From assembly GCF_040183065.1 (NCBI RefSeq), contig NC_091122.1:156739955-156803954 (forward strand): a stretch of DNA of 64,000 nt, written 5' to 3'. This DNA comes from Periplaneta americana (taxonomy: Eukaryota > Arthropoda > Insecta > Blattodea > Blattidae). Position 1 is the first letter of the stretch. Each line of letters opens with the position of its first letter. The translations under genes were made by a program, and so were the position numbers. The notes under the pieces are model-generated. The model made no database searches, was not told where the DNA came from, and was given only the letters and a program-made list of their open reading frames with translations. This document shows, one piece after another, positions 1 through 64,000 of this stretch.

Positions 1-594
1 TCTAGGGGTTATAGAGGGGACTAAGTAGATAAAGTTTTGATTAGGAACCCATGTCCAGAAATGTATCGTTTCGATGTAAAATAAGTGTGAAGATCGAATC
101 GATTTCACATCTTCCACTTCACTAGAAACAATGAAGATCTTCCTCCGACTCTACAGGTGTCTCATAAACAAGATTCAAGGAAAAAGTCGAGAGCAGTTAA
201 ATCTGGCGACCGTGATGGCTAAGGAATTGAATCACCTCGACCTATGCACCTTTCCCCGAATGTTTGGTGGAGACGTTCACTGACGGCAAGTGAAAAGTGC
301 GCGGGTGCGCCATCATGTTGAAACCATATTTGCTGACGTAGTGGCAGTGGAAAATCTTCACATAACTCTACCAGTACCTCTTGCAGGAAGGTCAAGTACC
401 TGGGACCCGTTAGGCGGTGCGTGGAACCACTCTTGTAGTGCACACTGGCAAGAGCTCATTGTCTCTAATGAAGAGGGAGATGTGAAATCGATTCGATCTT
501 CAAACTTATTTTCGATCGAAACGATACATTCCCGAACAAGGGTTTCTAATCAAAATTTTATCTACTTAGTCCCCTCGACAACCCCTAGATGTTT
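1..594. mobile_element. Short Tc1/mariner-superfamily element with long terminal inverted repeats
   Basis: The first about 148 bases and bases about 447-594 are inverted copies of each other; the outer 120 bases match at most positions, including the tip tctaggggtt at base 1 and its complement at 585-594. Between the arms lies a minus-strand scrap of a DDE transposase. The size (594 bp) and interrupted coding sequence indicate an internally deleted, non-autonomous copy. The outer left edge coincides with the window start, so the target duplication cannot be tested. Confidence 0.75.
219..443 (-). pseudogene. DDE_3-type transposase fragment (Tc1/mariner superfamily)
   Basis: The minus-strand reading of about 74 codons contains IWFQHDGAPAHFSLAV, the block around the second catalytic aspartate of IS630/Tc1/mariner transposases (consensus FQQDGAPxH), followed by RLHQTFGERCIGRGD, which corresponds to the segment just before the PWPxRSPDL block. 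N-terminal DNA-binding helices and the first and last catalytic residues are absent. It lies between the inverted repeats of the 1-594 element, so it is what remains of that element's own transposase after internal deletion. It cannot encode an active enzyme. Family assignment by motif is secure; the exact subfamily is not resolved. Confidence 0.75.
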
Positions 595-1579
595 GTAATA
601 GGAATTATAGAACACTCTGTATAAAGAAGCTAATGAGATATTTTGACATAAATTGGGAGAAGCAAAAGTGTTATACCAGGATATGTTCAAATGGTACACA
701 CAGAATGACAAAGACAACATCGATGCAGAATATTGGGAAGAAGCTCCATACTAGCTATATATTTCATACGTCAGTGTTTGTGTTATCCTGTGAAAATTAG
801 TATTATTTCTTGTGATTGTTTCACCAAAAATTTGGACATGATTATCTCATAATATAATGTGTGTATACTGTAAATAACATAATATTATTCTGAGAAACAC
901 TGATGCAGAGAACTATAGAAAAACATTATTTTATGCTTCTTCCTGGCTAAAGTGAAAATATTAATTTGAAATGTAATATTTTCTAAAATTTTCAGCTTCA
1001 TTGTGTAATGACAATGCGTTTTTGTTACAATAAATAACATTATGACACATAATAGAACAAATATATTGGATAAATTGATATAAACCAAATATTAAGGGAA
1101 GCAGATAACGAGTTTTGTAAAAATTCAATAAATTTATTAATATATTCTAGGAAAATACAAATTCACAATTTTGTTTGAAATGTGTTTACCAATTCCACTC
1201 AAAAATTGCAATATATTATATTTTTTACGGATTAAATTTTCATCATGATATAGGTGTAATTTAAAAAACAGCTCTCCTGAAAAAACTGGATTTTGTAGAT
1301 AACGAGTTTTGTGAAAACGCCCCTCAATTTGATTTAGATAAGAGCTAATGTATACAAGAGTTATTTACGAATTAAACAACAAAATACTATGAACTATTAA
1401 TTAAACACTGAAATACAAACTATGTAGCAGAATTAAGCTAAAATACATAGAATGTTAATATATTTCAAATAATGTTACATAATAGAAAGAGATTATTATG
1501 AGACAATTTTGAAAATACAGCACTATCAGGATGCATGTCTAAAGGAAGGAGTAACAATGTAGACAGTGATAGTTTAAGT
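595..1579. other. AT-rich spacer, no gene found
   Basis: No convincing coding sequence. A short open stretch at about 656-753 on the plus strand (ends ...EYWEEAPY, stop TAG) is unrecognised. The block gataacgagttttgt occurs twice (about 1105 and 1297) in direct orientation and may mark the ends of a small insertion or a tandem duplication. Confidence 0.5.
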
Positions 1580-1898
1580 CAGTATGATTGGAGTGAAATG
1601 CTAAGAAGGTTATCTTCTAAGCTGTTTTTAAAAGTGTTTATTGTCTTGCAGCCCCTAATACTTTGTGACAGGGAATTACATTGTCGCGAGGTGGATGCTG
1701 TAAAAGATGATGCATAACGAGATGTTCTACGAAGAGGTATACTTAACGCGCCACAGATAAGTGATCTGGTATTTACGTCGAGGTTAGAGTATAGATAAGA
1801 GAAACGAGACGAAAGGTAATTTGGTGTTGAGGTGTGCAGAATTCGAAAGAGCAATGAGAAGGAGTGTAAAGTTCTACGTTCTTTAAGTCGGAGCCACG
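1580..1898 (-). pseudogene. 3' end of a non-LTR retrotransposon ORF2 (C-terminal tail)
   Basis: On the minus strand, starting near 1895, the reading RLKERRTLHS, then LFRILHTSTPNYLSSRF, NLDVNTRSL and a C-terminal NTFKNSL block matches, residue for residue in many places, the LINE tail at 55154-55462 of this window (LKERRTIHSL, NPSYLASRF, EIDTRS, SSFKNKL). This is the domain downstream of the reverse-transcriptase core in CR1/L2-like LINEs. Only the last about 100 residues remain and no poly(A) or 3' UTR is obvious, so the copy is truncated at both ends. It abuts the hAT fragment starting near 1905. Confidence 0.7.
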
Positions 1899-1904
1899 AA
1901 AGAC

Positions 1905-2270
1905 TTACGAAGGACGGTGATCGGTTATTGTCGGATGACAGAAAGTCATCGGTTAGTTACAGTGCCTAAATTCAGTAAACAATTGAAAAGTAAACTTCAT
2001 GCTTACGTTAGTGAATTTGGTGCCCATGTGTTTTCAATCGATGGAACAGTTTTGCTATGTAAGGTTTGTGAAAAGACGAAGAAAAATATTTTATAGACTA
2101 AGTCAGCATGTGTCAAGTACGAAGTAAAAATGTGAGTTATGTGATGTAATTTAAATTTATTGCTAAAATATGTTATGTCTTTTTAAAATGTACGTCTTTT
2201 TAAAAATTGATTTTTGCCTTTTTTGCCTGCCTATTTTAATTGTTATAAATGCCTAAACATCCGGGCTCTA
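1905..2270 (+). mobile_element. hAT-like element, 3' portion with transposase N-terminus
   Basis: This stretch is homologous to 24310-24698. Both contain a start of the form MPKFSKxLKSK, then AYVSEFG, resembling the N-terminus of the intact hAT transposase at 57854 ([13 protein letters not shown]). Both end in the same terminus, ...atgcctaaacwtccgggctcta. The outer 10 bases (ccgggctcta) are the inverted form of the left terminus at 20578. The coding part breaks after about 45 residues. The left terminus is missing here, so the copy is 5' truncated or its left end has been replaced by the LINE scrap. Confidence 0.65.
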
Positions 2271-2419
2271 GTTATAAGGCTTAGAAGCAAATATTCTCAT
2301 AGGGACAGATAAAAATTATTTATTTCTTCCACAATGTTAATAATGACAAAACAAGTGTTTATACTATACAAATTCTGCCTACATGAGCGCAACCACGAGA
2401 GCAGAAAGTAAGTTTCCCT

Positions 2420-4826
2420 GTGTAGTGATAATAGTAGTAGTATTAATAGTATTATCAGCAGTAGCAGTGGTGTAGTAGTTTTAGTAGTAGTGATAACAGT
2501 AGTAGTGATAGTAGTAGTAGTGATAATAGTAGTAGTATTAATAGTATTATCAGCAGTAGCAGTGGTGTAGTAGTTTTAGTAGTAGTGATAACAGTAGTAG
2601 TGATAGTAGTAGTAGTGATAATAGTAGTAGTATTAATAGTATTATCAGCAGTAGCAGTGGTGTAGTAGTTTTAGTAGTAGTGATAACAGTAGTAGTGATA
2701 GTAGTAGTAGTGATAATAGTAGTAATATTAATAGTATTATCAGCAGTAGCAGTGGTGTAGTAGTTTTAGTAGTAGTGATAACAGTAGTAGTGATAGTAGT
2801 AGTAGTGATAATAGTAGTAGTATTAATAGTATTATCAGCAGTAGCAGTGGTGTAGTAGTTTTAGTAGTAGTGATAACAGTAGTAGTGATAGTAGTAGTAG
2901 TAATAATAGTAATATTAGGAGTAGCAGTGCAGTAGTATTATTAGTAGTAGCAGTACTAGTAGTAGTGATAATAGTAATAGTATTAATAGTAATAGTTGCA
3001 GTATCAGTGCTGTAGTAGTATTAGTAGTAGCAGTACTAGTAGTAGTGATAATAGTAGTAGTATTAATAGTAATAATAGCAGTAGCAGTGCTGTAGTAGTG
3101 GTAATAGTAGTAGTGATAATAGTAGTAGTATTAATAGTAATAGTAGCAGTAGCAGTGCTGTAGTAGTATTAGTAGTAGCAGTAGTAGTAATAGTGACAAT
3201 AGCAGTAGTATTAATAGTAATAGTAGCTGTAGAAATGCTGTAGTAGTATTAGTAGTAGCAGTACTAGTAGTAGTGATAATAGTAGTAGTATTAATAGGAG
3301 TAATATTAACAGTAATAGTAGCAGTAGCAGTGCTGTAGTAGTATTAGTAGTAGCAGTACTAGTAGTAGTGATAATAGTAGTAGTATTAATAGTAATATTA
3401 GCTGTAGCAGGGCTGTATTAGTATTAGTAGTAGCAGTAATAGTAGTAGTGATAAAAGTAGTAGTATTAATAGTAATAGTAGCTGTAGCAGTGCTGTAGTA
3501 GTAGTACTAGTAGTAGTGATAATAGTAGTAGTATTAATAGTAATAGTAGCAGTAGCAGTGCTGTAGTAGTATTAGTAGTAGCAGTACTAGTAATAGTGAC
3601 AATAGCAGTAGTATTAATAGTAATAGTAGCTGTAGAAGTGCTGTAGTAGTATTAGTAGTAGCAGTACTAGTAGTAGTGATAATAGTAGTAGTATTAATAG
3701 TAATATTAGCTGTAGCAGGGCTGTATTAGTATTAGTAGTAGCAGTAATAGTAGTAGTGATAAAAGTAGTAGTATTAATAGTAATAGTAGCTGTAGCAGTG
3801 CTGTGGTAGTATTAGTAGTAGCAGTATTAGTAGTAGTGATAATAGTAGTAGTATTAATAGTAATAGTAGCTGTAGCAGTGCTGTAGTAGTATTAGTAGTA
3901 GCAGTACTAGTAGTAGTGATAATAGTAGTAGTATTAATAGTAATAGTAGCTGTAGCAGTGCTGTAGTAGTATTAGTAGTAGCAGTACTAGTAGTAGTGAT
4001 AATAGTAGTAGTATTAATAGTAATAGTAGCAGTAGCAGTGCTGTAGTAGTATTAGTAGTAGGAGTACTAGTAATAGTGATAATAGTAGTAGTATTAATAG
4101 TAATAGTAGCAGTAGCAGTGCTGTAGTAGTATTAGTAGTAGCAGTACTAGTAATAGTGATAATAGTAGTAGTATTAATAGTAATAGTAGCAGTAGCAGTG
4201 CTGTAGTAGTATTAGTAGTAGGAGTACTAGTAATAGTGATAATAGTAGTAGTATTAATAGTAATATTAGCAGTAGCAGTGCTGTAGTAGTATTAGTAGTA
4301 GCAGTACTAGTAATAGTGATAATAGTAGTAGTATTAATAGTAATAGTAGCAGTAGCAGTGCTGTAGTAGTATTAGTAGTAGGAGTACTAGTAATAGTGAT
4401 AATAGTAGTAGTATTAATAGTAATAGTAGCAGTAGCAGTGCTGTAGTAGTATTAGTAGTAGCAGTACTAGTAATAGTGATAATAGTGGTAGTATTAATAG
4501 TAATAGTAGCAGTAGCAGTGCTGTAGTAGTATTAGTAGTAGCAGTACTAGTAATAGTGATAATAGTGGTAGTATTAATAGTAATAGTAGCAGTAGCAGTG
4601 CTGTAGTAGTATTAATAGTAGCAGTACTAGTAATAGTGATAATAGTGGTAGTATTATTAGTAATAGTAGCAGTAGCAGTGCTGTATTAGTATTAGTAGTG
4701 TGATAATAGTAGTAGTAATTGTAGTAGTAGTAGTAATAATAGTAATAGTAGCAGTAGCAGTGCAATAGTATTATTAGTAGTAGCAGTACTAGTAGTAGTG
4801 ATAATAGTAATAGTATTAATAGTACT
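2420..4826. repeat. GTA-type minisatellite with 95-bp and 80-bp higher-order units
   Basis: Everything here is built from RTA/AGT-like triplets. Two sub-arrays are visible. From about 2422 to 2895 a 95-bp unit recurs almost perfectly (anchor tattaatagtattatcagc at 2441, 2536, 2631, 2726 and 2821). From about 4021 to 4680 an 80-bp unit recurs (taatagtagcagtagcagtg at 4021, 4101, 4181, and so on). Within it gcagtactag and ggagtactag alternate, giving a 160-bp dimer. The middle (2900-4020) is less regular. Reading frames through it are periodic leucine/tyrosine/valine runs and are not taken as genes. Confidence 0.9.
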
Positions 4827-4929
4827 AAAGAAAGCATAATTTCATGAAAAGATTGATTGGAACAGATATAGAAATTGTTGAGCTATTTTTCAACATATTC
4901 CCCACCGGAATTGAGGTAGGCTAGACTAA

Positions 4930-5090
4930 TTGTGATCCCGTGGGATCAACAGAGAGGTCCAGACGGCTGTCACACACTGGTTCTGATCCCAGGCGACAGA
5001 CTTCTACAACACAGGGATACAAAAGTTGATCTCATGGTATGACAAATGTCTCAATTCCAGTAGGGATGTTGAAAAATAGCTCAACAATTG
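4930..5090 (+). pseudogene. Mariner-like transposase, C-terminal remnant
   Basis: The plus-strand readings WDQQR and ATDFYNTGIQKLISWYDKC, followed by LNSSRDVEK and a stop, match the C-terminal end of mariner-type transposases, where the usual form is F-Y-x-x-G-I-x-K-L-x-x-R-Y-D-K-C-L-x-x-x-G-D-Y-V-E-K. An in-frame TGA interrupts the segment (after the W-F pair), and a frameshift separates the WDQQR block from the rest. Catalytic residues are absent. The copy at 46965-47130 has the same block with different damage. The annotation rests on motif recall; no database search was possible. Confidence 0.6.
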
Positions 5091-5286
5091 CTGTGTCTGT
5101 TCCAATAAATGTTTCTACGAAATTGTATTTTTTTTCTGTAAACGGCTCCAGGGAAATTTGCTGTCTGGACGGCCATCAAAATTGCGCTCGAGTGGCCAGA
5201 ATTTGTGAAAGCACTTATTTTGACATTACTAACATGGTGGAAGGAAAAAAGAAATTTTATCTGCCTCCGTGAGAATGTTTGCTTGT

Positions 5287-6009
5287 AAGCAATGGATAAC
5301 GTTTTAATAAAATATGTTCGGCATTGTGATAGTGGTAAGATATTTAATTACAAACCCAGAAAATTTGACTGTATATTCACTAGAAACTAATTTATCTTCT
5401 TTTCCTAGGAACTGAAGAGTTCTTGGAATAGTAGCGGAAAAATTGGCAATTAACCGCCGAGAATAATGCAGCCAAATTGTGAGAAGAAGGAACCCTATAT
5501 AATATTTCGCGAGGAGAATTTACATGAACTCGACTGCCAATACCACCTAAATTTCAAATTTTACCACATTTAAGCTTATTGTGAATTTAAGGGTACACCG
5601 AAGTGAAATTTCAATTTTTTAAACTAATTTATTCAAATTAGAGACTGAAAATTTGTATAGATATTATACTGCATGTAAGTTAAATAGTGTCTGTGCAAAG
5701 TTTCATTTAATTTTCTTAAGAAATGTGTAAATTATTAAAATTTTTGTAAATTTAGAAGGTATTTTTTAAACTTTTCTTTGAAATTTTTGTCCATACACCT
5801 GTAAAGCTCTTAGAAACAAAACTTACTGTCAAAGGTTTCCATTCCATGCCTAAAAAATTAGAAAAAAATATTTGATACAGTCGAATACAAAAATTGCAAA
5901 AAAAAAAAAAGACTGCAAGTACAGAGTAGCCCAAGAAATGGGAGATTTTAATTATGTTGTTGGTAGTACACGGAGTATGCAAATCTGACTTTCAGGTGAA
6001 GCAGACTTG
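5287..6009. other. AT-rich spacer, nothing recognised
   Basis: Low-complexity AT-rich sequence with a run of adenines at about 5899-5910. No open frame with family resemblance was seen on either strand. Confidence 0.5.
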
Positions 6010-6185
6010 AATAATTTCAAGGGAAAAATTGTTCCGGGGCCGGGTATCGATCCCGGGACTCTTCGCTTCGCGCACCGTCGGATGTAGTCCCTGGGTAGCT
6101 CAGTCGGTACAGCATTCGTGCGCTAAGCGAAGGGTCCCGGGATCGATACCCGGCCCCGAAACAATTTTTTCCCTTGAAATTATTT
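6010..6185. repeat. Fold-back palindrome with tRNA-like loop
   Basis: Bases 6010-6074 and 6118-6185 are near-perfect inverted copies (ataatttcaagggaaaaatt versus aattttttcccttgaaatta at the outer ends). The roughly 43-base loop plus right arm contains a tRNA-like A box (tagctcagtcggtac) and B box (gggatcgatacc). The acceptor stem does not pair (CCCTGGG against CCCCGAA), so this is not a functional tRNA. It is best read as a tRNA-derived SINE head with a second inverted copy of its 3' half. Confidence 0.75.
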
Positions 6186-6302
6186 AGTAGACTACGTGAA
6201 TTATTTTAGTAGGCTTAGATTCGTTATTCTCTAGCCTAACTGTTGCAGTTTATGCCTATTAAACATGGAGCGTTGGACTGGTGAGCAACGAGAATTTGCT
6301 GT

Positions 6303-6475
6303 TTTTTTTACTTCGTTATTTAACGACGCTGTATCAACTACGAGGTTATTTAGCGTCGATGGGATTGGTGATAGCGAGATGATATTTGGCGAGATAAGGG
6401 CGAGGATTCGTCATAGATTATCTGACATTTTCCTTACGGTTGGGAAAACCTCGGAAAAAAACCAACTAGATAATC
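6303..6475 (-). mobile_element. 5'-truncated tRNA-derived SINE inside a transposase gene
   Basis: The insertion is flanked by a perfect 12-bp duplication, agaatttgctgt, at 6291-6302 and 6476-6487. A run of T at its left edge is the oligo(A) tail of a minus-strand copy. The body (gatagcgagatgatatttgg, gttgggaaaacctcgg) matches the second SINE family seen complete at 25252-25523; the tRNA head is missing. Removing it and one duplication rejoins the transposase reading frame on either side. Confidence 0.88.
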
Positions 6476-7016
6476 AGAATTTGCTGTAAAATCTTATTAT
6501 CTAAATGGTAAATGCACAGAAGTTGCTCGCAGGGAGTTCCGCCATCACTTTCAACTCGTCGTCACGATTCTGTGCCCTCCTCACATGCGATTAAAATCTG
6601 GGTCCGCAATTTAGAAGAATCAGGCTCAGCACTAAGAAGAAACCTCCAGGTAAAGAAAATACTGCCAATGGTCTTGAACAAACTGTTAATGCAACTCGTT
6701 ATGTGATAATGATTAAAAATTTTTAAGTGGTCAATTCAGAAGAAGAAATTTTCTTATCAACAGATCAACTTGGTTTAAGCAAGACGGTGCGACAGCACAT
6801 AGGCCTATTGCACCTGTATCTGTGACGTAAATGCGAAATTTTATTGCGAGTCATGTCATATCGAGAAATGGAGATATTCCCTGGCCTGCACGATCCCCCG
6901 ATTTAACCCTTAAATTGACAAAGTATCCTATAGGACACAACAGGTTAATAGGCTATATTCTATCATTTTAATAGAACAATAGAAAAAAAATTGGTAAGAA
7001 AATTAAAATTTCACAA

Positions 7017-8013
7017 TCTATACTAATAATAAATCTGTAGCCAAAATGTTTCTGGTAATTTTCGATTTTCCAAAAATAATTGATGTTAACATATATAATT
7101 AACCATCCTGAAACCGAAAATCGCTTTTTTGAAATTTTTATTTGTATGTCTGTCTGTCTGTCTAGATGTTTGTTACCTTTCACGCGATAATGGCTAAACC
7201 GATTTATATGAAAATTGGAATATAAATTAAGTTCGTTGTAACTTAGATTTTAGGCTATATGGCATTCAAAATACTTTATTTAAAAGGGGGGTTATAAGCG
7301 GACCTGAATTAATTAAATCGAAATATCTCGCTTATTACTGATTTTCATGAAAAATATTTACATAACAAAAGTTTCTTTAAAAATAATTTTCGATAAGTTT
7401 TATTCTATACAAAATTTTGATAGCACTGATATTTAATGAGATAAATGAGTTTTAAAATTACAATAACAACGCCATCTAAAGCGCTGTACTAAAATAAAAA
7501 CAAATGACTTCGTCTATAAGGGGCCTTGGACAACAACAATCGAAAGCTATTAAACATAGCCTAAGAGAATGTTTCTGTGTTTGTATGAAGTAATATCGGA
7601 AGCTAAATTAATCGATTTGTATAATTAATTATTATTTCACCATTGGAAAGTGTAGTTTCTCTAGATGGACATAATTCTACAATGTTAATACAGTAACTTC
7701 TGAAACATATAGCAAGTAATATAAAGTATACACATTAAAACTAAATGATATGTCAATCTTCATTAAACTATGGTTGCATGTAATAACAATTAAGAAACAT
7801 GTTAAAGAAATTGTCATTGCACCAAATGATTGCTCTCTGGACCAAAATGACCGAATTTTAATTATTCAAATACAATTTAAATTAAGTAACATATTAAACG
7901 ATTTATCTTTCTATCAAACACGAATGTCCCCTGGATCAAACGTCCTATTTTAATTATGTAATTACTTTATATTTATTTCTAACAGGTGCAGCGGAGCGCA
8001 CGGGTACGGCTAG
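7017..8013 (+). mobile_element. Non-autonomous Helitron, copy 1 (about 1 kb)
   Basis: The 5' end is TCTATACTAATAATAAATCTG. The 3' end is GTGC...GCAC (a short hairpin) followed by gggtacggCTAG, and the element sits between a host A and T with no target duplication. All are Helitron hallmarks. It aligns over nearly its full length with 60675-61661, with scattered substitutions and small indels. No Rep or helicase coding sequence is present. A (GTCT)n microsatellite lies near 7148-7163. Confidence 0.87.
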
Positions 8014-8261
8014 TACTGTAATATTGTAGAACATATAGGCTAAAATATGGACAATGCGATAGTTGTTTTCTCTACAGTCCGACAAGGTTTAATAAACTAG
8101 TGTGAGAAATAAAGTTTTGTCAATTACGGGTGTGGTTTCTTTTTATAGGGGTATCTAAAAAGTATACCTAAGGTATATACAAACGAACCGAAAAATATTG
8201 AACAATTGAAGATAACAATTCGTGAAGAAATTTCGAACACCACAGTCGAAATCAGAAGTGT

Positions 8262-9246
8262 CGAATGTCAAATATTTAGGTATCATTATTGATCAGAATT
8301 TAAAATGGCCTCATCACATTACTTATCTTTGTAAGAGGCTTCGTAAAACAATTTATAAATTCGTTAATCTTCGATGCTACTTACCTATTAGAGTTCTACG
8401 AAATGTTTATTTGGCCATTATCATCATGGTCTATCATTCAATATGGTATAATTGTTTGGGGTGGAAGTACAAAAATTAATCTTAGTCCGTTAAATTTACT
8501 ACAAAAACGAATAATTAAAATTTGTTTGAAGAAACGTTTCGATTATCCAACTAAATTAATTTATTCTGAATTTAATGTATTTAATATTGAACAAATTTAT
8601 AAGTATACGCTGTTTATCATAAAAATCGTAATAAGTTTGTATTACAGACACACAATTATGACACAAGACGAAATATTAATTCAACATTAGTAGAACCTAA
8701 ATGTCTCACATCTGCTGGTCTAAAGCATAGCATAAATTTTGGCCCTCGGTTGTACAATGCTTTAACTAAATTACACCCAGAACTTCTAACATGTAACCCA
8801 CTAACATATAACAAGAAAATTAGAAATGTGTTAATATCTTCAATTTGATTAAATAAATTTATAGCCTATGTGTATGAATTAATCAACCTATATTATATTT
8901 GTATTCTATAATTTTGAAATATATATATTAGTCCTACTTTTCACGTGCGATATTATTCTTCTCTAGTGTTAATATTATATTATATAATTCCATTGCCGCT
9001 GTAATTATATTTTAGTTCCTATTTTATTTTACTTATATATTTATATTATTATTTTTTTTTATTTTAATATTATATCTGAACTGCGACCGAGCACGAGCGC
9101 TGCTCATTCGGTCTCAAATTTTGTTAATACTACTGTATCTGCTTTTTATATTGCTTGTATTATTTTATTTGTATTTCTCTTTGTTTGTTTTGTAATTATA
9201 TTTCTTTATTCTGTATATTTAAATTTAAATAAATAAATAAATAAAT
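8262..9246 (+). mobile_element. 5'-truncated non-LTR retrotransposon (CR1/jockey-like), copy 1
   Basis: From 8262 onward the sequence is almost identical to 53360-54325. It encodes the end of the reverse transcriptase: VKYLGIIIDQNLKW (RT domain 7), then LLQKRIIKICLKKRF and a C-terminal segment ending near 8848 (LISSI, stop). A 3' UTR of about 370 bases and an AAATAAATAA-type tail follow to 9246. Two frameshifts, near 8415 and 8650, occur at the same places in copy 2. The 5' junction lies inside the mariner-like pseudogene, typical of abortive target-primed reverse transcription. Confidence 0.85.
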
Positions 9247-10228
9247 TATTCAAACTTTTTTATAAAATGCGCTAAATCCATTTCACTTTCTTACAGATTT
9301 CCCCTCTTTTTTTGGTCATGATTCAGTCTGTGTTTTTGGTTTGCTTTAAAAAGTGCTTTCTCCTTGTCTCCAATAGCCTTAAAATAGTCTACGTAAGTTA
9401 TAAAAATTATGCTGTCTGGTACAAAAGCACTGATTAATTCAATATTGCTCTCTTTTGAAAACTATTTTCGTTTGGACCAAGTATATTTTTATTCAATGCT
9501 CCTCAATGTTGAGAAACTTTAAAGATTGATTACAAGAATATATGCACGTTAGTGGAGTGCATTTGAAGGAAGTCATTTTCAAGAAATATATATTCATACT
9601 ATATTCTATATTTTCATATAAGCTTAACGAAAGTTAATTTAATACAATATCCAAAGTTTCATTTCACTATTTAAAAGTCTCCCGTTTCTTTGGCTCACCT
9701 AGTAACTTATAGGCCTAAGTTATAAAAATATAGGCTAATAGGCCTAACTTAGGCTATATGAAAGTCTTGATAGCAAATGTTATTAAACAGACATTTCAAG
9801 ATATCCATAAAAATCATAAATCTACTACAACATTTTTTTCAGAAAGATAAGCATTTTTAGTAAAAACGTAAGCCGAAAAAAACGAGTTTGAAAGTTTGAA
9901 ATTATAGAACTACTCGTAGGGTTAGAGTCGAAAGTAAACACATGCAATTTCTCGCAAGTGTAACAGCTGCTATGGATATGAAAATTGGTGGAGGGGTATT
10001 TTAGAGCTAAAGCAATTTTTAATGACTACTAGGCATACACTTTTACTACGTCATAGGCCTAATATTTTTGACCAATAAAACTGTACGGAACGACGTGTTT
10101 CAACCAATAATGGCTGCTATCCTATAATTTTTATCACCTCCCTAGCATTTCTTTTTATCACCTCCCTAGCATTTGTTTGTTTTTATCACTTTCCTTGTTT
10201 GCCAACATTGCACTTTCAATAATTGTAG
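9247..10228. other. AT-rich spacer, no gene found
   Basis: No coding sequence recognised. Near 10126-10190 a block of about 25 bases (tttttatcacctccctagca) is tandemly duplicated with a diverged third start. Confidence 0.5.
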
Positions 10229-10447
10229 GATAAAGTTGGTAATATTGTGATAGTTCTTTTTGAAAATTTAGTACAATTTTATTGAGCGAGAGAAGGACCG
10301 GTTTTGTGCAGAAACTTGACCACGAACATTCCCTTAATATGTTGACGCGAAAAAAAAAAACGATTTTCCTCTCGCTCAGTAAAATTGTAATAAATTCTCA
10401 AAAGAACTATCACAATATTACTCATATCACAATATTACCAACTTTAA
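10229..10447. repeat. Fold-back element or MITE with about 60-bp arms
   Basis: Left arm taaagttggtaatattgtga, then tagttctttt, through attgagcgagag (about 10232-10292). Right arm ctctcgctcagtaaaattgt through accaactttaacc (about 10370-10449) is its inverted form, with an extra internal repeat of tatcacaatattac. The centre carries an A(10) run. The ORF that begins at 10282 merely crosses this palindrome. Confidence 0.7.
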
Positions 10448-11039
10448 CCTTACATTTTAAAATGATTCATGTTTATTTCATCATCCTTAATTAAAACTTT
10501 TGTATCATTTATCATTTTTTATATTATTTAGGTTATGTTATAGCTTCTGCTATATGAGATTATGTATAGTCACATATCAGAGATTAATACACTTTGATAA
10601 TTGAAGTGAAATGAAAATCTAATATATAAAAGTCAATGTGGGTATGTATGTATGTTCTCTATACAAATCTACACGCTTTGACCGATATGTGCCAAAGTTT
10701 GCACATTTAACCTTCATAACCAGGAGAAAAACATAGGCTACATTAAAATTGTGCAAATGGACGTTAAATTAATTAAACAATAAAATCATAAAAATAAGTA
10801 CGATCAAACATTCATGTTTAATACTAAATTGCAGTCTTCTATAGTCAATTGTTTTTTTATTATTGTCTGTTGTATTCAACATCGACTTTCACGAGGCCGT
10901 GGAAATTATAACGCGAAATTAAATAACATTGTTGATACACATCATGAAGGCTAAAATCTAGGCAATTCACGCAGTAAATATCTTTACGCAGCCCAGGACC
11001 ATATTATGAATTTCTCTATGCAGTTGTAGATAGTGAGCA

Positions 11040-11420
11040 GGCTGTGTTTTAGTCAACTGAATTCTTGAATTCTTTGAGACTACAAGGTTTGCTACCGTAT
11101 AATTGTTTTAATACTTGATATTGAATCACCAATAGTACTATTGCGAAATATTGACCCACCAAAATCATGCAATGGAACAAGAATTGGTGTGAAAAAACTC
11201 ATTCGAAACAATATTAACTGGAAAAACGAAACGAGAAGATGTTTTTATCTCACGTATTCCTATGATACCCACTAACATCCCTTTCGATTTTAAGTAATTG
11301 CAATTTCAATGCGACTAGCATTTGTAATGGCCATATTAAAATTATGATCAAGGACAGTCGCTCAAAGTAGCAGGCATTAACTTAAAAACTGCGTGTTTTT
11401 CACATTCTTAACTATATTTT
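11040..11420 (+). pseudogene. Helitron Rep/Helicase, C-terminal Pif1-like helicase remnant
   Basis: Frames broken by stops and shifts read, in order, STEFLNSLRLQGLLP, SPIVLLRNIDPPKSCNGTRI, EDVFISRIPMIPTNIPFDFK and GQSLKVAGINL. These correspond to the conserved end of Helitron Pif1-like helicases (PIMLLRNLDPPKLCNGTRL, EDVLIPRIPMIPTDLPFxFKRLQFPVR, NKSQGQSLxxVG), which unwinds DNA during rolling-circle transposition. Everything upstream (HUH Rep domain, Walker A and B) is missing and at least three frameshifts are present. The copy is inactive but shows that the surrounding element descends from an autonomous Helitron. Confidence 0.82.
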
Positions 11421-12359
11421 ATACAAAGAAGTAGGGAAAAAAATATTTTACACACATCAAAAAGCAATTCAATGATACTTTTGTCATATTGCTAATTTAG
11501 TATGTGAATGTACGTAAGGCGACTCAAAATAACACTGTACTAATTCTAAAATATACGTCTCTCAAAATATTGTTGTTCATGTCAGAAAAAATGTTACTAT
11601 GAAATTCTAACTACATAATTACGTTACGAATGTAGTATGTTTTGCGTTGTGGAAATAATCTCTTAATTTCTAAAAAATAAAAACCGGTATATACGTCCTT
11701 GAGAATATTAGTCTTTATGTTAAAAAATGACTTATTGAGAATTTATATTGTATCTGTATTCTGTGTATAAAATAAGAATTAATATTATATGTTCTGAATT
11801 TGTGAGATACAGTTTCTCAAGTCATATTAATAAAAATAGGCGTACAGCGGTTAAGGGTAAAAAATCTTTTAATATAAATTAAATTATATACGTATATATT
11901 GATTCTTTGGTATGATCGATAGAGAGAGAAATTTTGGCTCTCGATGACACCCCAACGGGTTCAGACTGGGAACAAGGGAATTCCCTGTTTATTGTCAGCT
12001 GTCTCTGAAATGCAAGTGAAAGCACACACAGACATTAAATTACGTGAAATGTACAGCTTCAGATCAATGTACAGATCTTATAATTATTTTACCTCTGCCT
12101 CTGTGCAACGTCACATTTGCGGGGGAGGAAAGCAGACGGCAGAAAGGTTGTAATGCTTTTTAATACCTTGACTCCCATGACTAAGATAAGCCACTTGAAA
12201 TTTAACAGTCACTGACTGGCAGAGATAAAATGTAAGATCTGTAGAACATTGATACAATGCTAAGTGGGTCTATAGTGACCGAAGAGTGTATCTTTGTTTT
12301 GCTGAACTTCAAGACAATGCTAATGCAATTAAAGTTTGTGTGACTGTAGCCTGTATATT

Positions 12360-12480
12360 ATATGTTCGTTTGGTTTCACTTTATTTATAGTTTGGTTTCT
12401 TTATTATTTTATTTGTATTTCTGGTGATGTGGAAGAGAAGGCCTGATGACCTTAATTACGCCAGAATAAATAAATAAACA
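12360..12480 (+). mobile_element. LINE 3' tail nested in the Helitron
   Basis: The sequence gtggaagagaaggcctgatgaccttaattacgccagaataaataaataaac is split here only by its own length; it is the same tail type as at 25095-25243 (minus strand) and resembles the tails at 55930-56330. A (CA)n/(TA)n run follows to about 12520. Only the last 100 or so bases of the LINE are present. Confidence 0.65.
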
Positions 12481-12823
12481 CACACACATATATATACATA
12501 TATATGTATACAGTATAAATACATACAAATTAAAACACATTTGAAAGTAAGGCCAGTGATTAAATGTTTCCTTTCGTTGCCTGATCTGTAGTTGTTTTAA
12601 ATTGAGTTAATCCTTTGAGGCATGTGGCTAAGAAGTTCATTAATTCATGTTAGTGATGCTATGTAAAGATTGATCTTTATGGACGAGGAAAGCTTATTGA
12701 AGAGAATTCGTTTTGATTGTCTATAGTTGAGTTTCTGAGATTTCCGAAAAGTCTAACAACCAGTTTAATTAAAAAAAAGAAGCGAAAAGGACAACCCGGG
12801 CAACGACGGGTGCTTTCAGCTAG

Positions 12824-13298
12824 TGTTTTAATAAAAATGAAACTGAATCAACACGCCTTCTTGATTATTAGGCCTAATCGTCCATTGAGTTCAATGAAGA
12901 TTGCGTAGTTGGCAAACGTGGTAACAAAAGAACAACTGATCATAACACATTACTGTCATCTAGCGGATTATTGTAATGATGAGATGGTACAGTAATACAT
13001 TTTCAAGACAGTTATTAAGTCAATTAATATTTTATTGTATTAGAGTACTTTATTTCTTCTAATATTTATATACTTTCTTCTAATCGTGTAATGGGTCAAT
13101 TAAATCTGACTCGAGTTTTGATTTTCTCTAGATAAATCAAAATCTCTAGTGAGATTATTGTAAATAAATCCCTTAAAGGGATCAACAATTTCTATATTTT
13201 ATCATGAAATAGGATAATATACAACATCTTGAATAATGTATGCATAATAATAATGTAATTGAGTGAAGTTCTTTAATAAATAATATAGGCTAACTTAT
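12824..13298. other. Spacer, nothing recognised
   Basis: AT-rich sequence between a Helitron 3' end and a SINE target duplication. The 63-codon ORF starting at 12717 spans the Helitron boundary and is not a gene. Confidence 0.5.
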
Positions 13299-13310
13299 AC
13301 TGTTAATAAG

Positions 13311-13560
13311 TCCACACCTGTGGAGTAACGGTTAGCGCGTCTGGCTGCGAAACCAGGTGGCCCGGGTTCGAATCCCGGTTGGGGCAAGTTACCTGGTTGA
13401 GGTTTTTCCGGGGTTTTCCCTCAACCCAATACGAGCAAATGCTGGGTAACTTTCGGTGCTGGACCCCGGACTCATTTCACCGGCATTATCACCTTCATAT
13501 CATTCAGACGCTAAATAACCTAGATGTTGATACAGCGTCGTAAAATAACCGATAAAATAA
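13311..13560 (+). mobile_element. Full-length tRNA-derived SINE, family 1
   Basis: It is flanked by a perfect 12-bp duplication actgttaataag (13299-13310 and 13561-13572). The 5' head folds like a tRNA: A box tggagtaacggttagcgcg, anticodon stem ctgg/ccag, B box gggttcgaatccc. The body runs gttacctggttgagg, a pyrimidine/G block, cattcagacgctaaataacc, and ends in gataaaataa. The A and B boxes would act as an internal RNA polymerase III promoter. Two more copies are at 17783 and 24774. Confidence 0.92.
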
Positions 13561-13572
13561 ACTGTTAATAAG

Positions 13573-14231
13573 CATAGCCTATCATTTATTTTCACAGCTA
13601 CTAAATTGCCCTCTAATAAATTACTGTTATTTCTATTCATACTGGAAGTCCCTTAAGAATTCTTTTCTCCGATGTAACTCCTTGCAACGACTTGTGCAGT
13701 TGCTGCTCTCAACACCGCCGTATTCTTTTGAACGTTGAAGCATGAACCAGACGTCTCGTTATGTGGGTCATTGTATTAACATTTCTGTGCAGACGAGGGT
13801 GTGGTATATGGCTCCTCCCACCTACCCTCAACACCGACAAACATGGCGTGCGTGTACAGGGGGATGAATTTCAAGTAGACTCCACCCCTAGGTGGAGCGT
13901 CTAGGGGGAAGAAGGGTTAGCTGTGGGTACAATTAGTGAGGGACGACTCCCTCCATGCAAAATGGCTGTACGCACACATGTTGGCTAGACGTCGCGTCGG
14001 GTGGTCAGACGGCTAGCGCACATTCAATTGTTCCTACAGGATCGGGGTATGGAGTATCTCCATATACAATTTCAAATATATTATGTTAACATATCTGCAC
14101 TTCTTTCTCGAATTACGACAAAGTAGGCCTATAACATCACTAAGAACAGATCTGCGTTATTGAAAGAAAATCGTGAAATAGAACAGAGAGGGATCGCAAC
14201 AGACAGAATCGACATAATCCTATAGAGTTTA
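13573..14231. other. Spacer with a GC-rich, CpG-containing island
   Basis: Bases about 13730-14040 are clearly richer in G+C and CpG than the surrounding sequence. They include a perfect hairpin ctccacccctaggtggag near 13880. No open frame with family resemblance was seen. It could be a regulatory island or an unrecognised repeat. Confidence 0.4.
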
Positions 14232-14234
14232 CGC

Positions 14235-14280
<46 letters not shown>

Positions 14281-16655
14281 GTCTTCGCTGTTATAATCAT
14301 TTTCACAGTCATCATTCCAATCGTCTTTATCATTAGATCTACTACCTTTGCGAGTCATCATCTTCGACAACATCAAAATCGTATTTTTCATCGTTATCTT
14401 CGCTTTCGTCACCGCCGTCATCATCGTCGTCTTCGTTATTGCCCTTCAGCATCATCATCGCCTTTCTTTATCGCCGTCATCATCTTCGTCATCGTCATCG
14501 TCATCAGCATCATCGCCTTCGTCTTCGTCATCGCCATCATCGTCATCGTCATCGCCGTCAGCATCATCTTCGTCATCATCATCTTCGTCACCGCCGTCAT
14601 CATCGTCGTCTTCGTTATTGCCCTTCAGCATCATCATCGCCTTTCTTTATCGCCGTCATCATCTTCGTCATCGTCATCGTCATCAGCATCATCGTCTTCG
14701 TCATCGTCATCGCCGTCAGCATCATCGTCTTCGTCATCGCCGTCATCATCATCTTTGTCATCGCCATCAGCTTATCATCGTCTTCGTCATTGCCATCAGC
14801 ATCATCATCGTCTTCGTCATTGCCAACAGTAACATCATCGTCTTCGTCATTGCAATCAGCATCATCATCGTCTTCGTCATTGCCACCAGCATCATCATCG
14901 TCTTCGTCATTGCCATCAGCATCATAATCGCCTTCGTCATTGCAATCAGCATCATCATCGTCATTGCCATCAGTATCATCGTCTTCGTCATTGCCATCAG
15001 CATCATCATCATCATCATCGTCTTCGTCATTGCCATCAGCATCATCATCATCGTCTTCGTCATTGCCATCAGCATCATCATTGTCTTCGTCATTGCCATC
15101 AGCATCATCATCATCGTCTTCGTCATTGCCATCATCGTCTTCGTCATTGCCATCAGCAACATCATCGTCTTCGTCATTGCCATCAGCATCATCATCGTCT
15201 TCATCATTGCCATCAGCAACATCATCGTCTTCGTCATTGCCATCAGCAACATCGTCTTCGTCATTGCCATCAGCATCATCATTGTCTTCGTCATTGCCAT
15301 CAGCAACATCATCGTATTCGTCATTGCCATCAGCAACATCATCGTCTTCGTCATTACCATCAGCAACATCATCGTCTTCGTCATTGCCATCACCAACATC
15401 ATCATCTTCGTCATTGCCATCAGCAACATCATCGTCTTCGTCATTGCCATCAGCATCATCATCGTCTTCGTTATTGCCATCAGCAACATCATCGTCTTCG
15501 TCATTGCCATCAGCAACATCATCGTCTTCGTCATTGCCATCAGCAACATCATCGTTTTCGTCATTGCCATCAGCAACATCATCATCTTCGTCATTGCCAT
15601 CAGCATCATCATTGTCTTCGTCATTGCCATCAGCAATATCATCGTCTTCGTCATTGCCATCAGCAACATCATCGTCTTCGTCATTGCCATCAGCAACATC
15701 ATCATCTTCGTCATTGCCATCAGCAACATCATCGTCTTCGTCATTGCCATCAGCAACATCATCGTCTTCGTCATTGCCATCAGCAATATCATCATCTTCG
15801 TCATTGCCATCAGCATCATCATTGTCTTCGTCATTGCCATCAGCAACATCATCGTCTTCGTCATTGCCATCAGCAACATCATCGTCTTCGTCATTGCCAT
15901 CAGCATCATCATCGTCTTCGTCATTGCCATCAGCAACATCATCGTCTTCGTCATTGCCATCAGCAACATCATCGTCTTCGTCATTGCCATCAGCAACATC
16001 ATCGTCTTTGTCATTGCCATCAGCAACATCATCATCTTCGTCATTGCCATCAGCATCATCATTGTCTTCGTCATTGCCATCAGCAATATCATCGTCTTCG
16101 TCATTGCCATCAGCAACATCATCGTCTTCGTCATTGCCATCAGCAACATCATCATCTTCGTCATTGCCATCAGCAAAATCATCGTCTTCGTCATTGCCAT
16201 CAGCAACATCATCGTCTTCGTCATTGCCATCAGCAATATCATCATCTTCGTCATTGCCATCAGCATCATCATTGTCTTCGTCATTGCCATCAGCAACATC
16301 ATCGTCTTCGTCATTGCCATCAGCAACATCATCGTCTTCGTCATTGCCATCAGCAACATCATTGTCTTCGTCATTGCCATCAGCAACATCATCGTCTTCG
16401 TCATTGCAATCAGCATCATCATCGTCTTCATCATTGCCATCAGCATCATCATCGTCTTCGTCATTGCCATCAGCAACATCATCGTCTTCGTCATAGCCAT
16501 CAGCAACATCATCGTCTTCGTCATCGCCGTCATCATCTTCGTCTTCGTCATCGCCGTCAGATCATCAACGTCATTTTCGCCATCGCCATCGTCATCATCT
16601 TCGCCGTCATCAACGTCATCGTCGTCATCTTCGCTATCATCATCATTATCATCAT
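14232..16655. repeat. ATC-type minisatellite with 30-bp units
   Basis: It starts with a pure (CAT)n run (14235-14280). An irregular part follows, with a block of about 180 bp duplicated (ccgccgtcatcatcgtcgtc at about 14412 and 14592). From about 15120 to 16500 a regular 30-bp unit, cagcaacatcatcgtcttcg plus tcattgccat, repeats in register. Variant units recur with a 450-bp higher-order period: cagcaatatcatcgtcttcg at 15631 and 16081, cagcaatatcatcatcttcg at 15781 and 16231. Because 30 is a multiple of three and the unit lacks stops, two plus-strand frames and one minus-strand frame stay open for hundreds of codons as 10-residue repeats. Confidence 0.92.
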
Positions 16656-16723
16656 GTTCTGTAAATGTAGGCTAGTAATAAGCCAAACTTACAAAATTAG
16701 CCCATTCCGTCTAATAGCAATAG

Positions 16724-16882
16724 ATGAACCACCAGTCAGCTAAACCTCTCACTGCTTCCTCATCGTCAGACACGTCACCAGAGAATGCCGAAGATACCAC
16801 ACAAAGAAAAAAGTTCAATTTACCAAATGATGTAACAATTGATGGTACAAATAGGCCTATTCAACAAATAAGTCTAAAATAA
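16724..16882 (+). other. Small ORF, unrecognised
   Basis: A 52-codon ATG-to-TAA frame, starting MNHQSAKPLTASSSSDTSPE and ending QQISLK. It is serine-, threonine- and acid-rich like the leader of some transposase N-termini, but there is no domain, no inverted repeat around it and no neighbour to support a function. Coding status doubtful. Confidence 0.15.
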
Positions 16883-17775
16883 TTTAAATAAAGTTCTTAG
16901 TACAATAGGCTATGACGTAGGCTAATCATTACAAACTCTTATTGTCATAAGTTACACTGTCTAGTCCTAATGTTTTTATATCCCGATAATTAGGCCTATT
17001 TTGATTGTAATTTCATGAATTGTAACCGTTAGAGCTATTGTATTTGTTTCTACGTATACCTTATTTTATTTCAAGGAGTGTAGTTCGGTGGCTCCTTTGA
17101 ACACCCACTTACAGGTTTATGACTTCCTACACAAACAACTCTGATAATTCCATCCTGTCCCCTCGTCCCAAGATTGCACAGTTGCCACAATCCTGGTGAC
17201 TATCGAAGTCAGACTGACTGAATTCTTGGAATTCGGAAAAGATGCGACAACTGTGCCTCCACGTGGATTTGAGGGGAGCCTGTCAATTCTTCTGAACGAA
17301 GGTTGTGATTGGTTAATAAGAAGAGAAGACAAGATTTCCGTCACAGTAAGGAAGACATTTATTTATGACAACCAATTAGTAGTGGGTAGTAGAAGGTCTG
17401 TCGGCAAAGTCCTTTCTATGAAACTGCACTCCATTAAAAAAAAAAAATAAGGTATAAATATTGTGGTCGCAGAAAGACCCAGCGGTAATGCCACCTAAAA
17501 TATATCTCAAGCAAATCTATTTCCATTAGTGAAAAAGGCATAAGTATGAATTAGATCTGCATTTTGACAGTAGGCTTAGCTTAAAGTTGACGAAAGCTCT
17601 GAGCTGGGCCCGAGTAGGCCTACAGGCTATGTTGTAATACGCCTAGATGCTCGCGATATTTACGTGACTGGCCATTCTCTTACTGGCGTTATAAAGCAAT
17701 GCCCTTCGGAGACCCAATGAAATGGAGAGAACAGAAACATGGGCTGACATCACCTACCGCCTATTACTTCCATTT
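16883..17775. other. Spacer, no gene found
   Basis: Mixed-composition sequence. Overlapping opposite-strand frames at 17117-17344 and 17196-17450 have no family resemblance. The palindrome tgaattcttggaattc occurs near 17219. Two TAGGCCTA octamers lie at about 16992 and 17616. Confidence 0.4.
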
Positions 17776-17782
17776 AACATAA

Positions 17783-18027
17783 CACATGTGGAGTAACGAT
17801 CAGCGCGTCTGGCCGCGAAACCAGGTGGCCCGGGTTCAATTCGATTCGCGCAAGTTACCTGGTTGAGGTTTTTTTCCGGGGTTTTCCCTCAACCCAATAT
17901 GAGCAAATGCTGGGTAACTTTCGGTGTTGGATCCCGGACTCATTTCACCGGCATTATCACCTTCATATCATTCAGACGCTAAATAACCTAGATGTTGATA
18001 AAGCGTAGTAAAATAACCTACTAAAAA
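17783..18027 (+). mobile_element. tRNA-derived SINE, family 1
   Basis: Same family as 13311-13560: gtggagtaacgatcagcgcg head, body with gttacctggttgagg and cattcagacgctaaataacc, tail ctactaaaaaaa. The direct repeat aacataa (17776-17782 and 18028-18034) is the probable target duplication. The B box is damaged (gggttcaattcgattcg), so this copy is older or mutated. Confidence 0.88.
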
Positions 18028-18034
18028 AACATAA

Positions 18035-18571
18035 TTCGAAATCAAGACATGACAAGTTTATTCCAATTTCCTTCAGCCAAAAGACAAATGAACCATGACA
18101 GTTCAACACCAGTTCCTAAGGCATCTAAAGAATGGACACTAGATAGACATAGACGAATCTGTAGCAACATTTTCAAACAGTGTGATTTTTCAGAACGAAA
18201 TGAACTTCATATAAGGCTATCATTACAATCTAATCTAAACCGTCTAGTGATGGACATCAATTTTTCCACAAATTCAAGCGTAACTTTTAAAATGCAGTTT
18301 GGATTTTATAAAATTCTACCACTTTTTGTGAGTGAGAGAGCAGAGCAGATGAAAAGCATTATATAGTCTGACCATCGGATCTGTGCCCCCGTAAGATATG
18401 CGAACTGAACCCTAATTCCTTCTCAGCCTCGGTAATTCATTTCTCTCCCTGCATTCCTATCTCTCTCTTTTCTATCTCTCTCCCTTTCTGTCCCCCACCA
18501 CTCATAATTTTGGCCTTCTTGCGGGACAGTTTACAATATTTGCATTTGCAGTCCAGTGTTGTCAACTCAAC
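18035..18571. other. Spacer with one unrecognised plus-strand ORF
   Basis: An open frame of 105 codons at 18049-18366 (MTSLFQFPSAKRQMNHDSST...) directly follows the SINE. It shows no recognisable domain, signal or repeat. It might be the leader of the transposase remnant at 18572, but no splice pair linking them was evident. A CT-rich stretch follows at 18440-18500. Confidence 0.3.
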
Positions 18572-19131
18572 ATGAATATTATAGCACGGAATGGCGAAAG
18601 AAATATTAAGTACGTAATAGCATTTTGCGATGAAGAGAAACAAACAGGTCAATATCTGTTTCCTATAAATCAAGCAACGAAAAGAGCAACTGCTATCACA
18701 GGTGAGGCTTATTTTATTTCGATTGACTATGTATTAAAATTACTTACTTAACTAATACTAATAATACAACATTTTATGTAATTTATATAGAAAGGTCAGA
18801 ACTTCTAATAAAGAAAATCAGGAGAGAGGGAGTCTGTGCAGGAGATGAAAAGCTAGAATCACCAGAGAAGAACAGACCAAGGGAACTTTTAATTATTGTA
18901 CATGATATGAACCGATGTATTTTAAGAAGAAAGATATAAGAATTTTATGCCGTTCAGAAAGAAGTTTCAACATTGAATAAATTACTGAAAAGTAATAATT
19001 TCCAAGGTTGGAGAGAAAAACTACGGAAAGTGATTCGAGACATGGGATTTAGGTTTAAAAAATGTAGAAATACAAGATGTATTTTGATTGAAATAAATAA
19101 TATTGTAGCATGGAGGACCAGTTATTTATGA
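18572..19131 (+). pseudogene. Spliced transposase N-terminal region (insect DDE_3-type), with an 89-bp intron
   Basis: Exon 1 (ATG at 18572 to 18701) reads MNIIARNGERNIKYVIAF, then KQTGQYLFPINQATKRATAI. A GTGAGG donor at 18702 and a TATATAG acceptor ending at 18790 remove 89 bases in phase 1. Exon 2 then reads ERSELLIKKIRREGVC, EKLESPEKNRPRE, EVSTLNKLLK, LRKVIRDMGFRFKKCRNTRC and IVAWRTSYL. This order is the helix-turn-helix leader of a transposase group known to me from insect genomes; the DDE domain that normally follows is absent. A TAA at 18937-18939 interrupts exon 2. It is a broken copy, but intron retention argues for DNA-level transposition. Family recognition is from memory. Confidence 0.6.
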
Positions 19132-20577
19132 CACCGTTTGACGGAAGTTTGGCAACATCCCTATTCGGCAAGATTCGTGGCCTGCTGTTTAACGTGGTGG
19201 GAGGAAAGCGGGTGGAATGGAGTGAGTACAGGCGTTAACTTTTCCAAGAACGACGACAGCGCTGAAGGGGCACAGATCCGATGGTCCGACAATACTGTCC
19301 GCACTTCAGGAGAAGATCCGAGCAAGGAATGCGAGTTTTTCCCCCACTCTCATAACCTATTCTCAACACGGTACCGGCCGGCCATTGACTGGGTTTTGTT
19401 TGTCCCAGCCGGCCAATGACACCACCCCCATCCACCTGCTCCTTCAAGAACGCCGAGTGATTGGCTTACTATCTCCTCTTACCCCGCAAGGACCATACTC
19501 CCTCGCAGGGATCCTCTCATGAAATTTGGACAGTAGGTCCCTAACATCAAAGACAATTCCAGGTAAGATGAGTTTGAAGAATCGTCCTCTAGTTGCAAAA
19601 GGTTCTGTTACCATTACTACAAATTAAGTTACGGTTATGAAAAATATTGCTAAAATTTTGGATAAATACGATTTTTTGGGTATTTCAGAACAAAATTTCC
19701 TGAATTTAATTATGGGCCCTATATTCATTGGGACCCAAATTCGTGAAGTCATTCATGATAGGCCTATGCGTAATATTTAAGAACCAGCTGACAGAAACTG
19801 AAAGATTTGCATAGTCATGCGCGAATTTCCTTCGGAATGTGAAAGTCCACAACTTCAAGGAACTAATTGGGGACTTTTGAATGCATAGGTTCATATGCGA
19901 ATGGGATACAATGTGAGTTTGAAATTTCATCATTTACACTCCAATTTGGACTTCTTTTCTTCTAATCTGGGAGCAGAGAGTAGGCCTAACGAGTAGGCCT
20001 ACAGGGAAAGATTTCACATCCCCGGATACTTCAATTATGCAAAAAAAAAAAAAAAAAAAAATCAGGAAAAGCTACTTTAGAATAATGCTAGTATACAATT
20101 TTGGGCCCTTGTACAAAGGAATTCTTGTAGCAGTTACAAAGGAAAGAGCTTTAAAAATTTCTAAAATATGTGAGTAAAAATACACTTTTATTTAATTTTC
20201 TTTTAACCCTTGTACTACCAGAAATTTTTGTGACACTGAATACAGTGCTGCCAATGCTGACTTCAGTAATAATTTTAAAAGTCGTAAAAGAAATACATTT
20301 TCAATAATGATGTTTCTGTACGAAATTAGCCTTCAACCATTGTTTTAATAATAATTTATTCATAAAATGAATAGCCCTATGTAACTACAATATTAGACTA
20401 ATAAGCGTAAAGAAATAATATTTTTTCAAACTTTTCCATGTGTGCTTTGAATAACTTCTCATCAATTGCTAACTTACATTGTTTGCATATCAAATGGTCT
20501 TAACATGTAAACTTTGCAAAACTTGAGCACCTGCTTGAATGATTTCGGTACACAGAAGTGCCCCGAGAAGTCATTAT
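19132..20577. other. Spacer; GC-rich part then AT-rich part
   Basis: 19135-19560 is GC-rich with an open frame of 93 codons at 19138-19419 and one of 70 on the other strand, neither recognisable. It contains two close copies of ccggccawtgac near 19376-19420. From 19560 on the sequence is AT-rich, with an A(20) run at 20041-20060. No gene is supported. Confidence 0.4.
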
Positions 20578-20906
20578 TAGAGCCCGGACGTTTGGCAAAA
20601 TGTCTTTTTTACTGGGTGGAAGTAAATCATTATTTTCGTAGATATAAAATTGATTTGGGGTAAATTAAAGTGATATGACTAATTTTTATTTTGCCTATTT
20701 TGCCTTTTTAAGGTGTTTCTTACTAATAAATGCCTTTTTTCTAATTTTAAAGCAATATTTCTTGTTTATTTGCAATTTTCTGATTAATTGTAATGTAATG
20801 TGTATGAAATTTAAATACTTGAAACAATGACTCACTTTACTAACAATAATAAATCAAAGTATTTTATTTTGGTGCTTAATCTGCTAATAATCGTGCTTTA
20901 ATACTA

Positions 20907-23900
20907 GAGGAAGTTCGGGTAATGTGGACCCCTCTTTTGAAATGTCTATTTCTGCTCTTTTATTTAAAAAACATAATTTTTGTATGATTATAGTAATTAT
21001 CGTTAGTCTTTGAAGTATGAAGTAACATTGTCATTTTACTTATATATGCAACAGTTCACATTATTTTTTAATTTTTTTACATGGCAAGAGAGGTCCACTT
21101 TAACCGCCATGTTCGGGTAAAGCGGACCCTAGGGTCCACTTTACCCTCTGGTCTCAATCCAAGTTTTCAGACAAAATTAATCTTAACAGACTATCTCAAA
21201 TGAATCTAAAATTATTTATCAAGAAATTATATACTGACACTGCATATTAGGCCTATAATATAACACTAATGACATAAGTAATTAACACGATATAAATTAA
21301 GGAAACACATTAGGGTTAATTCAAGATAGTTCTGATATGAAAGAGTGTTCTTAAATTTTTGTGTCCTTTGCGGGTTTATTCGTTACAAATATCGCAAACA
21401 AACTGATCTTTATTTTCCGAACTAGCACACTCTTCATGACACCAGTCGTGACAGGAGATGCACTGTATCCACACCTCGCCTTGGGTGTCTTCGGAGAATT
21501 TCCCGTCACAGTAAATGCATTTGGAGTCATTTTCTGTATTCTTTCTTAATTTAATTTTTTTTGTATTTCCTGCATTATCATTATTTGCGAAAAGTTTTCT
21601 AGAAGCAGATCGATTTGTGATAGACTCCACTAAGGCGTTTCTAAATGGTGAGGCTGTTATCACTTCTGCTTTCCCCTTAGGTCTACCACGTTTCGACGAC
21701 TTCGCACTTGTTGATGGGGGAGGAAGAATGTCTCTGGGTGAAACTCTCATTGTAGATCTATTACCTTGACCTGACGTTGATGGTGTTTCCAGTGTTCCAT
21801 TACTGGAAGTGTTCGAACATCCTTGCTGACTTGAAGTGGAACCAACTGACCTCGGAAATTCAATCTGTTCTTCAGTGGGTTCAAGTTCACCATCTAGTGC
21901 ATCATGTGCTGTGGCTGTTTGAGGCTCATCTTCTTCTGAGGCAAAATCAACGTCAGTGAATATTCCTCTATTTACAGGATAAATTCCTGTTGCACGAAAA
22001 CCATTCACAGCAATTGCTCCTGTTTGAGCCTTTAAATAGGCTTTTCCAAAGAGCTCGGACACCTCATAATGGGTCACAGCTCGGCCACTGTTACGCAGGT
22101 ATGTCCTCACTTCTTCACTGTAGTAGTGCTTCAGAGCCCCCATAAATGTCTTGTCTAGCGGCTGGATCTTGTGTGAGCTGTGAGGTGGAATGCACACGAT
22201 TGTCACATGATGAGCTCTTGCTTTGTCAATCAAAGCAATGTTCCTTGTATGGCTGTGATGACCATCGAGAATCAGTAGCACTGGTTCATTTACTGAAGGC
22301 TTTACATTAGAAATGAAGTGATCAAACCACTCTGAGAACACAGTGGTGTTAATCCATCCAGAAGGCTGGCATGTGAATACTGTTCCTGGAGGTGCACCCT
22401 TAGCTAGCAGGCCACTGAAATTTTTCCTAGGAAAAATCATCATCGGAGGAACATACGTCCCCCCAGCACTCATGCAGGCGACCACAGTTACAAGGGATCC
22501 TCTTTCAGCGGATGTAATTGCACCGATCTGTCGTTTTCCTTTCAGTGCAACAACTTTTGGAATTTTGCTTTGCACGACAGACAGCCCAGTCTCGTCCACA
22601 TTAAAGACGCGACTGGGTTCAAAATTATGCTTAGCAAATTCTGCTTCGAGGATGTCAAAGAAAGCACCAACGCTAGCCTTGTTGAATCCCTTTGTTCTTG
22701 ATAGTGATGTTCCCGTTGCAGAACGAATTGAAATTCTGTCTTTATGGCGTCTTAGAAAACCATAAAGCCAGTCTTTGCCAGCAGAACCTCTCAGTTCAGA
22801 GAACCTATTTGTGATGCCATTTCTCTTAGCAAGCTGAAACGCAAGCATTTTAACGTCCTGTCTTGTTAACCCGAAATATTTCTGTTCCATCATAACAAGA
22901 TAATCTACCAGCTCTGTCTCCAATTCTTGCGAGAAAACAGGTTTCCTTCCTAATTTTGTGCGAATAGCTTCTTCCGCGGGCTTGTCCATTTTCACATATC
23001 TCCGAAGTGACGTCTTCGGCACTTTAAACAATTTCTCGGCTTTGTTGAAACCCATTTCTTTGTTTCTTATAGCAGTCACTGCTCGAATCATCGCCTCCTC
23101 ATTCCATGATTTTAATTTTCTTTTCTCAGACATCTGACAAAAAACAAATTTGGAATGAATTAGTGAATATATATTTGGAGTTAATGTAAGAAACATAGAT
23201 ATTTCCTTAGTGGCATGATAAAGTTATTGTCCCTGGGCATGGTCGTAATAATTCACATCTTCATCCCTCTGCAGACGGCGAATGTTTCTAGCTCTAATGG
23301 CAGTACATGGCCGTAGTTTAATAAAATGAATAAATAAGTTAATTACCATGACTTTGTAATAAATTTGTTTATAATTGATAAATTTCACTTAATTTAATTG
23401 TTGTAAGAAAAAAGCAGGAAGAAGCATTGTTGGCGATAAAAAATGTATAGTGTTGTATTTTGTGTGGTTAAATATATTGCAAGTTGTAACGTAGTGCATG
23501 AATGTGGCAAATTTAATTTATTGAATAAATATTTTTCATACTAAATTTTAACATAGTAGATTACACTAAAATGAGTTTAATTATTGGAACAGAGCGCGAG
23601 AGTGAAATATTGTACGATTCTTTACGCAATATTTGTCACAATGCAGTTGCATTGAAGAAAAGCGTGCGAGCGGGAAATGTGGACCCGGGTCCACTTTCTC
23701 CGCCACAGGGAGGGTCCACGTTAGCCGAAGTTCTTTGTTTGTGTTCACATTATTGCACAGCCGGCATGCCACATAGTTTCAAACAAATTCCGTAGATTAT
23801 TAACAACAATATCTATACTGAATAGTATACTTAGGAGTTGTTTTAATATATACAGTATTCATAGCAATATTTAGGAATTTTCTCTTACCTTCAAAAACTT

Positions 23901-24094
23901 ACAGGAAGACCGTTTCACAAATACTAAAAAATACACCCTTCTTCTCAGTCACAATAAAGAAAACTGACCTTCTACACGTCAAACATGATGAGGGGAAGAA
24001 GTTAAGAGGGTTGTCGTTTGATGGCAGCACCAATTGGAGAAAATATTAACAGGGTCCACTCAAACCGAAGGGTCCACATTACCCGAACTTCCTC
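20907..24094 (-). mobile_element. Complete pogo/Tigger-type DNA transposon, 3188 bp
   Basis: The termini are perfect inverted repeats, GAGGAAGTTCGGGTAATGTG then GACCC, flanked by TA at 20905-20906 and 24095-24096, the TA duplication of the Tc1/mariner/pogo superfamily. One long ORF on the minus strand fills 21376-23133. Subterminal copies of a GGTCCAC-TTTA-CC-like motif occur near both ends (see findings). Intact ends, intact ORF and a clean target duplication make this a recently active copy. It lies inside an older hAT element. Confidence 0.95.
21376..23133 (-). CDS. Pogo-type DDD transposase with AT-hook and C-terminal PHD finger
   Basis: 585 residues. It cuts and pastes the element that carries it (20907-24094), acting in the nucleus on the terminal repeats. 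The frame is open 21 codons further upstream, but the start at 23133 ([10 protein letters not shown]) is chosen because similar transposases begin just before the helix-turn-helix. Residues 1-48 are a Psq/CENP-B-like HTH ([20 protein letters not shown]); about 66-135 a second, Tc5/CENP-B-type DNA-binding segment. The DDE_1 catalytic core has D180 ([10 protein letters not shown]), D290 ([10 protein letters not shown]) and D327 ([10 protein letters not shown]), spacing DD36D. A serine-rich linker contains an AT-hook-like KRGRPKGK (481-488). Residues 539-583 form a C4HC3 PHD finger (C539, C542, C558, C561, H566, C569, C580, C583). No stop or frameshift. Function from family knowledge; activity is inferred. 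Confidence 0.94.
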
Positions 24095-24367
24095 TATTGG
24101 TGCCATATGAATACTGATCGACAATCCACAGTTACAAATATAATGTCATGTCTTCACGATACCAAAAATCAAGTTTATAATTTTAAATATTAAGTCCGTT
24201 CTCATAGAAGTTGTCTCGTAGCATTTTCAGTCGTTTGCTTTCGTATTTTCAAATCTTACTGTTACAATTTTGTGCTACACGTGTTTATTATTGTAGAAGA
24301 GAGAAATTTGAGTGAGGAACAGTTAGTTATTGTCGGGTGACAGATGTTATAAGATCGGTTAGATAGA

Positions 24368-24560
24368 ATGCCTAAATTCAGTAAACCATTGAAAAGTAAA
24401 ATGCATGCTTACGTTAGTGAATTTGGTGCCTAGGGTATGTTTTTTCAACCGATGGAACAGTTTTATTATGTAAAGTTTGTGAAAAGACAGTTAATCAGGA
24501 AAAAAGTAGCCTATTTTATACGTCAACATGTGTCAACTACGGAGTAAAAATGTAAATTAT
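24368..24560 (+). pseudogene. hAT transposase N-terminus (BED-like), broken
   Basis: MPKFSKPLKSKMHAYVSEFG is followed by a stop and a frameshift, then a YVKFVKRQ-like stretch. It is the same leader as at 1968 and resembles residues 1-40 of the intact hAT transposase at 57854. No zinc-finger or catalytic part survives. It sits next to the right terminus of the hAT-like element ending at 24698. Confidence 0.6.
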
Positions 24561-24773
24561 GTTGATATAATTTAGGCCTAAATTTATTGCTAAAATATAT
24601 TATGCTTTTCAAAATTTTATTGTGCATTTTTTTTACGTTTTATTGCCTTTTTTGCCTGCCTATTTCAACTGTTATAAATGCCTAAACTCCGGGCTCTAGT
24701 CATAAACTTCCGATTTTATCAATCACAATTATTATTTCAGTCAACATCGGAAATTGAACACAGGAACATGTAG

Positions 24774-25025
24774 TCCACACCTGTGGAGTAACGGTTAGCG
24801 CGTCTGGCCGCGAAACCAGGTGGCCCGGGTTCGAATCCCGGTCGGGGCAAGTTACCTGGTTGAGGTTTCTTCCGGGGTTTTCCCTCAACCCAATATGAGG
24901 AAATGCTGGGTAACTTTCGGTGCTGGACCCCGGAATCATTTCACCGACATTATCACCTTCACCTCATTCAGACGCTAAATAACCTAAGCTATTGATAAAG
25001 CGTCGTAAAATAACTTACTAAAAAA
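24774..25025 (+). mobile_element. Full-length tRNA-derived SINE, family 1
   Basis: The perfect duplication aacatgtag flanks it (24765-24773 and 25026-25034). It begins tccacacctgtggagtaacg and has an intact B box gggttcgaatcccgg, body and oligo(A) tail. It is very close to the 13311 copy. Confidence 0.92.
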
Positions 25026-25094
25026 AACATGTAGTGATAGAGATACACGCTAGCGCTGATGAACTGGGAGCCTTATTCTATGTTTGGGACATTA

Positions 25095-25097
25095 TAC

Positions 25098-25142
<45 letters not shown>

Positions 25143-25243
25143 TTCTGGTGTAGTTAAGGCCATCAGGCCTTCTCTTCCACAACACCAGGAATACAAATAC
25201 AATAATATAAATAAACAGAAATAAATACACTATAATAGTGTAC
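25095..25243 (-). mobile_element. LINE 3' tail with (TAAA)n
   Basis: Read on the minus strand the sequence ends ggcctgatggccttaactac, then accagaataaataaataaa with about eleven TAAA units (25099-25143). This is the tail of the LINE type also seen at 12360-12480. Only about 150 bases remain. Confidence 0.7.
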
Positions 25244-25251
25244 GTGACTTA

Positions 25252-25523
25252 CGTTTTTTGTAATGTTATTTAAGGATACTGTATCAACTACTTAGGCTAC
25301 TACGGGGTATCTAGTGACGAAGAAATTGCTGATAGCGAGATGGTATTCGGTGAGATAAGACCGAGGATTCGCCACAGATTACCTAACATTCGCCTTACTG
25401 TTGGGGAAAACCTCGGAAAAAACCCAACCAGGTAATCAACCCAAGCGGGAATCGAACCCACGCCCAAGCGCAACTCCGGATCAGCAGGCAAACGCGTTGG
25501 CGCATGAGCTACGCCGGTGGCCA
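25252..25523 (-). mobile_element. Full-length tRNA-derived SINE, family 2
   Basis: On the minus strand the head reads ccaccggcgtagctcatgcg (A box) and gggttcgattcccgc (B box). The body runs gattacctggttgggttttt and gataccatctcgctatcag-like sequence, ending in an oligo(A). The flanking tgactta (25245-25251 and 25524-25530) is the target duplication. It shares the ggttacctggtt core with family 1 but differs in head and 3' body. Confidence 0.88.
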
Positions 25524-25545
25524 TGACTTAGTTGAAAATTCGTTA

Positions 25546-25758
25546 GACAGGAGCAGAGTCAACATTCTCATCCTCACAGTCAGATGAGGACTCAACACTT
25601 GATGTACTGTACAACTACTCGAAGCATCACCTCTTCATCGTCATCAGAAAGGTCCTGGTCATCGTTCGTCAACAACGTAGCATTACAATGTTTCTCATCA
25701 CAATTTCTTCTAACAGAATTTTGCTTACTTTACGATCGGGAAGATTTACAGCAGCCAT
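25546..25758 (-). pseudogene. Possible piggyBac-type transposase N-terminal leader
   Basis: The minus-strand frame starts MAAVNLPDRKVSKILLEEIV and, after stops, ends SSVESSSDCEDENVDSAPV. The intervening sequence in another frame is the acidic NDDQDLSDDDEEVM. An acidic leader after a short basic start is typical of piggyBac transposases, but no DDD core, no terminal repeat pair and no TTAA duplication could be matched. Tentative. Confidence 0.3.
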
Positions 25759-25759
25759 A

Positions 25760-26499
25760 ATGGCGTCGCTCAACAGACCGCAAAACAAAGGCAGCTAATC
25801 ACTAAAGTACTAGTGAAATCTGACCGAAAAAATAGAGTGTCATAATCTGCCACTAGGCAGCACAAGAATTAATTACGAGTAATTTATCTACAACAAATTA
25901 TAAAACGCACAAAATGTCGTTTCGGGGTCAATGTTAACCCCGCGGTACTAGATATAATTAATTAAATGAATAGTTCAGAAACTAAAACTGTAGACGAAAA
26001 GTATTTTAAAGGGGTACCATTAAGCGAAAATAAATAGGAGGGTTAAGTTATTTTTGCATGCCATTACATTAGCCTAATGTTTTCGTACATGTAAGCTAAT
26101 ATGATTTTTTCCTCTAATGTCTCAAATCATCTTAATATATAAATCGCTTTTATAACATCAGAAACAGAATTTAAGATTATGATGTAGTATCACAAGAAAA
26201 GTTGAACATTTTGGAAAGAAATTATAGAATTAAGTTCTGAAAAAAAAAGAAAAACTTTAGGTGATGATGTATTTTCATTTTCATAGGCCTATTTGAATTC
26301 AGTGAGATCGAATTATAAATATTCACCTATTATTATTCTGGGGGAAACAAGAATGTTTAAATCTGTCGATACGTTTTATGAATTAGGAATGAATTTAAAC
26401 TATTATGTTGAATTACTCGTATTTTAAAAGATCGCACACTTCGTTCTATTCATTAACATACAGAATTTCCTGAAATGAAGAAAACGAAAAACTTTAGAA
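25760..26499. other. AT-rich spacer, no gene found
   Basis: No supported feature. A short palindrome ggggtcaatgttaacccc lies at about 25924-25941. Confidence 0.45.
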
Positions 26500-27564
26500 A
26501 ATGAAGACGGCGGGGACCTTTGGGAATTCCGAGGATGACGCGAACTTTCAGAGATTTTAAGATGGTGGGATCATTTAGACCGATGTCGGAGGAGTCCCTT
26601 AGAGGCTGAGGTTAACGGAGTCCCTTAGAGGTTGAGTTCGGCGGGGTCCGTTAGAAACTTAGATCGGCGGAGTCTTTTAGAAACTAAAGTCGGAGGAGTC
26701 CCTTAGACTAGAGCCTGAGGACGGCAGGATTCCTTAGAAACCGAGAGCAACGGGGTCCTTTAGAGGCTGAAGTCGGTAGGTTTCCTTGGACTAGAGGTTG
26801 AGATCGAAGGGGTCCCTTAAACTAGATGCTGAGGACTGTGGGATACCTTAGAAACTGAGGCCGGTGAAGATCCTTAGAGACTGAAGTGGGCAGGGTCCCT
26901 TAGAGGCTAAATTCGGCGGGGTCCGTTATAAACTTAGATCGGCGGAGTCCCTTAGAAATTAGAATCGGAGGGGTCCTTAGACCAGAGGCTGAGGACGGCG
27001 GGATTCCTTAGAAACCGAGAGCAACGGGGACCTTTAGAGACTGAAGTCGTCAGGTTTCCTTGGACTAGAGGTTGAGGTCGAAGGGGTCCCTTAGACTAGA
27101 TGCTGAGGACGGTGGGATACCTTAGAAACTGAGGCCGATGAAGATCATTAGAGACTGAAGTGGACAGGGTCCCTTAGAGGCTGAGTTCGGCGGGGTCCGT
27201 TATAAACTTAGATCGGCGGAGTCCCTTAGAAACTAAAATCGGAGGGCGCCTTAGACCAGAGGCTGAGGACGGCGGGATTCGTTAGAAATTAAGATCAGCG
27301 GAGTCCTTTAGAGGCTGAAGTCGTCAGGTTTCCTTGGACTATAGGTTGAGATCGAAGGGGCTTAGACTAGATGCTGAGGACGGCGGAATACCTTAGAAAC
27401 TGAGCCCGGTGAGGATCGTTAGAGACTAAAATCGGCAGGATCCTTTAGAGGCTAAAGTCGGCGGGGTCCCTTAGATTAGAGACTGAGGACGGCGGAATTC
27501 CCTAGAGGCTAAAGTCGGCGGTGTTCCTTGGACTAGAGGCTGAGATGGTCACGGTCCCTTAGAC

Positions 27565-27645
27565 CAGTGGTCGTCAACATTTGCCGATTTGCTGAAATGG
27601 GTAAAGGGTAAGGAGTGTTTCGGAATATGCACCGTCGCGTCGTGC

Positions 27646-27687
<42 letters not shown>

Positions 27688-27781
27688 ATAACCGCCAGCA
27701 GCCACGGATGAACGATAATGCAATGTCTTATCCGTGGGTAACAGAATGTAGTCCAAGAGTGCACTGTGCTGATGACCGCTG
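27565..27781. mobile_element. hAT-type MITE, 217 bp
   Basis: Its ends are CAGTGGTCGTCAACA and, inverted, CAGCGGTCATCAGCA. It is flanked by a perfect 8-bp duplication ccttagac (27557-27564 and 27782-27789). It holds an (AG)n run at 27649-27684 and no coding sequence. Terminal sequence and 8-bp duplication indicate hAT mobilisation. Confidence 0.9.
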
Positions 27782-27820
27782 CCTTAGACTATAGGCTGAG
27801 GGTGGCGAGACCCCTTAGAG

Positions 27821-27985
27821 CAGGGCTGGGCACCAAGAGCGGATTCTACTCTCTCATGGGGAGCCATATGATTTCTCTTCATCCCCTTTCTTCCCCGCCG
27901 AACACCGCGCAGAGTTGATTCAGTGACGGATGAATATTAAGCGTCCCTGTTTAGAGACTGGTTCCGCTCCCGATGCCCAGCTCTG
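27821..27985. mobile_element. hAT-type MITE, 165 bp
   Basis: Its ends are CAGGGCTGGGCACCAAGAGC and, inverted, CAGAGCTGGGCATCGGGAGC. A perfect 8-bp duplication ccttagag flanks it (27813-27820 and 27986-27993). It is a different family from the MITE 40 bp to its left, inserted in an equivalent position of the minisatellite unit. Confidence 0.92.
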
Positions 27986-28099
27986 CCTTAGAGACTGAAG
28001 TCAGCGAGGACCCTTAGAGGCTGAAGTCGGTGGGATCCTTTACATACTACAGTCGGCGTGTCCCTTAGATGCTGAGGACAGTGAGGTTACTCAAAATTC

Positions 28100-28690
28100 A
28101 TGAATATTAAACATTATGTTCCCAGAAGATCAATTTTAGGCGCATTATTGTTTTAGTTTATATTAATAATTTAGTCTCAATCATAAGCTTAAATAATTTA
28201 TCCTGGATAATCTTATTTGCAGATGATAAAAGAGTAATTTCCTCAAGTAAACAATGTAATCGCTTTGTAAACACTTGTAATACAGTGTCAGAACTAATTA
28301 ATTATTCTCGGTTTAATGCAATTAGACCCGAAACTAGCACTTAGGGCCTAATGATAAATTCAGTATAATCAAATTTAGTACATAGGCCTATAAGTTAATA
28401 ATGTTCAGATCTACAAAGTTAGATTAAATGGTACTGATTTCAAAGACTCTATAAGCACGAACTTTCTTGATTTGCAATTCGATAATCACCAGAACTGCAA
28501 AACACACACAGAATATAACTTATTACTTCTGAATTGAACTCTGCGTATTACGCGTTAAAATCCTAACTTTCTACTGCCGACATGAATCCCTTGAAAATGG
28601 TATATTTTGTATACGGTAGGGCCTACTTTCATTCCATAATGAAATAGCGTATGGATTAGTATTCTAGGCTAACTCATGTAACATACTTTT
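28100..28690 (+). pseudogene. LINE reverse-transcriptase remnant
   Basis: Broken frames read VPRRSILGALLF (domain 4, usually VPQGSILGPLLF), IILFADDKRVISSSKQC (domain 5, the FADD catalytic pair), FLDLQFDNHQNCKTH (domain 7), then a C-terminal part LTFYCRHESLE and a segment like YFHSIMxYGLVFW. The order is that of a non-LTR reverse transcriptase of the jockey/CR1 group. Several stops and frameshifts; both ends missing. Confidence 0.7.
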
Positions 28691-29472
28691 ATTTTACAAA
28701 CGCAAATTACAATGTATAAAGGGACAGTCTGTAAAAATGTTTTTCAAAATTCAGAAGTCCTAATTTCGTCTTCTGAGTAGTCTACAATCTTTCCCCAATG
28801 ATATTTTAAATTAAAATCGAGCTACTTTAGTACTAATCAGACACTTCACAGGACGTTGTGATTTGAAACAACAGCCATTTTTAAACAATTCATTTTATTT
28901 CATGACGTCATCAATCTTCTTAGATCATTCACTCTGAGATTTTTAGTTCTCCACTTTCCATCCTTCACTGAAAATGTCAATATAATCCACAGATTTATAA
29001 ATACTGTGGTAATAATTGGGTGTTAGCATAACAAAGTTTTTTTCTTCAAAGATGTTTTCCCAGCTTAATAAAATGAATTTTGGACACATTTTCTGATAGA
29101 AAAATTATCTATCATCTATGGAACAAACCGTATTATGTCCAAAACATTTTCTTTAACTTCCTGAAACATAAGAAATGATTTCATTTTTGCTAGTTCCTAA
29201 AGATACAACTAAAGCATTGTAACATCCAATTTTGTTGTTGTTGTTTTTTTTTTTGGAAACTTGTCCGGTTTACGAGTAATTCAGTTTTCTTAATTCCTGT
29301 AAAAAATTGTTTCTTGGTCATAATATGATTTGAAACAATGCTCCTCACACCTGATTTCTAGAGAAACTAAAAAAAATAACACGGCACTGTTATAGCAATA
29401 AACTATTAGGCTATGTACGGGAAGTTATTGAATACAGCTGCCATTACGTAATTTATATAGGTCTAAGCTGAT
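28691..29472. other. AT-rich spacer, nothing recognised
   Basis: No supported coding sequence, repeat or RNA gene apart from short homopolymer runs. Confidence 0.45.
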
Positions 29473-29480
29473 CTTCATAC

Positions 29481-30617
29481 CAGTAGCGGCCGGTGATCGA
29501 AATCCTCGGTGAGGCCAGATGCAACTAGTTTAAGTCCTTCCGATAGGAAATGTTTGTTTTTGATATTAATTATTATTGTTTTTATATTATTAATATCATT
29601 ATTACTGTATTATTATTATTATTACTATTATTAGTCTATTCTTATTACTATCAAGAAAAATAATAATTTCACTCATCAAATAAGCTGTTATGCTGTGAGT
29701 TTCAGTGATTGTTTCAGTGTGATGAAGCAACTCATATTATGTGTTGAAATTCCCCTTTCTTTCTTTTCTTTTTATTTTTTTCTTTTGACAGCAACAAACA
29801 AGGCCAAGAGAAGTTTATTTTGCCTCACATTACCACATAACCAATTATGTTGCCCATACCAGGATGCAATAGAAACTCGCGTTTTAAGATTATGTGTCAG
29901 AAAAATTATCAGCGATGTCGTAGGTAGTCTCTCTCTTTATTTAAAACTTCCTTTCTTTCAGTATTATTTCTTCTCGAAAAAGGACACTCTAACAATGAAT
30001 TAACTTCTCCAACATTATTTCTCTAATTTGTTTCTGTTTATATTTTCCCGAAATACATAACATTGGCCCAGATTCACTACTGTATTACGAAGTACAATAG
30101 TAGAACACCCTCGCTTATGTCATAAACTGAGACATAAGGGGAAAGAATCGAGTGGGTCTCTACCTGCCAAAGAGCTGGAATTTTGTTATTTCTGACCTAG
30201 TTAGGAAAACAAGTCACCACTGCTATTCCACCCCACTCTACCCTTGAGGCCGGCCCATGGATGGGAGGAGTGAAACCTGACCAGGCCAGACGAATTGTGC
30301 CTCAGCTACAACGTTATAAGCGTAAACTCAAAGCCCGCGAAAGGACATGAAATGCATTAAGCCAGACCCGGCACGAACGATTCTGGCCTCAGGAACAAAT
30401 TTTACCACAAGCCAGACCCGGCACGAGCGATCCCGGCCTCAGGAACAAATTTTACTGCAAAACAGTTCTATATACATCAAAGTTTTCAAATTCTTCTACA
30501 GCGATATATGCTTCATTCAAATAACGAATATATTATATAAAAACACAAAATTTGATTTCAGTTAAGCCAAGTGACTGAGGCCCGGCCTCACTTGCCTCAG
30601 TCAATCAGCCGCCACTG
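29481..30617. mobile_element. Non-autonomous hAT element, 1137 bp
   Basis: Its ends are CAGTAGCGGCCGGTGAtcga and, inverted, CAGTGGCGGCTGATTGActg, with gaggcc/ggcctc blocks just inside. A perfect 8-bp duplication cttcatac flanks it (29473-29480 and 30618-30625). Interior frames (for example 29695-30003) have no transposase resemblance. A 50-bp tandem duplication starting gccagacccggcacga occurs at 30361 and 30411. Confidence 0.9.
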
Positions 30618-30639
30618 CTTCATACTCATAATAGTGATT

Positions 30640-31025
30640 ATTATTGAATACAAAGTATACGAGGAAGTTCAATGTCTTTCTACGGAAGGATCTACTCGGC
30701 GTGCTGACATAATAATTAACCGAAAAAAAAAACTGGTCTCATTCTTGACCAAACAGTAAGGTTTGAAATTAATAAAGATCAACCAAAGAAAGTACATGAA
30801 GATAAGCGCGCTATTCACCTTCCATGCTGTGATGATTTCAGTCATAAATATAATATTCAAGATTGGAATGTCATTGGACTTATGTTTGGTGCGCGAGGAA
30901 CAATTCCCACATTTACATTAGAGATCCTCAGAAAATTAAAGGTTCCTGAAAAGACTCTTCGGACAATTGCATCAACCATTTTAAAATCTTCAATGAGCAT
31001 CATCAATCTCTACTTATTTTTATAA
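30640..31025 (+). pseudogene. LINE ORF C-terminus with restriction-like-endonuclease motif
   Basis: The frame reads YEEVQCLSTEGSTRRADIII, is shifted at an A(9) run (30723-30731), then continues LILDQTVRFEINKDQPKK, NIQDWNVIGLMFGARGTIPT and KTLRTIASTIL. The R-x-A-D ... D-x-T-V-R-F-E pattern is the form taken by the restriction-like endonuclease (PD-x(12-14)-D) of RLE-bearing LINEs of the R2/NeSL type, which nicks the target for reverse transcription. The upstream reverse transcriptase is absent; a hAT element ends 23 bases upstream. Assignment to RLE rests on this motif only. Confidence 0.55.
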
Positions 31026-31189
31026 TATTCAATGTATATTATTTACTTTTCTATAAATTCTTATCGTATTGATAGCTACCACATCTTGTCGCAGATTATT
31101 AAATATAAGTTATATATTTTTAATTTCATTATGTATTTTTCTAATATTAATTTAAATTTTCTTTTTTGTTCATTTGAATTGATTAGGAT

Positions 31190-31490
31190 GCCGATATTTT
31201 AAATCCAAGATTTGGACGGCTATCAATATGATGACTCTCTCTCTCTCTCTCTCTAAAATATGTTTTCTAAGAAAGTAAGGAAAGACAGCATTTTCGACAA
31301 GAAAACTGGCATTGAAAGTAAGTTTTCCCATAATGGCACTCACTTTCCGTACGCTTTCTAATAAACGCACCTACAGAATTACATCCCTTGTTCATGACTG
31401 GAGGAAATAGTTTGGATGAAATTCTGTCAGCAACTTTAGCAACGTCTGGCGGAGTATATCGAAATTAATTGATTTCATTTTCATCAACAA
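31190..31490 (-). other. Coding-like minus-strand stretch, unrecognised
   Basis: Two overlapping frames are readable: one ending KGCNSVGAFIRKRTESECHY, the other RKVSAIMGKLTFNASFLV then ENAVFPYFLRKHI. It looks like a decayed transposon ORF but no family was recognised. A (CT)n run at 31227-31252 lies inside it. Confidence 0.25.
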
Positions 31491-31588
31491 AATCCTTTAT
31501 TTTTGACGCAAATTATTCAAACTGTAAATACAGATTACATTTTCTACTTAACTAGAACTTTACTATTGTTTACATCAACAATATAGAC

Positions 31589-31660
31589 CAGTGTTTCTCA
31601 ACCTTTTTCATGATGAGGCCTCCCTTTTCCTCACATTATTTTATTGAAGCTCTCTGGCCT
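31589..31660 (+). mobile_element. Left end of a hAT element
   Basis: CAGTGTTTCTCAACCTTTTT is very close to the widespread hAT terminus CAGTGGTTCTCAACCTTTTT. A matching right end was not found within the following kilobase, so the extent of the insertion is unknown. Confidence 0.45.
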
Positions 31661-31944
31661 ATGTGTTGAATGTAGAACATACTAATGTGAAAATTTTTAT
31701 CCATTTAAAAAGATTTTTTTTTTTTTTTACGAATAATGGACCCGAAAACTTTCACTGCAGCCTGAGGCATATTATACTTAATATTTCTGTTCTGCGAATG
31801 ATTTTGTCGCCGAACTGTTGTGCTCTTGTACGAATACAGCACGCTGCACAGTGAACTTAACCTGGGCTATGGTAATGATGAAAATGACATTTTGAATTAA
31901 TGATGGCGAAATGAGTCTGAGATTCAACGCTATAAGATAGCCTA

Positions 31945-32090
31945 CTCAGCAATTCTGTTTCAATGGGTTTAGGGAAAACCTGGAAAACATCCTCGAACAG
32001 GTAACTTGTCCTAACTAAGGTTGGAACCAGGGCCCACTTGTTTCACGCTCAGACGTGCTAACCATTACTCTACTGCAATGAACAAGAAAA
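31945..32090 (-). mobile_element. Old tRNA-derived SINE copy
   Basis: On the minus strand: gtagagtaatggttagcacg (A box), a degenerate B box (ccctggttccaac), then gttacctgttcgaggatg and gttttccctaaacccat. This is the family 1 layout with many substitutions. Head and first body segment are present; the 3' part beyond the aattgctgagtag block is not. Confidence 0.65.
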
Positions 32091-32164
32091 AGATTTAAGT
32101 ACTGGTAAGTTTTTATTCAATGCAAAATAGTCGCATGTTTAAATTTTCATAGAATATATTTTAA

Positions 32165-32235
<71 letters not shown>
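32165..32235. repeat. (ATT)n microsatellite
   Basis: About 23 uninterrupted ATT units. On the minus strand it directly follows the LINE ending at 32249, so it is probably that LINE's AAT-type 3' tail. Confidence 0.9.
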
Positions 32236-32236
<1 letters not shown>

Positions 32237-32248
32237 TACAAATGAGTT

Positions 32249-32755
32249 TTAAGGAACCCGAAGGATCATTGCCGCCCTCACATAATCCCGCCGTCGGTCC
32301 CTATCCTGTGCAAGATTAATCCAGTCTCTACCATCATATCCCACCTCCCTCAAATCCATTTTAATATTATCCTCCCATCTATATCTCGGCCTCCCCAAAG
32401 GTCTTTTTCCCTCCGGTCTCCCAACTAACACTCTATATGCATTTCTGGATTCGCCCATACGTGCTACATGCCCTACCATATCAAACTTCTGGATTTAATG
32501 TTCCTAATTATGGCACGTAAAGAATACAATGCGTGCAGTTCTGCGTTGTGTAACTTTCTCCATTCTCCTGTAAGTTCATCCTCCTTAGCCACAAATATTT
32601 TCCTAAGAACCTTATTCTCAAACACCCTTAATCTCTGTTCCTCTCTCAAAGTGAAAGTCCAAGTTTCACAACCATACAGAACATCCGGTAATATAACTGT
32701 TTTACAAATTCTAACTTTCAGATTTTTTGACGGCAGACTGGATGACCCAGCATTC
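32249..32755 (-). pseudogene. LINE ORF C-terminus (5'-truncated insert with AAT tail)
   Basis: Minus-strand frames read SSSLPSKNLKVRICKTVILP, VLYGCETWTFTLREEQRLRV, VLRKIFVAKEDELTGEWRKL, then MVGHVARMGESRNAYRVLVG, RPRYRWEDNIKMDLREVG and a stop near 32249. YGCETWT, RLRVFENKVLRKIF and GHVARM are the conserved C-terminal blocks of RTE/jockey-like LINE polymerases. One frameshift separates the two frames near 32475. The catalytic core is missing (5' truncation). An AAT-type tail lies immediately 3' of it. Confidence 0.85.
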
Positions 32756-33268
32756 TCCAATCTTTCCTATTTTCTGCCTTCCCCTTAGTCTCCGCATATG
32801 ATCCATGTATCTTAATGCCGTCTATCATCTGATATCTCCTTCTGCCCCGAACTCTTCTCCCGTTCATCATTCCTTCCAGTGCATCTTTCAGTAGACAGTT
32901 TCTTCTCAGCCAGTGTCTCAACCAATTCCTTTTTCTCTTCCTGATCGGTTTCAGCATCTTTTTTTTTTACACCCACTCTTTCCAACACAGCTTCGTTTCT
33001 TATTCCGTCTGTTCATTCACACGCTCCATCCTTCTACATATCCGCATTTCAAATGCTTCTATTCTCTTCTCTTAGTCAGAATGTCCATGTTTCCACCCCC
33101 ATACAATGCCAAACTCCACACAAAGCACTTCACTAGTCTCTTCCCTAGTTCTTTCTCCAGAGGTCCGCTGAAGATGCACCTTTTTCTATTAAAAGCTTCC
33201 TTTGCCATTCCTATCCTCCTTTTGACTTTTTGGCAGTAGCTCATGTTACTGCTTATAGCACACTTCAA
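32725..33268 (-). pseudogene. Second LINE ORF C-terminus, fused head-to-tail to the first
   Basis: Minus strand: KRRIGMAKEAFNRKRCIFSG, PLEKELGKRLVKCFVWSLALY, a broken middle, then RNWLRHWLRRNCLLKDALEG, RRVRGRRRYQMIDGIKIHGS and ENRKDWRMLGHP. These are the C-terminal blocks of a different LINE family. The frame runs into the SSSLPSKNLKV sequence of the 32249-32755 LINE near 32750, without a tail between them. The central catalytic part is missing and several frameshifts are present. Confidence 0.8.
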
Positions 33269-33269
33269 A

Positions 33270-33760
33270 AGTAGATTATGTAGACCTATACATGCCGACT
33301 CCCCTTCTTCATATTGCTGAGCTTATCGGATATGACGTAAGAATTTGCATGGAAAGTCAATTCAAACGACGTCAGTGTAATTTCCGTTCCAGGAAATCTT
33401 TTAATTTATTTATTAATGTAAATGTACACGATCGATAGATCTACAGAATTAGATAATGTTTAATGACAAAATGTCTATAGGTCTATTGGGCCTAATGGCA
33501 GTTAGCCTACAATATTAAATCTATTAAAGAATGTCTATCTGTGAAAAATGTGTAATGATTAGGAGGCGGATTATTATGCATTAAAAACGGGAAAATATGC
33601 ATACACGTATGCATTTAAAATACAGGATATGTGCACTGAAAATATCAAATACGCACTGTTAATGCTGAAAAAATGTAGTATTTTATTTTAAGCAATTTAC
33701 TATTACTGATCGTTTTCCTGTTATACATAAGAATATTGAATTACTATAAATAATATGGCC
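33270..33760. other. AT-rich spacer, nothing recognised
   Basis: No gene found. ATGCAT-containing palindromic stretches occur near 33577-33625. Confidence 0.45.
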
Positions 33761-36625
33761 TAATCGAAAACGGAAAATTACGTAGGCCTATCGATAATAA
33801 CAGTTATAAGCTTAGGTTAATATAGCTTTCTTAAATGAGTTAATATATATGAAAATCGAAAACTGAAGATTACATATCGACAATAACAGTTATAAGTTAG
33901 TACAGCTTTCTTAAATGAGTTAATATAAATAATAATCGAAAACGAAATATTACGTATCGACAATATCAGTTATAGGTTAGTTATAGCTTTGTTAAATGAG
34001 TTAATGTAAGTAATAATAATAACGAAAACGGAAGATTAAGTATCGACAATAACAGTTATAGGTTAGTTATAGCTTTGTTAAATGTGTTAATATAAATAAT
34101 AATCGAAAACGAACATTACGTATCGACAATAACAGTTATAGGTTAGTTATAGCTTTGTTAAATGAGTTAATATAAATAATAATCGAAAACGAAATATTAC
34201 GTATCAACAATAACAGATATAGGTTAGTTATAGCTTTGTTAAATGAGTTAATATAAGTAATGATAATCGAAACGGAAGATTAAGTATCGACAATAACAGT
34301 TATAGGTTAGTTATAGCTTTGTTAAATGAGTTAATATAAATATTAATCGAAAACGAAATATTACGTATCGACAATAACAGATATAGGTTAGTTATAACTT
34401 TGCTAAATGAGTTAATATAAATAATAATTGAAAACGGAAGATTAAGTATCGACAATAGCAGTTATAGGTTAGTTATAGCTTTGTTAAATGAGTTAATATA
34501 AATAATCGAAAATGAAATATTACGTATCGACAATAACAGATATAGGTTAGTTATAACTTTGCTAAATGAGTTAATATAAGTAATAATAATAGACAACGGA
34601 AGATTAAGTATCGACAATAACAGTTATAGGTTAGTTATAGCTTTGTTAAATGAGTTAATATACATATTAATCGAAAACGAAATATTACGTATCGACAATA
34701 ACAGATATAGGTTAGTTATAACTTTGCTAAATGAGTTAATATAAATAATAATTGAAAACGGAAGATTAAGTATCGACAATAACAGTTATAGGTTAGTTAT
34801 AGCTTTGTTAAATGAGTTAATATAAATAATGAAAACGGAACATTACGTATCGGCAATAATAGTTATAGGTTAGTTATAGCTTTGTTAAATGAGTTAATAT
34901 AAATAATAATCGAAAACGGAACATTACGTATCGACAATAACAGTTATAGGTTAGTATAGCTCTGTTAAAGGAGTTAATATAAACAATAATCGATAACGGA
35001 ACATTACCTATCGAAAATAACAGTTATAGGTTAGTTATAGCTTTGTTAAATGAGTTAATATAAATAATAATCGAAAACGGAACATTACGTATCGACAATA
35101 ACAGTTATAGGTTAGTATAGCTCTGTTAAAGGAGTTAATATAAACAATAATCGATAACGGAACATTACCTATCGAAAATAACAGTTATAGGTTAGTTATA
35201 GCTTTGTTAAATGAGTTAATATAAATAATAATCGAAAACGGAACATTACGTATCGGCAATAATAGTTATAGGTTAGTTATAGCTTTGTTAAATGAGTTAA
35301 TATAAATAATAATCGAAAACGGAACATTACGTATCGACAATAACAGTTATAGGTTAGTATAGCTCTGTTAAAGGAGTTAATATAAACAATAATCGATAAC
35401 GGAACATTACCTATCGAAAATAACAGTTATAGGTTAGTTATAGCTTTGTTAAATGAGTTAATATAAATAATAATCGAAAACGGAACATTACGTATCGGCA
35501 ATAATAGTTATAGGTTAGTTATAGCTTTGTTAAATGAGTTAATATAAATAATAATCGAAAACGGAACATTACGTATCGACAATAACAGTTATAGGTTAGT
35601 ATAGCTCTGTTAAAGGAGTTAATATAAACAATAATCGATAACGGAACATTGCCTATCGAAAATAACAGTTATAGGTTAGTTATAGCTTTGTTAAATGAGT
35701 TAATATAAATAATAATCGAAAACGGAACATTACGTATCGGCAATAATAGTTATAGGTTAGTTATAGCTTTGTTAAATGAGTTAATATAAATAATAATCGA
35801 AAACGGAACATTACGTATCGACAATAACAGTTATAGGTTAGTATAGCTCTGTTAAAGGAGTTAATGTAAACAATAATCGATAACGGAACATTACCTATGG
35901 AAAATAACAGTTATAGGTTAGTTATAGCTTTGTTAAATGAGTTAATATAAATAATAATCGAAAACGGAACATTACGTATCGGCAATAACAGTTATAGTTT
36001 ACTATAGCTCTGTTAAAGAAGTTAATATAAACAATAATCGATAACGGAACATTACCTATCGACAATAACAGTTATAGGTTAGTTATAGCTTTGTTAAATG
36101 AGTTAATATAAATAATAATCGAAAACGGAACATTACGTATCGGCAATAACAGTTATAGTTTACTATAGCTCTGTTAAAGAAGTTAATATAAACAATAATC
36201 GATAACGGAACATTACGTATCGACAATAACAGTTATAGGTTACTATACGTCGTTGTTCCTGCAATAACTCCTATGTGCAAAATATAAAATTTTTCAGTAG
36301 GAAAAAAAATACATTTATTTATCCTATGGCAGCCGTACATAGGACACTGTGAATTCTTACATTTTCAAAACAAAGAAATATAATTACACATAGGAGATTT
36401 TATTATTTTCTGTATCACTATTTAAGTTATTTAATAGAGCAAAAATCTGAAAGTCGATAAATACTCTATGTCACATAGGAGTTATTGCAGGAACAATGGC
36501 GTATAGTTTTGTCAAATGAGTTAATATAAATAATAATCGAAAACGGAAGATTACGTATTGACAATAACAGTTATAGGTTAGTTATAGCTTTGTTAAATGA
36601 GTTAATATAAATAATAATCGAAAAA
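33760..36625. repeat. 81-bp satellite array with dimeric and trimeric higher-order units
   Basis: About 32 tandem copies of an about 81-bp AT-rich unit (ttataggttagttatagctt, tgttaaatgagttaatataa, ataatcgaaaacgg, attacgtatcgacaataaca). From about 34850 to 35950 three unit types alternate: one with cggcaataat (about 34850, 35253, 35493 and 35738), one standard, and one with tctgttaaaggag and cctatcgaaaat. Their period of about 240-245 bp marks a trimeric higher-order repeat. Edge units diverge most, as expected for homogenisation by unequal exchange. A MITE interrupts it at 36248. Confidence 0.93.
36248..36501. mobile_element. 254-bp MITE inserted in the 81-bp satellite
   Basis: Its ends are CGTCGTTGTTCCTGCAATAA and, inverted, CGCCATTGTTCCTGCAATAA; the arms continue through CTCCTATGTG (about 30 bp). 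The satellite is interrupted between tata (36244-36247) and tata (36502-36505), so the target duplication is TA or TATA. No coding capacity. Confidence 0.88.
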
Positions 36626-37329
36626 TGAGCATTTTGCTCGAGATATTCCATGCACGAGTATGTCTACAAAGCCAACTCATCGGTTCTTGCCCACTTGAAC
36701 GCCACTAGTTCGTCCCCATGACTCACTGGACGTTTTGAAGCATGCGAGTGATTAAAAACTGCGGTATTGAGTCCGGGTTCGTTCCCATTTGAGAGGATTA
36801 TGCTGTCGCCATATTGCTATCGATGCGATGAGGGATTTAAAAATATGGCGGCTGTTTGGTTCGTTGACTCAGACGTAATGACGAGAGAAGTGAAACGTGC
36901 AGTCGCTGAAGGGGTGTAGCCGGGGTTCGAAACCAGCGCCGCGACACACCGTCTTCTGCCGTTACAGCACGATCCGTATTATGCGATGCGTTGCTGCAGT
37001 CTGTTGCATCTTACAGAGCACTTATATTTCTTCTCGTAATTTCTCATTATATGAAGTGCAAAGGGAGACTATTATGATAGAGACCGTAAATTGTAGGTAC
37101 CGAAAGTTAAAAATGACACCGAACAACATTCTGAAATCTAAGAGAGGAGAGAGGTTTTATAGAGAATGGAAAATGCATGTAGTGAAGTGCGTTCGTTAAT
37201 TTGAAACTAACTGTTGAGATCGTTCAGTTGAACTTGGTGTTTGAAAAGCATGTCCACATACTAAAGCCTTCCTCACGTTAGCTTAAGCTTTAGCCAATTG
37301 TGCTTTTCTTTCTTCTGCCTTTGAGGTTT
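36626..37329. other. Spacer of mixed composition, no gene found
   Basis: Starts exactly where the satellite stops. 36650-37000 is richer in G+C. A 100-codon open frame at 36897-37199 (non-ATG-like context, no domain) is not supported as a gene. Confidence 0.35.
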
Positions 37330-38250
37330 TCCGTTGCATCAAATCGCTCTTTCCTTCATACAATGATGCAGCTGAAATCTGTCATGTGCGTGATGCTCTG
37401 ACTAGTCGGTATACTTCCTCACAAACCACTCATCCTCCTGCCCATCCTGAATTTCAAAAGCAGTGGGACGTTTTTTTCCCAAAAAATTTTAGATAAACTT
37501 CTTTCTTCTTTCAAATCCGAATAAGACATTGCACATCTCCTAGCTCTTCAAGAGAGTGAGTCTGGAGCTTAGTTACATGCATTACCTTCTCCTCACATCG
37601 GCACCCCAATAGATAGTACATCCTTTAAAATCGCAATGGCTTTACGCCTTGGTTGTAAATTCTGCCAGCCACACCAATGTATTTGCGGAGGATATTTACG
37701 GCCATCATGCACTCAGCTGTGCGAGGAGCAAGTGTCGCATTCCCAGACATACATCACTCAATGATATCATTAAAAGATCTCTGACTTCTTGTGGCATCCA
37801 GTCTCTTTTGGAACCACCAGGTACAGTATTAGTCGCGCGGATGGTAAACGGCCCGATGGTCTCACCTTAATTCCATGGTCTATAGGAAAATCTTCAATTT
37901 GGGACTCCACTTGCGTTGACACTCTAGCTCCATCTCACTTGCCGAATACCTCCAGACGCGCAGCATCTGCTGCTGAATTAGCCGTGAAGAAGGAAGTCAA
38001 TAAATATGCTCATCTTTTAGACAATTATATCTTTGTCCCCTTTGCAGTGGAGACCTTCGGTCCTTGGAGTCATGACGCTAAAGTTTTGGTATCTCAAAAC
38101 GGCCAAATTTTGATCTCCATTACTGGTGATCGTCGTTGCACTACGTATTTGCGTCAACGTTTTAAGTATTGCAATTCAACGCGGAAATGCAATGAGCATT
38201 TTGAGTACTCTTCCCGAGTCCAGCCCTTGGATGAACTCTTTCTCTTGTAA
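37330..38250 (+). pseudogene. Retroelement polyprotein C-terminus with PD-(D/E)XK-like motif
   Basis: Frameshifted readings give ALRLGCKFCQPHQCICGG (a Cys/His cluster), SLNDIIKRSLTSCGIQSLLE, SRADGKRPDGLTLIPW, GKSSIWDSTCVDTLAPSHLP, VNKYAHLLDNYIFVPFAVET, FGPWSHDAK, ITGDRRCTTYLRQR and, in another frame, LSIAIQRGNAMSIL. This block is familiar from the ends of reverse-transcriptase polyproteins in many animals. RPD followed by a D about 15 residues later (IWDST) and VETFG fits a restriction-like endonuclease core. The RT itself is missing; at least three frame changes occur (about 37640, 37790 and 38160). Family recognition is from memory. Confidence 0.6.
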
Positions 38251-38479
38251 AATTTATTTAGAAAATTGTAGAGAATGGCGAGAATTTCGTCAAATACATT
38301 GTGAATACAAGGTTCACAGCAATCAATCCAATTACAATCATCTGGTGTAACTTTGTACCACTTTCGTCATATACTTACCTAAAATAGTGTCTATTGAAAT
38401 TGATGTTTAAAAGCAAATTAATTCTTTAAGAAAAGTTATTTCATAGGTTGAGACATAAGAAACATAAAAAAATCATATT

Positions 38480-39105
38480 TTAAATCATATTAGGAAGTTT
38501 AAATGTAGAAAACAAACAAAATTTTCCTTTGTTAACCGCACAATAGTAGACTGGAACAGCTTACCTGCGGCAATCTTTCAGGGTGGTCCTCTCAAAATCA
38601 ATACATTTAAGGAAAGGTTGAGAAGATTAGACTCAAAATGTAATTGTAGGTGCAGTGTAATTAACTAAGTTGTGTCATGTAATTAATTAAGTTGATATGT
38701 AATTAATTAAGATGATATGTAATTTAGTTGATATATAGACAAATTAAAGTGATATGTAATTAATTAAGATGATATGTAATTAAGTTGATTTGTAATTAAT
38801 TACTTAAATTGGTAATAGTTGGGTGAAATAGAAGTACTTATAAGTTAGGTTTACTTTTGCATATTATAGGCGTTATTATAGAATAGCTTTTATTTATAGT
38901 CCCAGGTTTATTGCATCTATTTATTTATAGTTAGAAATAAATTTAGGTTTATTTTATTTTATTCTTTTTATTTTTCATTTATTGCTGTAATTATTGTATA
39001 ATTGTAATGGTATTATTGTATATTATATATTACTGTCACCGGGTGTATACCCAATTGTAGTGTTAATAAATAAATACATACATACATACTTACATACATA
39101 AATAA
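38480..39105 (+). mobile_element. LINE 3' end (C-terminus, UTR and CATA-type tail)
   Basis: The frame reads FVNRTIVDWNSLPAAIFQGG and INTFKERLRRLDS, then a stop near 38667. WNSLP and the NTFKxRL block are conserved at the end of CR1/jockey-like reverse transcriptases. The UTR contains a local tandem of taattaattaagwtgatatg units (38675-38810) and finishes tgtagtgttaataaataaat with CATA repeats to 39105. Confidence 0.72.
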
Positions 39106-41833
39106 ATAGGTGAAATTTGACATTTAATGGTCGTACATAGTTACATGGCTAATTGACGAAACTTTGTATCACATAGACCTATGTATTTTCCTATTAAATT
39201 CAATTCTCTACATCCCCCTTCAAACGCAAGGTAACTTTTGACCATTCAATAAGAAAATATATAAAATTTTATTTCATGTAAGTCACAAAAAAGTTCATTA
39301 AAAACTTATAACGTTTACTATAACAATAAAATATACTAACAAGACAGAAGAAAATATAAACACAATATGTATGTGTTTATTGTCTACATATAATATGTTT
39401 AATATAAGTTATTTTTAATTCGCTAATCAAATTTTTTATAGTCTTAATCTGTTCATACGTGTCCCTTTTATTTACCAACTTATTAACTTTCTTTATTACT
39501 CTAAACTGGTCAAGCCACGTCTAATGCCTTCCCTTCTTGACATTACAACTGAATTTCTATCTAGAGATGGGACCATAGAGTTCAATGCCATTGACTGTAG
39601 GCCTAACAGGGAATAATGATCCTTTATATGAGACTAGTACAAAGTCATCATAGTATAGAGGATTAACATTATTGGAGAAAACATATTTGCCCTTCAAAAT
39701 TATTTCTGTGTTTATTTTTCAATTTATTCACTAGTGTCTGTCTTGGGGTGGAATACAAACGTGCAGCTTCCCGTTGACAAAGTTTTCCAGTGTTTATATC
39801 ATCTGGAATATCTTGTCTTTATTGCATAATGTATACTCTCTGGAGAATCCTGTTGACCCCTTGTCATCTAAAAATTTCAACGCGTTATGGAAATCAAAGT
39901 TGAGTGTAAAAATTAGAACAGCAATTGAATAAACTATGTCAAAGAAATTTCGTTAATAAATCAACTATATGGGACGTAGTAAATTAATTCTTCTATATAA
40001 ACTTAAAGTGTGTCTATAGTAGATTTAGTAGTTAGGCTATATTTTATATTAATTTTATGTAATAATTGTCTCATGTTATTTAATAAACAAATTAATTATG
40101 TTCATTTATGTACAAATTTAAATGCTTATAATAGAATCAATATTATCATGCAAACTTCGTAGCGGCACAAAGTACCCTGAAATCGAACCAAAATAGCACT
40201 GTCGGATTAATTTTATAATTTTCAAGACATAGGATTATGTATATCACGAAGTTGTTAATGTATTTTAAAGAGGAGAAGATAAGCATTAACATTTACAATA
40301 ATTGTAACGATAAAGATAAAATGATATGCATAAAATATAAAGTTTAAAAATCTTCATAAACCAGCTACTATAAGCAGAATGCAAATATTTAACCACGTGG
40401 AGCCTTAAATATTCTTCAGGGACCGGACATAACAGCACAGTCTAGTATATACAGTCACGAAGCTCAATACGTACCAAATATGCATCCATAGATAGTTGCT
40501 AACCACTAGGATCGCTAATATCGCCTCGTTATAGACAATGCGAAATAGTATCGACACAGTCTATTGTTTCTAGCACCCTCACAACTCAAGTTTCGTGACT
40601 GTGATAATAAATAGAAAGCAAAGCATAGAGATCATAAATTATGGACATGACCTCAGTCCAAAGATATCACACTTAGGAAATGTGAAATTAAATCTTCTAG
40701 TAAAATTGGGAACTGGCAAAAAGTTACATTGGCCTGTACAAAGTTACTCCAAATGACTGTATTGGTTACGACTTTCAAACCCGTGGCATTATTTATACCA
40801 GAATGAGAGTATTGCTTACTCGTTTATAACTATGGAAAATTAAAATAATACATTTCCAGTCATCAAAGGATTACATCAAGGTTGTTGCGTATCACATCAA
40901 CAGTACCGGGTATTTATGGAGATCACAAAAATTACGAAATAATAGATATACAATAGATTTTTACTAATCTTTACGAATTAAGTGATTCTGATTAATAATT
41001 GCGAATAAAACAATCGCGACAAATCGCGAAATAGAGTTCTAATAGCGAAATATGAACACATTTGTGAATTATTACTATTGCGTCGTTTTATAGCGAATTT
41101 CATATTTTGAGTTTTTTTTTTTTTAGAATTTTCTTTTCATTTGAATTTGTTATATATCCAAGTAGGCTACATTACATGCTATTCCAGGTGTTCTGATTAA
41201 AAAAAAATAAATCTAATCTTCCTCAACCCGGTGAGATTGCCAAAGACAAAAAATGTTAAACAGTAACATTTAAAGTCTGATATTAAAATGTCTTAGAAGA
41301 AATTTGTTTACAATAAACTGAAATTTACAGTAGTTAATGTTTTACAATAATGAAAACTTGCAGTAAAATAAAAAATACAGATAAAAATAAAATATAATGA
41401 GAAAAAGACTCAAAAGAGGAGAATTCAACATTTCACTAATAATTTGAAAGTGTTAATTTGAGGACTGCAAGTTTTTTTTTTTTCGTTTTTTAACGAATGT
41501 GTGTTAAATACAATATCAATCCATCAAATATAGTCTATTGGCCATACCGCACCTTTACCAGAATCCAACGAACCTTTAATGTTAATTATTTGGAAAGTAA
41601 TATTCATACTCAGTTAATATTCAAATTCCAAAATAATTGTATTTTCCAAAATGTCCATTAATCTCCGCCAAGAGTAAAAATCAATCTCCAACAATCTCCG
41701 CCGACACCAATATTAAAAAACATAAATGATAAAATTAATCTCCGTAAATACCTGTCCCTGCACATTACCAACTTTATTTAAAATGTATATACATGAAGCA
41801 TTGCAAATTTGTAGAAGAAAATGTTAACGGATG
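39106..41833. other. Long AT-rich spacer with one coding-like remnant
   Basis: On the minus strand, about 39725-39555, a continuous frame reads EIILKGKYVFSNNVNPLYYD, DFVLVSYKGSLFPVRPTVNG, IELYGPISR, stop. The YDDFVLVxYKGxLFP pattern resembles the C-terminal segment of some insect transposon proteins, but I cannot name the family. Nothing else in these 2.7 kb could be identified on either strand. Confidence 0.35.
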
Positions 41834-42560
41834 GGTTTACAAGTTTCAGATAAATTTATTTACACTCTTCGTTTCGCTGATGGCCAAATAGTCATAGCTC
41901 AGGATCAGGAAGATGTGGAGTATATGGTCAGGAAATTAATAGAAGAATATAATATGTGGGAAATAACGGTAAATTGTAATAAATCATGGTATTTTTAGGA
42001 CAAGACCCAGTCAGAAGTAAGATAATACACAATAACCAATGCCTCGAACAAGTACAAAATTTCAGTTACATGGGTTGTGAAATATCTTATCAAAATGAAA
42101 AAGATGTGAACAAAAAAATTACCAAATTTACAAAAATTCTAGGGATAATAAACAATACATTAAAAGCTAAATTAGTACAAAAATCTACAAGAATAAAAAT
42201 ATACAATACACTAGCATTAACCTCCTTTTTATACGGAAGCGAGATTTGGACATTAAAGAAAAAAGGCATGAACAGAATCAAAGCAACGGAAATGAAATTT
42301 TTCAGGAGGACAGCAGGATATACTCTGTTAGATAGAAAAAGTAATGAACAAATTTTAGAACAATTAGAAGTAGAGTCAGTAGAAGAAAAAATCAGCAGAT
42401 ACAAATTTAATTGGCTAGATCATGTAAGAAGAATGGAAAATAAATTCAAGAATCCCAAAAATTATGATGCAGTATAAACCTAGCATCGTCGACCAGGAAG
42501 ACCTTTTAGAAGACTGCTAGATGGGGTCGAAACAGGTCTATAGAGACCTAATTCGTGAAG
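41834..42560 (+). pseudogene. LINE reverse transcriptase, C-terminal third
   Basis: The first frame reads YTLRFADGQIVIAQDQEDVE (domain 5 with the second catalytic Asp replaced by Gly) and IEEYNMWEITVNCNKS. After a frameshift near 41982, QVQNFSYMGCEISYQNEKDV, TLALTSFLYGSEIWTLKKKG, ATEMKFFRRTAGYTLLDRKS and KFNWLDHVRRMENKF follow to the stop at 42475. A further shifted RRPGRPFRRLLDGVETG completes the C-terminus. LYGSEIW, MKFFRR and DHVRRM mark an RTE/jockey-like LINE. Inactive: the catalytic residue is changed and the N-terminus is missing. Confidence 0.85.
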
Positions 42561-42567
42561 GATGATG

Positions 42568-43245
42568 ATGATGTAATAAATCAAAATATTTATTAATTGG
42601 AGACACAAAAATACAAAATTTAGAAATTGAAGGTCGAATAATTATAAGAGGTTACGACGAAATAGAATACTTAGGAGTAAAATAAATAAATATGAAATTT
42701 GTGATGAGATTAAACACAGGAATAATAACGGCTGATTTGCTATATTAACTTTAAACGGAGTGCTATAGGATAACAATATAACAACACCAACAAAACAGAA
42801 ATATATATAACACTATCTGTTAAAACTTTATGGAGCAGAAATTTGGCCACAGAAAAAAACAAATATAGCTAAATAGTTGGAAACAGAAATGGATTTTTAG
42901 CATCGAGGTGCCAGAGCGTCAAGAAGAGAAACAATTAAAAATGAAGTTATTAGGCAAAAATTGGGAGTCAACCATAGAATTTTGGATGAAATCTCAACTA
43001 GTCATTTGAGATGGTATGGGCACGTGCGAAGAATGCAAGAAGGGAGACTTTCCAAAAGTATATTCGATTGGATATCAAAAGGTGAAACGAAGAGAGAAAG
43101 ATCAAGAGCTACCTGGCCAGATGGGATAGCAACAGAGATGACAGCAAGGAATTTGGAAGATGGTCTATGGCGCGATGGAGGCAACTAGAGAAGGGTAATC
43201 GGAAAATGTCGAAGGCATTGAAACCCCGAGATACAGAGTAAACTG
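42568..43245 (+). pseudogene. Second LINE reverse-transcriptase C-terminus in tandem
   Basis: Readings NKSKYLLIGD, IIIRGYDEIEYLGVK, then, after many stops, KIGSQP/LGVNHRILDEISTSHL, RWYGHVRRMQEGRLSKSIFD and ATWPDGIATEMTARNLEDGL. These correspond to the same domain as 41834-42560 (domain 7 to C-terminal end) but from a related, more decayed family. It starts 8 bp after the first fragment's C-terminus and is overlapped at its 3' end by the left end of the fold-back element at 43228. Confidence 0.72.
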
Positions 43246-43812
43246 TAGGTAATATCAATTTCAGGGGGTTATTCTTCGAGATATTTCAAACAAGAAAGTT
43301 TAATACAATTTTGCTCGTTTTTGCCTTCGTTTCGAAATACAAATTGTTACACATGAAATATTACATAGCGTTTTCTTGAGGGAAAGTCGTTGATTAAATT
43401 CCAAATATGTTCAGTAGGTAAGGAGAACGATGTATTATGATAATAAATGAATGAAAGAATTTTAGTTTTGTCCTTTAAATGTACAGACATTTCACCCGAA
43501 AAAACCTAACATTGAAAAATTCCTTTGCAGAACGAAAAGTTACATTTGTTCGAATCAAATTTGTGCACATTTAAAGGACAAAACTAAAATTATTTCAATC
43601 ATTTATTATCATAATACGAGTACATTGCTCTCTTTAACTGACTGAGCATATTGAGAATTAAATCAATGGCTCTCCCAAAAAACGCTATGAAATGTTTAAT
43701 ATAAAACAATTTTTATCTCGAAAAGGAAGCAAAAACGATCAAAATTATATTAAAATTCTTATTTTAAATACCTAAAAAAATAACCCCTGAAGTTGATGAT
43801 ACTGTGTCATAT
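43228..43812. repeat. Fold-back element, copy 1
   Basis: The arms are inverted copies: aatttcagggggttattctt near the left end and aataacccctgaagttgatg near the right. Central blocks gttttgtcctttaaatgtac (about 43469) and catttaaaggacaaaactaa (about 43569) also mirror each other. The whole element is therefore a hairpin with a short loop around gcagaacgaaaagttac. No coding sequence. Confidence 0.82.
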
Positions 43813-44273
43813 AAACATTTGTCCTAATCTCAATATTTTCAAAGTTACATTAATTTGAAGTTGTTAGTAAAATAAGCCTACCTTTTTTCTTTACCTTAAC
43901 GGGTAACAAAATATTACAAATAGAGAATAAACTATTCAGAAGTGTCATTTCTTTAATTGGCTAGTGTTCTGAAGATAAAAATGTGTTAATTACTTTGTAC
44001 AGATTTTCATTTTTCAATTTTTTAACTAAAATGACGTCATTCTTACTCACTTATCACAAAATTTTTACAAATCATACGAATTTAGAAACTTAATTCTTTA
44101 CAGTTTAATTATGCGTCCTTATGTACAGTCTTAAAGAATTTACAAGAGTGACGTGATTTGTTTATAATTTGTAACAATTGTTGTGATAAATGCGTAAGAA
44201 AATGTAATTCTGTAGTTAAAAATCGAAAAAAAAAAATCTGTAGGAAGCAACTATGAAATTCACAACACATTTT

Positions 44274-44328
<55 letters not shown>

Positions 44329-45077
44329 CAACTTCAGGTTTTTTTTTTAGATATTTAAAACAAAAATGTCATTTTGAAATTAAAATGAGAAACAAAGTGT
44401 CACACTTATAGTGTGGTTGTCTAAATTTGAATTTTATACCGCCTCTAGTGTAAAAGACGCTAGGCTAAAAATTTGTAAAAGTTTGACAAACTAATTACTA
44501 AAATATAAAAGTGAATCTAGAAGCACAGTATAAAATATGTCGGATCAGAAACGACTCACAACAACACAGATGCCATATAGGCCTGTCAGAAAAAAACATC
44601 TGAGTGTTCACTTTTGGATCATAGAAAGAACTTAGACATCTTAACAAGAAATACAAATGCAGCCAATTATGGAATTTATTCAGGGCTACAAATTGAATTG
44701 AGGTTGATAATAGCAGGGTGTCCAAACAGTTTCTCCACTAACAACCAAAGGAGAAGAAGAAGAAGTTCGGCATCATCGAATAAACGAATGAATAAAACTG
44801 TAACAAGCCAAGAGAACTAAAAACAGGACATGATGATGATGATGATGATGATGATTATGATGATGATGATGATGATGATGATGACGATGACGATGATGAC
44901 GACGACGACGATTTTTCGAGTAATGTAATTAATATGTTAAATATATTTTTTGAATTACTGTATCTTGATAAAAGTTTCAAGTAGGTTCATTAGTTCCATT
45001 ACATATTTCACTTCTCCTAATTGTGAAAATGTTCATCTCTAATGTGTCCGCAAAATCATGATAAGTTTTAATGGTTA
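43813..45077. other. AT-rich spacer with two microsatellites
   Basis: An (ATT)n run spans 44273-44329 and a (GAT)n/(GAC)n run 44830-44912. The opposite-strand frames at 44498-44820 have no family resemblance. No gene found. Confidence 0.5.
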
Positions 45078-45462
45078 TACACAGTGAACCGTAAGTAATA
45101 GAATTAATTTCGAGGGGTTTTTCTTTGAGATATTTCAACCAAAAAAAGTTCAATACAATTTTGCTCGTTTTTGCTTCCTTTTCGAGATAAAATTGTTTTA
45201 TATGAAACATTTCATAGCGTGTTTTCGGAAAGCCATTGATTTAATTCCCAATATGCTCAGTCAATTTAAGAGAACACTGTATTATGAAAATAAATTATTG
45301 AAAGAATTTTAGTTCTGTCCTTTAAATGTGCTGAAATTTGATCCGAACGAATTTAACTTTGTAAAATTCCTTTGCAGAACGAAAAGTTACATTTGTTCGG
45401 ATCAAATGTCTGCACATTTAAAGGACAAACCTAAAATTCATTCAAGTATTTATTATCATAAG

Positions 45463-46304
45463 CAGGGAAAGGAAGTTCATGCCCAAAAAACGTGAAGAAT
45501 ATATATGCATTTATGCTTTAAAAATAGATAAATATGCTACAAAATATGTATTATCAGTCTGAGATTATTTTAACAGAAAAGTAAGGTATAGGTAACTTAC
45601 GTTTAGTCTATGGATTTTGAAGTGCTTGCCTCATTGCTAAATGCTCCATTTATGCTGTTACAGTTCACAACTAAGCAGTGACGTATGTTTTCTGTTGTCA
45701 TTCTTCGCCTGTTGTCTCTCAGCATAGCTTTGTAGCGTGAAAAACTCCGTTCTACGTCACAAGAAGTAAGAGGGGCTTGCATAAAAGCTGTGAGCTGTTC
45801 TATAGAAAATTTTGTTAGTTTTTTGGGGTGTTTTTCTTCCGAGAATATCTTTAATTTGTTTAAGTTGATAATATCCAGGGTTTTTGGAAAAAATATTTGC
45901 TGTTTTCTCGTTCACTTTATCTCCTTCACTTTCTGGAACTGATGTTAAACTGGATATTGTTCTGCTAAAGACTGCAGTAAAGGAATACCAATTGCTAACT
46001 TGAGAGGCTCCCTATGAGAGCGTCTTCGTTACGTTCAAAATTCATAAACACAAATTAGTCGTGTTTACGAGGTTACACACTTTTAAAAATGAGGGAAAGA
46101 CAAATAAACATACATAATATACAGTTTCTCTGCATAAATGTTAAAATATGATGCTTTTATAAATAAAGGCAAAATATGCACTTTTATCCACAATAAAAGT
46201 AATATCACTGTATTCAGAAATTTGTGATTCATGTAGATAATCTTTCAGCATATTCACACAACGATAGAGAACGAATATGCAAATGCATGAACTTCCTTTC
46301 CCTA
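45463..46304 (-). mobile_element. hAT element, 842 bp, with transposase remnant
   Basis: Its ends are CAGGGAAAGGAAGTTCATGC and, inverted, TAGGGAAAGGAAGTTCATGC. The flanking 8-mers atcataag (45455-45462) and atcataac (46305-46312) match at seven positions. The first 11 bases of the terminus equal those of the intact hAT transposon at 57380. It contains the C-terminal end of a transposase of the same type on the minus strand. Confidence 0.87.
45608..45930 (-). pseudogene. hAT transposase C-terminus (dimerisation domain)
   Basis: The minus strand reads KTLDIINLNKLKIFSEEKHP, then [40 protein letters not shown] and a short tail to the stop at 45608. The [10 protein letters not shown]-x-Y-K block is the hAT C-terminal dimerisation motif and aligns with residues about 454-490 of the intact protein at 57854 ([20 protein letters not shown]). 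The catalytic part is deleted. It depends on a full-length relative for mobility, possibly one like the 57380 element given the shared terminus. Confidence 0.82.
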
Positions 46305-46742
46305 ATCATAACACACTGCTCTCTTAAATTGACTGATCTTATTGGAAATACAATCACCAGCTTTCCCAAAGAACGCTATGAAATATTTGATATAAAACCA
46401 TTTTTTTCTCGAAAAGGAAGCAAAAACGAAGAAAACTATATTAAATCTTTTTGTTTGATATTCTATTTCAAAGAATAACCCCTTGAAATTAATGACATTA
46501 CTCTTTCTTTTTCAATAAAACCAGAGAAGAAAATGTACTCTCGTACAAGTATGCATTAACTATTAGGTCTATAAAGAACTTCTGCAAACATCGAAATATA
46601 TGGGTGATGCATGCAACCGAGATTGCAATAGGGATGCTGTAGGAAACAGGATTTTTAAGTTCGAATTAGAAGATAATTATAATAGCTATGTAATTCAAAT
46701 AACCTCTCTTCCTTTTGACGGACAAACTAATATTTATCACTA

Positions 46743-47352
46743 ACAAGCAAACGTTCTGATGGGGGGGCAGATAAAAAAGTTACATTTTTTTCTTCCACCA
46801 TGTTAATAATGTCAAAAGAAGTGCTTATACAAATTTTGGCCACTCAACCGCAATTACGCGTGCCGTAAAAAAATAAGTTCGCCAGGGGCCGCTAACAGAA
46901 AAAAAAAAAAACATAATTTCATTGGACAAATTAATTGGAACGGACACAGCAATTGTTGAGCTATTTTTCAACATATCCTCCATCGGAACTGAAACATTTC
47001 TCATATCATGGGATCAACAGAGAGAGGTGCAGACGCAGTCAAACGCTGGTTCCGATCTGAGGCGGCTGACTTCTACGACATAAAAATTGATCCAATGATA
47101 TGACAGATGTCTCAATTCCAGTGGGAGATATGTTAACAAATAGCACAACAATTGCTGTATCTGTTTTAATAAATATTTCTATGCAATTGTGCTTTTTTTC
47201 TATAAACGGCCCCAGGGAAAATCACTTTCTGGACGGCCTCGTAATTGCGGTCGAGTGGCCAAAATTTGTATGAGCACTTCTTTTGACATTATTAACATGG
47301 TGGAAGAAATAATTTAACTTTTTTATCTGCCCCCATCAGAACGTTTGCTTGT
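46743..47352 (+). mobile_element. Mariner-like element, copy 2, 610 bp
   Basis: Inverted ends acaagcaaacgttctgatgg (left) and ccatcagaacgtttgcttgt (right), with arms of about 150 bp containing gcagataaaaaagt/acttttttatctgc. It is the short form of the 2283-5286 element: the point where that copy carries its minisatellite is here an A(13) run (about 46902-46914). A transposase C-terminal scrap (ADFYDIKIDPMI; then CLNSSGRYV in another frame) lies at about 46965-47130. Confidence 0.8.
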
Positions 47353-48395
47353 AAGTAGAGAATTTAATTACAATTGCTTTTTCCATTCCAGATAGAAAAA
47401 TATTCTCTGAAATTCAATGCCAATCAATGAAGATTTTTTATACTTGCATCGGACGACAGTTCATGTGTTCCCAGAAAGTCATTGAGAGTGGGAAATTAAA
47501 TTAAATCTCAAATTGATAACTTAACGAGATCACAAGTTAAATTTCTTTATCATTACTTCCCAGTCTTATTCTGAACGTTTAACACTAAACACAGTTAAAT
47601 TTGGACCCTGAAGATTAGAATTAAGAAGAATCAAAATATCGGATAGGCACGTAAGACTTATAAGCTAAGAGAATTTACTCAGGAGAACTCATTCCCATTA
47701 AACTCTGTGTCTCAAAATTCTGAGATAAACAAACAATATTCCAGCAAACTGATAAAAATTAGAGAATGTGATACAGTTAATCTTAATTAAAATACAGTCT
47801 GAAAACACTATTGGTTCCGCGGAAATCTTTTGAATCAATTATGGGGTCCGCAGACCATTGATTGGGAACTGTCTCTTTAGACCACAACACTATGGCGCAA
47901 AGATTCTAATGTAATAGCCTAACTGAAGAAAATTATTGCAACATTCACAGCACAATAAATAAGCAAATACATACATACAATACACACATGAATTAAATAA
48001 CCTGTTGGATCAGTAATAGCTGCAACTTTGCATATATAAAGCGGTTTTGTTTCCTCAACTGATTAGCCATGCAGTTCTAACAGAAATCCATTTAAGTCTA
48101 CTAGCAAATATAAGTAAGTATAGCGTATATGAACAAATGCATATATTGTGAAAATAATCTTGCATCCACTTCACAAAATTTGCAAAATACCAACGAAACA
48201 GCTAGGCCTAATAAGGTAAAACACGGGACTCAAACTGAATTTTATTTTGCCCTCTACATTATTATTATATCCGAAGTCTTGATAAAATCCCCGAGATTGT
48301 TTTTCTTCGAGATATTTTGTGTACTTATTTAAGCTATACTGATACTGATCATGTTTATGAGCGACATTAACTTCATATTATTTTTTGGAAAATTT
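47353..48395. other. AT-rich spacer; one hAT terminus
   Basis: At 47843-47872, ggggtccgcagaccattgat followed by tgggaactg is the inverted form of the common hAT terminus CAGTGGTTCCCAA...GGTCCGCGGACCCC. The other end was not found. No gene otherwise. Confidence 0.45.
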
Positions 48396-48399
48396 CTGT

Positions 48400-49560
48400 T
48401 CGAATTTTTAGAATTCTTGTGGAGAAGATAGCGTCTGTGTTGACAATGATTCTAGTGTATGTGATGACAATGTGCCCAGTGTATGTGTTGGCCACATTTA
48501 GTGTCTGTGTTGGCAACTTCCAAGTATGTGTTGGCAACGCTTTAATGTTAGTGTTGATAACGTTTCTAGTGTCTGTGTTGGCAACGTTTCTAGTGTTGGC
48601 AATGCTTCTAATGTCTGCGTTGTTAATGTTCCTAGTGTCAGCGCTGTCAAAGTTTCTGGCGTCTGCGTAGTTAAAGTTTTTTGGTATTTGTGTTAATGTT
48701 TATGGTGTTTGTGTTGTTAATATTTCTGGTGTTTGTATTGTTAATATTTCTGGTGATTGTGTTGTTACTGTTTCTGGTGCTTGTGTTGTTAATGTTCCTG
48801 TTGTTTGTGTTGTTAATGTTTCTAGTGTTTGTATTGTTAATGTTTGTAGTATTTGTACTGTTAATGTTTCTAGTGTTTGTATTGTTAATGTTTCTAGTGT
48901 TTGTATTTTAATGTTTCTAGTGTTTGTATTTTAATGTTTCTAGTGTTTGTATTGTTAATGTTTGTAGTATTTGTACTGTTAATGTTTCTAGTGTTTGTAT
49001 TGTTAATGTTTCTAGTGTTTGTATTGTTAATGTTTCTAGTGTTTGTATTGTTAATAGTTCAAGTGGTTGTGTTATTAATGGTTATAGTGTTTGTATTAAT
49101 GCTTCTAATGTTTGTATTGTTAATGTTTGTAGTATTTGTATTATTAATGTTTGTAGTATTTGTATTATTAATGTTTCTAGTGTTTGTGTTGTTAATGTTT
49201 CTAGTGTTTGTGTTGTTAATGTTTCTAGTGTTTGTATTGTTAAAGTTCCTAGTGTTTGTGTCGTTAATAGTTCAAGTGTTTGTGTTGTTAATGTTTATAG
49301 TGTCTGTGTTGTTAATGTTTATAGTGTTTGTTGTTGTTAATGGTTATAGTGTTTGTGTTAATGTTTTTAGTGTTTGTGTTGATAATACGAGTATTTATGA
49401 CGTTTCTAATGGTAATGTTGCTAGAGTTTGTAATTATACTACTTTTAATGTTTGTTTTGGTAATTTTTTCTAGGGTTTCTAGAGTTTCTAATGACAATAT
49501 TTGTAGCCTTTCTAATGATAATGTTTGTAGTGTTCATAATGATAAAGCCTGCAGTAGTAG
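48400..49560. repeat. 24-bp minisatellite (about 45 units)
   Basis: The unit is tgtttgtattgttaatgttt plus ctag, most regular between about 48800 and 49340. It degenerates outward: the left edge has the GC-richer form gtctgtgttggcaacgtttc. Since 24 is divisible by three, frames stay open with an 8-residue period (plus-strand LVFVLLMF and NVSSVCIV), giving spurious ORFs of 76-190 codons at 48419-49473. Confidence 0.9.
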
Positions 49561-49812
49561 TATCCATAGAGACAGTATTAATTGCACCACATTCTGCAGA
49601 AAGGAACCATTTCACAAACAATTTTAATGTCTCAATAATTAAATAATTCCAAGGATCCATATTTTGAATGAAGATACTTCATATAATATGCTTTTGATTA
49701 AAGCAATAAGTATGTAGTTATATTTACTTGTGAATTTATCACTCACGTTTAACTTTAAAGTGCATTTTTCTCAGTTTAGGTATAATCTGAGTTGGTTCCT
49801 TTCTGTAAAATG

Positions 49813-50455
49813 TGGTCCAATTGTAGTGTTTGTAGCTGTAGTATTAAATTTGTAGTGCAATGGTAGTATTTGCAGTAGTGGTAGAAGTAGTATTTGTAGT
49901 GTTGTCAGTGACGATATTGTGACCCAATTGTAGTGTTTGTAGCTGTAGTATTAAATTTGTAGTGCAATGGTAGTATTTGTAGTAGTGGTAGTAGTAGTAT
50001 TTGTATTGTTGTCAGTGACGATATTGTGGCCCAATTGTAGTGTTTGTAGCTGTAGTATTAAATTTGTAGTGTAATGGTAGTATTTGTAGTAGAGGTAGAA
50101 GTAGTATTTGTAGTGTTGTCAGTGACGATATTGTGGCCCAATTGTAGTGTTTGTAGCTGTAGTATTAAATTTGTAGTGCAATGGTAGTATTTGCAGTAGT
50201 GGTAGAAGTAGTATTTGTAGTGTTGTCAGTGACGATATTGTGGCCCAATTGTAGTGTTTGTAGCTGTAGTATTAAATTTGTAGTGTAATGGTAGTATTTG
50301 TAGTAGAGGTAGAAGTAGTATTTGTAGTGTTGTCAGTGACGATATTGTGGCCCAATTGTAGTGTTTGTAGCTGTAGTATTAAATTTGTAGTGCAATGGTA
50401 GTATTTGTAGTAGTAGTAGAAGTAGTATTTGTAGTGTTGTCAGTGGCGATATTTG
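49813..50455. repeat. 107-bp tandem repeat, six units
   Basis: The anchor cccaattgtagtgtttgtag recurs at 49923, 50030, 50137, 50244 and 50351, with a first copy (tccaattgtagtg) at 49817. Variants gcagtagtgg and gtagtagagg alternate in units 3 to 5, a 214-bp dimer. Each unit ends gttgtcagtgacgatattgtgg. Confidence 0.93.
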
Positions 50456-50671
50456 TTATGTTGTCAGTGGCGTTATCCGTAGATCTAATGTTTGCAATGG
50501 TAATATCGTATATTTTGTTGTGTAGGCAATGCTAGTAGTTTCATAGCGGTATTATTAGTTCTAATAAAATTACTAGTACGAAACAGGAAATGAAGAACGT
50601 GCGCGCTTAATTACTGAAACGAGGCAATTAGCAGCGAAAACAGCGGAGTAGAAGATTGCGCAGAGGCTGAC

Positions 50672-50890
50672 CTTGCAGGCTGGACGCGTCGAGCTCCCCC
50701 CGCTCCAGCCGGCCGCTGCTGTTGCTCCTGCTGGAGAAACTGGTACTGGAGCGGCGGCTGGACAAACGGCTCCGTGTTCGAATCCGAGCGACCGTTGTGG
50801 CACCAGCTGCAGGCGTTGCCAGGGGCGTACAACTTCTTTTGTGGCTGCGGCGACAAATATGGTTCTTCACCCAGCGCGCTGCCCTCCCGT
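50672..50890 (-). CDS. Candidate host-gene internal exon (unidentified protein)
   Basis: A GC-rich island in AT-rich flanks. On the minus strand a 3' splice site (...tactgttttcag) ends at 50891 and a 5' splice site (gcaag|gtcagc) begins at 50671. They enclose 219 bases that stay open in one phase-2/phase-2 frame. The frame reads REGSALGEEPYLSPQPQKKL, YAPGNACSWCHNGRSDSNTE, PFVQPPLQYQFLQQEQQQRP and AGAGGARRVQPA. A C-x2-C-H pair (CSWCH) and a Gln-rich stretch are visible; no family was recognised. A second minus-strand frame (50628-50981) is also open, so coding is not proven. No neighbouring exon was found in the window. The call rests on composition, splice signals and symmetric phase. Confidence 0.35.
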
Positions 50891-51203
50891 CTGAAAACAG
50901 TACAACAAGAGAAACCAAACTTAATCTTCTCGCATTAACAAGTGCCTTACACATTGCGAACACCACCAAGAGTAAGTTCAAAATTCGAGCCTTAAGTCAT
51001 GTTTGATAGTTAATACTTGTAATGATTTGCTAACAATAAAATTATTAAGTTCTCCTAATATTTAATCCTTCCTTCCTTATGAACAATTTGTTGACAACAG
51101 CTATTGAAAAAGTATGTTTTGACGAAGTATCTTAAAGAAAGGACCATTATAAACAAATGGATTTTCTTGTTATTTGCTGGTAATTAGATTTTTTATTAAT
51201 ATA

Positions 51204-51261
<58 letters not shown>

Positions 51262-52680
51262 GAATTATTTAAATGAAATAACGGTTTTACTTTTTTTTCA
51301 TTGGATATAATCTTTAGTTTTTATTTAAGTCCGATTTTTGTTTTGTAGTTTGCTTAACGAGTTTTATTCTTGCTTGGGCCTATTTATTTGCTTTTTAAAC
51401 ACGCATATCAATTTTGTGAAGATAGCATAAAAATTATAGATGAAGGCCTAGACAATTTCTTCAAGAATGTCTGGTTTTCATAGAGCTATATGTTAATATC
51501 CCTATAAACCAAGTTATTAAATTATTCATAATAATAGTATTATCATTAATCAAGTCATTGGAAACTTCAAACATAGTGGCAACATCTTAATACGAGACAG
51601 TCCGTTCAGGTAACAGATATTAATAAACCAAGAATATAATTTACCAATATTAAAATAATTTTTAGTGCTTATAGATAATATTTTTTACACTGGTTAACAA
51701 TGATTTTGTTAAACGTAAAATTTCTGCTGTTTCTTATGTAATGTCATCTGCTGATTCCAAAATTGAAGTCAGAATTTTTCTACCATCCACCATTTTTTTG
51801 TAATTTTAGAATAACTGATTTATTTTTATTGTTATTATACAGTGCTTAACATGTTAATGGAAAGAACATATTTCAAATATTTCATTTTATTTCTTTAATA
51901 ATTGACCTATAACTTTAGATCACTGTTGCCTGTAAGGTCAGAATTCATAAAAATAAATTTTATTTCTCATAAGACTGCGTGAGTTAGTAGTAATTCTCAG
52001 TTGAGTTGGAACTTACAATCATGAAACAAGTTTCATAACCCATGTTTTCTTTGTACTAATTTTGAGCGGTAAAAAATATCTTATAAAGTGAAACATACCT
52101 CGAAATACCGTGTAAATCACAAACAATTTTTGTTATGTTTGTGGTTAATTAACTTTGAAAGCACACAGATGAATTTTACTACACTAGTTAAAAGAGCTTA
52201 AGAGTATTCTTTTGATTGCAAAAATAGACGAGGACAGGAAATGGACCCCTTAAATCTGTTGTGCTCCATATAATTATATTAGCTCAACTGGTTGACTGAA
52301 TGGATTTCGTCATATGCCTTTTCCAGTTTTAATGATATGCCGGGAACCTGAGGATCATTCAATAGACTGTTACTTTCTAGGAACCACAGATCAGAAAATT
52401 ACAGAGAACTTTTCAGCGAGCTGATTCAGAACTATAAAGTGATGGGGTGTCATGTACATCTCAAAATAACTTCTTGGATTCTCATCTATTTTTTCTTTCC
52501 TCAAAACCTTCGGGTAGTGAGTGACGAACATGGGGAGCGTTTTCCTTGGGTTTCTTCTGAAATGGAAAGAAGCTACAGGAAAAATGGAGCCCAAATATTC
52601 TGTCAAACTACTGCTTGACACTCAAAAGAGATGTTTCTCATGCAAAGTATAGCTTAAAATCTACTTCACACACATTTTAG
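50891..52680. other. AT-rich spacer with a (TA)n run
   Basis: A pure (TA)n run lies at 51206-51258. A minus-strand frame at 52391-52621 (ENPRSYFEMYMTPHHFIVLN) faintly recalls the leader of harbinger-type transposases (PxSYxxMxRMTxxxFxxLL) but is too short to call. If the exon at 50672-50890 is real, this stretch would be its upstream intron or beyond. Confidence 0.4.
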
Positions 52681-52684
52681 CTAA

Positions 52685-54325
52685 ATAAATATGATAAAAT
52701 CCTCTCTAAAAATCAGTTTGGTTTCCGCAATAATATTTCTACTGATGATGCTCTTATTAATGTTACTGGAAAAATTATCAATGAACTAGATACCGGAAAC
52801 AAATGTTTGGGTATTTTCTTGGATCTACGGAAAGCTTTTGACACTATCAATCATAATTTACTTTTGGACAAACTACATACTATTGGAGTTAGAGGTATAG
52901 TTTTAAAATTATTCCAATCATATTTTAGTAACAGAAGGCAAATTACCAAAATTGAAGATCAATTTAGTGAATACAAATATATTGATATAGGTGTACCGCA
53001 AGGAACAATTTTGGGACCTATTTTATTTCTAATATATGTTAATGTTCTGCTAAATATAAATTTAGAAAAATTTAATGGATCTATATATTCATATGCGGAT
53101 GATACAGTAGTTATTTTCAGTGGTTTTTCTTGGCAGGAAGCATATAGAAATGCTAATATAGGTGCTAACATTGTTAAAAAATGGCTTAATTCCAACTTCC
53201 TTTCTTTAAATATATCTAAATCAAATTTAGTTCCTTTTTCGTTAACAGCTGCCAGTGTTCAAAATTTAAAATTTAGCGATAAATATAGACTAATAATACA
53301 CAGTGAAAATTGTTTAGATGCCAAAAGTTGTAAATGTCCACCTTTGAAAGAAGCCACGTATGTCAAATATCTGGGTATCATTATTGATCAGAATTTAAAA
53401 TGGCCTCATCACATTACTTATCTTTGTAAGAGGCTTCGTAAAACAATTTATAAATTCGTTAATCTTCGATGCTACTTACCTATTAGAGTTCTACGAAATG
53501 TTTATTTGGCCATTATCATCATGGTCTATCATTCAATATGGTATAATTGTTTGGGGTGGAAGTACAAAAATTAATCTTAGTCCGTTAAATTTACTACAAA
53601 AACGAATAATTAAAATTTGTTTGAAGAAACGTTTCGATTATCCAACTAAATTAATTTATTCTGAATTTAATGTATTTAATATTGAACAAATTTATAAGTA
53701 TACGCTGTTTATCATAAAAATCGTAATAAGTTTGTATTACAGACACACAATTATGACACAAGACGAAATATTAATTCAACATTAGTAGAACCTAAATGTC
53801 TCACATCTGCTGGTCTAAAGCATAGCATAAATTTTGGCCCTCGGTTGTACAATGCTTTAACTAAATTACACCCAGAACTTCTAACATGTAACCCACTAAC
53901 ATATAACAAGAAAATTAGAAACGTGTTAATATCTTCAATTTGATTACATAAATTTATAGCCTATGTGTATGAATTAATCAACCTATATTATATTTGTATT
54001 CTATAATTTTGAAATATATATTAGTCCTACTTTTCACGTGCGATATTATTCTTCTATAGTGTTAATATTATATTATATAATTCCATTGCCGCTGTAATTA
54101 TATTTTAGTTCCTATTTTATTTTACTTATATATTTATATTATTATTTTTTTTTATTTTAATATTATATCTGAACTGCGACCGAGCACGAGCGCTGCTCAT
54201 TCGGTCTCAAATTTTGTTAATACTACTGTATCTTCTTTTTATATTGCTTGTATTATTTTATTTGTATTTCTCTTTGTTTGTTTTGTAATTATATTTCTTT
54301 ATTATGTATAGTTGAAATACATAAA
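52685..54325 (+). mobile_element. 5'-truncated non-LTR retrotransposon (CR1/jockey-like), copy 2, with reverse transcriptase
   Basis: From 52693 the frame reads DKILSKNQFGFRNNISTDDA (domain 2), FLDLRKAFDTINHNLL (domain 3), GVPQGTILGPILFLIYVN (domain 4), YSYADDTVVIFSG (domain 5, catalytic YADD intact) and YVKYLGIIIDQNLKW (domain 7). The frame shifts near 53510 and again near 53745, with the C-terminus ending near 53943. A 3' UTR of about 370 bases and an AAATAAATA tail follow. The reverse transcriptase would prime at nicked target DNA; the endonuclease and ORF1 are lost. From 53360 on it is nearly identical to 8262-9246, including both frameshifts. Confidence 0.9.
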
Positions 54326-54889
54326 TAAATAAAAATAAATTTTATGTAAAATGTTACAAGGCATCAGTACTAGAAAAGTTTGAAGTACTTTTCATATAAT
54401 TAGGCCTACTCAAAAGTCCTGGGCGATAGACAAATTTTGAAAACAGATCTGAAATCAGCACGAAAATGCTATAAGAATCACCTATTCGTTATCTTTTAAC
54501 AAAAAATATATTTAATTTTGTTGACCAATTATCAACATTAAATTTTTTCTTTATTCTTTTTTCGTATAGGTAATCATTTCACAATATTATTGTAATTCAT
54601 ATGTTCTATAATGTTAATTTTCATTTATTTCGAAGATTCTAACATTATTTTGTTAGTGCAAAACATATTAATAAATCAAGAATCTCAATTATTAACATTA
54701 AAATATTATTTCCTCTATTTTTTTTTGTTTATAGATAATCATTTCACAACATGGCTCATAATTATTTTCCATTTATTTCGAACATTCTAATATTCTTTTG
54801 TTAGTGTAGAGCATATTAATAAATCGAGATTCTCATTTACCAACATTAAACTATTTTTTATACATTCTGTAGTGTGTATAGCTATTATC
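54326..54889. repeat. AT-rich spacer with diverged tandem repeat of about 155 bp
   Basis: Blocks atttatttcgaagattctaa, gttagtgcaaaacatattaa and aatcattt cacaa-type sequence recur at about 54580-54720 and 54735-54880 with many differences. Similar words occur near 51600-51680. Coding sequence was not seen. Confidence 0.5.
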
Positions 54890-55802
54890 CCTTACAGTGA
54901 TAGAGTAAAAAAATCTAGGAATTTATATAGACAAAAACTTAAGTTGGAATACTCAAATCACAGACATATGTAAAAGAATTCTTATGAAAATTCACGCACT
55001 AAAAAGAAGAATTTAGTGCAGTCGCTCTTGATGCCTCATTTTGATTACTGTGACACTCTACACTGACCTTAACATGAGACTGACAGACAGACTACAGCGT
55101 GTTCATAATGCATGCGTTCGATTTATTTGCAACGTCCGTAGATCTGACTAAATATGTTGTCCTGGGTACGTCTTAAAGAGCGAAGAACTATTCACTCTCT
55201 CACTTTACTCTTCAATATTCTTCAAAACTCTAACCCTAGCTACCTAGCTTCTCGTTTTCAACATTTGTCCTCATATCACGAAATAGATACTCGCTCACAA
55301 CACCATATCACACTCTCCATTCCTAAACACAGAACATCCTTCTACTCTTCATCTTTCACCGTCTCTGCAGCTCATCTCTGGAACTCTCTACCACAACATG
55401 TCAGAGACTGTCGGACATTGTCTAGTTTCAAAAATAAATTAAAATTGCAGTTTTTGAATTAGATTCCTTTCAGTTATAAGCCCTTTTCTCTGCCATAGTT
55501 TTGTAAAAATATAGGCTATATATTTCTTTTTCCGTCCTTTCCCTTTTTTTTTCTCTTTATCAGCCGATGAATTTATTATCATAGCCTTTTTATCGTAAAT
55601 TTTATTTAATTTTCGTATTTCTTTTCTTTTTTGTTATTATTTTATTACATTCCATTTTGATATATTCTTCCTTACGTTTTTCCATATTAACCATTTGTAC
55701 TAAATGAATTGCTTTCACTATATTCCAATGCATTTTACTTTCTTTTTTTTTTTTCCTATTATGGTATTATTTTCATGTTGTTTAGTGTCGATTTTATTAT
55801 GC

Positions 55803-55851
<49 letters not shown>

Positions 55852-55978
55852 TTGTAATATGTTAGTATTCTGTTCTTTAACTTTTTTGTTAAATTTTAAC
55901 TGCTTGTATACTTTGTGACCTGGTAGAGTGTGAGAGAAGGCTCTACGGCCTTAACTCTGCCAGCATAAATAAAGAATT
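54890..55978 (+). mobile_element. LINE 3' end (CR1/L2-like), C-terminus plus 3' tail
   Basis: Broken frames give KNLGIYIDKNLSWNTQITDI (domain 7) and RLQRVHNACVRFIC, then an open 102-codon segment at 55154-55462 with RLKERRTIHSLTLLFNILQN, SNPSYLASRFQHLSSYHEID, LWNSLPQHVRDCRTLSSFKN and a stop. The 3' UTR holds (ATT)n and ends gaaggctctacggccttaac, tctgccagcataaataaaga, ATT repeats. The fragment at 1580-1898 is the same family. Stops in the first part show that it is inactive. Confidence 0.82.
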
Positions 55979-55989
55979 ATTATTACTAC

Positions 55990-56056
<67 letters not shown>

Positions 56057-56326
56057 TTGTAATATGTTAGTATTCTGTTCTTTAACCTTTTGTTAAGTTT
56101 TAACTGCTTGTATACTTTGTGACCTGGTAAAGTGTAGAGAAGGCCCTATGGCCTTAACTCTGCCAGTATAAATAAAGAATTATTATTATTATTATTATTA
56201 CTATTATTATTTTGTAATATGTTAGTATTCTGTTCTTTAACTTTTTGTTAAATTTTAACTGCTTGTATACTTTGTGACCTGGTAGAGAGTAAGAGAAGGC
56301 CCTATGGCCTTAACTCTGCCAGTATA

Positions 56327-56386
<60 letters not shown>

Positions 56387-56405
56387 TATTATTATTATTA
56401 TTATT
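55850..56405. repeat. Triplicated LINE 3' tail separated by (ATT)n
   Basis: Three near-identical copies of about 120 bp (ttttgtaatatgttagtatt ... tctgccagyataaataaa) start at 55850, 56055 and 56210. Each is followed by an ATT or AAT run (55978-56054, 56179-56209, 56330-56405). Small differences (ctacggcc versus ctatggcc) show that they are not assembly copies of one sequence. Confidence 0.92.
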
Positions 56406-56510
56406 AGCTAGGTGCGGGCTGTAGGATGGATGTTGAAACATCTCCCAGCGGAACTCCTGCAGAAGATCTGTTGTGCGCCGAGCCGTATATGGCAGAGCGA
56501 TTACCATCGT
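56405..56510 (-). pseudogene. Mariner transposase fragment
   Basis: The minus strand reads MVIALPYTARRTTDLLQEFR and WEMFQHPSYSPHLA. This is the block before and including the last catalytic region of mariner transposases (RTxxLLQEFxWEVFxHPPYSPDLAPSD). The fragment stops where the (AAT)n begins, and the third catalytic Asp position reads His (SPHLA for SPDLA). About 35 residues remain. Confidence 0.75.
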
Positions 56511-56514
56511 TTTA

Positions 56515-57115
56515 GCCTCTATGGCTACCCTACCCTCTTCTGTATTTTTCTTCCGACAACCATGGTCTTCGTCTTGTTTGCATTTGCCTTCATCCCATAC
56601 TGCTCACAGCTGTCATTTAGCTCCAGTAGCATATCCCTAGTATCATCTCCTCTTCTGCTAACAACGCCATATCATCAGCAAATCTTATGCATTTTATTTT
56701 TCTTCCTCCTAATTTCATCCCTCCATGTTCTGAAAACAGTTCTTCACCAAATTCTCCAAGTAGATGTTGAACAGGATAGATGATAAAGGGCATCCTTGTC
56801 GTACTCCTCTCCCTATTTCACTTCCTTCAAACATTTCTCCTCCTATCCTGACTTTAACTCGTTGTTTCATATAAAAGTTACTGAACAGCCTCCTGTCTTT
56901 CCAATCCACACCTATTTTTTTTCAGGATGTCCATCAGTTTGTTTCAATCCGCTCTGTCAAACGCCTTTTCTAAGTCCACAAATACTATATACACTTTTAT
57001 TTTTCTCTATGTATCTTTCGCCGATTGTTCTTAGTAGTCCAATTGCATCCCTTGTACCTTTTCCTTTCCTGAAGCCAAATTGCATAAGCTATAATTCTTT
57101 TTATAAAGCCTTTTC
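56515..57115 (-). pseudogene. LINE reverse-transcriptase core remnant
   Basis: In order on the minus strand: ERKRYKGCNWTTKN, a shifted VYIVFVDLEKAFDRAD (domain 3), MDWKDRRLFSNFYMKQRVKV, GSEIGRGVRQGCPLSSILFN (domain 4), IYLENLVKNCFQNMEG, then KIKCIRFADDMALLAEEEMI (domain 5, FADD present). Frameshifts separate most blocks. This is an RTE/jockey-like RT, probably the same family as the 32725-33268 fragment, whose C-terminus it would precede. It abuts a mariner scrap at its 3' side. Confidence 0.82.
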
Positions 57116-57379
57116 TGGCTTGGATATGGACTTCTTCTTTCTACTTACAATACAAAGCGTTAGATTCGATGTAAGTGGGTTTAAAGTCATTCAGACATGT
57201 TGGAATTTAAAGGACAATAAAATCCCTATCTCGACTTCCTTTTCTGAACAAGAGGGTTCCATATAAATATATCTATGTCGTGATTATTAAAATAAGTTGC
57301 GATGGAGAAGCATGGAATATCAATTGAAAATTATAAGCGTCATGCAAATTCACCCACTTGATGCTAATATCGTGATAAT

Positions 57380-59575
<2,196 letters not shown>

Positions 59576-59583
59576 GTGATAAT

Positions 59584-60105
59584 CAACTGAATCAGTGCCG
59601 TTTGTTATTACTCCTCACAATCTGATCTAGGCTATATGAATATCTGTAAAATAACTTACATCCAAATGCTCCTTGCACCTCAATGTAGTAATTCCGCAAC
59701 AGTAAAAGAAGAAAGTGGTTGTCAAAAGGAACGACTTTAGAATACCGCGTAGGTACTCATATCTTTATTATTTTTGGTCCATGATATTCATTCATTCATT
59801 CATTCATTCATTCATTCATTCATTCATTCATTCATCCTTTCATTTTTTCCATCATTTAATCTGTTAGACTAATTTTTTATTATTTTCAATTTCTACTTGT
59901 ACGTTCAGTTGTTTTTTTTATTTTCAATTTCTACTTGTACGTTCAGTTGTTTTTTTATGTCATATTCACTTTGTCACTCGTTATTACTGTAGAAAATTGC
60001 ACTGATGTATAATTTTTCTTGTAGTTGTATTGAATTTCTGATGGCCTAACTCCACACAGTAAATAAATAAATACGTTAAATAAATATAAACGGCATTAGT
60101 AAGCA
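59584..60105. other. Spacer with microsatellite, short duplication and a LINE-like tail
   Basis: (ATTC)n spans 59786-59835. A block of about 35 bases (ttttcaatttctacttgtac, gttcagttg) is tandemly duplicated at 59884-59952. Bases 59990-60075 resemble a LINE tail (tttctgatggcctaactcca, cacagtaaataaataaat). No gene. Confidence 0.55.
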
Positions 60106-60109
60106 CATT

Positions 60110-60500
60110 CCTAGGGATGTTTTCAATTACATACATCCGATATTGACTGTTTCAGTTCCTCACGTGTAACAGATCTACTAAGAAATACCTTTTCTTTTAG
60201 ATAACCTCATAACCTACTGATTTATGTCTGGTGACCTAGAAGGCCAACTGTTCGGAAAATGCCTACTAATAACACGATCACCAAGCGTGTTGCGCAATAG
60301 TGTTTTTACATTATTGTGTGTGTGAGGCGGAGCGCCGTCTTGCATGAAAACAAAGTTTTCGATTTCACGATTCTGTAACGCTGGTATTGCAAAGTCTTGC
60401 AATATTTGAAAATATCGCTACCCGCTTACAGTCACTGTTTTTGTTTGTCCGTTTTCAATTTCTTCATAGAAATACAGTCCTATTATGAAATGTCACGTAA
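60110..60500 (-). pseudogene. DDE_3-type transposase C-terminal half
   Basis: The minus strand reads GLYFYEEIENGQTKTVTVSG, stop, RYFQILQDFAIPALQNREIE, NFVFMQDGAPPHTHNNVKTL, LRNTLGDRVISRHFPNSWPS and RSPDINQ. Then, in a shifted frame, REELKQSISDVCN. MQDGAPPH carries the second catalytic Asp and SRSPDIN the third. This is the common insect IS630/Tc1/mariner-type gene. The N-terminal half and first Asp are missing; stops and one frameshift are present. Confidence 0.82.
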
Positions 60501-60674
60501 AATCACATTAGACAGTAACCTTGATATCATGTAAAGGTAAAATCATTATTTATTTATTTATTATTTGTTTTGCTAATAATTGTAACATTAAATATAATAT
60601 ATACAGAAAAACTTTAGTTCGCCCCTGAAAGAGTAGAACTCGTGCTCAGGGGCGGATTCCTGAATTGAAATTAA

Positions 60675-61661
60675 TCTATACTAATAACAAATCTGTAGCC
60701 AAATTTTTTCTGGTAATTTTCGATTTTCCAAAAATAATTGGTGTTAACATATATAATTAACCATTCTGAAACCGAAAATCGCTTTTTTGAAATTTTTGTT
60801 GTATGTCTGTCTGTCTGTCTGGAGGTTTGTTACCTTTTCACGCGATAATGGCTAAACCGATTTATATGAAAATTGGAATATAAATTAAGTTCGTTGTAAC
60901 TTAGATTTTAGGCTATATGGCATTTAAAATACTTTATTTAAAAGGGGGGTTATAAGGGGGCCTAAATTAAATAAATCGAAATATCTCGCTTATTATTGAT
61001 TTTCATGAAAAATCTTACATAACAAACGTTTCTTTAAAAATAATTTCCAATAAGTTTTATCCTATACAAAATTTTGATAGGGCTAATATTTAATGAGATA
61101 AATGAGTTTTAAAATTACAACAACAACGCCATATAAGGCGCTGTACTGAAATAAAAACAAATGACTTCGTCTATAAGGGGCCTTGGACAACAACAATCGA
61201 AAGCTATGAAACATAGCCTACAGAGAATGTTTCTGTGTTTGTGTGAAGTAATATCGGAAGCTAATTAATTGTTTAATTATTATTTCACCATTGGAAAGTG
61301 TAGTTTCTCTAGATGGACATAATTCTACAATGTTATTACAGTAACTTCTGAAACATATAGCAAGTAATATAAAGTATACACATTAAAACTAAATGATATG
61401 TGAATCTTCATTAAACTATGGCTGCATGTAATAACAATTAAGAAACATGTTAAAGGAATTGTCATTGCACCAAATGATTGCTCTCTGGACCAAAATGACC
61501 GCATATTAATTATTTAAATACAATTTAAATTAAGTAACGTATTAAACGATTTATCCTTCTATCAAACACGAATGTTCCCTGGATCAAACGTCCTATTTTA
61601 ATTATGTAATTACTTTATATTTATTTCTAACAGGTGCAGCGGAGCGCACGGGTACGGCTAG
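60675..61661 (+). mobile_element. Non-autonomous Helitron, copy 2
   Basis: Starts TCTATACTAATAACAAATCTG and ends gcgcacgggtacggCTAG, between host A and T. It aligns throughout with 7017-8013, including the (GTCT)n run and the aaaaggggggttataag block. The two copies differ by scattered substitutions, so they are separate insertions, not a recent segmental duplication. Confidence 0.88.
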
Positions 61662-61714
61662 TAAGTATATAATACAATTTGTCTTATGTCTACTATGCAA
61701 TTAGAATATATAAA

Positions 61715-62190
61715 TTTAAGTTTACAATTTTTCAATTTTTATAAAATCCATACATAACTTTTTAAATTTAATACTAGAACTCCTAGAATTGACAAGATTA
61801 GGATATTTAAATATAAATTTGTTATATATTCTTGGGTTTAAATTACTACTATGATTAAATACTGTAGCAGTGTTGCATTTTGGTTCAAACAATCTTAAAG
61901 AATTCATACCTTTTGTTTCATAACTATGAGAATACAATTGAAAATTATTTCGATTTTTATGTATGAATTTTATTAATATAATATAATAAATTTGTCTTAT
62001 ATTAAGAACATTAAAGTCTAAAAACAATTTTTGAGATGGAAAATCAATAGGGTTATGAAGACATATTTTAATCATTTTCTTCTGTAATAAAGAAAGTGGA
62101 TTAAAATTGGATTTAAATGAGCTACCCCATCCTATAATTCCATACACAATTACCGATTCAAATAAAGTTAAACTAATGGCTTGTGCAGCA
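61715..62190 (-). pseudogene. LINE reverse-transcriptase C-terminus
   Basis: The minus-strand frame, open from about 62187, reads ISLTLFESVIVYGIIGWGSS, NPLSLLQKKMIKICLHNPID, FLDFNVLNIRQIYYIILIKF and, to the stop at 61722, NSRSSSIKFKKLCMDFIKIE. It aligns with the C-terminus of the LINE at 53480-53943 (YGIIVWGGS, NLLQKRIIKICLKKRF, EFNVFNIEQIYKYTL) but is clearly another family member. It holds no frameshift in its 155 codons, unlike the plus-strand copies. The 5' part is missing. Confidence 0.82.
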
Positions 62191-62304
62191 AATGCTGCAA
62201 ACTAAGTTCATTAGACGTTCAAATAAACATTTTTCAGATTTATTTTCAATGAAAAATACCAGACATTCTGAAAGTTATTTGCTTCCATAATAATGAAAGA
62301 TACT

Positions 62305-63925
62305 CCCTCTCGAGCCAATACTGAAGAGAACCACGCATATAAACATCTAAACCACACCGCCATTAAAGATATGAAAAAGATCCAACTCCACTTGATTAAT
62401 AGCTATAAAAATATTTGATTTTTAATAATATTATTATCTTATGTAAATTTTATAGCTTTCAATAACGTATACAATATATATACTATATAGCCGCCACTCA
62501 GTAAAATATAGAAATCAAAATCTAATTTAAGATATTCTCTATATCTACTTATATAACCCCAAAACGTTTCACCTTCATATCATCAATATAGCATTAATAT
62601 GTATAATTAATGAAAAATAGTCACATCATGACATTAACTACAATAATATTTCATTTCTAATGGTAATAATGTCATCAAACCACCTCAAGTTTTGTAGTTT
62701 TTAATATCCAATACACAGCTGTACCCAGAAAATTACACACCACAGAATCGAACCTGTAAATTATTTTTAGTAAGTTAAGTTTTTAATAACCAATTTAATT
62801 TGAGCTCTAAATATGTCAGCATTCTTGGAGGTCATGGCCTTCGTGTAATATTGTTTACTGTAGTGTGTGTTTTGTTTTATTCTGAAATGCAATTAGCTAG
62901 TTCTCAAAACTGACGACAGATGGATTTTGTAAAATAGGAAAATTATATTGAAAAATTAACATTTCACTGAAAACTGCTATTTTTCTGAAGAACTTTGAGT
63001 TCCAAGCTTCAAAATGAGGGGTCATTTATTCAAATCCGTTCAGCCGTTTTCCCGTAATTTCTATCATCAGTTCAAATTATATATAGATATATTGTGCGTA
63101 ATAAACTTACCAAACTGCTGATAAGTACAGAAGATACAGCTGGTTCAAAATCGAAACTTACTTTTTTAATGTAATTTGAATTGGTAATGGAAATTACGGG
63201 AAAACGGCTGAACGGATTTCAATGAGTGACCCCTTATTTTCATGCCTGGCATCCAAAGTTTTTCGGAAAAGTAGTAGTTTTCAGTGAAATGTCAATTTTC
63301 CTACATAATTTTCCTATTTTCCAAAATCCATCTGTTGTCAGTTTTGAGAACTAATTTTATTGAATCATGGCCGTCTTGATTGAATTTCAGAACAAAACAC
63401 ACACTACAATAAACAATAGGCTATTACACGAAGGCCATGACCTGCAGGATTGCCAACATATTTAGAGCTCAATTCAATTTGTTATTAAAAACTGATTCTG
63501 CAGTGTATAATTTTCTGAGTACAGCTGTGTATTGGATATTCAAATCTACGAAACTTGAGGTGGTTTGATGACATTATTACCATTAGAAATTAAATATTAT
63601 TATAGTTATTATCATGATGCATCTATTTTTCATTAATTGTACATAATATTGATGCTATATTGATGACATGAAAGTGAAACGTTTTGAGGTTATGTAAGTA
63701 AATGTAGAGAATGTCTTAATTTAGATCTTCATTTCTATATTTTACTGAATAGCTGCTATATATAACTACAAAACTTAAGTAAGATAATAATATTGTTATT
63801 AAAAATCAAATATTTTTATACGTATTAACCCAGTGGGGTTGAGTCTTTTTCATATACTTAAAGGCGGTGTAGTGTAGATATTGATATGTGTCATTGTCTT
63901 CAGTATTGGCTCGAGAGAGCGCAAA
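62305..63925. repeat. Long inverted repeat with arms of about 770 bp
   Basis: The left arm (62305-63082) and right arm (63170-63925) are inverted copies over almost their entire length with a spacer of about 88 bases. Matching landmarks: ctctcgagccaatactgaag against cttcagtattggctcgagag, ggtaataatgtcatcaaacc against ggtttgatgacattattacc, catggccttcgtgtaata against tattacacgaaggccatg, and tccgttcagccgttttcccg against cgggaaaacggctgaacgga. By eye about 80-90 % of positions agree. No coding frame is evident in either arm. Confidence 0.93.
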
Positions 63926-64000
63926 AATTACAGTTCCTAAGGAAAGATCAAAAGGTATTACTTACTGATAAAATAAGAGGCCTAGAAAATTTTTTAGTCT

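What the first reader, a model, noticed from the sequence alone, without database searches (positions are those of the whole stretch)
20907..24094. Apparently intact pogo transposon whose transposase ends in an AT-hook and a C4HC3 PHD finger
Perfect terminal repeats, a clean TA duplication and an uninterrupted 585-residue DDD transposase are seen directly. The PHD-type finger (C539 to C583) and the [10 protein letters not shown]-hook are chromatin-reading modules. Their fusion to a transposase suggests that the element may steer insertion or expression through histone or DNA context (inference).
Basis: partly seen in the sequence, partly recalled or inferred. Interest (0 to 1): 0.7.

Follow-up and report, generated by a model that had tools for sequence, protein, structure and literature searches.

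The report
Intact pogo transposon with PHD-like tail
This is a complete, probably recent jumping gene whose enzyme carries at its tail a DNA-gripping motif and a zinc finger resembling those that read histone marks, set between ends studded with copies of one short DNA site; it makes chromatin-guided jumping testable but is otherwise a member of a well-known family.

Summary
A 3188-bp element (20907-24094) has 25-bp perfect terminal repeats, a TA duplication and an open 585-aa DD36D transposase with HTH_psq, HTH_Tnp_Tc5 and DDE_1 domains: pogo superfamily. The C-terminal finger (C539-C583) fits the PHD ligand pattern and none of six others tried; its nearest solved relative is the PHF13 PHD finger, a likeness lost in shuffled controls. 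It stays below Pfam's PHD cut-off, so I call it PHD-like. It is acidic (pI 4.15), which favours histone over DNA contact; two of three PHF13 cage positions are Trp, the third is unmatched. The AT-hook is by motif only. New here: nine copies of a bipartite site (GGGTCCACWTTANCCG), four left and five right, none in the coding part; its core occurs nowhere else in the window: likely transposase-binding sites. Chromatin steering remains inference. Relatives were sought and not found in the collections on hand; genome copies and fold could not be examined (genome search did not complete, structure prediction off). PHD fingers on transposases are known in other superfamilies; eight literature searches showed me no pogo example.

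The parts
20905..20906 (.). TA target-site duplication, left
   Evidence: sequence
20907..20931 (+). left terminal inverted repeat, 25 bp, perfect
20914..20931 (-). bipartite end site 1 (GGGTCCACATTACCCGAA), inside the left TIR
21091..21108 (+). bipartite end site 2
21112..21129 (-). bipartite end site 3, head to head with site 4 (94% palindrome, I4)
21132..21149 (+). bipartite end site 4
21375..21380 (-). AATAAA overlapping the stop codon, possible poly(A) signal (inference)
21376..23133 (-). transposase ORF, 585 aa plus stop
21385..21519 (-). PHD-like C4HC3 finger, residues 539-583
21670..21693 (-). AT-hook-like KRGRPKGK, residues 481-488 (motif recalled, no profile match)
22084..22491 (-). 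DDE_1 catalytic core as matched by Pfam, residues 215-350; catalytic D180 (22594-22596, outside the matched stretch), D290 (22264-22266), D327 (22153-22155)
22732..22929 (-). HTH_Tnp_Tc5 domain, residues 69-134
22990..23100 (-). HTH_psq domain, residues 12-48
23134..23888 (-). possible 5'-leader intron: donor-like GTAAG at 23888 (another at 23902), acceptor-like TTTTTTGTCAG just before the ATG (inference)
23669..23686 (-). bipartite end site 5, head to head with site 6
23687..23704 (+). bipartite end site 6
23712..23729 (+). bipartite end site 7
24052..24069 (+). bipartite end site 8, tandem with site 9 (18-bp step); the weakest of the nine (24.1 bits)
24070..24087 (+). bipartite end site 9, inside the right TIR
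24070..24094 (-). right terminal inverted repeat, 25 bp, perfect
24095..24096 (.). TA target-site duplication, right
   Evidence: sequence

Best explanation
A probably recent, potentially autonomous cut-and-paste DNA transposon of the pogo superfamily. Its transposase binds, through the paired psq and Tc5-type helix-turn-helix domains, an array of nine bipartite 16-18 bp sites at the two ends (inferred), and cuts and rejoins DNA at TA with its DDD core (family knowledge). Three sites (5-7) lie in the presumed leader intron and two (8, 9) upstream of it, so bound transposase could also dampen its own promoter (inferred). The C-terminal tail, an AT-hook motif followed by an acidic PHD-like finger, most likely holds the transposase on nucleosomes by minor-groove contact plus contact with the histone H3 tail, and not by reading the transposon's ends (inferred, least certain step). 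Rough weights: element and core chemistry 0.95; finger has a PHD-type cross-brace fold 0.8; nine sites are transposase sites 0.85; finger contacts histone H3 about 0.45, with a methyl-lysine preference about 0.3.
For: Ends, TA duplication, ORF and triad. Domains. Nine sites: GGGTCCACNTTANCC with up to 2 mismatches gives 11 matches in the window, 9 of them in the element and 2 outside (both with 2 mismatches), against 0.33 expected and at most 2 in 100 shuffles; core GGTCCRC-N5-CC 9 in the element, all in its 469-bp and 961-bp non-coding ends, 0 elsewhere in the window, at most 2 in 168,815 first-order simulations of the element (the core was chosen after seeing the sites); profile scores 24-30 bits for the nine, next best 11.9, that profile being built from the nine themselves. 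Two conserved blocks with a variable AT-rich middle fit a two-domain DNA reader. PHD-likeness: the PDB search of the 54-aa tail lists 27 chains up to E=10; 2 of 27 are under 0.01, both PHF13 (best 0.0028), and the first 13 are all proteins that I know to carry PHD fingers, row 14 (ZBTB17) is not. With Cys/His kept and the rest shuffled, 2 of 2 controls list no PHD protein (5 and 2 rows, best E 0.17 and 0.11) and 3 of 3 lose the Pfam PHD match. Acidity: residues 539-585 pI 4.15, charge about -9, whole protein about +18 (one search gave 4.05 with the stop sign left in the string); in piggyBac-type transposases the DNA-binding CRD is positive and the H3-binding Pgm CRD is negative (PMC8086355, passages). 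Cage: W555 and W564 lie at PHF13 M246 and W255, I556 and F578 at I247 and F272 of the Ala1 pocket (alignments; residues from PMC4915813, passages).
Against: The finger is under Pfam's PHD cut-off, and C1_1 scores almost the same. The third PHF13 cage residue F241 aligns with T550, and F241A abolished binding in PHF13. E248 is Q557 here and E248A also abolished binding, though EBS and SHL have Q at that place too. No relative, copy or fold was obtained, so conservation of the tail is untested. One element cannot show that the sites are bound. Only 2 of the 3 shuffled controls were given to the PDB search, and all E-values against solved structures are weak.
Confidence: 0.5

Rival explanations
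1. The finger is a second DNA reader for the transposon's own end sites, like the PHD-like cross-brace CRD of piggyBac transposase, which binds a repeated motif at piggyBac ends.
For: Direct precedent for a C-terminal PHD-like finger that binds repeated end motifs (PMC8086355, passages); this element has nine repeated end sites.
Against: The finger is acidic (pI 4.15) whereas the DNA-binding piggyBac CRD is positive; two HTH domains already account for a bipartite site.
Confidence: 0.15
2. The finger only folds and pairs proteins (dimerisation, host partner or nuclear retention) and reads no histone mark.
For: Cage incomplete by alignment; weak profile score; many PHD fingers bind no histone (general knowledge).
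Against: The cage tryptophan W564 and the second cage position (W555) are both aromatic; the Ala1-pocket hydrophobics I556 and F578 are kept.
Confidence: 0.3
3. The locus is a domesticated host gene and not a mobile element.
For: Intact frame with chromatin-type tail, as in the chimeric domesticated genes POGZ, POGK and CENPB (PMC7386202). Copy number is unknown.
Against: Perfect 25-bp ends, TA duplication and end-site arrays are all still present; DDD triad intact.
Confidence: 0.03
4. The Cys/His cluster is a chance or non-PHD zinc finger (C1, RING, LIM, FYVE, MYND).
For: Pfam scores C1_1 as high as PHD (17.6 and 17.8 bits); neither reaches its cut-off.
Against: The C1 score is matched by 1 of 3 shuffled controls (18.6 bits), so Cys/His spacing alone can give it; C1's first His is absent; of seven ligand patterns (recalled) only PHD fits.
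Confidence: 0.05

Closest known systems
pogo superfamily of IS630-Tc1-mariner transposons (Gao et al. 2020, PMC7386202: abstract, sections 6 and 8, passages; Dupeyron et al. 2020, PMC7325037: abstract, passages)
   Same: TA duplication, TIR of 40 bp or less, N-terminal HTH_psq/HTH_Tnp_Tc5, DDE_1 core, DDxD triad, length and transposase size in range.
   Different: Adds an AT-hook motif and a PHD-like finger; 'PHD' occurs 0 times in either main text. Caution: Dupeyron Fig. 1 has a symbol for a zinc finger domain, the figure is not held, and the text seen ties a zinc finger only to ciliate TBE; supplements were not seen.
piggyBac transposase CRD and PiggyMac CRD (PMC8086355, passages)
   Same: C-terminal cross-brace zinc finger on a transposase; one version binds repeated end motifs, another the H3 tail.
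   Different: Other transposase superfamily; the PiggyMac ligand order and fold differ from PHD; the piggyBac CRD is positively charged, this finger is acidic.
Ginger1-9_HM and Rehavkus transposons (PMC2836005 and PMC6446971, passages)
   Same: DNA transposons whose transposase includes a PHD finger.
   Different: Different superfamilies; in Ginger1-9_HM the PHD accompanies an Ulp1 protease domain.
PHF13 PHD finger (PMC4915813, passages; PDB 3o7a, 3o70)
   Same: Best-scoring solved relative of the finger (E=0.0028); cage positions M246 and W255 are W555 and W564; the protein also combines PHD with DNA binding.
   Different: Cage F241 not matched (T550); host chromatin protein.
POGZ, POGK, CENPB (PMC7386202, passage)
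   Same: pogo transposases joined to further domains.
   Different: Domesticated vertebrate genes; the added domains are N-terminal zinc fingers (POGZ), KRAB (POGK) or a C-terminal dimerisation domain (CENPB).

Membership tests
pogo superfamily | TA target-site duplication | tested here: met
pogo superfamily | TIR of 40 bp or less (type 1 of Gao et al.) | tested here: met
   25 bp perfect; range
pogo superfamily | DDE_1 core with DDxD triad, spacing 29-59 | tested here: met
   D180, D290, D327 = DD36D; range
pogo superfamily | N-terminal HTH DNA-binding domain(s) of the CENP-B type | tested here: met
   HTH_psq 38 bits and HTH_Tnp_Tc5 24.1 bits with the N-terminal part alone; in the 606-aa reading Tc5 is 20.9 bits, below its 22.2 cut-off
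pogo superfamily | phylogenetic placement in the pogo clade | not testable with these tools
   no reference transposases or relatives were obtained
Passer family within pogo | DD35D (almost all members); BrkDBD and/or HTH_Tnp_Tc5 | tested here: not met
   DD36D and HTH_psq
Fot/Fot-like family within pogo | HTH_psq and/or HTH_Tnp_Tc5 with DD35D in almost all; TA, TAA or TAAA | tested here: inconclusive
   psq plus Tc5 is the pairing reported for Fot/Fot-like and TA occurs there, but the spacing is DD36D, reported for only four Fot-like elements of Ichthyosporea, and none is reported from animals
Mover family within pogo | DD36D without detectable DNA-binding domain, in red algae and Chromista | tested here: not met
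   DD36D met, but psq and Tc5 domains are detected
Tigger family within pogo | DD29-36D with CENP-B_N and/or HTH_Tnp_Tc5 | tested here: inconclusive
   spacing and Tc5 fit; first domain scores as HTH_psq, CENP-B_N not listed; pogoR (DD29-59, same domains) is equally open
PHD finger | C4HC3 ligand order and spacing | tested here: met
   (pattern recalled); 1 match in six frames of the window, 0 of 100,000 shuffles
PHD finger | hydrophobic residue two before the seventh ligand, Trp two before the His (recalled signature) | tested here: met
   F578 and W564 aligned with PHF13, EBS and SHL
PHD finger | Pfam PF00628 score above the curated cut-off | tested here: not met
   17.8 against 24 bits for the 54-aa tail; 10.2 bits in the 606-aa reading
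PHD finger | cross-brace PHD fold | not testable with these tools
   structure prediction switched off
H3K4me2/3 reader (PHF13 type) | three-residue cage F241, M246, W255 | tested here: inconclusive
   W555 and W564 fit two; F241 aligns with T550
C1 domain | first ligand His 11-13 residues before C-x2-C, and C-x(6,7)-C end (recalled) | tested here: not met
AT-hook | GRP core flanked by basic residues (recalled) | tested here: met
   KRGRPKGK by eye; no Pfam AT-hook match at E up to 10 in a 114-aa tail piece that contains it

The most novel reading that the evidence does not exclude
A chromatin-reading DNA transposon: the transposase tail reads the H3 tail (methylated K4 or unmodified) together with AT-rich minor groove and so biases where the element inserts or when it is cut out, while its nine-site ends act as a transposase-responsive switch on its own gene.
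Probability: 0.25. Interest if true: 0.75.

Novelty: new variant of a known kind. Interest (0 to 1): 0.42.

Why it matters
Insertion choice of most cut-and-paste transposons is explained by DNA sequence and accessibility (general knowledge). A pogo transposase with its own PHD-like finger would be a natural, single-protein test of histone-guided insertion, and a parallel to chimeric host genes such as POGZ, in which a pogo transposase was joined to further domains. Here the joining would have come before any domestication.

Tried and rejected
Relatives: the search for related loci in viral contigs (16 stretches matched a peptide pattern, none confirmed) and genome contigs (34 matched, none confirmed). 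Finger pattern in viral contigs: 2 stretches; the open frames listed there look like phage structural proteins and none like a transposase (my reading; no profile search), and tblastn of the 585-aa protein found nothing in them, so taken as chance. Exact 25-bp end in viral contigs: 0. Catalytic pattern P-H-x-x-H-K-x-Q-P-L-D in viral contigs: 0; in genome contigs: 5 stretches, none a relative (best tblastn E=0.084); only one of the five, the insect-symbiont contig L004, was read further, and it holds bacterial cell-wall genes by my reading. Phage records: no match. PDB search of the 606-aa protein: none at E up to 0.1; of 278 aa from the N-terminus into the catalytic region: 4 weak rows, the best LCoR (psq-type by recall) at E=0.79. 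NCBIfam: IS630 transposase, 45.3 bits, below its cut-off of 100.

C1, RING, RING-CH, LIM, FYVE and MYND readings of the finger rejected by ligand pattern. A second copy or an empty site within the window: none found at E up to 1e-3.

Literature, pogo transposase with a PHD finger: 0 papers; 15, all listed; 5 hold the terms, 4 listed; 5; 62 hold four or more terms, 15 listed; 0; 0; 8; one search asked for blattodean pogo elements (21, 8 listed). None describes one in what I saw; in PMC12595863 and PMC9004415 'PHD' is the degree, in PMC9632168 a reference title, in PMC10799480 a domain of a fungal chromatin remodeller with other transposon-type domains. The other listed papers were not opened. 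From memory, untested here: I believe that a number of annotated invertebrate DDE_1 proteins end in a similar C-x2-C...W-x2-C-x2-C-x2-W-x-H finger, so the combination may be common in databases though not described in the papers found.
Full report
What is there. The coordinates in the finding are exact. The element runs from 20907 to 24094 (3188 bp, 38.7% G+C in a 33.7% window) between TA dinucleotides at 20905-20906 and 24095-24096, with 25-bp perfect inverted ends. On the minus strand one frame is open from 23133 to 21376. The 585-residue reading starts at an ATG that directly follows a T-rich tract and CAG, so a spliced 5' leader is likely, with donor-like GTAAG at 23888 or 23902; an upstream in-frame ATG would give 606 residues. 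An AATAAA overlaps the stop codon. These signals are read from sequence only; there are no transcripts.

What the protein is. Pfam finds DDE_1 (2.3e-23), HTH_psq (9.6e-9) and, weaker, HTH_Tnp_Tc5 (above its cut-off with the N-terminal part alone). The triad is D180, D290, D327, i.e. DD36D. With the TA duplication and short TIR this meets the tested features of the pogo superfamily as set out by Gao et al. (PMC7386202, section 8). Inside the superfamily it does not fit Passer (DD35D, no psq) or Mover (no detectable DNA-binding domain). Fot/Fot-like share the psq plus Tc5 pairing but are almost all DD35D and are not reported from animals; Tigger and pogoR fit in spacing but are reported with CENP-B_N. 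The family is left open; no tree could be built.

The tail. Residues 481-488, KRGRPKGK, have the AT-hook form (motif recalled; no Pfam match). Residues 539-583 hold eight ligands in PHD order, C-x2-C-x15-C-x2-C-x4-H-x2-C-x10-C-x2-C; of seven zinc-finger patterns tried, all recalled, only the PHD pattern fits. The profile evidence is modest: Pfam PHD gives 17.8 bits against a cut-off of 24 for the tail alone, and C1 gives nearly the same (17.6). Controls separate the two. When all residues but Cys and His are shuffled, the PHD match vanishes in 3 of 3 controls while one control scores C1 even higher (18.6 bits), so the C1 score can come from spacing alone. Against solved structures the tail lists 27 chains up to E=10, of which 2 are under 0.01, both PHF13 (best 0.0028); the first 13 are all proteins that I know to carry PHD fingers. 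The 2 shuffled controls searched list 5 and 2 chains, none a PHD protein, best E 0.17 and 0.11. The fold itself is unproven because structure prediction was off.

What the tail may do. PHF13 binds H3K4me3 with the cage F241, M246, W255 and an Ala1 pocket that includes I247 and F272 (PMC4915813, passages). In the alignment M246 is W555, W255 is W564, I247 is I556 and F272 is F578, but F241 is T550 and E248 is Q557, and in PHF13 F241A and E248A each abolished binding. EBS and SHL also carry Q at the E248 place. So a histone groove is plausible and a K4me3 cage is incomplete on paper; F546, in a longer loop, could supply the missing wall (inference). Residues 539-585 are strongly acidic, pI 4.15 and charge about -9, in a protein of charge about +18 (one search gave pI 4.05 because the stop sign was left in the string). 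In the piggyBac group, the positively charged CRD binds repeated end motifs and the negatively charged PiggyMac CRD binds no DNA but, weakly, the H3 tail (PMC8086355, passages). By that yardstick this finger should contact histone and not DNA. That is an analogy across superfamilies, not a test.

The ends carry nine copies of one bipartite site, consensus GGGTCCACWTTANCCG: starts at 20914 (-), 21091 (+), 21112 (-), 21132 (+) at the left; 23669 (-), 23687 (+), 23712 (+), 24052 (+), 24070 (+) at the right. With up to two mismatches, GGGTCCACNTTANCC is found 11 times in the window, 9 in the element and 2 outside (two mismatches each), where shuffles give 0.33 on average and 2 at most. The core GGTCCRC-N5-CC, chosen after seeing the sites, is found 9 times in the element, all in the two non-coding ends, 0 times elsewhere in the window, and at most 2 times in 168,815 first-order simulations of the element. 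The two outermost copies lie inside the TIRs. Two pairs are head to head (21112/21132 and 23669/23687) and one pair is tandem at an 18-bp step (24052/24070). Two fixed blocks around a variable AT-rich middle are what a protein with two helix-turn-helix domains would need, as CENP-B does on its box (recalled). The transposase is the obvious reader. Sites 8 and 9 lie upstream of the presumed leader intron and sites 5-7 within it, so self-regulation is possible (inference).

How it most likely works. Bound at the arrays, the transposase pairs the ends, cuts at TA and reinserts at TA (general knowledge of the superfamily). The AT-hook and finger add a second grip on nucleosomal DNA and, most likely, on the H3 tail. 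Whether that biases insertion, helps finding of targets, or only raises residence time cannot be told from one copy.

What is missing. No relative was found in viral contigs, bacterial and archaeal genomes or phage records, as expected for an animal transposon. The window's own assembly could not be searched: 17 of 17 requests did not complete. The perfect 25-bp ends and open frame suggest a young insertion.

Novelty. PHD fingers on transposases are known in Ginger1-9_HM and Rehavkus, and PHD-like cross-brace fingers in piggyBac. For pogo I found none in eight literature searches of the held library (mostly listings, eleven papers opened in part over the session), and 'PHD' occurs 0 times in the main texts of the two broad pogo surveys. 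Their supplements and figures were not seen, and one of them has a zinc-finger symbol in its Figure 1 key, which its text ties only to ciliate TBE elements in what I saw. I recall similar tails in unnamed database proteins of invertebrates, so the combination may well be common. I rate it a new variant of a known kind, of moderate interest.

Noticed in passing
57746-59338 (+): Open frame of 530 aa (494 from its MPKVRHS start) with a DUF659 match (2.7e-12), a hAT-type transposase by my recall, uninterrupted over that length; a 65-aa piece of a relative lies at 45660-45854.
   Followed up: partly
8262-9247 and 53357-54341: Two stretches 98.3% identical over about 989 bp; the second overlaps the end of a reverse-transcriptase frame (RVT_1, 52681-53574), so probably two recent copies of one LINE.
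   Followed up: partly
13309-13565, 17782-18032, 24772-25032: Three copies of a repeat of about 255 bp, 90-93% alike, SINE-like in size; one lies about 680 bp beyond the right end of the pogo element.
   Followed up: no
14422-16572: Minisatellite with a 30-bp unit (about 72 copies) whose length keeps five frames open for 522-792 codons on both strands; these are by-products of the period, not evidence of genes.
   Followed up: no
33789-36242: Tandem array of an 81-bp unit, about 30 copies, 89% matches.
   Followed up: no
24354-24705 and 1948-2277: DNA about 260 bp beyond the right end of the pogo element shares an 81%-identical stretch with the left part of the window: another dispersed repeat family beside the insertion.
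   Followed up: no
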